A stretch of 64,000 nucleotides of DNA, taken from assembly GCA_016195985.1 (NCBI GenBank), contig JACPYP010000003.1, forward strand, positions 1-64,000. The letters are read 5' to 3'. The translations under genes were made by a program, and so were the position numbers. The stretch comes from Acidobacteriota bacterium (GTDB lineage: Bacteria; Acidobacteriota; Holophagae; Holophagales; Holophagaceae). Positions 1-64,000 of the stretch are shown here, piece by piece. The notes below the pieces were generated by a model, which ran no database searches, was not told the origin of the DNA, and saw only the letters and a list, made by a program, of their open reading frames with translations. Each line of letters begins with the position of its first letter. Position 1 is the first letter of the stretch.

Positions 1-852
1 GGTGGATTCCTCATGGATGAGCCGAGCGATGCGTTCCTTGCCAGAGCCGCTTTCGCCTGTGATGAGCACCGTCGAATCGACCTTGGCGACGCGCCGGGCC
101 AGGTCCACCAGTTGGCGCATGGCCTTGCTTTTCGCCACGATTCCCAACTGGGGCTCCTCGCCGCTCCAGGCCACTTGGATGAGAGCCTTGCGGTGCTCCT
201 TGAGCTTCCGCTCGGCTGCCTTCAGGGTTTCGGTCACGCGGTGAAGGGAGATGTCCAGGCAGTCCGCCAGGCGGCCCTTCTCGTAGAACCTCAGCTCCTC
301 GGCGCGCTCGTTGCCCCATTCCTCCCGTGTGCGCCCGTAGAGGTGGCAACCAGCATCTCCCTTGCCCTGGCAGCGATCCTCAAGCACGAACACTTCTTTG
401 TTGTAGGTGTGGCTCAGCTGACCGCTAATGAGGCCACAGATGGTCCAGCACATGGGCGCATCCGCGCGGCCGAAGTGCAGAAGGTGCTGCTCGGCCTCGT
501 ACGAAGCCACGATCATCATCCCTTCCTTGGAAAAGGGGTCGCGGTTTTCGGAGCCGACTCTGAAGAGGCCGCCCAATGAGTGGATGCGGGTTCCCGCCTG
601 GCAGCGCTCGGTGTCGTTCGCCCATTTGAACTCGGCCTGCATGGCTTCCGCCATGCGCCAGCCGTGTGCGAATCCGAACTGGGTGAGCACAGTGCGGGCG
701 GCCACCTGGCCAAAGTTCTCCACCAGGTATTTCCGAAGGAGGCCCATGGCGACAGCGTCGATCAGAAGCGCTCGCTGACCCGCGAATCGAATGACTCCCT
801 CGTCCGGATTCAACTCCAGAAGTTCCTTGTGGTCCAGATCCTCGGCACGCAT
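1..852 (-). CDS. sigma-54-dependent regulator with XylR_N/V4R-type sensory region, truncated by window edge
   Basis: Minus-strand reading frame not in the ORF track (open at edge): MRAEDLDHKELLELNPDEGVIRFAGQRALLIDAVAMGLLRKYL...LEDRCQGKGDAGCHLYGRTREEW...AKSKAMRQLVDLARRVAKVDSTVLITGESGSGKERIARLIHEES; V4R-like Cys-rich segment then Walker A GESGSGKE. Confidence 0.8.
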   Translation of the reverse strand, partial: MRAEDLDHKELLELNPDEGVIRFAGQRALLIDAVAMGLLRKYLVENFGQVAARTVLTQFGFAHGWRMAEAMQAEFKWANDTERCQAGTRIHSLGGLFRVGSENRDPFSKEGMMIVASYEAEQHLLHFGRADAPMCWTICGLISGQLSHTYNKEVFVLEDRCQGKGDAGCHLYGRTREEWGNERAEELRFYEKGRLADCLDISLHRVTETLKAAERKLKEHRKALIQVAWSGEEPQLGIVAKSKAMRQLVDLARRVAKVDSTVLITGESGSGKERIARLIHEEST

Positions 853-1238
853 CGGTGGCCTTCATCCTTCGGACTGAAAGGGTGGGTCGTTCATCTTGAT
901 CGAAGATATCACTTCAGCCCGGAAGGGTGCCTTTAAAATAGGCTCTGGATTGCGGACGTGTAAAAACAGAATGAGCAGTGAATCATCGCCCGTTCCGCCT
1001 AGGTCGAAATGAAGGACGCGTCGGTTCATATTGATCGGATCCAGTCATCCAGCCTTGTTCTCAATCTTTTTAAGATCTTCAATTTTGGCCGTTTATAATT
1101 CGGCCGCGTTCATGCCCCCTATCAGGGATACATGACTGACGGCACGCTGCCCTCGGTTCAACACCACCGCTGGGGTCCCAATCCAGCGGTCAGCCCTCCT
1201 TTGGATTCTCCATCCAACTCGATTCTCCCCAGGGAAAC

Positions 1239-1743
1239 GTGAAGGACGACACGGACAAAACCCTCGGTGCCGGGGCCAGTTTTCTGATGCAGTGGGATCT
1301 ATCCGGCGGCCGTGCAGTCCACCCTCGGTTCGACGTGAACCGCTTCAATGTATCGACCTATGAGCCCAGCCACAGCAACTACCGGGAGTCTCACAAGCTC
1401 AGCGCCCTGGGATTTGGCGTCGACGACCTCTACGGCCTGGATGGCCCGCCGAAGAATCGGTGCTTCACGGCTGGCGCGGGAGTCACACGATGGGATCTCT
1501 CCTGCACCAGGTCTGACAGAGTCGGAAACAGCTATTCCTCGACCCGGGATAGCAATAAAAACACCACCACTCTCGGCCTCGCGGCCGGCCTGGGCTGGCA
1601 GTTCACGCGTCGTTGGCCTCGAGGCCCGCTTCATTCACGCGCCCTACAAAGCCTTCGACCTTAACAACCCCACCTCAACCGCCCGCACAGACATGAACCG
1701 GGATGGCAACGACTTGCAACTCGCCGGAACCTTCCCCTGGTAG
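1239..1743 (+). pseudogene. outer-membrane beta-barrel-like protein, frameshifted
   Basis: Frame of ORF 1239..1664 (...TTLGLAAGLGWQFT) continues in the frame of ORF 1348..1743 (RVVGLEARFIHAPYKAFDLNNPTSTARTDMNRDGNDLQLAGTFPW*); a single-base loss near 1607 would explain it. Confidence 0.5.
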
Positions 1744-2199
1744 GCGGATTGCCCACGTGAGCCCCTCAATCAGAACTGGACCCATCAGCACATTCACATC
1801 GCCTGACGCAGCTTCGAGATCAGACAATCAAATTGATGCACAATCTCATCATATTGATGATCAAGATCTATGGTTTCAAATCTTTAAGCAGTTCAAGTGA
1901 TTGAAAGACAAGACACTAAATTATTGGTATAGAACATGCAATATTTGAACGAACTCAATTGCCGACATGAACGCGCGAGGCACCGATGATGACCTTTCTG
2001 AAAGTCATCATCTCGAGATTGACCTGCGAAGCCAGCTTTGGCAGCAGCTGGCAGGTGAGTGACGCATCCGTTTCAGTCAAATGCGATGCAGTCACTTGGG
2101 AATGGAAATATCGAGGCAAGGCATTCTGGGAGGTGAATGCCCCCGCCTTAGCCACCATCCACTTGGGCCCAGATCAGCCCATCTCAGAGTCTCAGACCC

Positions 2200-2547
2200 A
2201 TGCCAAGCTTTGATGTTTCCCCGCACGATCAAGGAGAACGCATGGATGCTCTGGTTTTTTATCCCACCGGAGAACTCACAACATTCGAAGTAAAGGACCG
2301 GTTCGATTTTGAGGATAGGGTTCTACACACTCTGATTTCTTCCCGCCGCTGCCAGGAATACACCGATCACCATGCGAGTCCATATGGCGTGCATGCCTTC
2401 CTTCTACCCGAGTGCCGGGGTTTTGAAGCCAGGCCCTATCTGGAATTTGACAGGCACAACCACCACGAAACCCACTTCCAGGTTATTCAAGAGGGGAGGC
2501 CCACTGGTTTCAAAGTGGTCATGGACAATAGGTCTTGGGGCCCATGA
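2200..2547 (+). CDS. small hypothetical protein (possible start at 2245)
   Basis: ORF 115 aa, MDALVFYPTGELTTFEVKDRFDFEDRVLHTLI...; directly precedes and overlaps the next kinase gene. Confidence 0.4.
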   Translation: MPSFDVSPHDQGERMDALVFYPTGELTTFEVKDRFDFEDRVLHTLISSRRCQEYTDHHASPYGVHAFLLPECRGFEARPYLEFDRHNHHETHFQVIQEGRPTGFKVVMDNRSWGP

Positions 2548-4304
2548 CAAAGAGACGGTTAACACCCTCCGGCGAAGCAACCAACCTACGACAGCGGGCC
2601 GAAATATTGGCCCGGAAGCATCCTCCTCCTTCCATCTCGGACCATGACCAGGCGCTGCCATCCTGGGTGGTCGAGATGTTGCATGATTTGCGTGTTCATC
2701 AAATTGAGTTGGAGCTCCAGAACGAGGAGTTGTGCCGAGTGCAGGAAGATCTGGATCACTCCCGGGCTCGGTATTTCGATCTCTACGACCATGCTCCCTC
2801 GGGCTATTTCACCCTAGACGGACAGAGTTTAATCCAAGAGGCCAATTCGACCGGCGCCCAGTTGCTAGGCATGCCCCGGTCCGCCCTGGCACAGCTCCCC
2901 ATGTCCATGTTCATCCTTCCTGCAGACCAGGATTTGTTCTACTTCGCCCAGAAAAACCTTCAGGCAACCCATGCGACCCAGTCACTTGATCTCAGGATGC
3001 TGAAGCCGCATGGCTCGGCCTTTTGGGTGCACATGGAAGCCACTGCCGGATCGGATGCTGGGGTTGAATCCGATATTCGACTGATGCTAAGTGATATTGA
3101 CGACCGTAAGCGGATGGAGGCGGTGCTCCATCAATCCCATGAAATGGAGAGCCTGGGTATCATGGCTGGAGGCGTGGCACACGACATGAGCAATGTCCTA
3201 GGTGTCATTTTGGCGCTTGCCTCCGTTCACGAGGAATTGGAACCTGCGGGAAGCCGGGCCCACAAGAGCTTCGTGACCATTGCGAAAGCCTGTGAGCGGG
3301 GCGGCCTCCTAGTACGGAGCCTCTTGGGGTTTTCGCGCCAAGGACTCATCGAAGAGAAAGAAGTCGATCTGAATGATTTAATCCGCAATGACGTGGGGAT
3401 CGTTCTGCGTAACACGCTGAATCAAATCAATTTAGATCTAGATTTGGCAGAAAACCTTCGCCCCGTCCTTGGCGATGGGAGCTCGTTGGCCCACGCCCTG
3501 ATGAACCTTTGCGGCAATGCTGCTGATGCCATGCGTGAGGGTGGCACCCTCACGATCCGATCCCGAAATGGACGAACCGACTGGGTTGAGCTTCTGGTAG
3601 AAGACACGGGAACCGGGATGACCGAAGACATTCTGGAAAAGGCGCTGGTCCCTTTTTTCACCACCAAAGAGCACGGCAAAGGCACCGGCATGGGGCTCTC
3701 CATTGCGCATCACACGGTTCAGACGCATCACGGAGATCTCGAAATCCTTAGCCAGCCCGGTCAGGGCACACGCGTCCTGATGAGGTTTCCAGCCTGCGAA
3801 CGCAGAGCCCCAGTGACCGATTCGCCTTCTCCTCCGTTAGAGGAATCATCCTGCCTCAGCCTGCGGGTGCTGGTGGTCGACGACGATGAACTGATCCTGC
3901 ACTCCATGCGGGAACTCCTGGAGGCGCTGGGACACAGCGTGGCCGAGGCGCCTTCAGGCGAGGAGGCTCTGGCACGGCTGGCAACGGGAGAAGAACTCGA
4001 TGTGGTGTTCCTGGACATGAACATGCCTGGGCTCGGAGGCAAGGGAACCTTGCCTCGCCTACGCGACTTGCGACCCAACCTTCCCGTTGTGATCACCACT
4101 GGCCGTCCGGATCAAACCGTCCTCGACCTCATGCGGAATCACCCTGGTGTCACCCTTGTTTCGAAACCTTTCAGTCTCCAGCAAATCCGAGATCATCTCG
4201 AATCGCTTCGGCATGAGCGGATCGTCCTCCCAAGCCCGGCCCCCAACCGAAGGACATCAACCCGAACTCAGCCTCGCCCCGAAACCCAGTTGCAACGGGG
4301 TTGA
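2535..4304 (+). CDS. PAS-domain hybrid sensor histidine kinase with C-terminal receiver domain
   Basis: PAS-like YFDLYDHAPSGYFTLD; H-box GGVAHDMSNVLGVIL; HATPase motifs NLCGNAADAM, VEDTGTGM, GTGMGLSIAH; receiver VLVVDDDELIL...VFLDMNMPGLGGKGTL. Confidence 0.9.
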   Translation: MGPMTKRRLTPSGEATNLRQRAEILARKHPPPSISDHDQALPSWVVEMLHDLRVHQIELELQNEELCRVQEDLDHSRARYFDLYDHAPSGYFTLDGQSLIQEANSTGAQLLGMPRSALAQLPMSMFILPADQDLFYFAQKNLQATHATQSLDLRMLKPHGSAFWVHMEATAGSDAGVESDIRLMLSDIDDRKRMEAVLHQSHEMESLGIMAGGVAHDMSNVLGVILALASVHEELEPAGSRAHKSFVTIAKACERGGLLVRSLLGFSRQGLIEEKEVDLNDLIRNDVGIVLRNTLNQINLDLDLAENLRPVLGDGSSLAHALMNLCGNAADAMREGGTLTIRSRNGRTDWVELLVEDTGTGMTEDILEKALVPFFTTKEHGKGTGMGLSIAHHTVQTHHGDLEILSQPGQGTRVLMRFPACERRAPVTDSPSPPLEESSCLSLRVLVVDDDELILHSMRELLEALGHSVAEAPSGEEALARLATGEELDVVFLDMNMPGLGGKGTLPRLRDLRPNLPVVITTGRPDQTVLDLMRNHPGVTLVSKPFSLQQIRDHLESLRHERIVLPSPAPNRRTSTRTQPRPETQLQRG

Positions 4305-4633
4305 CCCGTTTCCAGGCGTGAATTGATCGGAACCCTCCTTCATCTTGATGGGTGGAAGGCGGCGACACCCGAAACCGGCCGATCAAGAGGCTTTGACGCG
4401 ATGATTTAGCCTTTGGATCAGTTCCTGCTTCTCATTTGACTGCCCTCAAGGAGGCAGACCATGTGGATGCAGCCAAGGATTCTTCGACGCGGCGCCCGGA
4501 TGGGGTTGCTCCGCTGGGCTGCGGCTCTATTCGCAAGCCGACCGGGCCCGCCCGTGCCTATCTTGGCCATTGCGGGGCCCCGCCGCACGCAGAAGATCCT
4601 GGATGATGTCGCGGCTCTTCTACGGAAAACCTG

Positions 4634-6298
4634 GTGATCTTCGGGGGGAACACCTCGACGTGGCGTGGTCCATCGCGGAAGGTCTTCTCATTCCTCCAAC
4701 GCCACCCTTTCAAAGGCCTCCTGCTCCTCCTTGTAGCCTTGATGGCAAGTGGCATCCTGCTGATGGACATCGTGCTGGCAAGCCCCATGCAGCGATGGGC
4801 CGAGCGCACCATGAACGCGAAGCTGAACGGCTACACCGTTCGCATCGGCGCGGTGCGCCCTCATCTATGGCGGTTCGCCTTTGATTTGAACGATCTGGTG
4901 ATCACGCAAACCACCCATCCAAATCCACCCGTGGCCCACTTCGGAGCCTTGCGGTTCTCACTGATGGCCCGGGCGCTGCTGCATTTCAAACTCGCCGGCA
5001 ACCTGACCATCGTAAGACCAGCCCTGCATATCGACCTCACTCAAATCCAGGAAGAGGTCCGCAGCCACCTTAGCCTCAAGGAACGTGGCTGGCAGCAGGC
5101 CATCGAATCACTCTTCCCTTTCAAGTTCGATCAGGTGAAGGTGCAAGATGGCTCTGTCCTCTATCTATCGGGCGGAACAGCCAGCAAGCCGATCCAAATC
5201 ACCCAGATCGCCATGGCCACCGAGAACGTCCGCAACATCGCCGTGTCCAAGGACACCTACCCTTCTCCCGTGATCCTTGAGGGGATCCTGTTCGATTCGG
5301 GCAAGGTTTCCTTCAAGGGAGCGGCTGATTTCCTGCGGGAGCCTCTTGTGGGCGCCCGCGGAGAGATCCGCCTGGAGCACGTGCCCCTGGACCGGCTCGC
5401 TCCCCTGGCGGAAGATTACCAACTGAAAACCACCGGTGGGTTCTTATCCCTTCAAGGTTGGCTGGAACACACGCCTGAGGCCCAATCGGCGCATCTCGAG
5501 CGGGTTGAATTCACCAATCTTCAGGTGGACTACGTCACCAGCCAGGCCACCAAAACCATCGAGCAAAAGCACGCCAAGCAGGCCATCAAGCTCGCCAAGC
5601 AAGTGCGCAACGCCCCCAAGCTGCAGATCCAGGTGGATTCGCTGAGCCTTCGGAACAGCCGCTTCGGCTTCGAGAACAAGGGGGCCAGACCTCCCTACAG
5701 GGTGTTCATCTCCCAGCTCAGCCTGGATTTGGCTCACCTCAGCAATCAGACAGGGCAGGAAGCCTCGACCTTCCGTGCCAAAGGGGCTTTCATGGGCAGC
5801 GGCGCCAGCACCCTGAGCGGGAAGGTCCGTTCTTCAGCCAAGCCTGCGGATTTCGAAGTTCAGCTGGAAGTGAAGGACGCGAAATTACCCGATCTCAATG
5901 GCCCCCTGATGGCCCACATGGGCGTGGATGTGGCCGACGGGCTGTTATCGGTGTTTACCGAAATCAAAGTCAAAAGCGGATCCATTGAAGGCTACGTCAA
6001 ACCGCTCATCACCAACCTGCGAATCTCCGATCGGCAGAAGGACCGAGGGAAGCGCCTGGGCAAGCGGGTGGAAATGCACGTGCTTCAATTTCTGGCCAAC
6101 CTGCTCAAGAATCGCGAGTCCAAGGCCGTGGCGACGGTGGTACGCATCTCCGGGTCCACGGGTGGCCCCAAGACCAACGAATGGGAGGTCATCCGCAAAC
6201 TCATCGGAAATGGCCTCGCCAACGCCATTCTCCCGGGCTTCCAGGGCCCGCCCACGGATCACCCAAACCCGTCCGCCAAGCCCGGGTCACCCAAATAG
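4634..6298 (+). CDS. DUF748/AsmA-like large membrane-anchored protein
   Basis: 554 aa, N-terminal TM then long beta-rich region typical of DUF748 (VRIGAVRPHLWRFAFDLNDLVI...). Confidence 0.65.
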   Translation: MIFGGNTSTWRGPSRKVFSFLQRHPFKGLLLLLVALMASGILLMDIVLASPMQRWAERTMNAKLNGYTVRIGAVRPHLWRFAFDLNDLVITQTTHPNPPVAHFGALRFSLMARALLHFKLAGNLTIVRPALHIDLTQIQEEVRSHLSLKERGWQQAIESLFPFKFDQVKVQDGSVLYLSGGTASKPIQITQIAMATENVRNIAVSKDTYPSPVILEGILFDSGKVSFKGAADFLREPLVGARGEIRLEHVPLDRLAPLAEDYQLKTTGGFLSLQGWLEHTPEAQSAHLERVEFTNLQVDYVTSQATKTIEQKHAKQAIKLAKQVRNAPKLQIQVDSLSLRNSRFGFENKGARPPYRVFISQLSLDLAHLSNQTGQEASTFRAKGAFMGSGASTLSGKVRSSAKPADFEVQLEVKDAKLPDLNGPLMAHMGVDVADGLLSVFTEIKVKSGSIEGYVKPLITNLRISDRQKDRGKRLGKRVEMHVLQFLANLLKNRESKAVATVVRISGSTGGPKTNEWEVIRKLIGNGLANAILPGFQGPPTDHPNPSAKPGSPK

Positions 6299-6522
6299 AC
6301 CCGCTGCTCGGTCGAAATGAACCATCCCCTTTCATAGTGATGGGTTCGTTGCCCGTGAGTACCGCACCGGCTTTCGGGAATGGTTGCAGCTAAACCGCTT
6401 TACGTTATGGACCAGAATCTGCTTGTTGCATCGGGTCAACCGCAGATGCCACGCCTCAGGAGCGCTTGATGAGCGACCCCACTCGCAGCCGTGGTTGGAC
6501 CATTCGACGAAGGCCCCCGACC

Positions 6523-6831
6523 ATGGAAGTCCACCTTCACTGCATGACGCATCTATTCGACCAGCTTGGCCTCGCCTCTGGACGGGAAGACATTCAGGCC
6601 TTTCTGGAATTCCATCGCCCTTTGGCGGATCACATCAGGCTTTCGGAAGCCCCCTTCTGGTCTGCCTCCCAGTCAGCCCTCCTCCGGGAACAGGTCCAAC
6701 AAGATGCCGACTGGGTTGGCGTCATCGATGAACTCAACATCCGCCTGCGTGAGACGACCACCAACAGGGGCTTACCAAGCCCCTCGCCCCAGGGAACGGC
6801 AGTGGATGAACAACCATTCCAGGTTGAGTGA
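6523..6831 (+). CDS. DUF2789-like small protein
   Basis: MEVHLHCMTHLFDQLGLASGREDIQAFLEFHRPLADHIRLSEAPFWSASQSALLREQVQQDADWVGVIDELNIRLR matches the DUF2789 pattern. Confidence 0.6.
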   Translation: MEVHLHCMTHLFDQLGLASGREDIQAFLEFHRPLADHIRLSEAPFWSASQSALLREQVQQDADWVGVIDELNIRLRETTTNRGLPSPSPQGTAVDEQPFQVE

Positions 6832-8576
6832 AAGAGAGCGTGTCTTTGTCCCAAACCGTGGCAGAGGAGCTGATCGAGACCCTGGCACAGGCTGGGGTTC
6901 GGCGCATGTACGGATTGGTGGGAGACAGCCTCAATCCCGTGACAGACGCCCTTCATCGCAGCGGCAAGATCGACTGGATTCAGGTCCGCCACGAGGAAAC
7001 AGCGGCCTTCGCCGCTGGAGCCGAGGCCCAGCTCACCGGCGATCTGGCGGTGTGCGCAGGGAGCTGCGGCCCGGGCAACCTCCATCTCATCAATGGGCTG
7101 TTTGACGCGCACCGGAGCGGGGCCCCCGTCCTGGCCATCGCCTCTCACATTCCCACTTCCGAAATCGGCAATGGCTATTTCCAGGAAACCCATCCCGACC
7201 AGCTCTTCCGCGAATGCAGCCACTACTGCGAGCTCGTATCCAATCCGGGCCAGATGCGGCGGGTGTTACGGTCGGCCATGCAGCATGCCGTGAGCCAACG
7301 GGGCGTCGCCGTGGTGGTGCTCCCCGGTGATGTGGCGGCCTTTCCCGCCATAGAAGGCCCACTCTCTCCGAAGATCGTGACCACGCTTCCATTGGTGCGC
7401 CCCCATGACGCCGATCTGGCGCGGCTGGCCGACCTCCTCAACCAGGCCCCCAAAGTGACGATCTTCGGTGGGCGAGGCTGCGCCGGTGCGCACGACGAAC
7501 TGGTGGCCCTCGCCGAAAAGCTGAAGGCGCCCGTTGGCTATGCCTTTCGCGGCAAAGAATGGATCGAATACGACAACCCCTTCGCCATCGGAATGAGCGG
7601 GTTGCTCGGCTGGGGCGCCGCCTACCAGGCCATGCATGGGTGCGATGCCTTGCTATTGCTTGGCACCGATTTCCCCTACGAAAGCTTCATCCCAACGAAG
7701 CCCGAAATCGCGCAGATCGATATCCGGCCTGAGCGCCTTGGCCGCCGGTCCAAACTCGATCTGGGATTGTGCGGAGATACCCGCGACACGCTCGGCGCTC
7801 TGCTTCCTCTGATCTCCCAGAAGACAGATCCCACTTTCCTTGAGGCGATGGTCGAGCAACATCGCCTTGCCCGCCTCAAACTGAGCGCAGGCGTGGAGGC
7901 CGGTCGCACGCGGAAACCGATCCACCCGGGGTTTGTGGCGGCCACCCTCGATGAACTGGCGGGCCCCAATGCCGTTTTCACGGCCGATACAGGCATGTCC
8001 TGCATCTGGGCGGCCCGGTATCTGAGCGCCGCCAAGGGCCGCCGGCTGCTGGGCTCCTTCGTTCATGGGTCCATGGCCAACGCCTTGCCTCAAGCCATCG
8101 GCGCCCAGGCCGCCTATCCAGACCGACAGGTCATCGCACTCTCTGGCGATGGCGGCTTTGCCATGTTGATGGGGGACATCCTGACGCTGGGGCAGCACGA
8201 CCTTCCCATCAAGATTGTCCTCTTCAACAACCATGCGCTGGGCATGGTGCAGTTGGAAATGGAGGTCGCGGGCATGTCGCCTTACGGCTGCAGCCTGAAG
8301 AACCCCAACTTCGCCACCCTCGCCCAATCCGCGGGTCTGCTGGGGCTGCGGGTGGAAGATCCTGCAGACCTCCGGCCCGCACTGGCGCAGGTATTGGCCC
8401 ATACCGGCCCGGCCCTGATCGACGTGGTTACGGATCCCAACGTCCTCGCCATGCCACCCCGTGCCACGGTCCAGCAGGCCGCTGGATTCGCTCTGGCGAT
8501 GACGAAGATCGCCTTCACCGGCCAGTTGGAGGATGTGTTCGACACTGTCGCCGCCAATTGGCGCGAATTGATCTGA
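6828..8576 (+). CDS. poxB: thiamine-pyrophosphate-dependent pyruvate oxidase/dehydrogenase (PoxB-type)
   Basis: VRRMYGLVGDSLNPVTDAL, RHEETAAFAAGAEAQLTG, CAGSCGPGNLHLINGLFDAHRSGAPVLAIASHIP, TPP motif GDGGFAMLMGDILTLGQHDLPIKIVLFNN. Confidence 0.88.
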   Translation: MKESVSLSQTVAEELIETLAQAGVRRMYGLVGDSLNPVTDALHRSGKIDWIQVRHEETAAFAAGAEAQLTGDLAVCAGSCGPGNLHLINGLFDAHRSGAPVLAIASHIPTSEIGNGYFQETHPDQLFRECSHYCELVSNPGQMRRVLRSAMQHAVSQRGVAVVVLPGDVAAFPAIEGPLSPKIVTTLPLVRPHDADLARLADLLNQAPKVTIFGGRGCAGAHDELVALAEKLKAPVGYAFRGKEWIEYDNPFAIGMSGLLGWGAAYQAMHGCDALLLLGTDFPYESFIPTKPEIAQIDIRPERLGRRSKLDLGLCGDTRDTLGALLPLISQKTDPTFLEAMVEQHRLARLKLSAGVEAGRTRKPIHPGFVAATLDELAGPNAVFTADTGMSCIWAARYLSAAKGRRLLGSFVHGSMANALPQAIGAQAAYPDRQVIALSGDGGFAMLMGDILTLGQHDLPIKIVLFNNHALGMVQLEMEVAGMSPYGCSLKNPNFATLAQSAGLLGLRVEDPADLRPALAQVLAHTGPALIDVVTDPNVLAMPPRATVQQAAGFALAMTKIAFTGQLEDVFDTVAANWRELI

Positions 8577-8599
8577 AGACCTCCAGATAGGAATCCAAG

Positions 8600-9211
8600 A
8601 TGCCGCCATCGCAGGAACCACTCCAAGCCCCCGGAAACACGACATCGACTTCCGATCAACGCAGCAGCCAAAGCATTGATGCTGTTCTGGATTTCTACAC
8701 CCGGGAAGATCAGAAAATCACCCGCTCCCAGCGCATCCTTGAACGCGTCAGCTTGGTGATCGGCAAGCCACTCTACCTGGGCACCATCCTGCTCCTTGTC
8801 CTGCTTTGGGTCGCCACCAACCTGGCTTGCCACTGGATGGGCAAGGTCCCTTTTGACCCGGCTCCCTTCATCTGGCTGCAGGGCCTCATTGGGCTGGGGG
8901 CACTGGTGACCGCGACCATCGTGCTCTCCAAACAGAACCGCCTGTCGAAGCTGGCGGAACAGCGTGCCCACCTGGATTTGAAGGTGACCCTGCTGACCGA
9001 ACAGAAGGCCGCCAAGTTGATCGATCTTCTGGAAGAGCTGAGGCGCGATCTACCGAATGTTGAAAATCGAACAGATCCCCATGCAGAGGCGCTCCAGAAG
9101 GCCATGAATCCAGATTTGGTGCTTGCCGCACTGGGCGAAGACATCCATCCAGATCAACATCTGAACCAAAGCTCGACCCGAACCGGGTTCGGCCGCCGCC
9201 AAACGCCTTGA
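8600..9211 (+). CDS. DUF1003 family membrane protein
   Basis: Two TM segments followed by QNRLSKLAEQRAHLDLKVTLLTEQKAAKLIDLLEELRRDL, characteristic of DUF1003. Confidence 0.8.
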   Translation: MPPSQEPLQAPGNTTSTSDQRSSQSIDAVLDFYTREDQKITRSQRILERVSLVIGKPLYLGTILLLVLLWVATNLACHWMGKVPFDPAPFIWLQGLIGLGALVTATIVLSKQNRLSKLAEQRAHLDLKVTLLTEQKAAKLIDLLEELRRDLPNVENRTDPHAEALQKAMNPDLVLAALGEDIHPDQHLNQSSTRTGFGRRQTP

Positions 9212-9231
9212 AGGTTGACCCGGAGGCTCAC

Positions 9232-10632
9232 ATGGCCACACGCATTGAACACGACACCATGGGCGAGGTGGAAGTCCCGGCGGAAGTGTACTGGGGCGCC
9301 CAGACCCAGCGTTCCCTCGATCATTTCCGCATCGGCGGGGAACGCATGCCCCCGCCCCTCCTTCATGCCCTTGCTTTGGTCAAAAGGGCATCCGCGCAGG
9401 TGAATGCGAACCTGGGCCTGCTGGACCAGGCCACAGCCGGCCTCATCGTCCGGGCCGCCGAGGAGGTGATCGACGGCCGGTTGGATGATCAGTTTCCTCT
9501 GGTGGTCTGGCAAACGGGTTCGGGCACTCAGACCAACATGAACCTCAACGAGGTCATCGCCAACCGGGCGAACGAATGGGCGGGACAGCCCCGGGGCAGC
9601 ATGAGCCCTGTCCATCCCCACGATCATGTAAATTGCTCCCAGAGCACCAACGATGCTTTCCCCACGGCCCTCCATGTGGCGGCGGCGCTGGATATCCAGC
9701 ACCTGCTCCGACCTTCGCTATTGGGGCTTCAAGGCATACTCGCGCAAAAGGCAGAGGCCTTCCGCGATGTCATCAAGGTGGGTCGAACCCATCTGCAGGA
9801 TGCGGCACCCCTCACCCTCGGGCAGGAATTCAGTGGCTATGCCAGTCAACTTGACCACGGGCTGCACCGACTGGATCAATCCCTGGAGGGGCTTTATGAA
9901 TTGCCTCTGGGCGGCACGGCCGTGGGCACGGGGCTCAACGCCCCGCCAGGCTTCGCAGAACAGACCGTAGCTCGGCTCGCGGAATGGACACGCCTTCCCT
10001 TCGTCACTGCTCCCAACACATTCGAAGCACTGGCCGCGCGGGATGCTTGTGTTTTCGTCCACGCTGCCCTTCGCGGCCTCGCCGTCAGCCTCACCAAGAT
10101 TGCCAACGACATCCGCTGGATGGCCTCCGGGCCCCGCTGCGGCCTGGGCGAGATTCGCATTCCAGAGAACGAGCCAGGCAGTTCCATCATGCCGGGCAAG
10201 GTGAATCCCACCCAGTGCGAGGCCCTCACCATGGTGGCGGTGCAGGTGCTGGGAAACGATGTCACCGTGGCCATGGCCGGGGCTGGGGGCGCCTTCGAAC
10301 TGAACGCCTTCATGCCGGTCATCGCCTTCAACCTGCTTCAAAGCATCCGGCTGCTAGGCGAGGCCTGCGCCAGCTTCGGCCGCCATTGCGCACAAGGGAT
10401 CGAGCCCCGCCTGGAGCGCCTCCAGGGGTTCGTGGATTCCAGCCTCATGCTCGCCACAGCCCTCACACCCAGCATCGGGTACGAACGAGCCGCCACCCTG
10501 GTCAAAAAGGCCTTGAGTGAGGGCATCACCCTCAAAGCGGCTGCGGTCACCTTGGGGATTCTGGACGCAGATGCATTCGACGCCCTGGTGCAGCCCGAGG
10601 CCTTGACCAGGCCACCTGATCCGGGGCGCTGA
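9232..10632 (+). CDS. fumC: class II fumarate hydratase
   Basis: SGTQTNMNLNEVIANRANE, SQSTNDAFPTALHVA, GSSIMPGKVNPTQCEALTMV signatures. Confidence 0.95.
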   Translation: MATRIEHDTMGEVEVPAEVYWGAQTQRSLDHFRIGGERMPPPLLHALALVKRASAQVNANLGLLDQATAGLIVRAAEEVIDGRLDDQFPLVVWQTGSGTQTNMNLNEVIANRANEWAGQPRGSMSPVHPHDHVNCSQSTNDAFPTALHVAAALDIQHLLRPSLLGLQGILAQKAEAFRDVIKVGRTHLQDAAPLTLGQEFSGYASQLDHGLHRLDQSLEGLYELPLGGTAVGTGLNAPPGFAEQTVARLAEWTRLPFVTAPNTFEALAARDACVFVHAALRGLAVSLTKIANDIRWMASGPRCGLGEIRIPENEPGSSIMPGKVNPTQCEALTMVAVQVLGNDVTVAMAGAGGAFELNAFMPVIAFNLLQSIRLLGEACASFGRHCAQGIEPRLERLQGFVDSSLMLATALTPSIGYERAATLVKKALSEGITLKAAAVTLGILDADAFDALVQPEALTRPPDPGR

Positions 10633-10644
10633 GAAATCTTCGCC

Positions 10645-11940
10645 TCATCCCTTCAGGCTTGATTCCATGTCCAGACCCTGGGCCCGATCCCCCAGGATGA
10701 GCCGGGCCCGGGGTTGCGTTGTGACATAGGCCCAGAGCCATTCGAAGAAGACAAACACGCGGCTTCGAAAATCCACTAACAGCATCAAATGGACAAACAG
10801 CCAAGCCAACCAGGCAGGGTATCCGGTCAAGCTGAACCGCCCCAGGCGGGCCACGGCCCTTCCCCGGCCCAGGGTGGCCATGCTGCCCTTGTCCCGGTAG
10901 CGAAACACCTGGCGAGGCATCTCCCTCAGGCTGGCCTGGATGTTGGCGGCGGCACAGTCCCCTTGCTGCACCGCCACCGGAGCCACGCCGGGCAACAGCC
11001 CGGCTGGCCCGTGTGAAAAGGCGGCCAGGTCACCGATGACAAAAACTTCCGGTTGGCCTGGAAGGCTAAGATCGGGCTGGACCAGCACGCGGCCCTGGCG
11101 ATCGAGCGGGACATTCAAGGACGCCCCCAGCGGAACAGCCGACACACCTGCCGCCCATATGACAGTCCTCGCGGGGATCCGTTCCTCGCCAAGAATCACA
11201 GCGCGCGCTTCGAGGTCTGTGATCGGTTGGCCAATGCGGACCTCCACTCCGATCCGCTCCAGCCCCTGCAGCGCATTCTCGGACAATCCCAGCCCAAAAT
11301 TCGCAAGGATGCCCGACCCGGCCTCGACCAGAATCACCCGAGCTCGATCGGTGCGGATGCGCCGGAATTCGCGGGGGAAGGAAAGCCGGGCCATCTCCTT
11401 CAGCGTACCGGCCAGCTCCACGCCGGTCGCACCTCCGCCCACAATGACGAAGGTCAACCATTCCCGGCGGATCTCTGGATCCTCCTCCTGCTCGGCACAC
11501 TCGAAGGCCAGCAGGAATCGCCTTCGGATATCCAGGGCGTCTTCCAGTGTTTTCAGACCAGGGGCCTGTTTGGCCCAGTCGTCACGGCCGAAGTACGAAC
11601 TGCGGGAACCCGCTGCCAGGATCAGGAAGTCATAGGACAGGGCATGTCCGTTGGCGAGCCCCACCTGTCGATCCTCCAAGTCGACGGAGGTCACTTCGGC
11701 GAGGACCACTTCTGCGTTGCGCTGATTCCGGAGAATGTGCCGGATGGGGGCCGCGATGTCCGCGGGAGACAGGGTCGCCGAGGCCACTTGGTACAGCAGG
11801 GGCTGGAACAAATGGTGATTCTGCCGGTCCACCAGCACCACGCGAACCGGCGCCTGGCGCAATGCCCTGGCGGCCTTCAGCCCTCCGAAACCGGCCCCCA
11901 CAATGACGACGACAGGGGCGCCTTCCCTTTGAATTCCCAT
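10645..11940 (-). CDS. type II NADH dehydrogenase-like NAD(P)/FAD oxidoreductase
   Basis: VVIVGAGFGGLKAARALRQAPVRVVLVDRQNHHLFQPLLYQVA; FVIVGGGATGVELAGTLKEMA; FVIGDLAAF. Confidence 0.9.
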   Translation of the reverse strand: MGIQREGAPVVVIVGAGFGGLKAARALRQAPVRVVLVDRQNHHLFQPLLYQVASATLSPADIAAPIRHILRNQRNAEVVLAEVTSVDLEDRQVGLANGHALSYDFLILAAGSRSSYFGRDDWAKQAPGLKTLEDALDIRRRFLLAFECAEQEEDPEIRREWLTFVIVGGGATGVELAGTLKEMARLSFPREFRRIRTDRARVILVEAGSGILANFGLGLSENALQGLERIGVEVRIGQPITDLEARAVILGEERIPARTVIWAAGVSAVPLGASLNVPLDRQGRVLVQPDLSLPGQPEVFVIGDLAAFSHGPAGLLPGVAPVAVQQGDCAAANIQASLREMPRQVFRYRDKGSMATLGRGRAVARLGRFSLTGYPAWLAWLFVHLMLLVDFRSRVFVFFEWLWAYVTTQPRARLILGDRAQGLDMESSLKG

Positions 11941-11953
11941 CCGTCATCTGCTC

Positions 11954-14239
11954 CTAGCTCTGCTTCTGGGCGCGGCCAAAGACCAATTTGAAAGTCGCAT
12001 AGGCGATGGGGAGCGCGCCCGCCAAAAGGAACATCATGTCGGCGGCGATACGGATCCACTCCAGGGTGTGAAAGGTACCCCCCGTGAGGAAGGCCAACCT
12101 GCGGGCGTGCCAATACCCGTTGGATAGGACATCCCAGAGTTGAATGACGCCACCGGGAAAGAGGTCGAGCAGGACCATCAGTCCCAAACCGATGTTGAGG
12201 CCCCAGAACCCGACGTGGATGAACTTCTCCACGCCGGCCCAGGCAGCATCGCCCTTGATCTCGCGCAAGCAGAAAACCAGCACGGCCAGGGCCAGCATGC
12301 CGAAGACGCCAAACATGGCCGCGTGCCCGTGATTGGCCGTGAGGGTGGTGCCCACTTCGAAGTAGGACACGATGGGCAAGTTGATGAGGAAGCCGAAGAC
12401 GCCGGCCCCCACGAAATTCCAGACGCCCACAGCGATGAGGAACTTGATGGCCCAGCGCTGCTTGGCGGCGAGGGGGCGATCGCATTCCTCGCAGTTCCGA
12501 TCCTGTAAGCGGATGAAATCCCACGCATCCAGCGTCAGCAGTGTGAGGGGAATGACTTCCATGGCCGAAAAGCTGGCGGCAAGCCCCATGTTCAAGGTGC
12601 CTTGCCCGGTGAAGTACCAGTGGTGGCCGATGCCCACAATGCCGCCACCGAGGTAGAGGATGGCGTCGAGATAGACGAGCCGTGTCGCCGACTTGGATGT
12701 GACGAGCCCAAGCTGGTAGAACATCACCGCCACCAAGACCGTGGCGAATAATTCAAAGAACCCCTCAACCCAAAGGTGGATGATCCAGAAACGCCAGTTG
12801 TCGATGACCGCGAAGTTGGTGCGGGGTCCGTAGAACAGGGCCGGGACATAGAAGAGCGGAATGGCGATGGCGGCGTAGAGGAACAGGGAGGGCAGTTCTC
12901 CCTGCTTGTTGTTCTTCATGGCCGGGCGCAAGGCCCGGAACATGAGGAATAGCCAGAATATGAGACCCGCCGCCAGCAGCAGTTGCCAGAACCGCCCCAG
13001 ATCGAGGTACTCGCTGCCCTGATGACCCAGCCAGAACCAGAGGCTGCCCAGCCTGTTATTGATGCCCGCCATCTCCCCGAACAGGCTTCCAAAAACCACG
13101 ATGGCCAAAGCGCCCAGAAGGATCAGGACACCAGCCCGCTGCCCCTTGGGTTCGCTGCCCCCCACGAGAGGCGCGAGGAACAATCCGCCTCCCACCCAGG
13201 CAGTGGCGATCCAGAAGATCGCCAATTGCAGGTGCCAGGTCCGGGCCAGGTTGTAGGGCAGCCAACGGGCCAGATTGAATCCGTAGAACCCATCCGGCTC
13301 TACCCGATAGTGCGCCAGCACGCCCCCCAGCGCGGCCTGCCCCAGAAACAGCAGAGCCACCACCGCGAAGAAGAGACCGACCGCCTTCTGGCTGGGGGTC
13401 AGCGTCCAGGTGTGGAGGCGGCCTTCATGGGCATGCTTCCAATCCGAGGCGCCGCCCCAGCCCAGGTAGCTGAACTTTCCGAAGACGAACAGGATCAGCC
13501 CCAGACCGCCCAGCAGGGTGATGAGACTCAGGGCGCTCCAAAGGTACGTTGAAGCCGTGGGTCCGTTGCCCACCAGGGGCTCATAGGGCCAGTTGTTGGT
13601 GTAGGAGTAATCCTTGCCCGGGCGCGGCGCCACCGTGGCCCAGGTGGCCCAGGCAAAATAGGCGGTGAGATGGGACAGTTCCTGCTTGTCCTGGATGAAG
13701 CCCGCGGGCAATCCCACGGCAGCCTTCTCTCCCGAAAAATAGGCTGTCCATTCCTGCTGCTGAAGGCGGAAGGAATCCGCTTCCACGCCTGAGAACACCA
13801 GCGTCTCTGCGTTCGGGTCATAGCGGTTCTGTTTGACCACGGTCTTCAGGCGAGCCCCGATCTCCAGGGCCTGACCTTCATTCAATGCCTTGAAGGGCTT
13901 GGCATGGCCCGCCTCGGCCAGCGAATCCAAACCGATCTCTGCGAGTCGATGCAGGTATTCCGCAGTGTAATCCGGCCCCAAATAGGCGCCATGCCCCCAG
14001 AGCGTCCCGTGCTCCATGAGGCCGTATTTCAGGAAGACCTCCTGGCCATCCTTGATGTCTTCTCCGGAGAAGAGCAACTTCCCCGAGGGGCCGAGCACGC
14101 GAACAGGAATGGGTGGAGCCCCCGTGTAGGTTCTCGCGGTGATCCAGATCAGCAGGCTGAACCCGAAAATCATCACGAGAATGACCGCCTGGCGCCAGCG
14201 GGGGGAGAGCGGGGTCGAATCAGACGGAATGCTGTTCAT
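11954..14239 (-). CDS. norZ: quinol-dependent nitric oxide reductase large subunit (qNor)
   Basis: ~760 aa single-chain haem-copper protein with N-terminal qNor extension (PIPVRVLGPSGKLLFSGEDIKDGQEVFLKYGLMEHGTLWGHGAYLGPDYTAEYLH), HLWVEGFFELFATVLVA, GHHWYFTGQG, NHGHAAMFGVFG. Confidence 0.9.
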   Translation of the reverse strand: MNSIPSDSTPLSPRWRQAVILVMIFGFSLLIWITARTYTGAPPIPVRVLGPSGKLLFSGEDIKDGQEVFLKYGLMEHGTLWGHGAYLGPDYTAEYLHRLAEIGLDSLAEAGHAKPFKALNEGQALEIGARLKTVVKQNRYDPNAETLVFSGVEADSFRLQQQEWTAYFSGEKAAVGLPAGFIQDKQELSHLTAYFAWATWATVAPRPGKDYSYTNNWPYEPLVGNGPTASTYLWSALSLITLLGGLGLILFVFGKFSYLGWGGASDWKHAHEGRLHTWTLTPSQKAVGLFFAVVALLFLGQAALGGVLAHYRVEPDGFYGFNLARWLPYNLARTWHLQLAIFWIATAWVGGGLFLAPLVGGSEPKGQRAGVLILLGALAIVVFGSLFGEMAGINNRLGSLWFWLGHQGSEYLDLGRFWQLLLAAGLIFWLFLMFRALRPAMKNNKQGELPSLFLYAAIAIPLFYVPALFYGPRTNFAVIDNWRFWIIHLWVEGFFELFATVLVAVMFYQLGLVTSKSATRLVYLDAILYLGGGIVGIGHHWYFTGQGTLNMGLAASFSAMEVIPLTLLTLDAWDFIRLQDRNCEECDRPLAAKQRWAIKFLIAVGVWNFVGAGVFGFLINLPIVSYFEVGTTLTANHGHAAMFGVFGMLALAVLVFCLREIKGDAAWAGVEKFIHVGFWGLNIGLGLMVLLDLFPGGVIQLWDVLSNGYWHARRLAFLTGGTFHTLEWIRIAADMMFLLAGALPIAYATFKLVFGRAQKQS

Positions 14240-14326
14240 GGCGGCCGCTCCTGTGAGACTGAGTTTCACAACCATCCTCACGGTGCTCTCAAACCTTCGA
14301 GCCCGCAATGCAAGCCTGCAACAACC

Positions 14327-15121
14327 TCAATTGGGATCCACTTGGAGCCCCGCGGAGCCCTGGCCCTCCGAAAGATCGTCAGCGGATTCATCCTGCTCGG
14401 CCAGATGGGGAATGCCATCGAGATCCAGGAAGTGCCCCGAGCGGTGGGCCTTGGTTGCGAGGTAGAAGCGGTTCTGATCGTTGACTGGGACAATGTGCGG
14501 TATTCGATCCTGCACCAGAATGCCGTAGCGGCGGAGTTCCTCCACCTTGCGTGGATTGTTCGTGAGCAGGCGAATGGAACCTACTGTCAGGCTCGCGATC
14601 ATGTGCGCGGCGATGGCATAGTCGCGCTCATCATCACGAAAGCCGAGGGCCAGGTTCGCCTCCACCGTGTCCAGCCCGCGGTCCTGGAGCGCGTAGGCCC
14701 GGATCTTGTTCAGGAGGCCAATGCCGCGGCCCTCCTGGCGCATGTACAGCAGCAGGCCGCAGGGCTCCTGCGCGATCCGCGTGAGGGCGAGGGTGAGCTG
14801 ATCCCGGCAATCACATCTCAAGGAGCCCAGCGCATCACCGGTAAGGCATTCCGAGTGCAGGCGGGTGAGGACACCCTCTCCGCCAAGTACATCGCCATGG
14901 ACAATGGCAATGTGCTCCTTGCCATCGCGGTTGTTGTAGAAGGCCACAATGCGGAAGCGGCCAAAGCGAGTGGGCAGATCCGCGACCGCCTCCACCCGCA
15001 CGCAGATGCGATGTTCGCCGAAACCTTCACAATCGTGATCGACATCGCGCATGACCAGATCGTCAAGCGTTGGCACAGAGGCCAGGGTCTTGCTGCAGGG
15101 CTTGCCGCTGTGGTCGGTCAT
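14327..15121 (-). CDS. ribA: GTP cyclohydrolase II
   Basis: HSECLTGDALGSLRCDCRDQL, YMRQEGRGIGLLNKIRAYALQDRGLDTVEAN, RLLTNNPRKVEEL; start MTDHSGKPC.. at 15121 or upstream in-frame. Confidence 0.92.
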   Translation of the reverse strand: MTDHSGKPCSKTLASVPTLDDLVMRDVDHDCEGFGEHRICVRVEAVADLPTRFGRFRIVAFYNNRDGKEHIAIVHGDVLGGEGVLTRLHSECLTGDALGSLRCDCRDQLTLALTRIAQEPCGLLLYMRQEGRGIGLLNKIRAYALQDRGLDTVEANLALGFRDDERDYAIAAHMIASLTVGSIRLLTNNPRKVEELRRYGILVQDRIPHIVPVNDQNRFYLATKAHRSGHFLDLDGIPHLAEQDESADDLSEGQGSAGLQVDPN

Positions 15122-15342
15122 GGTTTCCAGGTCAGGTACCCGTGCGCGGCATGCCCAGAACCATCCTGCGCCCGCGCGAATTCCCACGTCCCCTCTGTTC
15201 CAGTCGATTCCCACCGGCTGATAAGCGGCGGATCATTGACTGGAACGGGAACCGGGGCCGGAGCTGGGTCTGAAGCTTTGGGAGTGGGATCGCCGATCGG
15301 TTCGGGAATGGGCTCTGGGGTTGGACTGGTTGGCACGGCCAA
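15118..15342 (-). CDS. small proline-rich protein, hypothetical
   Basis: MAVPTSPTPEPIPEPIGDPTPKASDPAPAPVPVPVNDPPL..., ends at the ribA start. Confidence 0.35.
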   Translation of the reverse strand: MAVPTSPTPEPIPEPIGDPTPKASDPAPAPVPVPVNDPPLISRWESTGTEGTWEFARAQDGSGHAAHGYLTWKP

Positions 15343-15399
15343 CTCCTTGATGAAACCGCCATCGGAATGACGTCCTTCTCGAACGGTAGTAAAGGCAAA

Positions 15400-15948
15400 T
15401 CACCCCTGGGGGGTCGCCGCTGAGGCATCGCTCCCTGCAGGCAAGAGCGATCCGCGTCTGTCTTGAAAGAAATCGCGCTTGATGAACCCATTGGAGCGGC
15501 CAGGACTCTCCGCTGGGGACTCATCTGGAAGCCACCGGGCTGCAAGTTCCTCCATCGCCTGGGCCATCCTTAAATCAAGCCAAGTGATGCCTCCCGAATC
15601 ATTGGTGACAAGGTCGATGCGCACCGTGTTGAAGTGGTTGGACCATTCAGGGTGGTGGCATATGCCTTGCGCAATAAGCGCGGTCCCAGTCATGAAGCCA
15701 AAAGCCGCCACGAAGTCGCTGAAGGCGTACTCCCGGTGAAGCTTGCCGGCCTCCAATGTCCAGCCGGGAAGCTCCATCAGCGCCTGGTCCAAATCCGACT
15801 GCTCAAGCAGGATGGCACCGAATGTAAACACCCTCGCACCTCTTAAGAAATGGCCCGGGGCTGATGGGCCTACTATGCGGCCTAAATGATTGAGTCCGTT
15901 GCATTCCCGCAATGGCGCCCCCGCCCTCGAAATCGGGTGGAAAACCAC
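15400..15948 (-). CDS. 4a-hydroxytetrahydrobiopterin dehydratase (PCD/DCoH family)
   Basis: LPGWTLEAGKLHREYAFSDFVAAFGFMTGTALIAQGICHHPEWSNHFNTVRIDLVTNDSGGITWLDLRMAQAME; true start probably nearer 15830. Confidence 0.85.
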   Translation of the reverse strand: MVFHPISRAGAPLRECNGLNHLGRIVGPSAPGHFLRGARVFTFGAILLEQSDLDQALMELPGWTLEAGKLHREYAFSDFVAAFGFMTGTALIAQGICHHPEWSNHFNTVRIDLVTNDSGGITWLDLRMAQAMEELAARWLPDESPAESPGRSNGFIKRDFFQDRRGSLLPAGSDASAATPQG

Positions 15949-16489
15949 TGTGGTCCTGAGTGCGTACCCATCGAGGAATGCGATTCCCGCGCCAATGAGT
16001 AAAGATCAATGGCCCGAAGACATCCAAAAATCGGCAGGTGATGGCTTGGGCCCAAACGGATCAGGATGAAGGAATCCCATCTCAAATTGAATGGCTGAGA
16101 GGAATCTTGTTGTTCATCCCCCCCAGGTGTTTCCGGTCTGGTACCGGCGGCAGGGGATGCCATGCCCCCGGGGTTTGTTTCCGGAAGGCATGCCGCTCCC
16201 TGCCTGGACGAGGCCGCTTGGTCCCGCCATCCCTGGTTTCCCCCATTCAGATGGCTCCTCGCCCTAAAGTGACTCCGCTGCCTCACCACCGCCAGAGTCC
16301 TGGTCAGGCCCAAGGGAATCCCGTCAGGATCCAGGCCCACGATCTGAAGTGGAGATAAGCAGTGGCCCAACAGCAGGGCGTACCTGTGATTCCATGAACT
16401 CAGGCCTGTTTACCCATTCGAGTTTGGCAACCGTGACAGAAGCTCATCCAGCGCCACGTTGACGATGGTGGGGACCTGGTCGCTCATGG

Positions 16490-16717
16490 CTAGGAGAGGA
16501 TGAATTCCCGGCCATGGATGAGAGAACCACAGCTAACCACCACATTGGGGACGGAGCCGATGCAGTGCTTCCGCATGGCCTGTGCCTTGGCCCAGTTCAT
16601 GATCCGGATGCCATCCGCGTCCTCATAGTCATCAGCGGTTCCGAGAGCTTTCGCCCTGCGCTCACCAGCAGTCTTATCGCGCCACTTTGCCTGCCAGGTG
16701 CCCGCAGATCGGGACAT
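16490..16717 (-). pseudogene. phage-type integrase N-terminal remnant
   Basis: GTWQAKWRDKTAGERRAKALGTADDYEDADGIRIMNWAKAQAMRKHCIG resembles integrase arm-binding/SAM-like N-terminus; no catalytic domain follows; next to a tRNA 3' end. Confidence 0.4.
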
Positions 16718-17003
16718 CGGCCGGCTAGCAGCCGATTTGTTCCCCCTCCGCGAGAGACGTCCGGGAGGGCGCCTTCCTGGGTGCGACCTTCAAACGGTTG
16801 TTCGATTGTCGAGTGCTGCGTCCTTCTTGGCTCATGCCATTGGGCATCTCCCAGACAAAAAAAGGAACCGGGGCTTCGTCTTGCACATAACTTGCACAGA
16901 TGTTTCGGGACGATGCGGGACAAGCCGGGTCATCAAGTCATGTTTATTAGGCATTTCAAGGCAAAGTCATACCGTGAAACCCTGCACCCAATGGATCTAT
17001 CCG

Positions 17004-17050
17004 CCTTGACGCGGTAGGGGTCGGTGGTTCGGGACCGCCCGCGCCAACCA
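17004..17050 (+). other. orphan 3' portion of tRNA-Val(GAC) (attachment-site-like scar)
   Basis: CCTTGACGCGGTAGGGGTCGGTGGTTCGGGACCGCCCGCGCCAACCA: anticodon loop TTGACGC, variable loop, T-arm GGTGG-TTCGGGA-CCGCC, acceptor 3' strand and CCA; no D-arm or 5' acceptor upstream. Confidence 0.65.
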
Positions 17051-17070
17051 GCAACACCAAGGAAAGTTCG

Positions 17071-17093
17071 GGGCTTACGAGCCCGGGCTTTTT
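17071..17093 (+). terminator. rho-independent terminator after the tRNA fragment
   Basis: GGGCT-TACG-AGCCC followed by GGGCTTTTT. Confidence 0.5.
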
Positions 17094-17326
17094 CATTTCT
17101 CAACCAACCCCTCAGATCAACCAAGGCCATAGCCCAAAACAGGATGACGCCCGCCCATTCGCCCCCCTCCTGAGGCAATTCGGCCCGGTCCCATCTCAAT
17201 CGGGCCTGCTCCATCCGCGGTCCGCCGGGTGAGGCTCAGACTCGCCCTTGGTTACCCCACCAGGGCCTAAACCGGACCTTCTGGGATCTGTTCACGCTGA
17301 GACATTCACACGTTCATGGAGTCCAA

Positions 17327-18208
17327 GTGCAGACCTCGCACGTTCCATTCCCATCGGCGATCCCCCTGATCACGCGGAGGCCACTCGCATGCGCGCTTCA
17401 GGCATTTGGAACTCGGATCCAGGCGGGCCGGATCAGGGTTCCCGCCCTCGCAGCGGCATGGATCTGCTGCATCCCGGTCCTCGCCGCGCAGCCCCCAGAA
17501 AAGGAGCCCCCATCCTCTTCCTGGGGGGTGGGAATCGGCGCCGCGGTTAAGCAGAAACCGTACATCGGGACCGATAGCGAAGGCAAAGTTATTCCTATCC
17601 TTCAATTTGAGAACAAATACGTCCGGGTGTTCGGCCCCGGGATCGACGTCAAACTGCCTGGCCTCCGCATCGGTGACACCCAAAGAATCAACGTCAGCGT
17701 TGTCGGCCGGTACGACCTCTCCGCCGGCTATGAGGCCAGCGACTCCTGGATCTTCTCCGGCATGTCCGAGCGCAAGGGCGGCATTTGGGCCGGCGCCAAA
17801 ATAAGGTGGGAAAACAGTCTGGCCAATCTTTCAGCGGAGTGGCTGGGCGATGCGTCGGGCTACAGCAAAGGCCAGAGGGGCGGCCTGGGGTTGGAGAGGT
17901 CATGGCGCCTCGGCAAGCACCTGATGCTCTCCCCCCGCCTGACCGCCAAGTGGCAGGACAGCAAGTATGTCGATTACTACTTTGGGGTGCGCGACAGCGA
18001 GGCGACGGCGGGCCGGGCGGCCTATCGCGGGGTTTCCGGAATCAGCGTAGAGGCGGGCTTGCGCAGCCTCTTCCTGTTTGGCCGGAACCACTCGGTGATT
18101 CTCGACATCGGCGTGACGAAGCTCGCCCCGGAAATCAAGCACAGCCCGCTGGTGGGCCGGGCCAGCGAAAGCAATGCCTTCCTGGGCTATGTCTACCGGT
18201 TCCGGTGA
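17327..18208 (+). CDS. MipA/OmpV family outer membrane protein
   Basis: WGVGIGAAVKQKPYIGTDSEGKVIPILQFENKYVRVFGPGIDVKL... and C-terminal beta-signal FLGYVYRFR. Confidence 0.85.
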   Translation: MQTSHVPFPSAIPLITRRPLACALQAFGTRIQAGRIRVPALAAAWICCIPVLAAQPPEKEPPSSSWGVGIGAAVKQKPYIGTDSEGKVIPILQFENKYVRVFGPGIDVKLPGLRIGDTQRINVSVVGRYDLSAGYEASDSWIFSGMSERKGGIWAGAKIRWENSLANLSAEWLGDASGYSKGQRGGLGLERSWRLGKHLMLSPRLTAKWQDSKYVDYYFGVRDSEATAGRAAYRGVSGISVEAGLRSLFLFGRNHSVILDIGVTKLAPEIKHSPLVGRASESNAFLGYVYRFR

Positions 18209-18300
18209 ATCGACACACCTCTCGGAATGAGCGACGAAGGAGGCCGCGGCTGGGAGCGCTGGGCGCCCCGGATGCGTCCTCTGCGGATGAAGGATCACCC

Positions 18301-19362
18301 ATGCAATCGAGCCTCCCTCACAGACATCGCCAGATGTTCGGCCAAAGCCCGCTCTCCGGGCCCTTCTTCGGTTTTCTCGCGGCGTGCCTGGCCTGCGGGA
18401 AAACCAGCCCGATCGAGCCAGCGCGGCCTCCCCTCGTGCGGGTCTGCGCAGCGGAGGACGGTTCCGGCCAGGGCCTGGAACTGCGAGGGGTCGTGGCCTC
18501 CGAAGGCCGCCTGAGGCTGGGTTTCAAGGCATCCGGAATCATTGCGGCCATTTCGGTCCGCGAGGGCCAGGCTGTCCTTGCTGGAAAGCTCTTGGCTGTG
18601 TTGGACGGGCTCGATGCGCGCTCCGGCGTCCAGACCGCAAAGGCGGAGCTCGACCGGGTGCGGCGCGAGGCAGAGCGGGCCGAGCGGTTGGTGGCCGAAG
18701 GCGTGCTGCCCTCCAAGGAGCGGTCAGACGCACGGAACGCGCTCGAATCCGCGGAGGCCCGATGGTGTCAGGCCCAGGACGCCTTGGCGCGCACCCGCCT
18801 CGCGGCCCCCGTTGCCGGCACCATTTTCCAGCGTCTGGCGGAACCTGGGGAAACCGTGGCGACCGGCACCCCCATTCTGGAGCTGGACACCACGGGGCGC
18901 CCGGTCATCCGGACAGGAGCCACAGAACGTGAACTCAGCCAACTCCAAGTGGGACAGCAGGCCCTCCTCCTGCCCGAGGACGGGGCGCCGCCCTTCAAAG
19001 GACGGGTGCGCGGCCTGGGCGCTGCGCCAGCCGCCACCGACGGCCTCTATTCCCTGACAATCGTGCCCGGCCGCACGGATCTCCGACCCGGCACCCTTCT
19101 GAAGGTCCGCTTCGAGGGGGCCAAGGGATCCAGCGGTGTGCGCATCCCCTTCTCGGCGCGGGTCCATCGGCAGGGCCGGGACCTCGCGTTCGTCCTGGAA
19201 GGCACAGCGCCCTCCTTCAACGTCAAAGCCCGGCCTGTCGAGGTTGCAAAGATCAACGGCACCACCATCGAACTCCGGAGTGGACTGAAGGCCGGCGAGC
19301 GCCTCGTCGCCGAAGGCGCCCACTTCCTTGAGGACGGGCAGGCCGTCCGGATCCTGGAGTAG
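18301..19362 (+). CDS. RND efflux periplasmic adaptor (membrane fusion protein)
   Basis: ISVREGQAVLAGKLLAVLDGLDARSGVQTAKAELDRVRREAERAERLVAEGVLPSKERSDARNALESA...RLAAPVAGTIFQRLAEPGETVATGTPILEL; start at MQSSLPHRH in the frame of ORF 17785..19362. Confidence 0.88.
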   Translation: MQSSLPHRHRQMFGQSPLSGPFFGFLAACLACGKTSPIEPARPPLVRVCAAEDGSGQGLELRGVVASEGRLRLGFKASGIIAAISVREGQAVLAGKLLAVLDGLDARSGVQTAKAELDRVRREAERAERLVAEGVLPSKERSDARNALESAEARWCQAQDALARTRLAAPVAGTIFQRLAEPGETVATGTPILELDTTGRPVIRTGATERELSQLQVGQQALLLPEDGAPPFKGRVRGLGAAPAATDGLYSLTIVPGRTDLRPGTLLKVRFEGAKGSSGVRIPFSARVHRQGRDLAFVLEGTAPSFNVKARPVEVAKINGTTIELRSGLKAGERLVAEGAHFLEDGQAVRILE

Positions 19363-19365
19363 ATC

Positions 19366-22300
19366 ATGGCGCGCCACCCCGACCTCCCCAATGACGAGCT
19401 GGGATTCAGGGACCTGGTCTCCTTCCATGCGCTGCGGCGCTGGCGTCTCGTGGCTGCGGGTTGTGCCGGGCTGTCAGTCCTTTCCGTGCTCTCCTGGTTC
19501 CTCATCACCCGGCGGGAGGATCCCAGGGTGGACATGCCACTCCTCAACGTGGCAGTCGCCTATCCTGGCGCGAGCCCGGAGGATGTCGAGACCCAGGTGG
19601 TGAAGCCCCTGGAAGAAGTGATCTACGGCATGGACCGGATCAAGCACGTGGATTCCACCGCCCAAAGCAACGCGGCCAGCTTCCACGTGGAGTTCGAAGA
19701 GGGCGTGGACATGGATGTCATGGCCGAGAAGGTGCGCGGCAGGATCCAGGGTAAAAAGGCAGACCTTCCTGCGGAAGTGAAGGATCCCGAAGTCCAGGTC
19801 GAGAGTACGAGCCTGACTCCCCAGATGCTGGTGGCCGTGACGGGAAACGCTTCGGACTCGACCTTGACCGCAGAAGCCAAGCGGTTGAAGGCAGAGCTGC
19901 TGGCGCTGCCGGGGGTTTCGGGCATCGACCTGGCGGGCGACCTGAAGCCTGCCATCCGGGTGGGCCTGGATCCTGTCCGGCTCGCGGCCCTCGGTCTTTC
20001 GGCCGGACAGATCGCCCTGGCCATTCAGCGCGCCAACGCGCGGATCCCGGGGGGCGAGTTCCGGATGGGCGACACCAGCACGCTGCTGCAGATGGATCAA
20101 GCCTTTCGGGATGCCGCAAGCGTGCAAAGGGTTCCGGTAGCGACCTCCAAGGATGCCCAGGGCGGCAGCCGAACCCTGCTCCTCGGAAGCATCGCGGACA
20201 TCGCCGACTCCACCTTGAATCCTAAAACCCGCTTCCTCGCTGAAGGCAAGCCAGGGGTGGCGCTGCTTCTCCGCTTCCGGGCCCAGGCCGATGCCGTGGC
20301 GGTCGGCAAAACGGTGCGGGCGCGGCTGCGGGCCCTGGAACCCTCCGTTCCCAAGGGGCTCTCCCTCTCCATCGTCCACGACCAACCTAAAATCATTACG
20401 AAGGCGGTCGATGGTTTCGCCAGAAGCCTTCTGGAAGGCATCCTCCTGGTCATGGGTGTTGTCACCCTGGGCTTGGGTTGGCGGCCGGCCCTCGTGGTTT
20501 CAGGCGTGATCCCCCTGGCGGCGGGAGGCGCCGTGCTCGGGCTGCTCCTTCTCGGATTCAGCCTCGAGATGATCTCCCTCGCGGGGCTCACCATGGCCCT
20601 GGGCCTATTGGTGGACGACGCGGTCGTGGTGACCGAGAGCATCCAGCTCATGCGCGACAAGGGACTAAGCCCTGCCCGCGCCGCGGTGCTGGGCACGGCG
20701 CGGGTCTTCCGAGCCAACAACGGAACCACGCTGGTGGCCTTTGTCTCCTTCCTTCCCCTCTTCTTCATGGGCGGCGTCATCGGACAGTTCATCCGGGGCC
20801 TTCCCGCAGCCGTCATGATCGCCCTGGCCGCCTCTCTGGCCGTGGCACAACTGGCGACACCGTGGTTCTCCACCCTCCTGCTCCGGAAGCAGGAGGGCGG
20901 CGGAGAAGTATCCAATGAAGCCCCCTTTGACCGGTCGGAGGACACCTATGATCGCGGGTTCAGAGAGAGCAGCCCAGCCATCGCCATCTTGCACCGGTGC
21001 TACGGAAGGCTGATGCCGTGGGTCATCGCCAATCCAGGCCGCGTGGCCGCGGCTTTCTCAGGGCTCCTGGCCCTGTCCCTTTTCCTCTTCCCCGTCATCG
21101 GTCTCCAGTTTTTCCCCAAATCGGACGACAAGCCCTTTCTCTTCGTCTCAGTGGAGACGGCCAAGGGCACGCATCTCGACACGACCACGCGGAAACTCCA
21201 GGAGGTCATGGAAACCCTGAGGAAGGATAAAGCCGTGGAAATGGCTTCTGCCGTCGCAGGCGGCGGTTACCCCGGGGTGGCGGGGGATCGCGGCCGAGCC
21301 GGAGAGGGTATGAATGTAGGAGACATCATGCTCAACCTCCGGGAGGGCGAGGATCCAGCAGCGGCAGCGATCCGCCTGCGCCGAAGCCTGTCCGACGTGC
21401 TGGCCGCGAAGTGGTCTGTGGACGAGATCTGGATGGGCCCTCCCGTGACCAGTCCGATAGTGGTGAGAATCCACGGAGAGGACTACAACCAGCTCCGGTC
21501 GCGGGCCGAAGAGGTGAAGAGCCGGCTCCGGGCGATCCCGGGCGCCGTGAACCTCCAGGACACCCTGACGGACAGCATTCCGATCACCCAAGTGAAGCTG
21601 GACACCGACCGGGCGTTGCGGCGCGGCGTGAATCCTGAGACGGCGGGACAGACCCTTCGCTGGCTCCATGGAGAAGATAAAATCACGGAGTTCCGGCGCG
21701 GCGACGACCTCGTCCATGTGGTACTGGAGGCCCAGCCCGATGCTGGCCGCCCCTTGGGCAGCCTGGAGGACACACCCATCCCAAGCACCCAGGGGCCCCT
21801 GGTGCCGTTGAAGGAGGCTGGAACCATCTCTCCGATTTTTGGTTATGCGAAGCTCAGCCGGAGGGATGGACGGCGCATCGTGGAGGTCAGCGCGGATGTG
21901 GAGGGCGGCGTCCTTCCGGCCACGGTCCTGGCCCAGCTGGATCCCTGGATGGCGGCCAGAAACTGGGAGCCGGGGTACGGCTACTTCTACGCCGGAGAAC
22001 AAGAGGAAGTGGGAAAAAGCTTCACGAACCTTGGCCTGGCAGCCTGCGGCGCGCTGGTCTTCATCGCCGCGTTGCTGCTCTTCCTCTTCAATGACTTCGT
22101 GTTGGCAGGCCTCGTGGTCGCGCTGGTCCCCTTCGTGCTCATTGGCGCCCTGACCGGCCTTGCCCTGACCCGCAACCCATTCGGCTTTATGGCCTTTCTC
22201 GGACTCATCGCCCTCGTCGGCGTGTATGTGAACCACAAGATCTACTTCGTCGACCGTTTTCAAGAACTGCGGAATCGCGGCATCCCCCTTGAGACCGCCC

Positions 22301-22530
22301 TCCTGAGCGCCGGGCAGGATCGCTTGCGGCCCGTGATCCTGACCGCTCTTACCGCTGTGCTGGGGCTGTTGCCCCTGACCCTCCGGGGCGGCCCCATGTG
22401 GAGCGCGTTCGGGTGGGTGAACATCTTCGGTTTGATGACATCCATCCCGCTGTCGCTCATCCTGCTTCCGGCATTCATTGTTCTGGTGAACCGTCTCCGG
22501 AAGCGTCCATGCAATGCCCTTAACGTGTAA
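19366..22530 (+). CDS. RND transporter permease (AcrB/HAE1-type)
   Basis: 1054 aa; NVAVAYPGASPEDVETQVVKPLEE, GLLVDDAVVVTESIQ, NNGTTLVAFVSFLPLFFMGG, late TM bundle LALTRNPFGFMAFLGLIALVGVYVNHKIYFVD. Confidence 0.93.
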   Translation: MARHPDLPNDELGFRDLVSFHALRRWRLVAAGCAGLSVLSVLSWFLITRREDPRVDMPLLNVAVAYPGASPEDVETQVVKPLEEVIYGMDRIKHVDSTAQSNAASFHVEFEEGVDMDVMAEKVRGRIQGKKADLPAEVKDPEVQVESTSLTPQMLVAVTGNASDSTLTAEAKRLKAELLALPGVSGIDLAGDLKPAIRVGLDPVRLAALGLSAGQIALAIQRANARIPGGEFRMGDTSTLLQMDQAFRDAASVQRVPVATSKDAQGGSRTLLLGSIADIADSTLNPKTRFLAEGKPGVALLLRFRAQADAVAVGKTVRARLRALEPSVPKGLSLSIVHDQPKIITKAVDGFARSLLEGILLVMGVVTLGLGWRPALVVSGVIPLAAGGAVLGLLLLGFSLEMISLAGLTMALGLLVDDAVVVTESIQLMRDKGLSPARAAVLGTARVFRANNGTTLVAFVSFLPLFFMGGVIGQFIRGLPAAVMIALAASLAVAQLATPWFSTLLLRKQEGGGEVSNEAPFDRSEDTYDRGFRESSPAIAILHRCYGRLMPWVIANPGRVAAAFSGLLALSLFLFPVIGLQFFPKSDDKPFLFVSVETAKGTHLDTTTRKLQEVMETLRKDKAVEMASAVAGGGYPGVAGDRGRAGEGMNVGDIMLNLREGEDPAAAAIRLRRSLSDVLAAKWSVDEIWMGPPVTSPIVVRIHGEDYNQLRSRAEEVKSRLRAIPGAVNLQDTLTDSIPITQVKLDTDRALRRGVNPETAGQTLRWLHGEDKITEFRRGDDLVHVVLEAQPDAGRPLGSLEDTPIPSTQGPLVPLKEAGTISPIFGYAKLSRRDGRRIVEVSADVEGGVLPATVLAQLDPWMAARNWEPGYGYFYAGEQEEVGKSFTNLGLAACGALVFIAALLLFLFNDFVLAGLVVALVPFVLIGALTGLALTRNPFGFMAFLGLIALVGVYVNHKIYFVDRFQELRNRGIPLETALLSAGQDRLRPVILTALTAVLGLLPLTLRGGPMWSAFGWVNIFGLMTSIPLSLILLPAFIVLVNRLRKRPCNALNV

Positions 22531-22545
22531 ACTGCCGGAAACGTC

Positions 22546-23640
22546 ATGCGACGCCCAGAACTCCTCCGGGCCTTCAAGGCCCGCTTCCTCCCAGACCGCT
22601 GGCCCGGAATCATCGCCTTCTGCATGCTGATCGCCGCGTGGCGGTACCTGGAAGGCGAGTCCTTCCTCGATCAAAGCCTGGCCCACTATGCCTACATCGG
22701 CCTGGGCCTGGCCTATGCATACGGCGTTTCCCCGATTCCGTGGCAGTGGACAAACGACCGCCGCCCCATGGCCCCCTTCCTCAGAGGGCTGATTCAGGCC
22801 GTGCTGTGGAACGGCTTCCTGCTGGCTCTCCCAGTGCTCGTTCTTCTCGCCCTCGGCAAGGTCATGGCACTGGTAGACAAAGACCAGTTGGCCAGGCTTG
22901 CCCGTCCTGGACATGCGGCGTCCTGGGAGATCGCGCTTCTCACCTCCCTGAGCCACATTTTCTGGATCGCCTGCGCGGCAGGCTGGTCGATTGCGCGTGA
23001 GGAGGCCCGCCGATTCGCCGTGAAGGAAGCCGATGAGATTCGTCACAGCCTCGAAACGGCCACACGCCAGGCCCAGATTCAGGCCCTTCAAGCCCAGCTG
23101 GATCCCCATGTGCTGTACAACGCTCTCAGCGGCGTCACCGAACTGATCCATGAGGCCCCGGCCAAGGCCGAGTCGGCCATCATCCATCTCTCCAACCTCT
23201 ACCGGCGGTTGACGGACCAAGGCAGGCGGGACCGTGTACCGATGAGCGAGGAGCGGCTCATCATCGAGGACTACCTTGCCGTGGAGCAAGTGCGGCTTGG
23301 CTCACGGCTCCGCGTCACCTGGGATTGGCCCGATGAAGTGGACACCCACCTCGTCCCCCCTCTGCTCATTCAACCCTTGGTAGAGAATGCCATCAAGCAC
23401 GGGCTTGCCTCTGAGGATGCGGGGGGAACCCTTTTGATCTCGGCGAGAGCGAAGGGAAGCGATCTCCTGGACATCCTCGTCGCCAACAGCGGTCGTCCTT
23501 TAGCTGCCGGATGGCAGGAAGGCACGGGCCTGAGCAACTTGCGAGCCCGATTGGCTCTGCTGGGCGGGGGATCCTCCTTCTCGCTCCGGAGAGAAGATGG
23601 CCTAACGCTGGCCGGAATCCGCGTAAAGGGGACGAGATGA
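22546..23640 (+). CDS. LytS/YehU-like sensor histidine kinase (His_kinase family)
   Basis: IQALQAQLDPHVLYNALSGVTELIHEAP..IIHLSNLYRRL; PPLLIQPLVENAIKHGL; GTGLSNLRARLALLGG. Confidence 0.9.
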   Translation: MRRPELLRAFKARFLPDRWPGIIAFCMLIAAWRYLEGESFLDQSLAHYAYIGLGLAYAYGVSPIPWQWTNDRRPMAPFLRGLIQAVLWNGFLLALPVLVLLALGKVMALVDKDQLARLARPGHAASWEIALLTSLSHIFWIACAAGWSIAREEARRFAVKEADEIRHSLETATRQAQIQALQAQLDPHVLYNALSGVTELIHEAPAKAESAIIHLSNLYRRLTDQGRRDRVPMSEERLIIEDYLAVEQVRLGSRLRVTWDWPDEVDTHLVPPLLIQPLVENAIKHGLASEDAGGTLLISARAKGSDLLDILVANSGRPLAAGWQEGTGLSNLRARLALLGGGSSFSLRREDGLTLAGIRVKGTR

Positions 23641-24380
23641 ACGAGGGACCTCTGAGGGTGGCCCTTGCCGAGGACGAACCGCCGAATCTGAGGCGGCTGG
23701 CCCGGCTTCTCAAAGAGGCTGGATGCGACGTGGTGGCCACCTTCACGTCCGGACATGCCGTGCTGAAGTGGGTGCAAGCGAGGCCCGACATCGACGCCCT
23801 CTTTTTGGATATCCGCATGCCCGGCCCCAGTGGCCTCGATGTCCTCCGGTCCCTCCCCGATCCCATCCCCGTCGTTTTCGTCACAGCTTTTTCGAACCAC
23901 GCGGTCGAGGCGTTTGAAGGCGAGGCATTGGATTATCTGCTGAAGCCCGTCACCTCTGAACGATTGGAGAGATGCCTCGCGCGCCTGCGGAGGCGCATGA
24001 TCGACTCCGCGCCGACACCCGCCTCTCCCTCCATCGCCGCCGCGCACCGCCCGAACCGCTACCCCGTGAAGGCCGGGGAGGGCCTGGTTTTCTTGGACCT
24101 GACGAAGACCACTCATTTCGAGGTAGAGGACGAGGTGGTTTTCGCCCACGCGGGCGGCCGCTTCGAAACCGGTTGGAAATCCCTTTCCGAAGTGGAGGGA
24201 GCCTTCCCCGAAGCGGGGCTGCTGCGCATCCACCGCCACCTGCTGATCCGCCCTGAGATCGTGGTGGGCGTCCGTCCCTGCTGGGGGGCACGGCTCAAGG
24301 TCACTCTTCCGGGTGGAATAGAACTGGAATCGAGCCGCGGCGGGGCCACGAAGCTAAAGGACTATTTGGGAGTCGGGTAA
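23637..24380 (+). CDS. LytTR-family response regulator
   Basis: Receiver (ALAEDEPPNLRRLARLLKEAG..ALFLDIRMPGPSGLDVL..FVTAFSNHAVEAFEGEALDYLLKPV) plus LytTR DNA-binding region; ATGA overlap with kinase. Confidence 0.92.
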   Translation: MNEGPLRVALAEDEPPNLRRLARLLKEAGCDVVATFTSGHAVLKWVQARPDIDALFLDIRMPGPSGLDVLRSLPDPIPVVFVTAFSNHAVEAFEGEALDYLLKPVTSERLERCLARLRRRMIDSAPTPASPSIAAAHRPNRYPVKAGEGLVFLDLTKTTHFEVEDEVVFAHAGGRFETGWKSLSEVEGAFPEAGLLRIHRHLLIRPEIVVGVRPCWGARLKVTLPGGIELESSRGGATKLKDYLGVG

Positions 24381-24786
24381 TTCAGAATTCAGCCCCAGTC
24401 GGTGTTCAAGCCCTCCCGCGAGCGGAAGAATGGACCATCCCGCCCCCAGTTGATCTGGGAGGCCCCGTACCTGAGTCAGCATCAGCGCGACGGGCAGACC
24501 CGAGTCAAATATGAACCGGCAAGAAGGGTCGCCCCAAATGACCATAAATCCATCAAGAAAACACGCCGAAACCATCCGAATCGATAAGGAGTTCGATCAG
24601 TTTCTCGAACGAGAGTCATAATGCTTCTAGAATCCCCCCACGGTCCAAGCAGGTGTCCGACCCGGCCCTAATCGCAAACAACTGGATCCCTGCTTCTGGG
24701 CAGTTCCGCCTTCCCTTCTCGCCAACCGCTTCAGGCACGACTGGACCGCTTGGCTTCCCCCTTAGGCATCTCCTCTGGAGTCCGAC

Positions 24787-25260
24787 ATGAGCGTAAACCC
24801 AGTTCCTGATACCTACAGCAGCGCAACGCCCTACCTCATCGTGTCCGACGCGAATGCTGCCATCGAATTTTATAAAACCGTCTTCCATGCCATCGAACTG
24901 GTGCGCCTCACCTCAACTGACGGAAAAATCGCACATGCCGAGATCCAATTCGGCCGTGTTCGAATCATGCTCGCTGATGAATTCCCCGACATGGGGTACA
25001 GAAGCCCTACCACCATCGGCGGCTCGGCTGTTTCCATTCTCGTGTACGTCGAGAATGTTGATGCCGTCTACGACCGGGCCGTTCATGCTGGTTCAAAAGC
25101 CACGATGCCCGTTAGTGATCAGTTTGACGGTGACCGTCGCGGCACGATTATCGATCCGTTCGGCCATGTCTGGCTTCTTGCCAGCCGCTGTGAAGACATT
25201 ACCAATGAAGAACTGCAAACGCGTTTCGAGAAACTGATGCAAGAGGGCGGAGACGCCTAG
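24787..25260 (+). CDS. VOC/glyoxalase-fold (PhnB-like) protein
   Basis: TPYLIVSDANAAIEFYKTVFHAIELVRL...DPFGHVWLLAS. Confidence 0.85.
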   Translation: MSVNPVPDTYSSATPYLIVSDANAAIEFYKTVFHAIELVRLTSTDGKIAHAEIQFGRVRIMLADEFPDMGYRSPTTIGGSAVSILVYVENVDAVYDRAVHAGSKATMPVSDQFDGDRRGTIIDPFGHVWLLASRCEDITNEELQTRFEKLMQEGGDA

Positions 25261-25366
25261 CACGGCCTTCATTCAGCCTCCCTTGTTCCGCCAATTCGAT
25301 CCGCCGCAGGGAAGCCTGTTGGCTTCTCACGCCATTGCTTCTGCCCATTCATAAGAAAGGATTGAG

Positions 25367-25966
25367 ATGTCAGATCAAGCCATTCCCGAACCGCGCCAAG
25401 AGGCCGCCGCCGGCTTGGAGGCTTCCCAGGCCCAGGTCGAAGCGATACACCAAAAGATTCTCAAACAGAAATCCCACTCCAACGGGTCGGGCTGGTTCTA
25501 TTGGATCGCGGCGCTTTCGTTGATGACTTCCGTGGTCAGTCTGGCGGGCGGCCACTGGTCCTTTCTCGCTGGTCTTGGAATCACGCAGGTATTCGACGGG
25601 TTTTCCATCGGCCTCATGAAGTCAGGCGCTGGATCGTGGGTAAAGGGCCTCAGCTTCTTCCTGGACCTCCTTGCGGCCTCAACCTTCGTCTTCATCGGCA
25701 TTTTCGCCAAGAAAGGCTCGAAGGGCGCCTACATCACCGGAATGATCCTCTACGGGCTGGACACGCTCATTCTGCTCGGCTTCCAAGAGTGGCTCGGGGC
25801 AGGCTTTCATGCCTTTGCCCTATTCCAGATTGGATCCGGCTTTTCTGCGCTCAAGTGGCTGAATGGACCATCGAGCCCAGGCATTCATGCAACACAGGCA
25901 TCGCCTGTGCCATTGGCCCCGCAAGGGCATGGAAGCGCAACCCTCCCGGAGATCGAACCGTCCTAG
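25367..25966 (+). CDS. hypothetical multi-pass membrane protein
   Basis: 199 aa; hydrophobic segments LMTSVVSLAGGHWSFLAGLGITQVF, FFLDLLAASTFVFIGIFAKKG. Confidence 0.65.
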   Translation: MSDQAIPEPRQEAAAGLEASQAQVEAIHQKILKQKSHSNGSGWFYWIAALSLMTSVVSLAGGHWSFLAGLGITQVFDGFSIGLMKSGAGSWVKGLSFFLDLLAASTFVFIGIFAKKGSKGAYITGMILYGLDTLILLGFQEWLGAGFHAFALFQIGSGFSALKWLNGPSSPGIHATQASPVPLAPQGHGSATLPEIEPS

Positions 25967-26026
25967 CCTCCGCCCGCGCAGAAGGTGCCGGATCGCGCCC
26001 TTCGCCAGCCTTTTTTGGGAGCCCGC

Positions 26027-26419
26027 ATGCCCCAGGCAGTCAAAGAGATCGGTCAAATCGCCATCACCGTGAGCGACGTCGCAGTCGCGCTCTCCTTCTA
26101 TCGGGATGTGCTCGGGCTTCGATTCCTCTTCGCCGCGGGCTCCCATTTGGCCTTCCTCACGGATGGTTCACTGCGAATCATGCTTTCGACGCCGCAAGGG
26201 GCGGGGGGGGGGTGGGGGTGAATTCGGTCCCGTATTTCTAAGCCGAGGGCATCGAGGCGGCCTACGACGACATCATCAGCCGCGGCGCGCGCCCCGAGCG
26301 GTCCCCTCAAATGGCCGCCAAGATGGCCGACCACGATTTGTGGATCGGATTTCTTCTCGACCCCGACGGCAACCTGATCGGTCTGATGGAGGAAAAGCCG
26401 GGTGGCCATGAGGCCTAGC
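26027..26419 (+). pseudogene. VOC/glyoxalase family protein disrupted by G10-tract frameshift and an in-frame stop
   Basis: MPQAVKEIGQIAITVSDVAVALSFYRDVLGLRFLFAAGSHLAFLTDGSLRIMLSTPQG...(G10TG5)...NSVPYF*AEGIEAAYDDIISRGARPERSPQMAAKMADHDLWIGFLLDPDGNLIGLMEEKPGGHEA*. Confidence 0.8.
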
Positions 26420-26539
26420 CTCTCTCCGGGCCTCGCCGCCATGAAGGGCGATTCACCGGGAATTCCCTCCACCGGAACGCCTTACCTATACTGTTGGAGG
26501 CAACGCCTTCCAGGGGCGCCAGCCTCTTTGGGCCAAACC

Positions 26540-26929
26540 ATGAATCCAAACAAAGTCGAAAGAAGCCGGGTGCGGCAGTTGACCGATCTTCCGAATGTGG
26601 GAAAGGCCTGCGCGGCCGACCTGCTGCTTCTTGGGATACACGAACCGGAACAGCTTGTGGGCCGATCTCCTTTTGAGATGTATGAATCGCTTTGTTCGAT
26701 CACCGGCCTCTACCAGGATCCGTGCGTCATCGATGTCTTCATTTCCATCACGCGGTTCATGGCCGGTGAAGCGCCACGCCCGTGGTGGGACTACACGGAG
26801 GAACGCAAACTCGCGGTCGCAGCAGGCCCGACCAAAGCTGTCACAATAAAAGAGTATTCCCATCAGGATCTAGAGGCTGGTCTATCCTTCCGTTCCGGCG
26901 GCCCCTGGCGCAAACGCCAGCCCCGCTGA
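26540..26929 (+). CDS. Cdd1-like (pathogenicity locus) helix-hairpin-helix protein
   Basis: MNPNKVERSRVRQLTDLPNVGKACAADLLLLGIHEPEQLVGRSPFEMYESLCSITGLYQDPCVIDVFISITRFMAGEAPRPWWDYTEERK. Confidence 0.8.
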   Translation: MNPNKVERSRVRQLTDLPNVGKACAADLLLLGIHEPEQLVGRSPFEMYESLCSITGLYQDPCVIDVFISITRFMAGEAPRPWWDYTEERKLAVAAGPTKAVTIKEYSHQDLEAGLSFRSGGPWRKRQPR

Positions 26930-26951
26930 GCACCACTCGCCAGGGGGCCCC

Positions 26952-27488
26952 ATGCGCATCGCGAAAACCCTGTTCCCAGTCGCGCTCTTGATGCCTGCAG
27001 CAGTTGCATCTGCCCAAGGCACCCAGGGCATCAAGGCCCCGAACGTGGTCCCCATCTCCGAGGACTTGGTCACGGCCGGTCAACCGGACGCGGAATCGCT
27101 CGCAGCGCTTTCCAAGTTCGGTTTCAAGGCGGTCATCTATCTCGCGCCGCCCACGGTCCGGGATGCGGTCGCCAGCGAACCCGAGATCATCCGGAATCAA
27201 GGCCTGGCGTTCGTCAACATTCCCATTCAATGGACCAAGCCGACGGAGGCCGACTTCCATGCATTCGTCGAGGCCATGAGGCGCTTCCAGGGCCAAAAGG
27301 TGCTGGTCCATTGCCAAGCGAACATGAGAGCTTCGGCCATGACGTTCCTGTACCGGGTGATCGCCTCCAAGGAAGACCCTGCCCGGGCCTACGATTCCGT
27401 CCTGAAGGTCTGGACGCCGAAGGATCAATGGAAGGCATTCATGAATGCCCAACTCCAAAAGGCCAAGGTGCCATTCGAGGTCAAGTAG
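26952..27488 (+). CDS. secreted dual-specificity/tyrosine phosphatase-like protein (DUF442-like)
   Basis: Signal peptide; HCQANMRASA (HCX5R-like) active-site motif; SEDLVTAGQPDAESLAALSKFGFKAVIYLAPP. Confidence 0.8.
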   Translation: MRIAKTLFPVALLMPAAVASAQGTQGIKAPNVVPISEDLVTAGQPDAESLAALSKFGFKAVIYLAPPTVRDAVASEPEIIRNQGLAFVNIPIQWTKPTEADFHAFVEAMRRFQGQKVLVHCQANMRASAMTFLYRVIASKEDPARAYDSVLKVWTPKDQWKAFMNAQLQKAKVPFEVK

Positions 27489-27543
27489 GACTCCACCTTC
27501 ACCCATGGGCCCAGATATTGCTCCCGGGCGAGGGGGAGGTTCC

Positions 27544-27888
27544 ATGAAACGAACGGCGCTTGCACCCATCGCGCTCATCGCACTGCTTTACAGCGTCTCC
27601 ACCGCTGGGAATGCACTGGCGGCAGTCCTTTCAACAACCCGCTCCAGTGGCGATTCGCCACTGGACGCTGCAAAAAAGCGCCGGGATGAGCAACGAAGGC
27701 GCGCAGCCGACAAGGAAGCCGCGGACCGCAAAAAGCGAAGACGAGAGGCCGAGGAAGATTCGACACGGCGGAAGCGGAAAAAGAGGATCGAGCAGCAGGA
27801 TCAATCCCCCCTTCCTGAGGCCCCGGGCGGTCCGAGTCCCGGAGCCCCTGTCCCACCACCCACCGAACCCCCGGCGGCACGAGGCTAA
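27544..27888 (+). CDS. small exported Lys/Arg-rich, Pro-tailed protein, hypothetical
   Basis: MKRTALAPIALIALLYSVSTAGNALAAV signal, then KKRRDEQRRRAADKEAADRKKRRREAEEDSTRRKRKKR. Confidence 0.5.
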   Translation: MKRTALAPIALIALLYSVSTAGNALAAVLSTTRSSGDSPLDAAKKRRDEQRRRAADKEAADRKKRRREAEEDSTRRKRKKRIEQQDQSPLPEAPGGPSPGAPVPPPTEPPAARG

Positions 27889-28077
27889 GCCCCACTCCCC
27901 GGCGTTCCGCCTTATCTTCTCCGCCAACCATCCCGCCATGGCGTTGACGGCTCGTGAGAAGGCAAGAAAATCCATCGACCACCTGGTCCACTCACCTTGC
28001 ATGATGTGTCATCTTGACTCACGCCACTCAGGGTCTATTCTGCTTCCGTAATGGGCTCAGTTTTAATAGGAGATTCA

Positions 28078-28632
28078 ATGCCAAGCCCCACGCAGGTTAC
28101 ACGCATTGCATCGCTCTTCTTTTCCATCACACAGATGGGCCTGTCTCAAGAAATTGCTTCCACCAAAAGCATTGATGCCTTTTTGTACACCCGATCAGAT
28201 GCTCATATCATTAGCCAATTCGTTAAGGGTGCCAAAATCAACACACAGCCATTAACTGTGAATGATTTCGAGAAATCGCCCCAGGGCCAATTCAACATAA
28301 AAATCCGCGGCCCTGTTCGTGAAGCGTATCAGCAGTTCAAGTCAATGTACCAAGCTGGGGATGAGATTCACAGCTGGGAAGACCACAATCAGACCATTCC
28401 AGTCCCATCATCGCTTCTCGGTCATCAATACAATAAAGCCCATGATATTCCACGGGAAAATCCGGTATCAGCCCAGCGCGCCCAACCTGTCTCACTGTAC
28501 GTCACCCACCCGGATGCGGGCCCTTCGGCGAATCGAGTAAGCAGGGAATCAGAATACATTCCATCTGGCATATGTATCATGAGGGATAATCAGGTTTATG
28601 CAGTTCTTATTGTCAGCTTAAGACTAAAGTAA
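28078..28632 (+). CDS. orphan hypothetical protein in locally AT-richer DNA
   Basis: ORF 28051..28632, no recognised family. Confidence 0.45.
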   Translation: MPSPTQVTRIASLFFSITQMGLSQEIASTKSIDAFLYTRSDAHIISQFVKGAKINTQPLTVNDFEKSPQGQFNIKIRGPVREAYQQFKSMYQAGDEIHSWEDHNQTIPVPSSLLGHQYNKAHDIPRENPVSAQRAQPVSLYVTHPDAGPSANRVSRESEYIPSGICIMRDNQVYAVLIVSLRLK

Positions 28633-28999
28633 CCGTTGTTTGTCATATATGATTTGTTGAAATTAGGCTGGTGCCAACTTGATTCATCAAGGGCCTGAAT
28701 GGGTGATGTCTGAATCACGCACCCAAATCAACCTGCTCCGCCCGCCCGCAGCCGCCGGACCTGTACCCATTCGGCAATCCGATGGCCGGATTCCCTCGGC
28801 AGTGGGGCAGGTAGGGATTCCCAGGCAAAGCCAAGCCGATCAGTGAGCCGCTCAAGGCGACGAAACGGCGAGACTGGATGTTGGTCGTGATTCGAATCAC
28901 TGGGTGACAGCTCCCGCTCCGATCTCCGCTTCATCATTCAGGCGGCTCCGAACGCAGAATCGGCTGAAATGCGGATGAATCCCGGAGCAGCTGCCGCGT

Positions 29000-31900
29000 C
29001 TAGAACTGGAACCCGGCGGAGATCAGCAGGCTCTTGAGCTGGGACAGGCGCTCCTGTTCAGTGCGGGGACGGCCCAGGATGCGTTTCCAGTCCGCGGCGT
29101 ACTCGAGCTTCAGGGGGAATCCGAATTTCAGGATCAGGCCGGCGCCAAGGGTGGTCCGCAACGGCGGGAAGGGGTTCTTGGTCTCGTCGTGGATCGCAGG
29201 GTCGCCGGCTGTCGGCGGAGCATCCGAAGCCACGGGATGCAGGGTGCGGTAGACCTGCCCGGAATCCACGAACACTTCCGCCCAGACCGACTGCCCAAAG
29301 AGCGGAAACCGGTATTCCAGGTTCACCACCGCGAGCCCCTGGCCGCCATTGGGGATGGGATGGGGAAGGATATTGCCCTGTGAGTCCTTGGTGTAGACGT
29401 AGCCGAGCATGTCCGGTTCCACGCCACGCACGGTGAAGGAGCCTCCCCCGAAAAAACGCTCGGAGAGCGGAAGATCCTCAGCGGAACGGGCAGTCGGGCG
29501 GGCCACGCCCACCCGGAGGTTGAGCATCACCACGCCATTCTCGGCGTTGAAGCCCACGGGCCAATTCCACTGGTGGCGGAGATCCAGCTTGACGAAGCTG
29601 CTGTTGGCGGAAGTCAGGAACAGCTGGTTCGCCATTTCCAGCCGGGCCGAGAAATAGGTGCCATTGGTGGGATCGAAGGGTTTGTCCCTCCGGTCCACGG
29701 TCACCTGGAGATAGGGCGCGGAGATGATGCTGCGGGCCGGGGTCTTGGTGATGAGAAGGAGGTCCTGGTCCGAGATCAGCGGCACGCCGTTGACAGTGTT
29801 GGAGGCCACGTCCACCCGCTCGAAGCGGTAGCCGAACTGCACGGTCTGGAAGGGACTGATCTTCCACTCCAGGCTCGGCGTGAATCGCCGGCGGTGGGCG
29901 AAGAAGGCGGCCTGGGCCTCCTCGATATAGGCGCCTTCGAAGTGGAGGCGGGTCCTGGGAGACAGCAAGGAATCCAAAGCCCCGGGCAGAAACCAGGGAT
30001 CGGTGTACCCGACGCTGTAGCTGTCCAGGGACCGCTTCACTTCGCCCGTGGGAAAGGCCTTCCGGAGGGCCTCGCTGCGCAGGGTCTGGTCCCCCGCCCG
30101 GATGCCGAAATCCCAGGACCGGCCCATGCCGCCGACGTTGAGCCGCTGGGCGTTGAGCCCGAAGTGGTAGCCCTGGGTGTTGTCGTAGCCGAAGGATTCG
30201 CCGAACACCCAGGGACTGCGCTCCTGCAGGCGCACAGCCAGGTCTCCGCGCTCCCAGGGCAGGCCTTCCTGCCCGGGCAGGTCCTTGAGCGTGAGCAGAT
30301 CCACCCGCTGGAAGGCGCCGAGGCTCCCCAGCTGGATCTGGCCGTCGTCGAGCTTGGCGGGATCCAGGGGCGTCCCCGGCGGAACTTCCATTTCCCGCAG
30401 CACCGCCTCGGCCCGCGTGCGGTCCGCGCCCTGAACCACCAGGCGCTTCGTGCGGTCCATGGGCTGGGGCGGGATCTGGATGCGGACGAGGGGCTGCGGG
30501 CCATCCTCCTCGAAGGCCAGCTTCACCTGTGGAACCGCCGCGCCCGCGGAGGAAAGCCGCTGGCGCAGGTCTGATACCACCAGGGCGAGGTCGTTCCGCA
30601 CCAGGGGCAGCGCGGGCTGGAAATTCAGCCGCATGCCTTCGGGGGTGGTCTCCATCGTGCCTGTGATGCCTTGCAGCTGCCGGCGATCCGAGCGGTACCC
30701 CGCCCCGCCCGGCAACCGCACCGGGTGGTCTGCGAGGGCAAGCAGCAGGCTCTGGGCGAGGGCTTTGCGGGGGAAGACTGGATCAGCCGGCATTTCCAGG
30801 ACCAGCGCATCCAGGAAATGGTGCGCCCCCTCGCGGATGATGAGGCGGACTTCCACCGCGCCATCCGGGGCGGTCTCCACCCGCCGCCGCACCCGCACAT
30901 CCGGAAAACCCCGCTGCTGATAGCAGGCGGTGACCCGGTCCTCAATGGCCTTGACTGCATCCGCCTTGGCGTGCGGCGGCAGGAAGAACCAGCGCCGGGG
31001 CAGCGCGGCCACGGCGCGCAGCTCCTCTTCCGTCAATTCCCGGTTGCCTTCGAAGAGCACGCGTCCGATCACCCGCTGAGGACCGTACTCGATGGTATAG
31101 GTGATGGTCACGGCTTCGGGCCGCTCCGGGGTGCCCGCCGTCACCACCCGGTCGAAATGGACCTTCACCTCGGGGTAGCCCTGATTCCGGAAATAGGTGG
31201 TCATCTTGCCGGCCCCTTCGTCCAGAAGGCTCGGAGCGTAGCGGTCGGCGCGGGCCAAAGGAACGAACTCATCCAGGGTGGGCTGGCGCCATAGCCAGGC
31301 CAGCGGATTCAACCCCTTGCCCTTGAGTTTCACCTTGGGGCCCGCGTGGACTTCCAGCAGGATCACTCCAGGCTCGGCGCCGGACTCCAGGCGCACCGTG
31401 CCCTCAATGCGGTCATCTTTCACCAGCCGCTGTCGAAGCCGCCGATGCGCTTCGCGGAGGATGGCCTGGGTCCACAGCGACACGCCCGGCCGCAAGGCGG
31501 CCACCTTCAGAAGGGATTCCCGGGTGTAGGGGGACGGATCTCCTTCGAGGCGGATCTCCTTGATCAGCGACGGCGTACCCAGGGCGACCTTCAGGCGCGC
31601 GTGGCGCCCTTCCTGCTCCACGGTGATCTGGACTTTGGCGGACGGGTACCCCGCCTCCTTCAAGCGCTGCTCGGCGGTCCCCATCCACGCGGTCCTGCGC
31701 TGCCCCCCAAGGCGCAACCCCGAACGCAGTTCCGGGAGCACGGTCTTCTTCAGGGGCTTGGGCAGCGCATCCCCCTCCCAGGTCCAGCTGGCCACGGGCA
31801 TCAGGGGGATCAGGGTCACCGTGACCGCGCCATCGGCCCCCAGCCCTCCGTCCACGGATTGATAGCGGTCCACCAGGCGCACCGCAGTCAGGGCCTGCTG

Positions 31901-32080
31901 GAAAGCCGCCGCATCAATGGTCTGGCCCTGCTTCAAGCCGAGGGCGGCCATGGCGAGACGGCGGTCATCCTCGTTGCCTCCCACCAGCTTGATGGAGGTC
32001 AGCGCAATCGGAGAATCGGCCTCCCGGGCGCCAGCGGTCGCCAGCGCCAGGAGGCCGATACTCAGAACGGTGCGGAGCAC
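29000..32080 (-). CDS. BamA/TamA-family outer membrane protein with POTRA repeats
   Basis: 1026 aa; multiple POTRA-like repeats (GRVLFEGNRELTEEELRAVAALP), Omp85 barrel motifs (LPLSERFFGGGSFTVRGVEPDMLGY, VVNLEYRFPLFGQSVWAEVFVDSGQVY), C-terminal F. Confidence 0.9.
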   Translation of the reverse strand: MLRTVLSIGLLALATAGAREADSPIALTSIKLVGGNEDDRRLAMAALGLKQGQTIDAAAFQQALTAVRLVDRYQSVDGGLGADGAVTVTLIPLMPVASWTWEGDALPKPLKKTVLPELRSGLRLGGQRRTAWMGTAEQRLKEAGYPSAKVQITVEQEGRHARLKVALGTPSLIKEIRLEGDPSPYTRESLLKVAALRPGVSLWTQAILREAHRRLRQRLVKDDRIEGTVRLESGAEPGVILLEVHAGPKVKLKGKGLNPLAWLWRQPTLDEFVPLARADRYAPSLLDEGAGKMTTYFRNQGYPEVKVHFDRVVTAGTPERPEAVTITYTIEYGPQRVIGRVLFEGNRELTEEELRAVAALPRRWFFLPPHAKADAVKAIEDRVTACYQQRGFPDVRVRRRVETAPDGAVEVRLIIREGAHHFLDALVLEMPADPVFPRKALAQSLLLALADHPVRLPGGAGYRSDRRQLQGITGTMETTPEGMRLNFQPALPLVRNDLALVVSDLRQRLSSAGAAVPQVKLAFEEDGPQPLVRIQIPPQPMDRTKRLVVQGADRTRAEAVLREMEVPPGTPLDPAKLDDGQIQLGSLGAFQRVDLLTLKDLPGQEGLPWERGDLAVRLQERSPWVFGESFGYDNTQGYHFGLNAQRLNVGGMGRSWDFGIRAGDQTLRSEALRKAFPTGEVKRSLDSYSVGYTDPWFLPGALDSLLSPRTRLHFEGAYIEEAQAAFFAHRRRFTPSLEWKISPFQTVQFGYRFERVDVASNTVNGVPLISDQDLLLITKTPARSIISAPYLQVTVDRRDKPFDPTNGTYFSARLEMANQLFLTSANSSFVKLDLRHQWNWPVGFNAENGVVMLNLRVGVARPTARSAEDLPLSERFFGGGSFTVRGVEPDMLGYVYTKDSQGNILPHPIPNGGQGLAVVNLEYRFPLFGQSVWAEVFVDSGQVYRTLHPVASDAPPTAGDPAIHDETKNPFPPLRTTLGAGLILKFGFPLKLEYAADWKRILGRPRTEQERLSQLKSLLISAGFQF

Positions 32081-32084
32081 CGCC

Positions 32085-32420
32085 CTAGAAACCCGCGAGG
32101 GCCTCTTCCTCGGTGTCCTTCACCTCGAAAACCGAGTGCAGGCTGGTCATCTTGATGAGGCTGAAGATCTTGCCGCTCATGCCGCAGATGCGGAGTTCGC
32201 CGCCCTTGCCCTTGATGCTGGTGTAGCAGCCCACGAGCTCGCCCACGCCTGAGGAATCCAGGTAGCTCACTTTGCTGAAGTTGATGACGATCTTCCGATC
32301 ACCGCTGGACAGTGAGGTGCGCACCGCTTCGCCCAGTTCCTGGTCGCCGTCTCCCAGGGTGATCTTGCCTTCGGGATAAAGGATCAGCACATCATTGTGC
32401 TTTCGGGTGTTCAGGATCAT
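32085..32420 (-). CDS. STAS-domain anti-sigma factor antagonist
   Basis: MILNTRKHNDVLILYPEGKITLGDGDQELGEAVRTSLSSGDRKIVINFSKVSYLDSSGVGELVGCYTSIKGKGGELRICGMSGKIFSLIKMTSL. Confidence 0.9.
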   Translation of the reverse strand: MILNTRKHNDVLILYPEGKITLGDGDQELGEAVRTSLSSGDRKIVINFSKVSYLDSSGVGELVGCYTSIKGKGGELRICGMSGKIFSLIKMTSLHSVFEVKDTEEEALAGF

Positions 32421-32523
32421 GGGAGCCTCGAAGTGAGCCGTCAGTGTAGCAAGGGTGCCTGACCCCGATGCAACCCTAAGAGAAGCCCGGGGCTGTGACT
32501 GGCAATGGCCCCCGCGACGAACC

Positions 32524-32539
32524 GGCACGGGCTCTGCAT
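32524..32539 (+). promoter_or_regulatory. candidate sigma-54 (-24/-12) promoter upstream of flgB
   Basis: CGGCACGGGCTCTGCA against consensus TGGCACG-N4-TTGCA: GG-N10-GC spacing exact; 48 nt upstream of the flgB ATG. Confidence 0.6.
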
Positions 32540-32586
32540 GCATTCCCAGGCGGCCGGGCGACCCGGCCCATTCTGCACGGTGCACC

Positions 32587-33006
32587 ATGTTCGATCTCAC
32601 CAGCGGCAACGGGATGATCCAGGCCATGGATCGAGGCCTGACCCTGGCTTCCAAGCGCCAGACGCTCATCGCCTCCAACCTGGCGAACCTGGATACCCCT
32701 GGTTACCGCACCCGGGATTTCAGCTTCGAGGGGGCCATGAAGCTGGCCTTGTCCGAGCAAAAATCGCCCAATGCCCTCGCCACCACCCACCCCATGCACC
32801 TTCAGACCAGCTCCAGCGCCACCCTGCCCCCCACCGCCGACGCCCTGCAGCCCAATGCGGAACGCAACGATGGCAACGACGTGAACCTGGACCGGGAGAA
32901 CATGCTCCTCTCCCGCACCCAGACCACGTACCAGGTGGCCTCCACCCTGATGCAAGTCGAACTCCGGAAGCTCTATTCCATGATCCGGGAAGCGGGAGCG
33001 CACTGA
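32587..33006 (+). CDS. flgB: flagellar basal-body rod protein FlgB
   Basis: LTLASKRQTLIASNLANLDTPGYRTRDFSFEGAMK. Confidence 0.92.
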   Translation: MFDLTSGNGMIQAMDRGLTLASKRQTLIASNLANLDTPGYRTRDFSFEGAMKLALSEQKSPNALATTHPMHLQTSSSATLPPTADALQPNAERNDGNDVNLDRENMLLSRTQTTYQVASTLMQVELRKLYSMIREAGAH

Positions 33007-33425
33007 TGAGCATCCACCAGATCCTCGACATCGCCAGCACCGGCATGGCCGCCCAGCGGCTGCGGGTGCAGCTCATCTCCTCCAACATCGCCAACAGCGA
33101 GACCACCCGGACGAAGGAGGGGGGGCCCTACCGGCGCCGCGACGCGGTATTCCAGGCCCAGGACATGGGCTTTTCCGGCGCCCTGGCCAGTGCCGGGGTT
33201 CGCATCGCCTCCATCCAGACCAGCCAGGAGCCCTTTCTCACGCGCTACGAGCCGGGCCACCCCGACGCCAACGCCGATGGCGTGGTGAGCTATCCGAACG
33301 TCAATCCCGTGGAGGAGATGGTGAACCTCACCGAGGCCAGCCGCTCCTACGAGGCCAACATCGCCGTGGTCCGCAGCGCCAAGGCCATGGCCACCTCCGC
33401 CTTGGAAATCCTGCGCGTGCAGTAG
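33006..33425 (+). CDS. flgC: flagellar basal-body rod protein FlgC
   Basis: DIASTGMAAQRLRVQLISSNIANSETTRTKEGGPYRRRDAVFQ...YPNVNPVEEMVNLTEASRSYEANI. Confidence 0.95.
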   Translation: MSIHQILDIASTGMAAQRLRVQLISSNIANSETTRTKEGGPYRRRDAVFQAQDMGFSGALASAGVRIASIQTSQEPFLTRYEPGHPDANADGVVSYPNVNPVEEMVNLTEASRSYEANIAVVRSAKAMATSALEILRVQ

Positions 33426-33500
33426 CCTGTCGGAATTTCGACTTGCCCCATCCCGCCCTCCGACCGATCGTGTGAACAGCCTTTTCCCTCGAGTCCACCC

Positions 33501-33821
33501 ATGGATCCCCTCCAGAACATCCCCTCGATGAACCCGCTCCAGGCCCTGTCCGGAACGGTGAAGCCCGGCCAGGACAGCGGCGCTGAGGGCACCGGGGGAG
33601 GCGTGGCCTTTGGCGATCTCCTCAAGCAGGCCCTCCAGGAAGTGAACCAGGCTTCCTCCCAAGCTGAAGATGAGGCACGGAACTTGATGACAGGGGAGAG
33701 TGCAGACATGCACACGGCCATGCTGGCAGTCCAGAAGGCCGATCTTAGCTTCCAGATGATGATGGCCGTCCGATCCAAGCTGATCGATGCCTACCGCGAG
33801 GTCATGCGCATGCAGATGTAG
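33501..33821 (+). CDS. fliE: flagellar hook-basal body complex protein FliE
   Basis: FGDLLKQALQEVNQASSQAEDEARNLMTGESADMHTAMLAVQKADLSFQMMMAVRSKLIDAYREVMRMQM. Confidence 0.93.
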   Translation: MDPLQNIPSMNPLQALSGTVKPGQDSGAEGTGGGVAFGDLLKQALQEVNQASSQAEDEARNLMTGESADMHTAMLAVQKADLSFQMMMAVRSKLIDAYREVMRMQM

Positions 33822-33870
33822 CGCAGGCCGAGCTTCCCGGCGCGGCCTCACCCCTGACTGAGGAACGCCT

Positions 33871-35559
33871 ATGGCCGGGGAAACCAACCTCGCAGAACAA
33901 CTGACCAGCGCCTTCAAGGGCATGAGCGCCACCCAGCGCGTCATGGTGGCTGCCATTTCCGTGACAGTGCTCCTGGCCCTGGCTGGTCTGGGCATCTGGG
34001 CCGGACAAGAGTCCAAGGGCGTTCTCGCCGCCAACGTATCGCCCCAGGAGGCCAGCTCCATCGTCGGCCAGCTGGACAAAATGCAGGTGCCCTACGAGCT
34101 CAGCTCGGACCAGCGCACCATCCTCGTGCCCGAGAGCAAGGTGGGCCAGCTCCGCCTGAAGTTCGCCGGCGACGGCCTGCTGTCCGGCGACAAGCTGGGC
34201 TTCGAGAAACTGGAAAACGCCGGCCTCGGCACCACGGATTTCTCCCAGAAAGTCATCCACCGCCGGGCCATGGAATCCACCCTGGCCAAGACCATCATGA
34301 GCCTCCAGCAGGTGGCCGAGGCCACCGTCCACATCACGCCCGCCAACGACAGCCCCTTCCTCAGCGACAAGGAGGACGCCAAGGCCAGTGTGCTGCTGAA
34401 GCTGCGGGGATCCCGCATGCTGCCCGACGAGAACACCCAGGCCATCGTCAACCTGGTGGCCGCCAGCGTGGAAGGGCTGAAGCCTGAACAGGTCGTCATC
34501 ATCGACCAGTACAGCCGCATCCTGTCCCGGACCGGCCGCGACCCCATGGTGGGCGCCAGCGATGCCCAGAAGAAGGTGGCGCGGGAAGAAGAGGACCACC
34601 TGGTGCGCCGCGTCACGGAGCTGCTCGAGCCCGTGGTGGGGATCGGCAAGGTGCGCGCCACGGCCCATGTGGATCTGGACTTCGACAAGGTGAAGATCAA
34701 CGAGGAGAAATTCGATCCCCAGGGCCAGGTGGAGCGCAGCATCGGCCAGAAGGAAGAGAAGGTCCAGAAGCGCGAGGGCGGCGCGGGCCTTCCCGGCACC
34801 GCCAGCAACGTGGCGCCCGCCAATGGAGGCGCCTCCGCCAACATCACGGAGAACTCCGAAAAGAAAGAAACCACCACCAACTTCGAGATCAGCAAGACCG
34901 TGCGCGCCATCGACCAGGCCACCGGTTCCATCAAGCGCGTCACCCTGGCCGTGATCGTGGATCACATCGGCACCTGGGACAAGGACGCCAAGGGCGAACC
35001 CCTGCTCAAGCAGACGCCCCGCAGCGCCGACGAACTGAAGAAGATCCGGGACCAGGTGTCCGCCGCTGTGGGCATCCAGCCCAAGCGCGGGGACGAGCTC
35101 ACCGTGGAGAACATGGCCTTCGCCACCCTTCAGGTGAACCCCAAGGAAGCTGCCGAGGCCCGCACCCAGTTCTGGCTGGATCTGGCCCGCCAGTACGCCC
35201 CCGGCTTCATCTGGGGCATCGTGGGTCTGGCGGTCTTTTTCATGCTCATCCTGCCCATGCTCCGGCGCATGTCCCAGGCCATCAACCGCCCTGCGCCCAT
35301 GCGCGTCGCCAGCGCGGACGGGGTGGAACTGGGCGTGGCTGGCTCCTCCGGCGGGTCCACCCGCAAGCCCGTCCAGGTGAAGTCGATGACCGAGATCGAG
35401 GCCGAGATCGAGGCCGAACTCAACGCCGACGCCGCGTTCAGCGCCCCCGAAGCCCGCCGCCGCGAGCTCATCAAGAAGCGGCTGCAGGAGGGCTCGAACG
35501 ACGATCCCGAGACCATGGCCTCGCTGGTGCGATCCTGGCTCCTAGAGGAAGGGCGGTAG
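33871..35559 (+). CDS. fliF: flagellar M-ring protein FliF
   Basis: PYELSSDQRTILVPESKVGQLRLKFAGDGL, ESTLAKTIMSLQQVAEATVHITP, C-terminal FliG-binding tail. Confidence 0.95.
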   Translation: MAGETNLAEQLTSAFKGMSATQRVMVAAISVTVLLALAGLGIWAGQESKGVLAANVSPQEASSIVGQLDKMQVPYELSSDQRTILVPESKVGQLRLKFAGDGLLSGDKLGFEKLENAGLGTTDFSQKVIHRRAMESTLAKTIMSLQQVAEATVHITPANDSPFLSDKEDAKASVLLKLRGSRMLPDENTQAIVNLVAASVEGLKPEQVVIIDQYSRILSRTGRDPMVGASDAQKKVAREEEDHLVRRVTELLEPVVGIGKVRATAHVDLDFDKVKINEEKFDPQGQVERSIGQKEEKVQKREGGAGLPGTASNVAPANGGASANITENSEKKETTTNFEISKTVRAIDQATGSIKRVTLAVIVDHIGTWDKDAKGEPLLKQTPRSADELKKIRDQVSAAVGIQPKRGDELTVENMAFATLQVNPKEAAEARTQFWLDLARQYAPGFIWGIVGLAVFFMLILPMLRRMSQAINRPAPMRVASADGVELGVAGSSGGSTRKPVQVKSMTEIEAEIEAELNADAAFSAPEARRRELIKKRLQEGSNDDPETMASLVRSWLLEEGR

Positions 35560-35562
35560 GCC

Positions 35563-36567
35563 ATGTCGAAACTCACCGGCATCCAGAAGGCCGCGGTGCT
35601 CATGGTCACCCTGGGCGACGAGACCGCCTCGACCATCTTCAAGTACCTCGAAGAGGATGAAATCCAGACCATCTCCCGCGAGATCGCCATCACCAAGCAC
35701 GTGCAGCCGGAAGTGGCGGAAGAGGTCATGGAGGAATTCCACACCATGACCCAGGCCCGCAGCTATATCAGCCAGGGCGGCATCGAATACGCCAAGAAGC
35801 TGCTCATCAAGTCGGTGGGGCCTGAAGTGGCCCGCAAGATCATCGACCGCCTGGTGAAGGCCCTGGAATCCAGCGCCGGTTTCACGAGCCTCGAACGCGC
35901 GAACCCCCAGCAGCTGTCCAAATTCATCCAGAACGAGCACCCCCAGACCATCGCGCTCATCCTCGCCCACCTCAACGCGAGCCAGGCGGCGGAACTCATC
36001 AGCTCCCTGCCCGAAGCGCTGCGCAGCGACGTGGCCATGCGCATGGCCAGCCTCCAGGAGATCAGCCCCGAGGTCGTCCGCCGCATCAGCCTCATCCTCG
36101 AGCAAAAGCTGGAGGCCCTTGGATCCTTCGCCACGGAAGCCTACGGCGGCGTCCGGGCGGTGGCCGAGCTGTTCAACCGCATGGACCGCAACACGGGACG
36201 GGCCGTTCTGGAGAAGATCGAGACCGAGAACCCCCAGCTGGCTGCCAGCATCCGCGACCTCATGTTCGTCTTCGACGACATCCTGCTCATCGACGACAAC
36301 GGCATCACCGAAATCCTCAAGCGGGCCGACAAGAAGACCCTCACCATCGCCCTCAAGGGCACCAGCGAAGAGCTTCAGAACCAGTTCTTCCGCAACATGT
36401 CCAGCCGCGCCGTGGAACTCATGAAGGAAGAGATGGAGTTCATGGGCCCGGTGAAGCTCAAGGACGTGGAGAAGTCCCAGCATGAAGTGGTGGAAATCGT
36501 GCGCCAGCTGGAAGAGGAAGGCGTCATCAGCATTGGCGGCGGCGGAGGCGAGGACTATGTCACCTAG
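35563..36567 (+). CDS. fliG: flagellar motor switch protein FliG
   Basis: LTGIQKAAVLMVTLGDETASTIFKYLEEDEIQTISREIA; NEHPQTIALILAHL; FVFDDILLIDDNGITEILKRADKKTLTIALKG. Confidence 0.97.
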   Translation: MSKLTGIQKAAVLMVTLGDETASTIFKYLEEDEIQTISREIAITKHVQPEVAEEVMEEFHTMTQARSYISQGGIEYAKKLLIKSVGPEVARKIIDRLVKALESSAGFTSLERANPQQLSKFIQNEHPQTIALILAHLNASQAAELISSLPEALRSDVAMRMASLQEISPEVVRRISLILEQKLEALGSFATEAYGGVRAVAELFNRMDRNTGRAVLEKIETENPQLAASIRDLMFVFDDILLIDDNGITEILKRADKKTLTIALKGTSEELQNQFFRNMSSRAVELMKEEMEFMGPVKLKDVEKSQHEVVEIVRQLEEEGVISIGGGGGEDYVT

Positions 36568-36575
36568 GGTCTGCC

Positions 36576-37298
36576 ATGAGCCATAAGGGCTACATCCGGG
36601 CTGAAGACCTCCAGGACACGCGCCTGGAGGCTTTTCCCTATTTCCCGGTGGACGCCGCGATGACCCGCGGGTCCTTCGACGAGGACGCGGATTCGGTAGC
36701 CTCCGATCTGGACGAAGCCAAGGTTCCAGTGGAGCAGCGCATCGTGGACCGGCTGCAGGAGGCCGAGCGGCAGGCCCATGAGATCGCCCGCCGGGCCTAC
36801 GAGGAGGGCTTCGCCTCGGGCGAGGCCGAAGGGCGTCTCTTCGGCGAAAGCCAGTACAAGGCCTATATCCAGCGGCTGGATGAAGAGTTGGCCGGACTGG
36901 CCGCCACCACGCTCACGCTGAAAGAAACGCTCAACGAAGAGCTGGTGGCCCTGGCCCTGGCCGTGGGCGAGCACCTGGCTGTCCAGCAGATCGAAAGGAC
37001 CCCCCGGGCCGTGAAGGCGCTCATGGAGCGCATCCTGGAGGAGCTGCCCTTCCCTCTTCCCCGGGGCAGGCGGGATGGCGAACTGCCCCTGCAGGTCTTC
37101 CTCAACCCCGCCGACATCGAGCAGCTGGGGGACCACTACGTGGGCCACGGCGGGCTCGCCCTCCTCGCGGACACGAGCCTCTCCAGGGGCAGCCTGCGCA
37201 TCGAGGCTCCCCACGGCATCTTCAACGGCAGCCTTGACCGGCGCCGCGAACGGCTCATGCAGCTCATCACCCGCATGAAGGAAGGCGAGGCCCCGTGA
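36576..37298 (+). CDS. fliH: flagellar assembly protein FliH
   Basis: Position between fliG and fliI; YEEGFASGEAEGRLFGESQ..., FliH-like helix repeats. Confidence 0.85.
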   Translation: MSHKGYIRAEDLQDTRLEAFPYFPVDAAMTRGSFDEDADSVASDLDEAKVPVEQRIVDRLQEAERQAHEIARRAYEEGFASGEAEGRLFGESQYKAYIQRLDEELAGLAATTLTLKETLNEELVALALAVGEHLAVQQIERTPRAVKALMERILEELPFPLPRGRRDGELPLQVFLNPADIEQLGDHYVGHGGLALLADTSLSRGSLRIEAPHGIFNGSLDRRRERLMQLITRMKEGEAP

Positions 37299-38656
37299 GC
37301 GCCGCCCTCGATCCTTCGATCCTCGCGGCCCGCCTGCGCGGGCTGCCCAAGGGCGATTGGATGGGCCGCGTGACCAAGGTGGTGGGCCTGGTGGTGGAAT
37401 CCAGCGGGCCCGACTGCTCCGTGGGCGAGCAGATGCTCATCCACGGCTCCGACGCCATGGGCCGGCCCCGGCTCATCCACGCGGAGGTGGTGGGCTTCTC
37501 CGGCCAACGGGTGCTCCTCATGCCCATCGAAGAGACCGAGGGCATCCGGCCGGGCCTTTGGGTGGAAGGCACGGGCCACCAGTCCGAACTGCCTCTCGCC
37601 GAGGCAATGCTCGGCCGCATCATCGATCCCTTGGGCCGGCCTCTGGATGGGGGGCCGCCCATCGAAGCCACCGCCCACATGCCTTTGCAGGGGCCGCCTC
37701 CCAATCCCATGCAACGCAAGCGCATCAACGAGGTTCTCTCCACGGGGGTGCGAGCCATCGATGGCTTGCTCACCCTGGGCAAGGGCCAGCGGGTGGGCAT
37801 CTTCTCCGGTTCCGGCGTGGGCAAATCCACCTTGTTGGGCATGGTGGCCCGCAACACCTCGGCCGAAGTGAACGTCATCACCCTGGTGGGCGAACGGGGA
37901 CGCGAGCTGCGCGAGTTCATCGAGAACGATCTGGGCGAGGAGGGCCTGAAGCGCAGCGTCGTGGTGGTGTCCACCAGCGACCAGAGCCCCCTGCTGCGCC
38001 TGCGCTGCGCCATGGCCGGCACCACCGTGGCCGAGTACTTCATGCGCCAGGGCAAGGACGTGCTGCTGATGATGGACAGCGTCACCCGCTTCGCCATGGC
38101 CCAGCGCGAGGTGGGCCTCAGCGCGGGAGAACCTCCCAGCTCCCGCGGCTACACCCCTTCGGTTTTCGCGCTGCTTCCGCGTCTGATGGAGCGGGCTGGC
38201 ACCTTCGAGGGCCAGGGCTCCATCACCGGCATCTACACGGTGCTGGTGGAAGGCGACGACATGAACGAGCCCATCAGCGATGCGGTGCGCGGCATTCTGG
38301 ACGGCCACGTGGTGCTGTCGCGGAAGCTGGCCTCGAAAAACCACTTCCCTGCCATCGACGTGCTGCCCAGCCTTTCCCGCCTCTTCAGTGCCCTGGCGCC
38401 GCCGGAGCAGAAACAGCTGGCCAGCAAGCTGCGCGACCTCATGGCCACCTACCAGGACGCGGAGGATCTCATCCAGATCGGCGCCTACACCAAGGGATCG
38501 AGCACAGCCATCGACCAGGCCATCCAGTTCCAGCCGGCCATCCAGGCCTTCCTCCGCCAGGCCACCGCCGAAGGCTCCAGCCATCACGCGGCCCTGCTGG
38601 CCATGGGCCAGATCTTCGGCATCGACCTGGCGCCCTTCCTGAAGGCCGGCGCCTGA
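37295..38656 (+). CDS. fliI: flagellum-specific ATPase FliI
   Basis: GIFSGSGVGKSTLLGMVARNT, VALIGERGRE-like LVGERGRELREFIENDLG, LLMMDSVTRFAMAQREVGL. Confidence 0.97.
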   Translation: MSAALDPSILAARLRGLPKGDWMGRVTKVVGLVVESSGPDCSVGEQMLIHGSDAMGRPRLIHAEVVGFSGQRVLLMPIEETEGIRPGLWVEGTGHQSELPLAEAMLGRIIDPLGRPLDGGPPIEATAHMPLQGPPPNPMQRKRINEVLSTGVRAIDGLLTLGKGQRVGIFSGSGVGKSTLLGMVARNTSAEVNVITLVGERGRELREFIENDLGEEGLKRSVVVVSTSDQSPLLRLRCAMAGTTVAEYFMRQGKDVLLMMDSVTRFAMAQREVGLSAGEPPSSRGYTPSVFALLPRLMERAGTFEGQGSITGIYTVLVEGDDMNEPISDAVRGILDGHVVLSRKLASKNHFPAIDVLPSLSRLFSALAPPEQKQLASKLRDLMATYQDAEDLIQIGAYTKGSSTAIDQAIQFQPAIQAFLRQATAEGSSHHAALLAMGQIFGIDLAPFLKAGA

Positions 38657-39105
38657 TGGCCGCGCGGTTTCATTTCCGCCTCGAGCCGCTCCGCAAGCTC
38701 CGCGAAGCGCTGGAGCGCGAGGCCGAACGCCACCTGGCGCGGGCCATCCAGGCCGAACAGCAGGCCCGGGCATACCTGGACACGCTCAGCGCCCAGCGCA
38801 CCGCCCTTTTCGAATCGCGTCGGCTGGCCGCGGGCCAGGCCCTGGACTTGGACCTGTGGCGGGCGGGCGAACGCTACCTGGTGGTGCTGGAACGCCGGCA
38901 GGTGGAGGGCTACGAACGCCTGCGGAAGGCCTCTGCCGACCTCGCCGAAGCGCGGGAGGGCCTGGCCCTCGCCCACCGGAACCACCTGATGCTGGTCCGC
39001 CTCAAGGAGCGCCGGGCCCTGCAGCATGCCCAGGAGCAGCAGCTCCGCGAAACCCTGGACATGGATGAACTCGCCATCCTCCGCTACCACCGGGAAAGCG
39101 CCTAG
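38656..39105 (+). CDS. fliJ: flagellar FliJ protein
   Basis: MAARFHFRLEPLRKLREALEREAERHLARAIQAEQQARAYLDTL; ATGA overlap with fliI. Confidence 0.85.
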   Translation: MAARFHFRLEPLRKLREALEREAERHLARAIQAEQQARAYLDTLSAQRTALFESRRLAAGQALDLDLWRAGERYLVVLERRQVEGYERLRKASADLAEAREGLALAHRNHLMLVRLKERRALQHAQEQQLRETLDMDELAILRYHRESA

Positions 39106-39120
39106 ACACAGGAGTACCCC

Positions 39121-39666
39121 ATGAATCCCCGCTACCTGCTTTGGATCTCGGCCCCCATCGCCCTGTCCGCGGGTGTGCTCTGGCTGTCCGCCCAGGAGCC
39201 CAAAGGCGACGGCAGATCGCCGGCGGCCGAAGGGGTGAAGGTTGCCGAGCTGGCCTCGCAGCTTCAAACGCGGGAGAAGGCCCTGGCCCAGAAAGAGGCG
39301 GATCTCCGCCAGTTGGAGCAGCGCCTCAACACCCTCCAGATCACCCTCGACAAGGACCGCGGCGACCTGGCCACCCGCGAGAAAGCCGTCCAAGAGGCCC
39401 TGGCCAAGCTCGAGAACCTGAAGGTCCGGCCCGCCATCGATCCCCAGATCGTCCGTACCTATGAATCCATGGACCCTGCTGCCGGAGCTCAGGCCATGAA
39501 AGAACTCGCCGGGCAGAACCTGGAAGTGGCCGTCGCCCTGCTGGCGGGCATGACCCCCAAGAAAGCCGCCAAGCTCATGGATCAATTGGCCCCCCTGGAC
39601 GCCAAGCTGGCCGGGCGCCTCTCCGAGCGCGTGGGCACCAGCAAGCCAAAAGAACCCGCCGCCTGA
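39121..39666 (+). CDS. MotE-like (MgtE N-domain) coiled-coil protein
   Basis: TM then coiled coil, then ESMDPAAGAQAMKELAGQNLEVAVALLAGMTPKKAAKLMDQLAPLDAKLAGRLSERV. Confidence 0.75.
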   Translation: MNPRYLLWISAPIALSAGVLWLSAQEPKGDGRSPAAEGVKVAELASQLQTREKALAQKEADLRQLEQRLNTLQITLDKDRGDLATREKAVQEALAKLENLKVRPAIDPQIVRTYESMDPAAGAQAMKELAGQNLEVAVALLAGMTPKKAAKLMDQLAPLDAKLAGRLSERVGTSKPKEPAA

Positions 39667-39690
39667 AACCCAAGCACCTACCCGAACCGG

Positions 39691-39818
39691 GCCAGCCCGC
39701 AAAGCGGGCAGCCGACGCCTTGAATCGGGCGGGAGGCTGCAAGGCCGGCTTCACCCCGGCCGCGCAGCCTGGGGGGCTCCGGGGGGGCCAGCCCGCAAAG
39801 CGGGCAGGCCCCCCCGGA
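39691..39818. repeat. REP-like hairpin cluster between motE-like gene and fliK
   Basis: GCCAGCCCGCAAAGCGGGCAG at 39691-39711 and again at 39787-39807; the second is the core of a 41-nt hairpin 39778-39818 (TCCGGGGGGGCCAGCCCGC-AAA-GCGGGCAGGCCCCCCCGGA); further imperfect hairpin 39735-39769. Confidence 0.85.
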
Positions 39819-39902
39819 CAGCATCGACACCTTTCTGCCCAATGAATTGCGGCATGGTCCTCGCGGTGAGATTCCGCCCGGATGATCCGGAACGAGGTTT
39901 CC

Positions 39903-41447
39903 ATGGCCGCTGCCAGCCCCTCCGCCGTGATGGCCCTGCCCGACCGCCCCCGGCCTGAACGGCCCGATCCCAAAACACCGGACGGCTCCGACGGCCAGTT
40001 CGCGGGACTGATGGCCCATCTCAGCCAGACCTCCGCGCCACCCAAGACACCAGATCCTCCCCCGGGAAAACCCGTCAAGTCCGAGAAGACAGGCCGGGTG
40101 GATGAACCCGCCCAGCCCCCTGCCGCGCCCTCGGCCTCCGCCACAGACAAGCCAGCCAGGACCGAAGCCAAGGCTGCCAAGCCGGAAGAAGAAGGCCGTC
40201 CCACGCAGGTGCCCGCCGATTCAAAGACCGAGGCCCCCGCCAAGCCTGAACCGGCCGATGCGGCGGCCAGGGCCGTCCTGGAACAGGCCCTGGCCGCGGC
40301 CTTGCCCAAGGGAAAGGGCGAAGCCCAGCCCCCGGCGCCTCCGGCCGCTTCGGCGCCGGACACCTCGGCCCTGAAGGTTGAAACCGCCGCTCCCGCCGCC
40401 GTCGTCCAGAGCGCGGCCCCTGCGGCGCCCTCCGCCGCTGCTGCCGCGAAGGAGGAAGCGCCGATCCCCGCCAACCTTCCAGCGCCCGGTCCCTCCAAGA
40501 CCACGCCCAAGATCAGCCTTCAGACCACCGAGCCCCAGGCCACGGAAGCGGTCTCGAACCAGGCCAAACCCCAGGCTCCAGCTCCGATGGAAACCGCCCG
40601 TCCAGAGACCACGGCGGCCATCCAGGCAGCTCTTGCCGAATCCAAGCCCGCGGCCAAGGAACCCGCCCGGGCCGAAGGCGCCACCGCCAAAGAGGCGCCC
40701 AAGGCCGCCGCTCCCCTGCCGGAAAAGGGCGTCAAAGCCACGGAAGCGCCCGCCACGGCCAAATCCGCCGACGGCCTGCCATCCAAGGCCGTGAAACCCA
40801 TGGCAGCCCCGGCGGCGGAACAGGAAAGCGCCAAGGCGGGCCATTCCACGGAGGCGGCCGCGGCACCGGCTTTGGGAGCGACGGATCAAGGCCCTGTCGA
40901 ATCCCTGCTGGCCGGGGGCAAAGCCCCGGCGCCCTCGCCCGTGATCCAGGCCAGCGACGGTTCGGCCCTGGCGGCAACCGCCCCTCTGGCAAAACCCGCC
41001 GAAACCGCCCCGGCGGCTCCGGCACCGGCCGCGCCCTCTGCTCCGCCCACGCCTCCCGTGGCCCAGGTGGAGGGAGGCGTCCGCTGGATGCTCAAAACCG
41101 GCGCCCAGGAGGCCCAGCTTCAACTCCACCCGGACTCCCTCGGCCAAGTCACCATCCACCTCAAGGTGGAGGGCGGCGAAGTCCATGCCCGGCTTTGGGT
41201 CACCGAACCAGCTTCCGTGCAGGCCGTCCAGGAAGGCCGCTCCCACCTGGAGCAGTCGCTCAAGGAGCATGGGCTTCAGCTCGGCAGTTTCGATCTGCAC
41301 CAGGGCCACAGGCCCTTCCAGGAGTCGCCGACGGCCTCTGCATTCCACGACCCCTCTCCAGCAGATGTCACGCCTGCCCGGCAAGAAGCACCCGCCGCGC
41401 AGAGGGTGTCCATCCTGAACCCGCACCACGTCGAGCTTTACGCATGA
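39903..41447 (+). CDS. fliK: flagellar hook-length control protein FliK
   Basis: Long Ala/Pro/Lys-rich region then Flg_hook domain EAQLQLHPDSLGQVTIHLKVEGGEVHARLWVTEPASVQAVQEGRSHLEQSLKEHGLQLGSFDL; start ATG at 39903 in frame with ORF 39882. Confidence 0.9.
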   Translation: MAAASPSAVMALPDRPRPERPDPKTPDGSDGQFAGLMAHLSQTSAPPKTPDPPPGKPVKSEKTGRVDEPAQPPAAPSASATDKPARTEAKAAKPEEEGRPTQVPADSKTEAPAKPEPADAAARAVLEQALAAALPKGKGEAQPPAPPAASAPDTSALKVETAAPAAVVQSAAPAAPSAAAAAKEEAPIPANLPAPGPSKTTPKISLQTTEPQATEAVSNQAKPQAPAPMETARPETTAAIQAALAESKPAAKEPARAEGATAKEAPKAAAPLPEKGVKATEAPATAKSADGLPSKAVKPMAAPAAEQESAKAGHSTEAAAAPALGATDQGPVESLLAGGKAPAPSPVIQASDGSALAATAPLAKPAETAPAAPAPAAPSAPPTPPVAQVEGGVRWMLKTGAQEAQLQLHPDSLGQVTIHLKVEGGEVHARLWVTEPASVQAVQEGRSHLEQSLKEHGLQLGSFDLHQGHRPFQESPTASAFHDPSPADVTPARQEAPAAQRVSILNPHHVELYA

Positions 41448-41487
41448 TCGGCACGCTTTCTGTTCTCACCAGCCCCTGGAGGTCCCC

Positions 41488-42144
41488 ATGGAAACCGGAA
41501 TGATCAACTCGGCCGCCGCGGCCAACAGCACCACCAAAAAGGCCGCCAAGAACACCATCGACAAAGACGGCTTCCTCCAGCTGCTCGTGGCCCAGCTGAA
41601 AAACCAGGATCCGACTTCCGGGGGGCAGGATCCGAACGCCATGGTCCAGCAGCTCACCAGTTTCTCCAGCCTGGAGCAGGCCCAGCAGACGAACACGCTG
41701 CTGCAGGGCCTCCAGGCCCAGACTTCAGGCCTCTTCCAGGCGCAGACCGCCTCCATGGTGGGCAAAAACGTGAAGGTGAGCAGTTCGGCCTTCAACCTGA
41801 AATCCGGCGCCGCCAACATGAACCTGGCCCTGGGCGTAGGCGCCGACGTGACCCTCACGGTCAAGGACGCCAAGGGCAACGTGGTGGCCAAGCTGCCCCA
41901 GGGGCACATGAACCGCGGCATGAACACCGTGGCTTGGAACGGCCGCGACATCAACGGCACGCCTCTGCCCGACGGCACCTACAACGTCACAGTGACCGCC
42001 ACCGGCGACGACGGGAAGGCCGTGGACGTGCAGACCAGCCTGACCATGAAAGTGGACGCCGTGACCTTCAAGGACGGCGGCATCTACCTGGCTTCGGGGA
42101 ACAGCATCTTCTCCCTGGCCGACGTCCTCGAAATCTCTGCCTGA
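41488..42144 (+). CDS. flgD: flagellar hook assembly protein FlgD
   Basis: DKDGFLQLLVAQLKNQDPTSGGQDPNAMVQQLTSFSSLEQ. Confidence 0.95.
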   Translation: METGMINSAAAANSTTKKAAKNTIDKDGFLQLLVAQLKNQDPTSGGQDPNAMVQQLTSFSSLEQAQQTNTLLQGLQAQTSGLFQAQTASMVGKNVKVSSSAFNLKSGAANMNLALGVGADVTLTVKDAKGNVVAKLPQGHMNRGMNTVAWNGRDINGTPLPDGTYNVTVTATGDDGKAVDVQTSLTMKVDAVTFKDGGIYLASGNSIFSLADVLEISA

Positions 42145-42165
42145 TCCCTTTCCTCTGGAGACACC

Positions 42166-43437
42166 ATGAGCCTCTATTCCGCCTTCTACTCCGGCCTCTC
42201 CGGCCTATCCACCAACGCCAACGCCCTGAACGTGATCGGCAACAACCTGTCGAACATCAACACGGTGGGCTTCAAGGGTTCGTCCACCACCTTCCGGGAC
42301 ATCTTCAGCACCAGCCTCGGCGGCGTGTCCACCCAGGGCAACGGCAACCCCATCCAGTTCGGCCTGGGGGTCCAGGTGAACAGCGTGAGCCAGGATTTCT
42401 CGCAGTCCTCCTTCCAGAGCACGGGCAACGCCCTCGACATGGCCATCCAGGGCAACGGATTCTTCACCCTGCAGACCGTGGACGGCCGCCAGGTCTTCTC
42501 CCGCGCCGGCAATTTCTCCCGCAACAACAGCGGTTTCCTGGTGGCCAGCGACGGTTCCAACGTCATGGGCTGGACCCGCGACCCGGTTTCCGGCCTGGTG
42601 AACACTTCGGCGGCCCTCGCCCCCATCAGCATCGACGCGGGCACCACCGCCAGCGCCTTCGCCACCCGCACCATCCGCACCGGCGTCAACCTGAACGCCT
42701 CCGCCGCCAACGGCGCCACTTCCGCGTTGACCACGCCCATCCAGGTCTACGACAGCCAGGGCAACACCCAAACCCTCACCGTGACCTACACCAAGACCGG
42801 CACCAACACCTGGTCCTACGCCGTCACCGGGCCCGCCGGCGCCACCATCGGCGGCCAGAACACCGGCACCCTGACCTTCTCCGCCTCGGGCGCCCTGCAG
42901 GATATCAACGGCAACGGCGTGACTGCCGCTGCCGATCCCACTCTGAACATCGCATGGGGCAATGGTTCGGCCGCCAGCACCATCAAGTTCGCCCTGATCA
43001 ACACCGACGGCAGCTCCAACATCACCCAGTACAGCGCCGCCAGCACCACCAGCAGCAGCTTCCAGGACGGCTACGGCGCCGGCACCCTGCGCGACCTCAC
43101 CGTGGACCAGAACGGCGTCATCAGCGGCACCTTCACCAACGGCCAGGTCATCGCCCTGGCCCAGGTAGCCCTCTCCACCTTCAACAACGTCAACGGCCTG
43201 GTGCAGACCGGCAACAACCACTGGGGCCAGAGCCTGGCTTCCGGCTCCCCCACCTTCGGCCTGGCCAACCAGGGCGGCCGCGGCGGCGTCCTGGGCGCCA
43301 ACCTCGAACTGGCCAATGTCGACGTGGCTGGGGAGTTCACCAAGCTCATCCTCAGCCAGCGCGGCTACCAGGCCAACTCCAAGATCGTCACCACCACGGA
43401 CGAACTGCTGCAGGAAACCCTGAACCTCAAGCGCTGA
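42166..43437 (+). CDS. flgE: flagellar hook protein FlgE
   Basis: MSLYSAFYSGLSGLSTNANALNVIGNNLSNINTVGFKGSSTTF..., C-term SQRGYQANSKIVTTTDELLQETLNLKR. Confidence 0.95.
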   Translation: MSLYSAFYSGLSGLSTNANALNVIGNNLSNINTVGFKGSSTTFRDIFSTSLGGVSTQGNGNPIQFGLGVQVNSVSQDFSQSSFQSTGNALDMAIQGNGFFTLQTVDGRQVFSRAGNFSRNNSGFLVASDGSNVMGWTRDPVSGLVNTSAALAPISIDAGTTASAFATRTIRTGVNLNASAANGATSALTTPIQVYDSQGNTQTLTVTYTKTGTNTWSYAVTGPAGATIGGQNTGTLTFSASGALQDINGNGVTAAADPTLNIAWGNGSAASTIKFALINTDGSSNITQYSAASTTSSSFQDGYGAGTLRDLTVDQNGVISGTFTNGQVIALAQVALSTFNNVNGLVQTGNNHWGQSLASGSPTFGLANQGGRGGVLGANLELANVDVAGEFTKLILSQRGYQANSKIVTTTDELLQETLNLKR

Positions 43438-43504
43438 TTTTTACCATTCAATCCCTTCAGGAGCGCGGCCACCTTTGGGCCGCGCTTCGGCGTACACTGC
43501 GGCC

Positions 43505-44218
43505 ATGTCCCTCCCCTTCCTGCCCACCTTGGACCACCCTGGCCGCATCCTCGTGGTGGACGACCAGCGGGACAACCTCCGGGTCCTTTCGCTGGAATTG
43601 AAACGCCAGCCCTTCGCCCTCACCTGCGTGGAAACGGCCGCCGAAGCCCTGGCCTTCTGCGGAAAGGAAGTCTTCGAGGGCATCCTGCTGGACGTGAGCC
43701 TGCCGGAAATGGACGGCATCGAGGTCTGCCGACGCCTCCGCCAGAAGGGTCTGAACACGCGCACTCCCGTGATCTTCCTCAGCGCCATGCGCGTGGGCGA
43801 GGGCTGGGTCACGCAGGGCCTGGAAGCCGGGGGCATGGACTATTTGACCAAGCCTTACTCCTTCCCGGAGCTGCTCGCCAAGCTGCGCGTGATGGTGCGC
43901 CTCTCGCGGCAGAATGAGGCCCTGATGGCCCACGAGCGCCAGCAGGCCCTCATCGAGGTGGCCGGTGGCGCCGCCCACGCCCTGGCCCAGCCCCTGGCCG
44001 CGGCCCAGATCCTCGCCGACCAGCTGGCCAAACAGAATCCCCCGGCTTCCCATGAGCAGCTGGAACAGCTAGGGGCCTTCCTTCAGCAGACCGCCCAGAT
44101 CCTGCGCCAGATCCAGAACCTTCACACGTATGTGACCAAGCCGTACGCCAGCGGCCACATCCTGGATCTGGCCCAGAGCAGCCGCCCGGAGGCAGTGCAG
44201 GACGCGTCCTGGTCCTGA
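43505..44218 (+). CDS. response regulator with C-terminal degenerate DHp-like helix, no ATPase or DNA-binding domain
   Basis: ILVVDDQRDNLRVLSLELKRQ..EGILLDVSLPEMDGIEVCRRL..GGMDYLTKPYSFPELLAKLRVMVRL; then EVAGGAAHALAQPLAAAQILADQL with H in the H-box-like position. Confidence 0.85.
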   Translation: MSLPFLPTLDHPGRILVVDDQRDNLRVLSLELKRQPFALTCVETAAEALAFCGKEVFEGILLDVSLPEMDGIEVCRRLRQKGLNTRTPVIFLSAMRVGEGWVTQGLEAGGMDYLTKPYSFPELLAKLRVMVRLSRQNEALMAHERQQALIEVAGGAAHALAQPLAAAQILADQLAKQNPPASHEQLEQLGAFLQQTAQILRQIQNLHTYVTKPYASGHILDLAQSSRPEAVQDASWS

Positions 44219-44251
44219 CAGGATTACACTGGAGCCTTTGATCGAGGCCCC

Positions 44252-45358
44252 ATGTCCGAGCAGGAACCCCAGCCCCTGGCCCCCCGCCGCAAGACCCGCC
44301 AGATCATGGTGGGCAAGGTGCCGGTGGGAGGCGATGCCCCCATCACTGTCCAAAGCATGACCAAGACGGACACGCGGGATGTGGAAGCCACCGTCAACCA
44401 GATCTACGGCTACGCCAACGCAGGCTGCGAGATTGTGCGCGTGAGTGTGCCCACCAAGAAGGCCGGCGAAGTCTTCCACGAGATCTGCGACCGCAGCCCC
44501 ATCCCCGTGGTGGCCGACATCCACTTCGACTACCGGCTGGCCTTGGTGGCGGCCGATGGCGGCGCCGCCTGCCTGCGCATCAACCCCGGCAACATCGGCG
44601 GCCAGGACCGCGTGAAGGCTGTGGTGGACAAGGCCGGGTCCAAAGGAATTCCCATCCGCATCGGCGTCAACGGCGGCAGCCTGGAAAAGGATCTGCTGGA
44701 GAAGTTCGGCACGGCCACGCCCGAGGCCATGGTGGAAAGCGCCCTGCGCCACATCGAGGTGCTGGAGCGCGAGGGCTTCCGCGACATCAAGATCAGCCTC
44801 AAGGCCAGCGACGTGATCCGCACCGTGCAGGCCTACCGCCTGCTGGCCAAGCAGGTGGACTACCCCTTCCACCTGGGCATCACCGAGGCTGGCACGCCCT
44901 TCGGCGGCACCATTCGATCAAGTGTCGGCATGGGCATCCTGCTGGCCGAAGGCCTGGGCGACACCATCCGCGTGTCCCTCACCGGGGACGGCGAGGACGA
45001 ATGCCGCGTGGGCCATGAAATGCTGCGCTCCCTGGCCCTGCGCTCGGGAGGCTTCCGCATGGTGAGCTGCCCCAGTTGCGGCCGGGTGCAGATCGACCTC
45101 AACCGCGTGGCCAACGAGATCGAGGAAGGTCTGAAGGCCATCAACCACGAGAACATCACCTACGCCGTCATGGGCTGTGTGGTGAACGGGCCCGGCGAAG
45201 CCAAGGATGCCGATCTGGGCGTGGCGGGCGGCGCTGGCGAAGGCCTCATCTACCGCAAGGGCGAACTCATCCGGAAGGTGAAGGAGGAAGACCTCGTCCC
45301 CGCGTTCCTGGAGGAAGCCCGCAAGGTCAAGGCCGAGGCGGATGCGGCCAAGGTCTAG
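44252..45358 (+). CDS. ispG: 4-hydroxy-3-methylbut-2-enyl diphosphate synthase
   Basis: RKTRQIMVGKVPVGGDAPITVQSMTKTDTRDVEATVNQI..., SCPSCGRVQIDL, AVMGCVVNGPGEAKDADLGVAGG. Confidence 0.96.
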   Translation: MSEQEPQPLAPRRKTRQIMVGKVPVGGDAPITVQSMTKTDTRDVEATVNQIYGYANAGCEIVRVSVPTKKAGEVFHEICDRSPIPVVADIHFDYRLALVAADGGAACLRINPGNIGGQDRVKAVVDKAGSKGIPIRIGVNGGSLEKDLLEKFGTATPEAMVESALRHIEVLEREGFRDIKISLKASDVIRTVQAYRLLAKQVDYPFHLGITEAGTPFGGTIRSSVGMGILLAEGLGDTIRVSLTGDGEDECRVGHEMLRSLALRSGGFRMVSCPSCGRVQIDLNRVANEIEEGLKAINHENITYAVMGCVVNGPGEAKDADLGVAGGAGEGLIYRKGELIRKVKEEDLVPAFLEEARKVKAEADAAKV

Positions 45359-45362
45359 GGCC

Positions 45363-45668
45363 ATGCTCTGGCTTCCGTCCTGGCTGCTGGCCCACCCCTT
45401 CGCGGCCCTGGGGGTCGCCTTGGTCCTCGAGGCCTTCCTGCCCGTGCGCTTCCAGCCCACGGCCTGGGTCTGCCGTGGCGCCATCCGCGTCTACCAGGCC
45501 ACGCTGTCGAGCCATCTGCCCACCCAGTGCAAGTTCACCCCCACCTGCAGCCACTACGGCTTGGGCTGCATCCAGAAGTACGGCACCCTGCGGGGCGGCC
45601 TGCTCACCAGCTGGCGCCTGCTGCGATGCTCCCCCTTCACCAGGGGCGGCATCGACCCCGTTCCATAA
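45363..45668 (+). CDS. yidD: membrane protein insertion efficiency factor YidD
   Basis: IRVYQATLSSHLPTQCKFTPTCSHYGLGCIQKYGTLRGGLLTSWRLLRCSPFTRGGIDPVP. Confidence 0.92.
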   Translation: MLWLPSWLLAHPFAALGVALVLEAFLPVRFQPTAWVCRGAIRVYQATLSSHLPTQCKFTPTCSHYGLGCIQKYGTLRGGLLTSWRLLRCSPFTRGGIDPVP

Positions 45669-45734
45669 GCGACCCTTCTATCCCACAATTGCTGGAAGCT
45701 GTCGCTTTCCCATTGAATGACGAGGGGTCGAACC

Positions 45735-48194
45735 GTGTGCGGAATTGTTTCGCTTTGCTATGGGTCTGAGGTTTCCGCCATGGGCCACGAGGCGGGTGAG
45801 CTGCTCAAGCGGCTCGAATACCGCGGCTATGATTCCACCGGAGCCTCCTTCATCCGCGGCGATGGTTCCATCCGGCTGCTGAAAAAGGTCGGAGCCCCCA
45901 GCCGTGTGGTGCCCGAACTGGGCATCAGCCGGGAGGCGGGCCAGCGATTCATCGGCCAGGTTCGCTGGGCCACCTACGGCGCGGTGACCGACGTGAACTG
46001 CCAGCCCCATCACGTGCGCTGCAAGGTGGAGATGGTGGGCGCCCACAACGGGAACATCTCCAATACGGACGCGCTGAAGCCCGCGCTCGCGGCCCAGGGC
46101 CATGCCGTGGTTTCCGACAACGATGGCGAGATGATCACCCATCTCGTCGAGGCGGCCTACGCGGCCAATCTGGCGGATCCGACGCCGGTGCTGGCCGCCT
46201 GCCGTGCCGCCCACGCGGCGGCGGGACTGGAGGCCCCGGTTCCCGATGGCGCCTTCCTCCTGGTGGACGGCGCGCGGCAGGGCAATGCCAAGGCCGAGGG
46301 TTCCTACGCGGCGGCCTTCGCCGATCCCAAGGTGCCGGGCGTGGTGGCCGTGAAATCCGGCTCCTCCCTGTACGCAGGCATCGGACATGACGCCCACGGG
46401 GACTTCGTGGTGGTGTCCAGCGATCTCACCTCCGTGCTGTCCAAGACCCGCCGGCTCATTCCCCTCTCGGAGGGCCAGGGCATCTGGTTCACCGAGCGCC
46501 AGTACCTGGTCTTCAACCTCAGCGGCGACGTCGCCTTCACGGTGCCGAAACCGAAGCGGTCCAAGCTCAATGTGCGCGACACGGGCCTGCGCGAGCCCTT
46601 CCGGCACTACATGGAACAAGAGATCGCCTCGGCCCCGGAAAACTTCGACGAGCTGCTCCGCTACTACTTCGACGCCGCCGGCACGCGGGATCTCTTCGCG
46701 GCCTTCGAGCGCCATGAGAAATCGTGCAAAGACCTCGCGGCCCGGGTGATGGCCCTCTACGAAGAGCCCAACGAGACCGCCCTGGCCGAGGCCCTGCGGC
46801 ACCTGTTGGCCGACTCCGCCTATCTCGGCCTTTCTGCGGAACTCGCCTCCCACCAAGCGGCGTTCCAGGCACGCGCCGGACACCCCGTCTCCGACGAGCG
46901 GCAGCTGCTCCTGGACCTGGAGCGGTTGAACCCCCAGGCGGCGGAGGCCCTGGCCCTCTTCGACCTGCTGTTCGTCTGGAAGAAGCAGCGGCGGGTGACC
47001 CGGCACCGGGCCGAGCTGCTGGAGGCCATCCGGGCTTCCCGGAAGGCCGGCGGCCGCGTCTTCCTGGTGGCCTCGGGCACCTCGTACCACGCCGCCCTGG
47101 TCGCTGCCACCTTCTTCAACCAGCTGTCGGGCGTGGCCGTCTTCCCCTGCAATCCGGGCATGTTCAGGTCCATGTACATGAACACGCTGCAGCCGCAGGA
47201 TCTGCTTCTCGGCATCACCCAATCCGGAGAGACGAAGGATCTGGTGGACATCTTCCAGGAGGTGCGGGAACAGGTGCCCGCCCTGCGCCGCGTCGCGCTC
47301 GTGAACAACGAGAACAGCCGCATTCCCCAGGAGCTGTCCGAGTTCTACCTGCCCATCCTCTGCGGGCCGGAAATCGCCGTGGCCGCCACCAAGAGCTTCC
47401 TCAACCAGGTGGCCATCCTCTATCTGCTGGCGGCCTCCTTCTCGCTGGCAGATGCAGGAATCGTCGCCAACCTGGAACGGGCCCGGGCCCTCATCGCTGA
47501 AACGCTCCGCACCAGCCAGGCCGGCGTGGAGGCCTTCGCCCAACGCCTCTACCTGGAACCCTCGCTCCACCTGCTGGGCACCGGACTGATCGGAGTGGCC
47601 AAGGAGGGGGCCCTGAAGATCCGCGAAGTGGTGCTCAACCACGCGGAAGGTTATGACGCTGCCGAGTTCAAGCACGGCCCCAACACCATCCTAGGCAAGA
47701 ACACCCTGTTCTCCGTCCAGGACCTGGCGGATCTGCTGGAGGCCTACGAGCAGGGCCGCGATGGACGCCCCTTTGCCGGCGGTCTGGCGACCCTTCAGGC
47801 CCGGCCGGAACTGATCGAATCGCGGTTCTCCAACTATCCCCTGCTCTTCATCTGCCCCCCGGACGAGCGGGACGTCCGCATCACCATCAGCCAGATCCAC
47901 ACCCACAAGATCCGGGGAGCGGACATCCTGCTCATCTCGGAGGCCCAGCCGGATCTGGCCGCCGCCGTGGCCGGGAAGCCCGCGGGCCAGGACCGCTACT
48001 GGTCGAAGCTGGTGGAGGTGCCGGCCAGCGGCGATCCCAGCCTCTTCGTCTTCGCCGCCACCGTGGTTCTGCAGCGCCTCGCCTTCCGCATGTCCGTCCT
48101 GAAGATGGAATGCCTGGACCGCCTCGCGGTGGCCGACCACGGGGTCCATCCCGACGCCCCCAAGAACGTGTCCAAATCCATCACCGTGGATTGA
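45735..48194 (+). CDS. long-form glutamine:fructose-6-phosphate aminotransferase (GlmS-like)
   Basis: GTG start gives fMet-CGIV N-terminal nucleophile Cys; KRLEYRGYDSTG, SIS motifs FLVASGTSYHAALVAATFF and LLGTGLIGVAKEGALKIREVVLNHAEGYDAAEFKHGP, C-terminal NVSKSITVD; ~819 aa. Confidence 0.88.
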   Translation: MCGIVSLCYGSEVSAMGHEAGELLKRLEYRGYDSTGASFIRGDGSIRLLKKVGAPSRVVPELGISREAGQRFIGQVRWATYGAVTDVNCQPHHVRCKVEMVGAHNGNISNTDALKPALAAQGHAVVSDNDGEMITHLVEAAYAANLADPTPVLAACRAAHAAAGLEAPVPDGAFLLVDGARQGNAKAEGSYAAAFADPKVPGVVAVKSGSSLYAGIGHDAHGDFVVVSSDLTSVLSKTRRLIPLSEGQGIWFTERQYLVFNLSGDVAFTVPKPKRSKLNVRDTGLREPFRHYMEQEIASAPENFDELLRYYFDAAGTRDLFAAFERHEKSCKDLAARVMALYEEPNETALAEALRHLLADSAYLGLSAELASHQAAFQARAGHPVSDERQLLLDLERLNPQAAEALALFDLLFVWKKQRRVTRHRAELLEAIRASRKAGGRVFLVASGTSYHAALVAATFFNQLSGVAVFPCNPGMFRSMYMNTLQPQDLLLGITQSGETKDLVDIFQEVREQVPALRRVALVNNENSRIPQELSEFYLPILCGPEIAVAATKSFLNQVAILYLLAASFSLADAGIVANLERARALIAETLRTSQAGVEAFAQRLYLEPSLHLLGTGLIGVAKEGALKIREVVLNHAEGYDAAEFKHGPNTILGKNTLFSVQDLADLLEAYEQGRDGRPFAGGLATLQARPELIESRFSNYPLLFICPPDERDVRITISQIHTHKIRGADILLISEAQPDLAAAVAGKPAGQDRYWSKLVEVPASGDPSLFVFAATVVLQRLAFRMSVLKMECLDRLAVADHGVHPDAPKNVSKSITVD

Positions 48195-48332
48195 GAAAAC
48201 GGGCAGAAGAGGCCTGTAATCTTCGTTTCCATATTAAAAAGAAAATCAGACCTTTTTAGTCGTATATGTGACCCGATGCACTCCCAGGGCCCCCCAATCT
48301 TGGAGGTGGGGATCCCTTCCCGCGGAGGCACC

Positions 48333-49046
48333 ATGACCACCATGACCATCGATCTCGACACCAAGGTTGGCGCGCTGGTGCTGGCCCGCCCCGAAACCAT
48401 GCGCTACCTGGAAGGCCAGGGCGTGGACTACTGCTGCGGCGGACACCGCTCGCTGCGGGAAGCCTGCGAGGTGGCCGGGCGTTCCCCCGAAGAGGTGCTC
48501 GCGGGACTGGCGGCCCTGGGCGCCGGCGGCGCGGCCCTGGCCCGGAACTGGACCGAGGCTTCCCTGACCGAGCTCATGGCCCACATAGAGGCCACTCATC
48601 ACGCCTACCTGCGCGTGGAACTGCCCCGCCTGGACAAGCTGCTGGAAAAGGTCCTGAACGCCCACAGCGGAAACCATCCCGAACTGGACGAGGTGTTCGA
48701 CCTCTTCCAGGCCCTCTCCATGGACCTCATGCCGCACCTGCTCAAGGAGGAGCAGATCCTCTTCCCCTTCATCCGCTCCATGGAAGCCGGCGCCCCAGCC
48801 CAGGCCTGCTTCGGCACCGTGCAGAGTCCCATCCGCGTCATGGAATCCGAACACGAGGCCGTGGGCGGACTGCTGGTCAAGCTGCGAGCCATCACGGACG
48901 GATACGCGGTCCCCGCCGACGGCTGCGCCACCTTCCGCGCGCTCTACGAGGGCTTCAAGGAACTGGAGGCGGACCTCCACCTGCACATCTTCCTGGAGAA
49001 CCAGGTGCTCCACCCGCGCGCCACCGCCATGGAGGCGGCGGGCTAG
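48333..49046 (+). CDS. iron-sulfur cluster repair di-iron protein (Ric/ScdA/YtfE family)
   Basis: DTKVGALVLARPETMRYLEGQGVDYCCGGHRSLREAC; haemerythrin-like HxxxxE pattern HHAYLRVELPRLDKLL, HLLKEEQILFPFI, ESEHEAVGGLL, HLHIFLENQVLHPRA. Confidence 0.93.
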   Translation: MTTMTIDLDTKVGALVLARPETMRYLEGQGVDYCCGGHRSLREACEVAGRSPEEVLAGLAALGAGGAALARNWTEASLTELMAHIEATHHAYLRVELPRLDKLLEKVLNAHSGNHPELDEVFDLFQALSMDLMPHLLKEEQILFPFIRSMEAGAPAQACFGTVQSPIRVMESEHEAVGGLLVKLRAITDGYAVPADGCATFRALYEGFKELEADLHLHIFLENQVLHPRATAMEAAG

Positions 49047-49055
49047 TCCCTGGCT

Positions 49056-49274
49056 TCAGTGCACGTCCTGTAGGCTCCAGCGGTCGGTGCAGCCGTGGCT
49101 TTCGACCACCTGGTGCGCCTTCCTTAACCGCAAGGTGTGCTGGACGGTCTGCATGATGGTGAACAGGTGATCCTGGATGCCCAGGCGCCGGAGGTCATCC
49201 GCCGTGAACCAGGTGATGCCCTCCGCGTCTTTGCGCACGGCGTGATCGGCCAGGATCTGCTCGGTGATGCCCAC
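49056..49274 (-). CDS. small hypothetical protein
   Basis: 72 aa, MGITEQILADHAVRKDAEGITWFTADDLRRLGIQDHLFTIMQTVQHTLRL. Confidence 0.45.
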   Translation of the reverse strand: MGITEQILADHAVRKDAEGITWFTADDLRRLGIQDHLFTIMQTVQHTLRLRKAHQVVESHGCTDRWSLQDVH

Positions 49275-49321
49275 GGGAGACCTCCATAACTGCTAGTTTT
49301 AGATAGCACGGAGGAGGCGGC

Positions 49322-50080
49322 GTGGCCAACTGGCGGGATACAGGATTCGGCGGGGTGGTGATGGCGGCCTGGGCCCTGGCCACCGTGCCCCTGACCGTGA
49401 TCACCATCCTTCTGGCCGTTCCCTTCCTAGGCCGGCGCCGGGCCTTTTTCACCATCGGCCCCCTGTTCGCCCGCGGCCTGGCCTGGTTCTGCCGGGTTCC
49501 CTTCTCTCTGCAGGGCTGGGAGCAACTGCCTGAGGATATCCGGCAGGGCCGCCAGTCCGTCATCTTCATGTCGAACCACGAAAGCCAGCTGGATCCGCCC
49601 ATGCTGGTGGCCGCCCTTCCTGTCCCCGCGGTCTACATCGCCAAGAAGGAGCTGAAATACGTGCCCTTCATCGGCTGGGCTGGCTGGGCCGCGGGCGTGA
49701 TCTTCATCGACCGCGGCGACCGGGAGCGGGCCATCCGCAGCATCCACGACGCCGCCCTGCAGATCCGCGGCGGCAAGAACGTGGTGATCTTCCCCGAAGG
49801 CACCCGAAGCCGCACCGGCAGCATGCTGCCTTTCAAGAAAGGCGGCTTCGCCCTCGCCCTGGATGCCGGCGTGCCCATCGTGCCCATGGCCACCATCGGC
49901 GGCCACCAGGTGCTTTCCCCGGGCAGCGCGAGAATCCGGCCCGGGCGCTACGTCCTGCGGATGGGCGCCCCGGTGCATCCGTCCGAATACAGAGACCGGG
50001 AAGCTCTCATGAAGGAGGTGCGGACCCGCATCGAAACCCTGGTGGAGGAAACCCGGGGCAGCGTCCCCGCCCGCGCCTAG
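49322..50080 (+). CDS. 1-acyl-sn-glycerol-3-phosphate acyltransferase (PlsC-like)
   Basis: FMSNHESQLDPPML (NHXXXXD) and VVIFPEGTRSRTG. Confidence 0.92.
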   Translation: MANWRDTGFGGVVMAAWALATVPLTVITILLAVPFLGRRRAFFTIGPLFARGLAWFCRVPFSLQGWEQLPEDIRQGRQSVIFMSNHESQLDPPMLVAALPVPAVYIAKKELKYVPFIGWAGWAAGVIFIDRGDRERAIRSIHDAALQIRGGKNVVIFPEGTRSRTGSMLPFKKGGFALALDAGVPIVPMATIGGHQVLSPGSARIRPGRYVLRMGAPVHPSEYRDREALMKEVRTRIETLVEETRGSVPARA

Positions 50081-50091
50081 GCTCTATCGCC

Positions 50092-52629
50092 CTAGCGGAA
50101 AGCCGGGTCCTGGCGAGCGACCTTGAGCTTGCCGGGATGGAAGCGGTCCGCCAGTTCCACCAGGGCCTGGGCCGAGGCGCGGTCGCCGAGCCTGGCCGCC
50201 ACGCGCGCCATGAAGTAGAGGTTCACGGAAATCACACGGCGCTCATTGTGCTTGCGCTGGGAGAAATCGATGAGCATCAGCTTCTGCCGGTAGGCTTCGA
50301 AGGTGGCCTTGGCCCCGGCGCGATCCCCCGCCAGGGACTGCTTCAGGCCCGCCATCAGCACAGTGTTCGAATGATCAGGCGGCCACACGCCTTCAAGCTC
50401 GCGCAAGTGGCTTTCCGCCGAGGCCCGGTCGCCGCGGTCCCAGGCCGTGTAGGCCATGAGGCTGCGCAGCACATTGGAGCTGGGGATTTCCCTCAGGCCC
50501 GCCCGCAGCCGCACCTCGGCCTCCTGGCTGCGGCCCATCCACAGCAGCGCGTCGGCGGCAGTCACGTAGGCGTATTCCGCTGCGGGGCGCAGGGTCAGCG
50601 CCCGGTCCGCGTGCTGCAGCGCCAGGGGCAGTTCCCCCTCGTTCTGAAGGAAGACGCCCAGGCGGTGGTGGGCCTGCCAGCCTTCGGGGAAAAGGGCCAG
50701 GGACTTTTCGAAGTACCGGCGCGCGGCCTGATGGTTGTCGTCGCCTTCCAGGCCGGCGAACACGTCCGCCAGCACATCGTAGGCCTTGTGGTCCGCGGGA
50801 TCCAAGCGCACGGCCTGCAGCGCGGCGCGACTGGAGCCTTCCAGATCTCCCATGCGGAGCTGGATCGACGCGAGGGCCCGGTAGGCCTGGGAGGCGCTGG
50901 GATCCAAGGCGATGGCCTGTTCCGCCGCTTGCTTGCCTTGGCGCAGCAGGGCCTGGGCTTCGTCGTAGCGGCCCTGGCTGAGGGCCGTGGTGGCGCCCAG
51001 CTCCGCCAGGGTCCAGGCGAACTCGGCGCGGGCCGGGGCATAGTCCGGCTCTCCCTCGATGGCGGTGGCCAGCAGCGAATTGGCCAGGCGGATCGAATCC
51101 TGGTTGCCGTCGGTGATGACCTGCAACGCCTTGGTATAGAGCTCGCGGGTGCGGGGCAGCTTGGCCTGGGAGCGGAGAGAGCCGGGATCGCTGCCCAATC
51201 CCATCTCCTGGGGCAGGCGCTGCTGCAGTTCATCCTCCAGCTTCAGCAGGTCCGCCACCGGGCGGTCCAGTTGGAACTGGTGCAGGGTGGCGCCGCGCAC
51301 CGCGTCAAGCACCCGCACGCCCATGCGCAGCTGGTTGCCCACCACCTGATAGCTTCCCAGCACCAGCAGCTCGGCCTTGAGCTGGCGGCCCAGCTCGCCC
51401 ACGGCCTTGGGCGCCCGGCCAGGCGTATCGCCGAGCTGGTGCATGGCCTCCACCACGCGCAAGCGGTCCACCACGGCCATGTCCTCGCGGCGCACCAGGC
51501 CGAAGGCCATGGCATCGGCGAAGCTGTTGCTGAGCCAGGCATGTTCGGCATCGGGCTGGAGCTGCTCCAGGGGCAGCACCGCCACCACGCGGCGGCCCTT
51601 GGTGAAATCCTCCCGGGAGGCGCGGCGGGCTTCGCCCAGGCCCGTGCCGTCGGAGCGGCGCAACATCCACAGGCCTGCGACGGTCCCCAGCACCAGGGTG
51701 GCGCCCACAGCCGGAAGCATCCAGCGGCGGCCCTTTTGGCGCAAGGTGGGCACCGGCCGGCTCAGATGCGAGACCATGGCCGTGGCCACGTTTTCGGAGA
51801 GCCCCGCAGCCAGGGCCTGCAGGTTGGGGAAGCGGTCCTTGGGCGCCTTGGCCATGAGGCGGTGAATGGCGTCCTGAACGGTGCGCGGCAGGTCAGGCCG
51901 GATCTCGGAAAGGGGACGGGGCTCTTCGCGGGCCACGGCGTAGAGCGTGTCCACCAGGCTGCTCCGCAGGAAGGGATGCACCGCCGTGGCCAGTTCGTAG
52001 AGCACCACCCCCAGGCTGAACTGGTCGGATTGGCCCGTGAGGATCTGGCCGTTGGCCTGCTCGGGGCTCATGTAGGCGGGGGTGCCCTGGCTGTAGCCCG
52101 GCGCCGTGCGTTCGACCAGGGTCATGTGGTGGGAGGTGCCCCCCGAAGGAAGATCTTCCGCGCCTCGGCGGGCAATGCCGAAATCCAGGATCTTCAGCTG
52201 CCCTTCATCGGTGAGCAGCAGGTTCTCGGGCTTGATGTCCCGGTGGACGATGCCTTTCTGATGGGCGTGGGAAAGGGCCGAAGCCGCCTGCCGGGCCAGG
52301 TCCAGCAGGGCCTCTCCCTCCAACGGGCGCCCCACCAGGGCGCGCAACGTCCGCCCTTCCACCAGTTCCATGGCAATGAAGGGCGTGCCGTCCACATCGC
52401 CCGCATCGTAGATGTGGGCGATGTTGGGGTGGTTCAGCTGGCAGGCCAGCTTGGCCTCGCCGATGAGCGCTTTGCGGCGCAGGTCGTCGGCATCTTTCAG
52501 GATCTTGATGGCCACTTCGCGTTCGAGACGCAGATCCAGGGCCCGCCATACCTCCCCCATGGCCCCTTCGCCCAGGCGGGAAATCAGCCGGTAGGAGCCA
52601 AAGTGGGTGGAGTCCTGGTTCAAGCGCAT
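50092..52629 (-). CDS. serine/threonine protein kinase with C-terminal TPR-type repeats
   Basis: LGEGAMGEVWRALDLRLEREVAIKIL, HRDIKPENLLL, DFGIARR, GTPAYMSPEQ, followed by TM and helical repeat region. Confidence 0.95.
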   Translation of the reverse strand: MRLNQDSTHFGSYRLISRLGEGAMGEVWRALDLRLEREVAIKILKDADDLRRKALIGEAKLACQLNHPNIAHIYDAGDVDGTPFIAMELVEGRTLRALVGRPLEGEALLDLARQAASALSHAHQKGIVHRDIKPENLLLTDEGQLKILDFGIARRGAEDLPSGGTSHHMTLVERTAPGYSQGTPAYMSPEQANGQILTGQSDQFSLGVVLYELATAVHPFLRSSLVDTLYAVAREEPRPLSEIRPDLPRTVQDAIHRLMAKAPKDRFPNLQALAAGLSENVATAMVSHLSRPVPTLRQKGRRWMLPAVGATLVLGTVAGLWMLRRSDGTGLGEARRASREDFTKGRRVVAVLPLEQLQPDAEHAWLSNSFADAMAFGLVRREDMAVVDRLRVVEAMHQLGDTPGRAPKAVGELGRQLKAELLVLGSYQVVGNQLRMGVRVLDAVRGATLHQFQLDRPVADLLKLEDELQQRLPQEMGLGSDPGSLRSQAKLPRTRELYTKALQVITDGNQDSIRLANSLLATAIEGEPDYAPARAEFAWTLAELGATTALSQGRYDEAQALLRQGKQAAEQAIALDPSASQAYRALASIQLRMGDLEGSSRAALQAVRLDPADHKAYDVLADVFAGLEGDDNHQAARRYFEKSLALFPEGWQAHHRLGVFLQNEGELPLALQHADRALTLRPAAEYAYVTAADALLWMGRSQEAEVRLRAGLREIPSSNVLRSLMAYTAWDRGDRASAESHLRELEGVWPPDHSNTVLMAGLKQSLAGDRAGAKATFEAYRQKLMLIDFSQRKHNERRVISVNLYFMARVAARLGDRASAQALVELADRFHPGKLKVARQDPAFR

Positions 52630-52704
52630 CCTTCAAGCAGGGATACGTGAGTATACCTTTCGGTTGAGGGAACTGTTTGACGGAGGGTAAGTTCTTGACG
52701 AATC

Positions 52705-52720
52705 TCTCGAAATATCGAGA
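52705..52720. promoter_or_regulatory. perfect dyad (operator candidate) in the STPK/bEBP divergent intergenic region
   Basis: TCTCGA-AATA-TCGAGA; 3 nt downstream of a TTGACG hexamer at 52695-52700. Confidence 0.4.
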
Positions 52721-52732
52721 ATCAGGCCGGAG

Positions 52733-54271
<1,539 letters not shown>

Positions 54272-54296
54272 TAGGTTACCTCCACCGGAGCAAAGC

Positions 54297-55094
54297 ATGA
54301 GCGAGATCACCGGCCCCAACGAGCCCAGCGGCCCCAGCGGCTCCAGCAATGTCCCGCCTCCAGACATTCCTCTGGCACAGTCCGTGTGGGCGCCGCCGCC
54401 ATCCATGGCCGCCCCGTCCATGATCCCGGCGCCCCTGCCGGACGAGCCCCTGCGGCCCGTGCCCTTCGAGGATTTCGACACCTACCCCACCTTCTGGTCC
54501 CGGGTGGGAGGCATGTTCCAGCTGGTGTTCCGGAATCCCATGGAGCTCTTCGAGCGCGTGCCCGTGACCGAAGGCCTGAACGCGCCCTGGCGCTTCCTGA
54601 TGCTGATGTCGATTCCCGTGTTCCTGCTCATGGCCCTGTTCTTTTTCATCATGGGCATGGGGGCCATGTTCGCGGCCCTGGAGCAGGCGGGGAAGAACGA
54701 CAGCAAGATGCTGACGACCCTGATCCCCGTGATCTTCGCAGTCATGCTGCTGCTGATGCCCCTGTTCAGCTTTCTGGGCATGGCCATCGGCGGCGCCCTG
54801 AACCACTTCTTCCTCTGGATGTGGGGCGGCCTCAAGCCCGGGGTGGGCACCGGCCAAAGCATCCGGGCCTACGGCTACGCCTCCGCCTTCATCCAGCTGG
54901 GCGGCATGATCCCCTACCTGGGCATCCTGATCCAGCTGGCCGGCCTCATCGCCGTCGGCATGGGCTTCGCGCGGATGCACAAGACCGATACCTGGCGCGG
55001 CATCTGCGCCGCGCTGACCCCCCTGTTCCTGGTCTGCTGCTGCGTGGTCATCCTGGCGTTCAGCATCCCCGCCATCATCGCGGCGAACCGCTAG
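54297..55094 (+). CDS. YIP1-family membrane protein
   Basis: Pro-rich N-terminus then TYPTFWSRVGGMFQLVFRNPMELFERVP...GGALNHFFLWMWGG....GYASAFIQLGGMIPYLGILIQLAGLIAVGMGFARMHKTDTWRGI. Confidence 0.8.
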   Translation: MSEITGPNEPSGPSGSSNVPPPDIPLAQSVWAPPPSMAAPSMIPAPLPDEPLRPVPFEDFDTYPTFWSRVGGMFQLVFRNPMELFERVPVTEGLNAPWRFLMLMSIPVFLLMALFFFIMGMGAMFAALEQAGKNDSKMLTTLIPVIFAVMLLLMPLFSFLGMAIGGALNHFFLWMWGGLKPGVGTGQSIRAYGYASAFIQLGGMIPYLGILIQLAGLIAVGMGFARMHKTDTWRGICAALTPLFLVCCCVVILAFSIPAIIAANR

Positions 55095-55124
55095 TGGTGT
55101 CCGCTCGAAATACCAGGTGCGATC

Positions 55125-55841
55125 TCAACGCCCATGGACACCACGGGGCGGGGGTCTGGGGGCGTGGCAGCGCCCCCAGCGGGGTGACAGCATGGGCGCG
55201 GTCCCGCGCCCATGCGCCAGAGGGGCCATGCGGTGCACGGCGCCAGCCTGCTGAGCGGTCCCTTCATCCCAGGTTTCAAACCCCCTGAACAACCGGTCGG
55301 CGCCTTCGCGCCCCAGGATCTCCGGCAGGCGCACGGTGCCGCCGAAGCCCGTGAGGATGCCGTGCTTCGCGGCGGGGTGGGCCAGGCGCAGGCCGCCCTT
55401 CCCCGCGCCGTCCGCCGCCACGGCCCAGCGTTCCTGGCCGTGCAGCGCCAGATCACAGCCGCCTCCCATGGCCACGCCGGATATCACCGTGAGGCTCTGC
55501 CACCCCCGCCAGAGCAAATGATCCATGATCCTCTGGCCGCGGCGGGCGAAGGGTTCGGCCGTGCGGGCATCCAGGGCGCCGACCTCGTGCAGGTCCGCCC
55601 CCGCGGAAAAGTGGCGGCCCTGTCCCGTCATCCACCCCGAACCGCTGAGGGCCAGGCGGCGGACGCCCGTCCAACGCAGCTCCACCAGAAGGCGGTCCAG
55701 GGCCACCAGCAGGTCGCTGTGCAGGCGGTGGAGGCCATCCCCGGAACGGAGGCCGATCCAGGCCCAGGCCTCCCCGCGCATCAGATCCAGCGACGTGCGC
55801 CCCTCGTACCAGGTTTCCGGCCTCTGGAACCCGGGCTTCAT
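55125..55841 (-). CDS. enoyl-CoA hydratase/isomerase family protein
   Basis: GRHFSAGADLHEVG and VISGVAMGGGCDLALHGQERWAVAADGAGKGGLRLAHPAAKHGILTGFGGTVRLPEILG; C-terminal tail is encoded by hairpin repeats. Confidence 0.8.
   Translation of the reverse strand: MKPGFQRPETWYEGRTSLDLMRGEAWAWIGLRSGDGLHRLHSDLLVALDRLLVELRWTGVRRLALSGSGWMTGQGRHFSAGADLHEVGALDARTAEPFARRGQRIMDHLLWRGWQSLTVISGVAMGGGCDLALHGQERWAVAADGAGKGGLRLAHPAAKHGILTGFGGTVRLPEILGREGADRLFRGFETWDEGTAQQAGAVHRMAPLAHGRGTAPMLSPRWGRCHAPRPPPRGVHGR
55156..55214. repeat. tandem perfect hairpins overlapping the 3' end of the enoyl-CoA hydratase frame
   Basis: CTGGGGGCG-TGGCAG-CGCCCCCAG (55156-55179) and CATGGGCGCGG-TC-CCGCGCCCATG (55191-55214). Confidence 0.85.
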
Positions 55842-56719
55842 GCCAGGCCCAGGCGGCCCAGCGCCACCGCCAGGGGTTCCGCGTCCGGATCCCAGCTGGG
55901 CGCCTCGGGAAGCTGGTTGCGGAACCAGGTGGCTTGGCGCTTGGCATAGGCCTGGGTTTCCGTCACCACGGCGGCTTGAACCGCCTTCGCGTCGCCCCCG
56001 GCCATCCAGTTCGCATAGCCCAGGGGCCGCAGGGCGACCAGATCCCCGCCATGGCCCGCGGCCACCAGGCCAGCCACCTCCTCGCGCCAGCCCGCGCGCA
56101 CCTGGGCGGCCACCCGCGCCGCCACCCGCGCCCTCTGCCGCTCCCGCGCAGGCGCCACCACCAGGGCGCGCCACCCGAGCGGAAGGCCGGTCCCGGGGCC
56201 TGTCAGCAGGCTGGACGGCGCAAGCCCCGTGGCCAAGTGCAGGGCCAGCGCGCGCTGCACCCGGGCACTGTCGTTGGGGTGAAGGGCCGCCGCCCGCGCC
56301 GCATCCACCGCCGCCAGATAGCGGTGGAGCCTGGGCATGCCCAGGCGCTCCGCCCAGCCGCGCACCCGCTCCACCAAGTCAGGAGCCACCGGAGGCAGGT
56401 CGCTGAGCTGGTCCCAGATGCCCCGGAGGTACAGGCCCGAACCCGTCACCAGCACCGGCTCACAGCTGGCCCTGAGCCATTCCCGCACCAATTGGCCAAA
56501 ATCCTTGGGGTTGGGCCGGGCGCTCAGCGGCAACACCCCGTAGCCCACGTGGGGCACGCCCCCCCTCTCGGCCGCATCGGGTTGGCCGGTGCCAATGGCC
56601 AGGCCCTCCAAGGCCTGGTAGGGATCCCCGTTCACCACGGTGCCGCCCAAACGCCGGGCCACAGCCACTCCCAGAGCGGATTTGCCGGAAGCGGTGGGAC
56701 CGAGGATCACGATGGGCAT
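55838..56719 (-). CDS. miaA: tRNA dimethylallyltransferase
   Basis: MPIVILGPTASGKSALGVAVARRLGGTVVNGDPYQALEGLAIGTGQP, PVLVTGSGLYLRGI; 4-nt ATGA overlap with downstream gene. Confidence 0.93.
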   Translation of the reverse strand: MPIVILGPTASGKSALGVAVARRLGGTVVNGDPYQALEGLAIGTGQPDAAERGGVPHVGYGVLPLSARPNPKDFGQLVREWLRASCEPVLVTGSGLYLRGIWDQLSDLPPVAPDLVERVRGWAERLGMPRLHRYLAAVDAARAAALHPNDSARVQRALALHLATGLAPSSLLTGPGTGLPLGWRALVVAPARERQRARVAARVAAQVRAGWREEVAGLVAAGHGGDLVALRPLGYANWMAGGDAKAVQAAVVTETQAYAKRQATWFRNQLPEAPSWDPDAEPLAVALGRLGLA

Positions 56720-56815
56720 GGGTCAAAATTACCATCTGCCACGCCTGGGCGCGGCCTGTGCGCGGCCTGTGCGCGGGGGCGGGAACCTCCCCCGCCCTGG
56801 CGCCATTTCAAGGCC

Positions 56816-57196
56816 ATGCGCGTCTCGCTCTGCCTTTGCCTCGCCGCCGGCCTGCTGGCCGGAGAGCCCCCCCGGCCCGGACTGGACCGGGCCTTCCTCG
56901 CGCACATCCTCGCGGATTCCGAACAGGGCGCGAAGCCCTGGAAGACCTTCCGCGTCCCGGAAGATTCCGCCGCATCCGCCACGGTGGAAGTGGTGGGCGA
57001 ACTCACTCCCGCCGAGTACCGGCAGATGGCCTTCCAGGAATTCCTCGTCTGGTTCCGCGAGGATCTGAAACGGTTCTGGCGCGAGCACGGCGCCGGGGAC
57101 GCCGTGGCCGGCTGGGCCGAGGCCACCATGCCCGTGACCCGCTATGGCGGCAATCCCGTGCCCCAGAACGCCCCCCTGGGGCGGCTTGGTTTCTAG
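56816..57196 (+). CDS. small secreted hypothetical protein
   Basis: MRVSLCLCLAAGLLAGEPPRPGLDRAFLAHILADSEQGAKPWKTFRVPEDS.... Confidence 0.55.
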   Translation: MRVSLCLCLAAGLLAGEPPRPGLDRAFLAHILADSEQGAKPWKTFRVPEDSAASATVEVVGELTPAEYRQMAFQEFLVWFREDLKRFWREHGAGDAVAGWAEATMPVTRYGGNPVPQNAPLGRLGF

Positions 57197-57204
57197 CGCC
57201 GGTT

Positions 57205-57590
57205 TCTGGCTCGGGCCTCTGGGCTCTGTCTTCAAATTCGGAGTCAGGTAAGCAAGCACAACTTTGGCACCTATACCTGCGATGGCTTCCCTGATTGGGG
57301 AACCATCGTAGGCGCGGATGCCGAGCACACAACCAGGTTCCACGCCCATGAAGAGGTCGATGGCGTGACAACTCTCATGCGTTCGCCCAGGGCTAACCAT
57401 GAAGTCAACCGGTCGCCATGGGCATCGGCGATCAGGTGAATTTCCACGGAGAACCCGCCTCGCGCCCCATTTATAGCCCAGGGGAGGTGGGTACTATCCG
57501 GGTCAGAGAAACCGTTTCGCATTTCAGGGCAACGCCCTTATTTCGGTAGCATCCCCCATTCTCCCCACCTCATCACCAAAGTCGCGTCTA
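57205..57590 (-). pseudogene. IS5-like transposase remnant (left copy)
   Basis: Frames give IVDATLV, NGARGGFSVEIHLIADAHGDRLTSW and MGVEPGCVLGIRAYDGSPIREAIAGIGAKVV, broken by frameshifts; clearly related to 59161-59913. Confidence 0.75.
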
Positions 57591-57791
57591 CTATCGCGAA
57601 GATCAGCAGCATTCTGGAAAATCCAATTCTGTCAGTGTGTGAGTTCTCGATGAAGTGATTGCCAATTTGGATGGTATTTTGGGATGTGGCAGCAATTTGT
57701 TGCTAGACATGGACGCACGTCGTTAATAGACGCATATATCTGGTTGTTAATCCTTACTAAAGCTCTCCCATTTAAGCTTATAGTTAGGGTA

Positions 57792-57989
57792 TTAAGAGCT
57801 CGCCCCGCCCCTGCGCTTAGTTACCCAATAAACAATCAGTGTAGACACCAACCACAAGGCAATAACCAGTAGGAAGCATTGTTCCTTACGGAATCCATGA
57901 ACCAATACTGCGTAGAAGAAATAAATTACGAACCCGACTAGCATTGATGTCATAGTCTTGACTGTGGAGCTTAACTTAGTGGTAGTCAT
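57792..57989 (-). CDS. small membrane protein, hypothetical
   Basis: MTTTKLSSTVKTMTSMLVGFVIYFFYAVLVHGFRKEQCFLLVIALWLVSTLIVYWVTKRRGGASS; GGGAGG Shine-Dalgarno 5-10 nt upstream of ATG at 57989. Confidence 0.6.
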   Translation of the reverse strand: MTTTKLSSTVKTMTSMLVGFVIYFFYAVLVHGFRKEQCFLLVIALWLVSTLIVYWVTKRRGGASS

Positions 57990-58122
57990 GAAAACCTCCC
58001 TTGGGTGGAGTCTAATATCAACCGGCCACGGATGCAGCGAGCCGCTGAGCGAAGTCGAAGAAGCGAGAATAGGAGAAAGAGCGGAAAACCATACGGGGAG
58101 GGTCCTAGAATGAGTAGGAGTG

Positions 58123-58620
58123 TTAGGCGCGTTTGATAAGATGGACGGCGAGCACCGCGATAGCATTGTTAAAGACATGTGGGACTAGGGCAACTAAGTA
58201 TGCATATCTGAACCCCTTCTCGTGCCATGCAATGTATGAGCAGGACAGAAGGAAGAACATCCAAGCAGGGACAAAAAACCAGAGAAATCCGAACATCGCG
58301 TGGCCCAAGCCCCAAAGAACACCTGAAATTATTGCCACGCGTAACTTGCTAGTGATGAATGAAGATAGGATTGCAATGAGTAGGGCCAATAGAAAGGTTT
58401 CAATGATTGGGCTCAAAACAATTGCATTGAAGGCATCAAAAGAGGAGGAAAGATGGATCGTTGGAGCATATCGCTTTGGATCCATACGAACGATCCTGAA
58501 ACTCAACAACATCAATTTTCCCAAGCCCCAGCCTGGAAGAATGACCAACAAAGCAGTAAACGCACAGTAGCGCCAAAGCGGCCTATTTGTGTTGAACAGA
58601 AATTGGGTAAGACGGCTCAT
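58123..58620 (-). CDS. CPBP (CAAX protease/bacteriocin-processing)-like intramembrane protein
   Basis: IVLSPIIETFLLALLIAIL...VAIISGVLWGLGHAMFGFLWFFVPAWMFFLLSCSYIAWHEKGFRYAYLVALVPHVFNNAIAVL; E, H and HxxxN motif positions recognisable. Confidence 0.7.
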   Translation of the reverse strand: MSRLTQFLFNTNRPLWRYCAFTALLVILPGWGLGKLMLLSFRIVRMDPKRYAPTIHLSSSFDAFNAIVLSPIIETFLLALLIAILSSFITSKLRVAIISGVLWGLGHAMFGFLWFFVPAWMFFLLSCSYIAWHEKGFRYAYLVALVPHVFNNAIAVLAVHLIKRA

Positions 58621-58725
58621 CTAAGACCTATGAAGAGGCGGCTGTGGTTCTGGATCTGAGTACCGGATGAAGAACCAGCGATCGACATCTCCATCCCGAA
58701 TGAGATCGCGGGAAAGTGGTGTTAA
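58621..58725 (-). pseudogene. LanB/thiopeptide-type dehydratase C-domain fragment
   Basis: Frame not in ORF track: LTPLSRDLIRDGDVDRWFFIRYSDPEPQPPLHRS*; WFFIRYxDPxPHLRLR is the hallmark of the Lant_dehyd_C/thiopep_ocin domain. Confidence 0.65.
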
Positions 58726-58726
58726 C

Positions 58727-58933
58727 CGGCCGGACAATGCCTCGCCCCCTCCCATTCACTTCCACATGGCCGAGAAAAGAAGCCAGCAACGCCACTCCTA
58801 TGGCTGCCATGAAAATCCATAACAGCAGCCATGTCCAAGGGGGCGAAACCTTTACCAAGGCACGCCCTTCCTCCGCCTGAAGATAGTGCTTCAGAGCCTC
58901 TTCGCGAAACAGGTTCGGGTCTGGTTGATTCAT
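58727..58933 (-). pseudogene. HlyD-family bacteriocin-export adaptor, N-terminal fragment only
   Basis: MNQPDPNLFREEALKHYLQAEEGRALVKVSPPWTWLLLWIFMAAIGVALLASFLGHVEVNGRGRGIVRP, then homology ends and a LanB-like frame begins. Confidence 0.7.
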
Positions 58934-59160
58934 CGATTTTCTGGTTGGGGGAATAGAACCATTCTTGCAAAGATCACCAAAAAAGGCTCCAAAAACTCGC
59001 CAACAGAAGCATTTGAGGTTCTAAACAGCGTTTTGTTTATAATTTAATTAATTATTTTAATGTTTACAATGACATGCCTTCAAATTGGCAACGTGAACAG
59101 TCGAGAGGGCTTGGATTTTTGTCGAAGTGCTTACCCAGTGTGAATGCCTGTGAGGAGTGA

Positions 59161-59913
59161 ATGCCGCGAAGCCAACTCAATGATCGAGCCCGGGGCGAAA
59201 CTCGCGCCCTACTGCCGCCCGAATAAGGGCGACGAGGAAGACTGAGTCTGCTGAGTCACCCCTTCATCGAAACCATCCCCTGAAAACACCGAACAGGCAC
59301 CCCTTGCCGGGATCTCTCCGAGGCGTTCAGGCCCTGGGCTTTCGTCTTCACCCGTTTCAATCGGTGGAGCCAGGCTGGCGTCTGGCGGTGCGTTCTGGAT
59401 GTCCTCCGCGCTAAAACCGACGCCGAATGGGTGATGCTGGACGGAACTGTCCTCCGGGCCCATCAACACGCCGCTGGTAAAAAGGGGTGCCACACTCAAG
59501 CACTTCGGAGGTCCAGGGGCGGGTTCTCGACGAAAATCCACCTGACCGTCGATGCTCATGGCAACCGATTGGCTTCCTGGTCAGCCCCCGGGCACACGCA
59601 TGAGAGCCGCCACGCCATCGGCCCCCTCATGGGTGTGGAACCTGGTTATGCGCTCGGCGACCGCGCCTACGATGGTTCCCCAATCAGGGAGGCCATCGCA
59701 GGTATGGGCGCCAAAGCAGTGATTCCGCCGCATCCCCGTCGCAAAGACCCGGCCCACGATGACAGCCATCTCTAGAAAGCCCACCACGCCATTCAGAATC
59801 TGTTCGCGAAGCGGAAGCAATACCGCAGCCTCGCCACCCGTTATGACAAGACCATGCGGAACCACCGCGCCATGGTTGCCATCGCCTGCCTGCCCACATG
59901 GCTCGGTATTTGA
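59161..59913 (+). pseudogene. IS5-like transposase, full-length frame with three nonsense codons (right copy)
   Basis: 251-codon frame MPRSQLNDRARGETRALLPPE*...*KHRTGTPCRDLSEAFRPWAFVFTRFNRWSQAGVWRCVLDVLRAKTDAEWVMLDGTVLRAHQHAAGKK...GGFSTKIHLTVDAHGNRLASWSAPGHTHE...*KAHHAIQNLFAKRKQYRSLATRYDKTMRNHRAMVAIACLPTWLGI*; stops at 59224, 59281, 59773. Confidence 0.9.
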
Positions 59914-59922
59914 AAACAGACC

Positions 59923-60255
59923 CTAGCCGATCAGCTTCGGCAGCAGGTTGGCGGCCTGATCCCGGGCCAGGCGGGCGGCTTCGATGGCGTGGCGGGCCGC
60001 CTCTTCCGCCGACTGGCTGGGCGTGAGAAGGGCTTCGAGCTGGCCCCGCAGGCGCGCGGTTTCGCCTTCGGGATCCGCTAGGTGCTGCTGGGCCGCGGCC
60101 TCGAACACCAGCAGGAAGCATTGGATGGCGTCACAGGCCGTGGACACGATGGCGGCGCCGTGGCGGTGATCCACCTCCAGGGCCAGGGCCGCGGCCAGGA
60201 AACGGAGACCGTCCTCGAAGCGGGCCTGCAGGGAACCGGGGGGGCCGCTGCTCAT
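59923..60255 (-). CDS. hypothetical protein
   Basis: 110 aa helical protein, just downstream of purF on the same strand. Confidence 0.55.
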   Translation of the reverse strand: MSSGPPGSLQARFEDGLRFLAAALALEVDHRHGAAIVSTACDAIQCFLLVFEAAAQQHLADPEGETARLRGQLEALLTPSQSAEEAARHAIEAARLARDQAANLLPKLIG

Positions 60256-60265
60256 CAGGGCTGGC

Positions 60266-61642
60266 TCATTCGCCCGGGGGCACGGGGTACTCGCCGGTGA
60301 AGCAGGCGTAGCAGAAGCCCTTTCCGTGCTCGGGGCCGTCGTCCCCCATGCAGCTCTCCAGATCCATCAGATCCAGGTAGCCCAGGGTGTCGGCCTCCAC
60401 GAACTCGGTGATCTCCTTCAGGCTCATGTAGGAAGCGATGAGGTGCTGCCGCTTGGGAGTGTCGATGCCGTAGAAGCAGGAATGCGTGGTGGGCGGGCAG
60501 GCGATGCGCATGTGCACTTCCTTCGCCCCGGCCTCGCGGACCATCTGCACGATCTTCTTGCTGGTGGTGCCGCGCACGATGCTGTCGTCCACCAGCACCA
60601 CGCGCTTGCCCGCCAGCAGGTGCCGCACGGGGTTCAGCTTCACCTTCACGCCGAAGCTGCGGATGTTCTGCTTGGGCTCGATGAAGGTGCGTCCCACGTA
60701 GTGGTTGCGGATGATGCCGAAGTCGAAGGGGATGCCCGAGTACTCCGAATAGCCCAGGGCCGCGCTGACGCCGCTGTCGGGCACGGGAACGATGAGATCC
60801 GCCTCTACGGGATGGCGCATGGCCAGGCGCCGGCCCATCTCGCGGCGCGCCACCATCACGCTCCGCCCGTAGACGAGGGAATCGGGCCGGGCGAAGTAGA
60901 TGTGCTCGAACACGCAGGGCCTCGCCTGCACCTTGGGCAGGGGGAACCGGGAGCGGATCTCGCCGTTCTTGCGGGAGACCACCACCATCTCTCCGGGCTC
61001 CACGTCCCTTTCGTAGCGGGCGCCCACGAGATCGAAGGCGCAGGTCTCGGAGCTGAACGCGTGGGTGCCGCCCATGCGGCCCATGGCCAGGGGCCGGAAG
61101 CCGTGCGGATCGCGGGCGGCGATGAGGGCGTCATCCGTGAGGATCAGCAGCGAGAAGGCGCCCTTGGCCTGGCGCAGGGCCATCATCACGGCATCCTCCA
61201 GGCTGTCCGCCTGGGCCCGGTTGATGAGGGCCAGCAGCACCTCGCTGTCGGAGGGGCTGGTGAAGGTGTGGCCATCAGTGATGAGGCTGGCGCGCAGCTC
61301 CTCGGTGTTGGTCAGGTTGCCGTTGTGGCAGAGGGCCACCTGGCCGAAACGGCCGTGGATGAGGAAGGGGTGGGCCGCCGAGGCCACATTGCCGCCGGTG
61401 GTGGAGTACCGGGTGTGGCCGATGGCCGCGTCGCCGGGCAGAGCATCCAGCACGGCCTCGGTGAACACATCGGCCACGTAGCCCTGGGCCTTGTGGAGGT
61501 GCAGCCCCTTCCCGTCCCCGGAACAGATGCCCGCGGCCTCCTGGCCGCGGTGCTGCAGGGCGTAGAGGCCCAGGTACGTCTGCCGGGAGGCCTCCGCCTG
61601 ATGGCAGATCCCGAACACCCCGCATTCATCCCTGAACGCCAT
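60266..61642 (-). CDS. purF: amidophosphoribosyltransferase
   Basis: MAFRDECGVFGICHQAEASRQTYLGLYALQHRGQEAAGI, GHTRYSTTGGN, VVLVDDSIVRGTTSKKIVQMVREAGAKEVHMRIACPP. Confidence 0.96.
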   Translation of the reverse strand: MAFRDECGVFGICHQAEASRQTYLGLYALQHRGQEAAGICSGDGKGLHLHKAQGYVADVFTEAVLDALPGDAAIGHTRYSTTGGNVASAAHPFLIHGRFGQVALCHNGNLTNTEELRASLITDGHTFTSPSDSEVLLALINRAQADSLEDAVMMALRQAKGAFSLLILTDDALIAARDPHGFRPLAMGRMGGTHAFSSETCAFDLVGARYERDVEPGEMVVVSRKNGEIRSRFPLPKVQARPCVFEHIYFARPDSLVYGRSVMVARREMGRRLAMRHPVEADLIVPVPDSGVSAALGYSEYSGIPFDFGIIRNHYVGRTFIEPKQNIRSFGVKVKLNPVRHLLAGKRVVLVDDSIVRGTTSKKIVQMVREAGAKEVHMRIACPPTTHSCFYGIDTPKRQHLIASYMSLKEITEFVEADTLGYLDLMDLESCMGDDGPEHGKGFCYACFTGEYPVPPGE

Positions 61643-61703
61643 GCTTCCTCCGAGTCCTTCAGGATACCGCCCCGGCCCCGGTTGCCGAACCAGCAGTTCC
61701 CGA

Positions 61704-62297
61704 TCAGCGCACCGTCACGGTTCCGCTGGCTTCCTGCTGGGCCTCTTGGGCCATGGACCTCAGCGTGCTCAGCAGGGTCATGCCGGCCTCGGTGGGAATC
61801 AGCCCCGTGGTGCTGTCCAGGCCTTCCAGGTGCAGCTCGATGCGGGCCACGTCGCCCTGCTCGAAGCGGGCGCTGAGATCGCACAGGGCCAGCAGCTTCG
61901 GCGCCACCTCCACCAGCACGGTCGAGGCGTGGATGCCCGCGGGCATTTCCAGGCTCCATACCGGCAGGCTGCGGTTTCCGAAGCGGAGGATGATGGGCTC
62001 CCGCCTGGTCTGCGGCGACGGCCCTGCCAGGTAGAGCAGGCGCTCGGCCCGGCCCAGCAGCATGGCCTGGGCGTAGGCCGTGCCCTGGGAGCGGTCCGCT
62101 TCCAGGCGCCAGCCGCCCATGCGGGGCTTCTGAACCTTGTTCTGGGTGCGCGTCGCCGGGGTGGCCTGCAGCCGGAACTGCGTCTCCAGCGGCTGCGCGT
62201 CGCCCCGCATCCAAAGCTGCATCCGGTAGCGGAGTCCCTCCTGGGCGCAGACCGGCAGCGAAAAGGCCAGGAGAAACAGGAGAGCCAAAGAACGCAC
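61704..62297 (-). CDS. exported hypothetical protein
   Basis: Signal peptide MRSLALLFLLAFSLPVCAQ; beta-rich 197 aa. Confidence 0.6.
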   Translation of the reverse strand: MRSLALLFLLAFSLPVCAQEGLRYRMQLWMRGDAQPLETQFRLQATPATRTQNKVQKPRMGGWRLEADRSQGTAYAQAMLLGRAERLLYLAGPSPQTRREPIILRFGNRSLPVWSLEMPAGIHASTVLVEVAPKLLALCDLSARFEQGDVARIELHLEGLDSTTGLIPTEAGMTLLSTLRSMAQEAQQEASGTVTVR

Positions 62298-62328
62298 GAG
62301 ACCACCTTCCCTTCTAGGGTGCCATCCC

Positions 62329-63003
62329 GTGAGATCCTGGACCAGCAGGTGGAGATGGCTGGTGCCGATTTGTTTTGATCTCGATGGAACCTTGGGGCAC
62401 TTCAGCTCAGGCTTCGTGCTTCTGCGTCAAGCCCTGGGCGACATCTGGGGCCAGGCCCCCACGCAGGACGAATTGACGCTTTGCAAAGGCTCCACCGATT
62501 GGGAGATCGTCGACGATCTGCACCGGATGCGGTTCGGCCGCGACCTTGACGAATCCGGCTACGCGGTCTACGAGAAGGCCTGCCTGTCCCACTTCCAGCG
62601 GGCCTTCGCTCCCGGAGTCTGGGAGGCCGAAGCCTTCGGGGGCGTGCTGGAAGGCATGCACTGCCTGGCGCGGCGCTGGCCGGTGTGGCTGGTTTCCGGC
62701 AACGCCCCAGCAGTGCTCACATTCAAGGCCGAAAAGCTGGGCGTCGATCCCGCCATTCCCCGCCTGGGCTCGTTGCCCCGCCACGACCGCGCCGCCCTCC
62801 TGAAGCGGGCCCTCCGGGACTGCCCGGGCCCGCACCTCTACGTGGGCGACCGCCCCCATGACCTCGAAGCCGCCAGGCGGACCGGCCTCCCCTTCATCGG
62901 CGTCGGGAATGCCGTTCCGGGCGAGCACCAGTCCGTGCCCTCCGATGCCGCCGCCGAACGTCTCGTCGCCGCCGTGGAAGCGTCCCTGGAGCCCGGCTGG
63001 TGA
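62329..63003 (+). CDS. HAD-superfamily phosphatase (phosphoglycolate phosphatase-like)
   Basis: PICFDLDGTLGHFSSGF, WLVSGNAPAVLTFKAEKLG, HLYVGDRPHDLEAARRTGLPFIGV. Confidence 0.85.
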   Translation: MRSWTSRWRWLVPICFDLDGTLGHFSSGFVLLRQALGDIWGQAPTQDELTLCKGSTDWEIVDDLHRMRFGRDLDESGYAVYEKACLSHFQRAFAPGVWEAEAFGGVLEGMHCLARRWPVWLVSGNAPAVLTFKAEKLGVDPAIPRLGSLPRHDRAALLKRALRDCPGPHLYVGDRPHDLEAARRTGLPFIGVGNAVPGEHQSVPSDAAAERLVAAVEASLEPGW

Positions 63004-64000
63004 AAGCACGCAAGAACCCGTTGGCCGCCTGGTTTGCGACCCAGTCCGTTTCCCTCAAACTGAGCAGCGCCTTCGCGGCCGTGCTGCTGCTGGGCGTGCT
63101 CGGCATGGGCATCTACAGCAGCAAGCGGGTCCGCCACCAGGCCAACCAGGAGGAACTCACCACGCTGGCCCAGCTTTCGGAGCGCCTGGCCGGCCAGTTG
63201 GACACCTACCTTTCCACCACCCGGAGCCTCGCCCGCCACCTGGCCCTCACCCGGGACGTGGCCGGCTTCCTCACGTCTCCTTCCAGAGGGGCGCGGGCCG
63301 AAGCCTTCAACGCCTGGCTGGCCAGGCAGGCCGGGCAGACCCAGGGCGCCTGCGCCATCTTCGTGCTGGGACGGGACGGCACCTGCCTGGCCGGCAGCCA
63401 GCGCGCCTTCGTGGGCCACAACTTCGCCTTCCGTCCCTACTTCCAGGAAGCCATGGCCGGAAAGGCCAGTGCCAGCGACTGGACCATCGGAACGGTGACC
63501 CTCGCGCCCCGGCTGTTCTCGGCGGCCCCAGTGCAGGCCGGGAGCCGGATCATCGGCGTGCTGGTCACGGAGTACGACGTGGCCGAGCTGGAGCACACGG
63601 TCCATACCTTCGCCCAGCCCGGCTGTTCGGTGCTGCTGGTGAACCGGCTGGGCATCATCCTCGCCCACAGCGAGACCAGCCGGACCTACCACGCCATCGA
63701 ACCCCTGCCCCGCCCGGTACTGGATGACTTGGACCGCAACCGCCAATTCCTGGGACGTTCCTTCCCGGTCGACCCTCTTTCCCCCGAATTTCCCGCGGCC
63801 ATCCGCCAGACGCTGGAGGACGGCGCTCCCCGCCTCGCCCGGTACCGGCTGGCCAAGCTGACCAAGTGGGGCGCCTTCAGCCCGGTCAAAGGCCAGCCCT
63901 GGGTGGCGGTGGTGGCCACGCCTGAAATGGACATTCTGGGCCCCACCCGGGCCGTGTGGGTGGACACCCTCACGGTGGGGGCCATCACTTCCACGGCGGC
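63000..64000 (+). CDS. dCache-type membrane sensor protein, truncated by window edge
   Basis: GTG start overlapping upstream TGA; VKARKNPLAAWFATQSVSLKLSSAFAAVLLLGVLGMGIYSSKRVRHQANQEEL...VGHNFAFRPYFQEAMAGKASASDWTIGTVTLAPRLFSAAPVQAGSRIIGVLVTEYD (Cache signature). Confidence 0.8.
   Translation, partial: MKARKNPLAAWFATQSVSLKLSSAFAAVLLLGVLGMGIYSSKRVRHQANQEELTTLAQLSERLAGQLDTYLSTTRSLARHLALTRDVAGFLTSPSRGARAEAFNAWLARQAGQTQGACAIFVLGRDGTCLAGSQRAFVGHNFAFRPYFQEAMAGKASASDWTIGTVTLAPRLFSAAPVQAGSRIIGVLVTEYDVAELEHTVHTFAQPGCSVLLVNRLGIILAHSETSRTYHAIEPLPRPVLDDLDRNRQFLGRSFPVDPLSPEFPAAIRQTLEDGAPRLARYRLAKLTKWGAFSPVKGQPWVAVVATPEMDILGPTRAVWVDTLTVGAITSTA

Follow-up and report, generated by a model that had tools for sequence, protein, structure and literature searches.

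How a single membrane protein gene came to stand intact amid the wreckage of a lanthipeptide-type locus is the question raised by a small AT-rich patch in an otherwise GC-rich acidobacterial contig. The window, i.e. the whole stretch of 64,000 nucleotides analysed here, opens a contig of 145.8 kb, of which it covers the initial 64 kb, in a genome of 4.26 Mb (33 contigs) whose gene content suggests a Geothrix-like genus. An earlier note had interpreted the patch as the scar of a lanthipeptide/thiopeptide-like locus between two inverted IS5-like remnants, from which biosynthetic and export genes had been deleted while putative immunity or accessory genes were kept. That the patch is such a scar, of class I lanthipeptide type, is upheld below by HlyD and LanB homologies and by the two IS copies. 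The tempting story of retained immunity is corrected, as the one intact gene bears an integron recombination site.

An insertion and its IS5-like ends

The patch (57197-59922) is an insertion of ~2.7 kb found in the window genome alone among the genomes compared, between a 126-aa gene adjoining miaA on the left (56816-57196, plus strand) and a 110-aa gene adjoining purF on the right (59923-60255, minus strand). Same-genus loci were retrieved via the 110-aa gene, and 28 of them display both neighbours and were readable for comparison. In 20 of these loci both genes meet tail to tail, at most 40 bp apart; in five, ~107-306 bp separate them, and in three (L099 from G033, L104 and L111) an insert of ~1.3 kb does. 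Because the neighbours are mostly tail to tail in these loci, 57197-59922 is an insertion in the window genome. The insertion point also receives other inserts in relatives, including G033, the closest one, whose insert contains, as judged by eye, a serine-beta-lactamase/esterase-like ORF. The base composition first noticed was confirmed, with GC dropping from about 0.70 to 0.45-0.51 across 57500-59250. Seven features were delineated within the patch:

57220-57590, minus: left IS5-like remnant, internally deleted (84% identity to the right copy, inverted; outer end repeat)
57792-57989, minus: orphan small membrane protein, 65 aa (two TM-like stretches; GGGAGG 8 nt upstream of the ATG)
58005-58130, minus: decayed integron attC, R'' GCCTAAC intact, R' = ATTAGAC, most stem pairs broken (HMM and covariance model)
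58123-58620, minus: intact CPBP/Abi-like membrane protein gene, 165 aa, probable integron cassette gene (PF02517 sub-threshold; relatives; stop in attC R'')
58627-58737, minus: LanB C-terminal domain fragment, Lant_dehydr_C positions 17-51, one frameshift (PF14028, TIGR03891, alignment to intact LanB)
58727-58933, minus: N-terminal 69 residues of an HlyD-type export adaptor, truncated at the LanB junction (identity to intact HlyD proteins)
59160-59922, plus: right IS5-like remnant, transposase broken (DDE_Tnp_1 E 4e-9, longest ORF; outer end repeat)

The bracketing transposase remnants in opposite orientations proved to be inverted copies of one IS, sharing 207 bp at 84% identity and matching outer end repeats, although the left outer end lies near 57220 and not at 57205. 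Their 3' ends point outward and both transposase genes are broken. A third, partial copy of the same IS is present on contig C5 of the window genome, and a plasmid search returned no match to it. A candidate target duplication, CTAG, occurs on both sides of the patch, but 24 bp separate its left copy from the IS, and each copy runs into the stop codon of a neighbouring gene. With two inverted copies of one IS around a cargo of differing base composition, the patch resembles a composite transposon with IS5-family ends; it differs in that both transposases and most of the cargo are broken. Promoter and terminator scans gave scores not above those of shuffled sequences.

Fused fragments of a class I lanthipeptide-type locus

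The HlyD fragment shares 61-65% identity with full-length HlyD from genomes of the sister genus (G065-G070; E down to 1e-26) and 46% with the intact HlyD of its own genome. It matches the NCBIfam model NHLM_micro_HlyD (E 1.6e-4), while none of the Pfam HlyD models covers the N-terminal part represented by 58727-58933. After GRGRGIVRP the fragment departs from the HlyD family, and from 58737 a separate frame encodes LSGRLTPLSRDLIRDGDVDRWFFIRYSDPEP, with a Lant_dehydr_C match above cut-off. This LanB piece spans about 37 codons and aligns to positions 17-47 of PF14028 (E 1.6e-7, or 8.6e-10 reading through one frameshift), with a score of 32.2 bits against a curated cut-off of 24.4, across 31 residues only; TIGR03891 gives E 1e-6, or 7e-9 with the frameshift read through. 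In the alignment, its spacing to the RWFFxRY motif is identical to that of the G065 and G070 LanB proteins, and the homology stops at codon GGT (58627-58629), immediately ahead of the CPBP start. The HlyD and LanB homologies share 11 bp readable in both genes, an overlap expected of a short-homology junction. Both homologies were recovered with Pfam or NCBIfam models: the adaptor N-terminus holds at its original position, whereas the LanB piece extends over ~58627-58737, 11 bp into the HlyD frame, instead of 58621-58725.

Intact versions of both genes exist in the sister genus and in the window genome, which carries a LanB (1212 aa)-HlyD-C39-peptidase ABC-second ABC locus (L004, contig C18, 132-141 kb) as well as another full-length LanB (L005, C18:584 kb). 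LanB precedes HlyD on one strand in L004, in L038 (G033) and in L040 (G065), the two genes are divergent in G055 and G069, and G066, G070 and others display HlyD-ABC-ABC, with LanB absent within the fetched stretch. None of the intact loci compared has HlyD ahead of LanB in the same orientation, so that a single deletion within an operon of known order cannot yield the scar; loss of the interior of an L004-like operon was rejected on this ground, as LanB precedes HlyD there.

Relative to class I lanthipeptide loci (LanB with PF04738 and PF14028, LanC, HlyD and C39-peptidase ABC), the patch displays clear homologues of HlyD, by its N-terminus, and of LanB, by its C-domain and above cut-off. It differs in that these are two fused fragments, in the reverse order of intact same-strand operons, accompanied neither by LanC nor by ABC genes. 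Since no precursor peptide homologue was found in the patch and the transporter set is reduced to the HlyD N-terminus, the patch is a remnant and not a working lanthipeptide locus.

A CPBP-like gene with relatives in lanthipeptide loci

Of the CPBP-like membrane protease placed by the earlier note at 58123-58620, the open frame of 165 aa was retained, but the match to PF02517, although aligned over the full domain, is below cut-off (E 1.3, 9.8 bits versus 22.4), and the protein is therefore classed as CPBP-like only. The ORF length is weak evidence on its own, since 19 of 1000 shuffled versions of the patch contain an ORF as long, and the relatives of the gene argue better for its being real. 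Like CPBP/Abi (Rce1-like) proteins, the hydrophobic product is of the multi-pass membrane type, keeps the first Glu of motif 1 (E74), WGLGH107 (WxxxH, for the FxxxH motif) and H148xxxN, and has relatives beside LanB and precursor genes; it differs from them in lacking the second Glu and the Arg of EExxxR (it reads ETFLLA), in its sub-threshold profile score and in its cassette format, described below. E74, WG..H107 and PH148, which we take to fit the first glutamate and the histidine motifs of CPBP proteases as described for Rce1, are conserved in three relatives, which have HxxxD in place of HxxxN and likewise lack the second Glu and the Arg. A structure model built on a four-sequence input had a mean pLDDT of 60 and no PDB match.

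These three proteins (two in G065, one in G070) were the only relatives detected at E up to 1e-6 among 93 genomes of the class. Two of them adjoin homologous GG-leader peptides (40% identity over 73 aa, E 2e-8) in sister-genus lanthipeptide loci (L043, 8265-14012; L041, 8823-9736). The gene order in G070 is GG-leader peptide, LanC (PF05147, E 6e-34), CPBP and LanB; in G065 the CPBP-like gene follows the GG-leader peptide, and the ABC genes some 4 kb away belong to a LanB-HlyD locus interrupted by an insertion. The other G065 copy (3.80 Mb) is not at a lanthipeptide locus. No relatives were found in plasmids, nor among 85k species by a pattern-seeded search sensitive to close relatives only. 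The association of CPBP proteins with RiPP genes, put forward in the earlier note, is thereby documented for this very subfamily, members of which neighbour genes for LanB, LanC or a GG-leader precursor. Because two of the three relatives adjoin homologous GG-leader peptides, a role in lanthipeptide immunity or processing is plausible, and one of these is the most likely present or past function of the protein. Immunity would be one option among several, as immunity, leader processing, receptor and signalling roles have all been reported for CPBP proteins in bacteriocin loci (PMC9298176).

An integron attC site at the CPBP stop codon

The 112-bp stretch directly behind the CPBP stop matched a second place in the window genome, and a search from that place returned 28 matches in the genome, 25 of them at E below 1e-3 and partly clustered. 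These align to R'' GCCTAAC ... R' GTTAGGC, and RNAalifold on ten other sites revealed attC-like pairing of both arms. An HMM and a covariance model, both trained without the window site, recovered it at E 3.8e-12 (nhmmer) and E 1.8e-9 (covariance model, sole match in the window). Within the genus, 44 of 47 genomes have this attC type, versus only 7 of 30 other genomes of the family, and two intI-like sequences adjoin attC sites (C18:629 kb and C25:0.1-0.5 kb), both broken. Acidobacterial attC models have already been published (PMC8352920), so this type of integron was known before.

The window attC has the same orientation as the CPBP-like ORF and begins exactly at its stop, with TAA inside R'' at +4 as in 10 other attC sites of the genome. 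At the other end of the gene, the start reads TTAGATG, compatible with the cassette end TTRRRY, but the left boundary is C|TTAGAT where integron crossover expects G before TTRRRY. The arrangement is thus that of chromosomal integron cassettes with acidobacterial attC, an ORF followed at once by a genus-type site with the stop inside R''. It differs from them as a lone cassette outside any array, with a degenerate attC, the crossover base C and no integrase nearby. The CPBP subfamily was not found as an integron cassette in any other genome searched. By format and by homology, the gene has two credible affiliations, to integron cassettes and to lanthipeptide loci.

A candidate attC end upstream of the CPBP start (GCCGCCTCTTCATAGGTCTTAG) was rejected, as 2067 of 11284 background segments score equally well and the stretch fits the frameshifted LanB tail better. 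The gene of the 65-aa small membrane protein begins about 20 nt behind attC. Its ORF and strong ribosome-binding signal are as first described, but it is an orphan, for which neither 77 genomes nor plasmids yielded a convincing relative. Nothing ties it to lanthipeptide loci, its nearness to attC is its sole affiliation, and its proposed status of lanthipeptide accessory remnant is not supported. A second attC behind it (CCCTAAC) received no support from the HMM or the covariance model.

Origin of the patch

The reading that we favour, with a slight inclination, is that a lanthipeptide-type CPBP cassette joined lanthipeptide debris within an IS-bounded insertion; the insertion, the attC and the homologies are established, and we infer the order of events, the entry of the cassette and the function of its protein. 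The patch would be a decayed composite-transposon-like insertion, with its two inverted IS5-like ends, between the tail-to-tail genes. Its cargo would comprise the remains of a locus of class I lanthipeptide type, with the HlyD start fused to the LanB C-domain piece across 11 bp, and one integron gene cassette, the intact CPBP/Abi-like gene ending in the genus-specific attC, which would meet the LanB remnant near its own left boundary. The attC at its stop codon suggests that the CPBP gene may have arrived as a cassette, and a gene in the format of a mobile integron cassette can persist here for reasons other than retained immunity. The crossover base, the degenerate attC and the lack of other cassettes of this subfamily count against such an arrival, as does the position of a lanthipeptide-type CPBP gene beside a lanB fragment, also expected of a gene born in the locus.

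In a rather doubtful alternative, close to the original proposal, an IS-borne lanthipeptide locus lost its biosynthetic and export genes by deletion but kept the CPBP gene for immunity, possibly together with the small membrane gene; attC would be the remnant of a separate cassette that abuts by chance. The CPBP relatives do belong to lanthipeptide loci in G070 and G065, and the HlyD, LanB and CPBP pieces are contiguous and in one orientation. Against this alternative, the attC starts right at the stop codon of the CPBP gene and has the proper orientation and register, the HlyD-LanB order occurs in no intact locus compared, and no precursor peptide was found in the patch. A chance assembly, in which an ordinary cassette protein unrelated to lanthipeptides landed beside lanthipeptide debris in a junk-collecting site, accords with the many scattered attC sites of the genome, the other inserts at this point in three relatives, the G065 copy outside any lanthipeptide locus and the many roles of CPBP proteins (PMC9298176), but appears improbable given that two of only three relatives detectable in 93 genomes of the class lie in lanthipeptide loci.

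Implications and attC sites across the genus

If the CPBP protein of the favoured cassette reading conferred immunity to a lanthipeptide, integrons would offer bacteriocin immunity a way to move, a subject on which a limited full-text literature search retrieved no paper. A bolder version, which we regard as unlikely, is that an immunity or processing gene of a lanthipeptide locus became an integron cassette, so that bacteriocin (cross-)immunity could spread via chromosomal integrons; the cassette would still touch the lanB fragment, possibly a trace of its birth.

More broadly, the finding points to large attC collections throughout the genus. The genus-specific attC is abundant, several genomes having at least about 100 first-look candidates, and in the window genome the sites are scattered over C18 (63-68, 487-490 and 630-631 kb), C26 (439-441 kb) and other contigs. 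BrnA-type antitoxins are typical integron cargo, and the attC cassette ORFs near L088 7948 (minus) and L094 8566 (minus) appeared, by eye, to be BrnA-type antitoxin-like.
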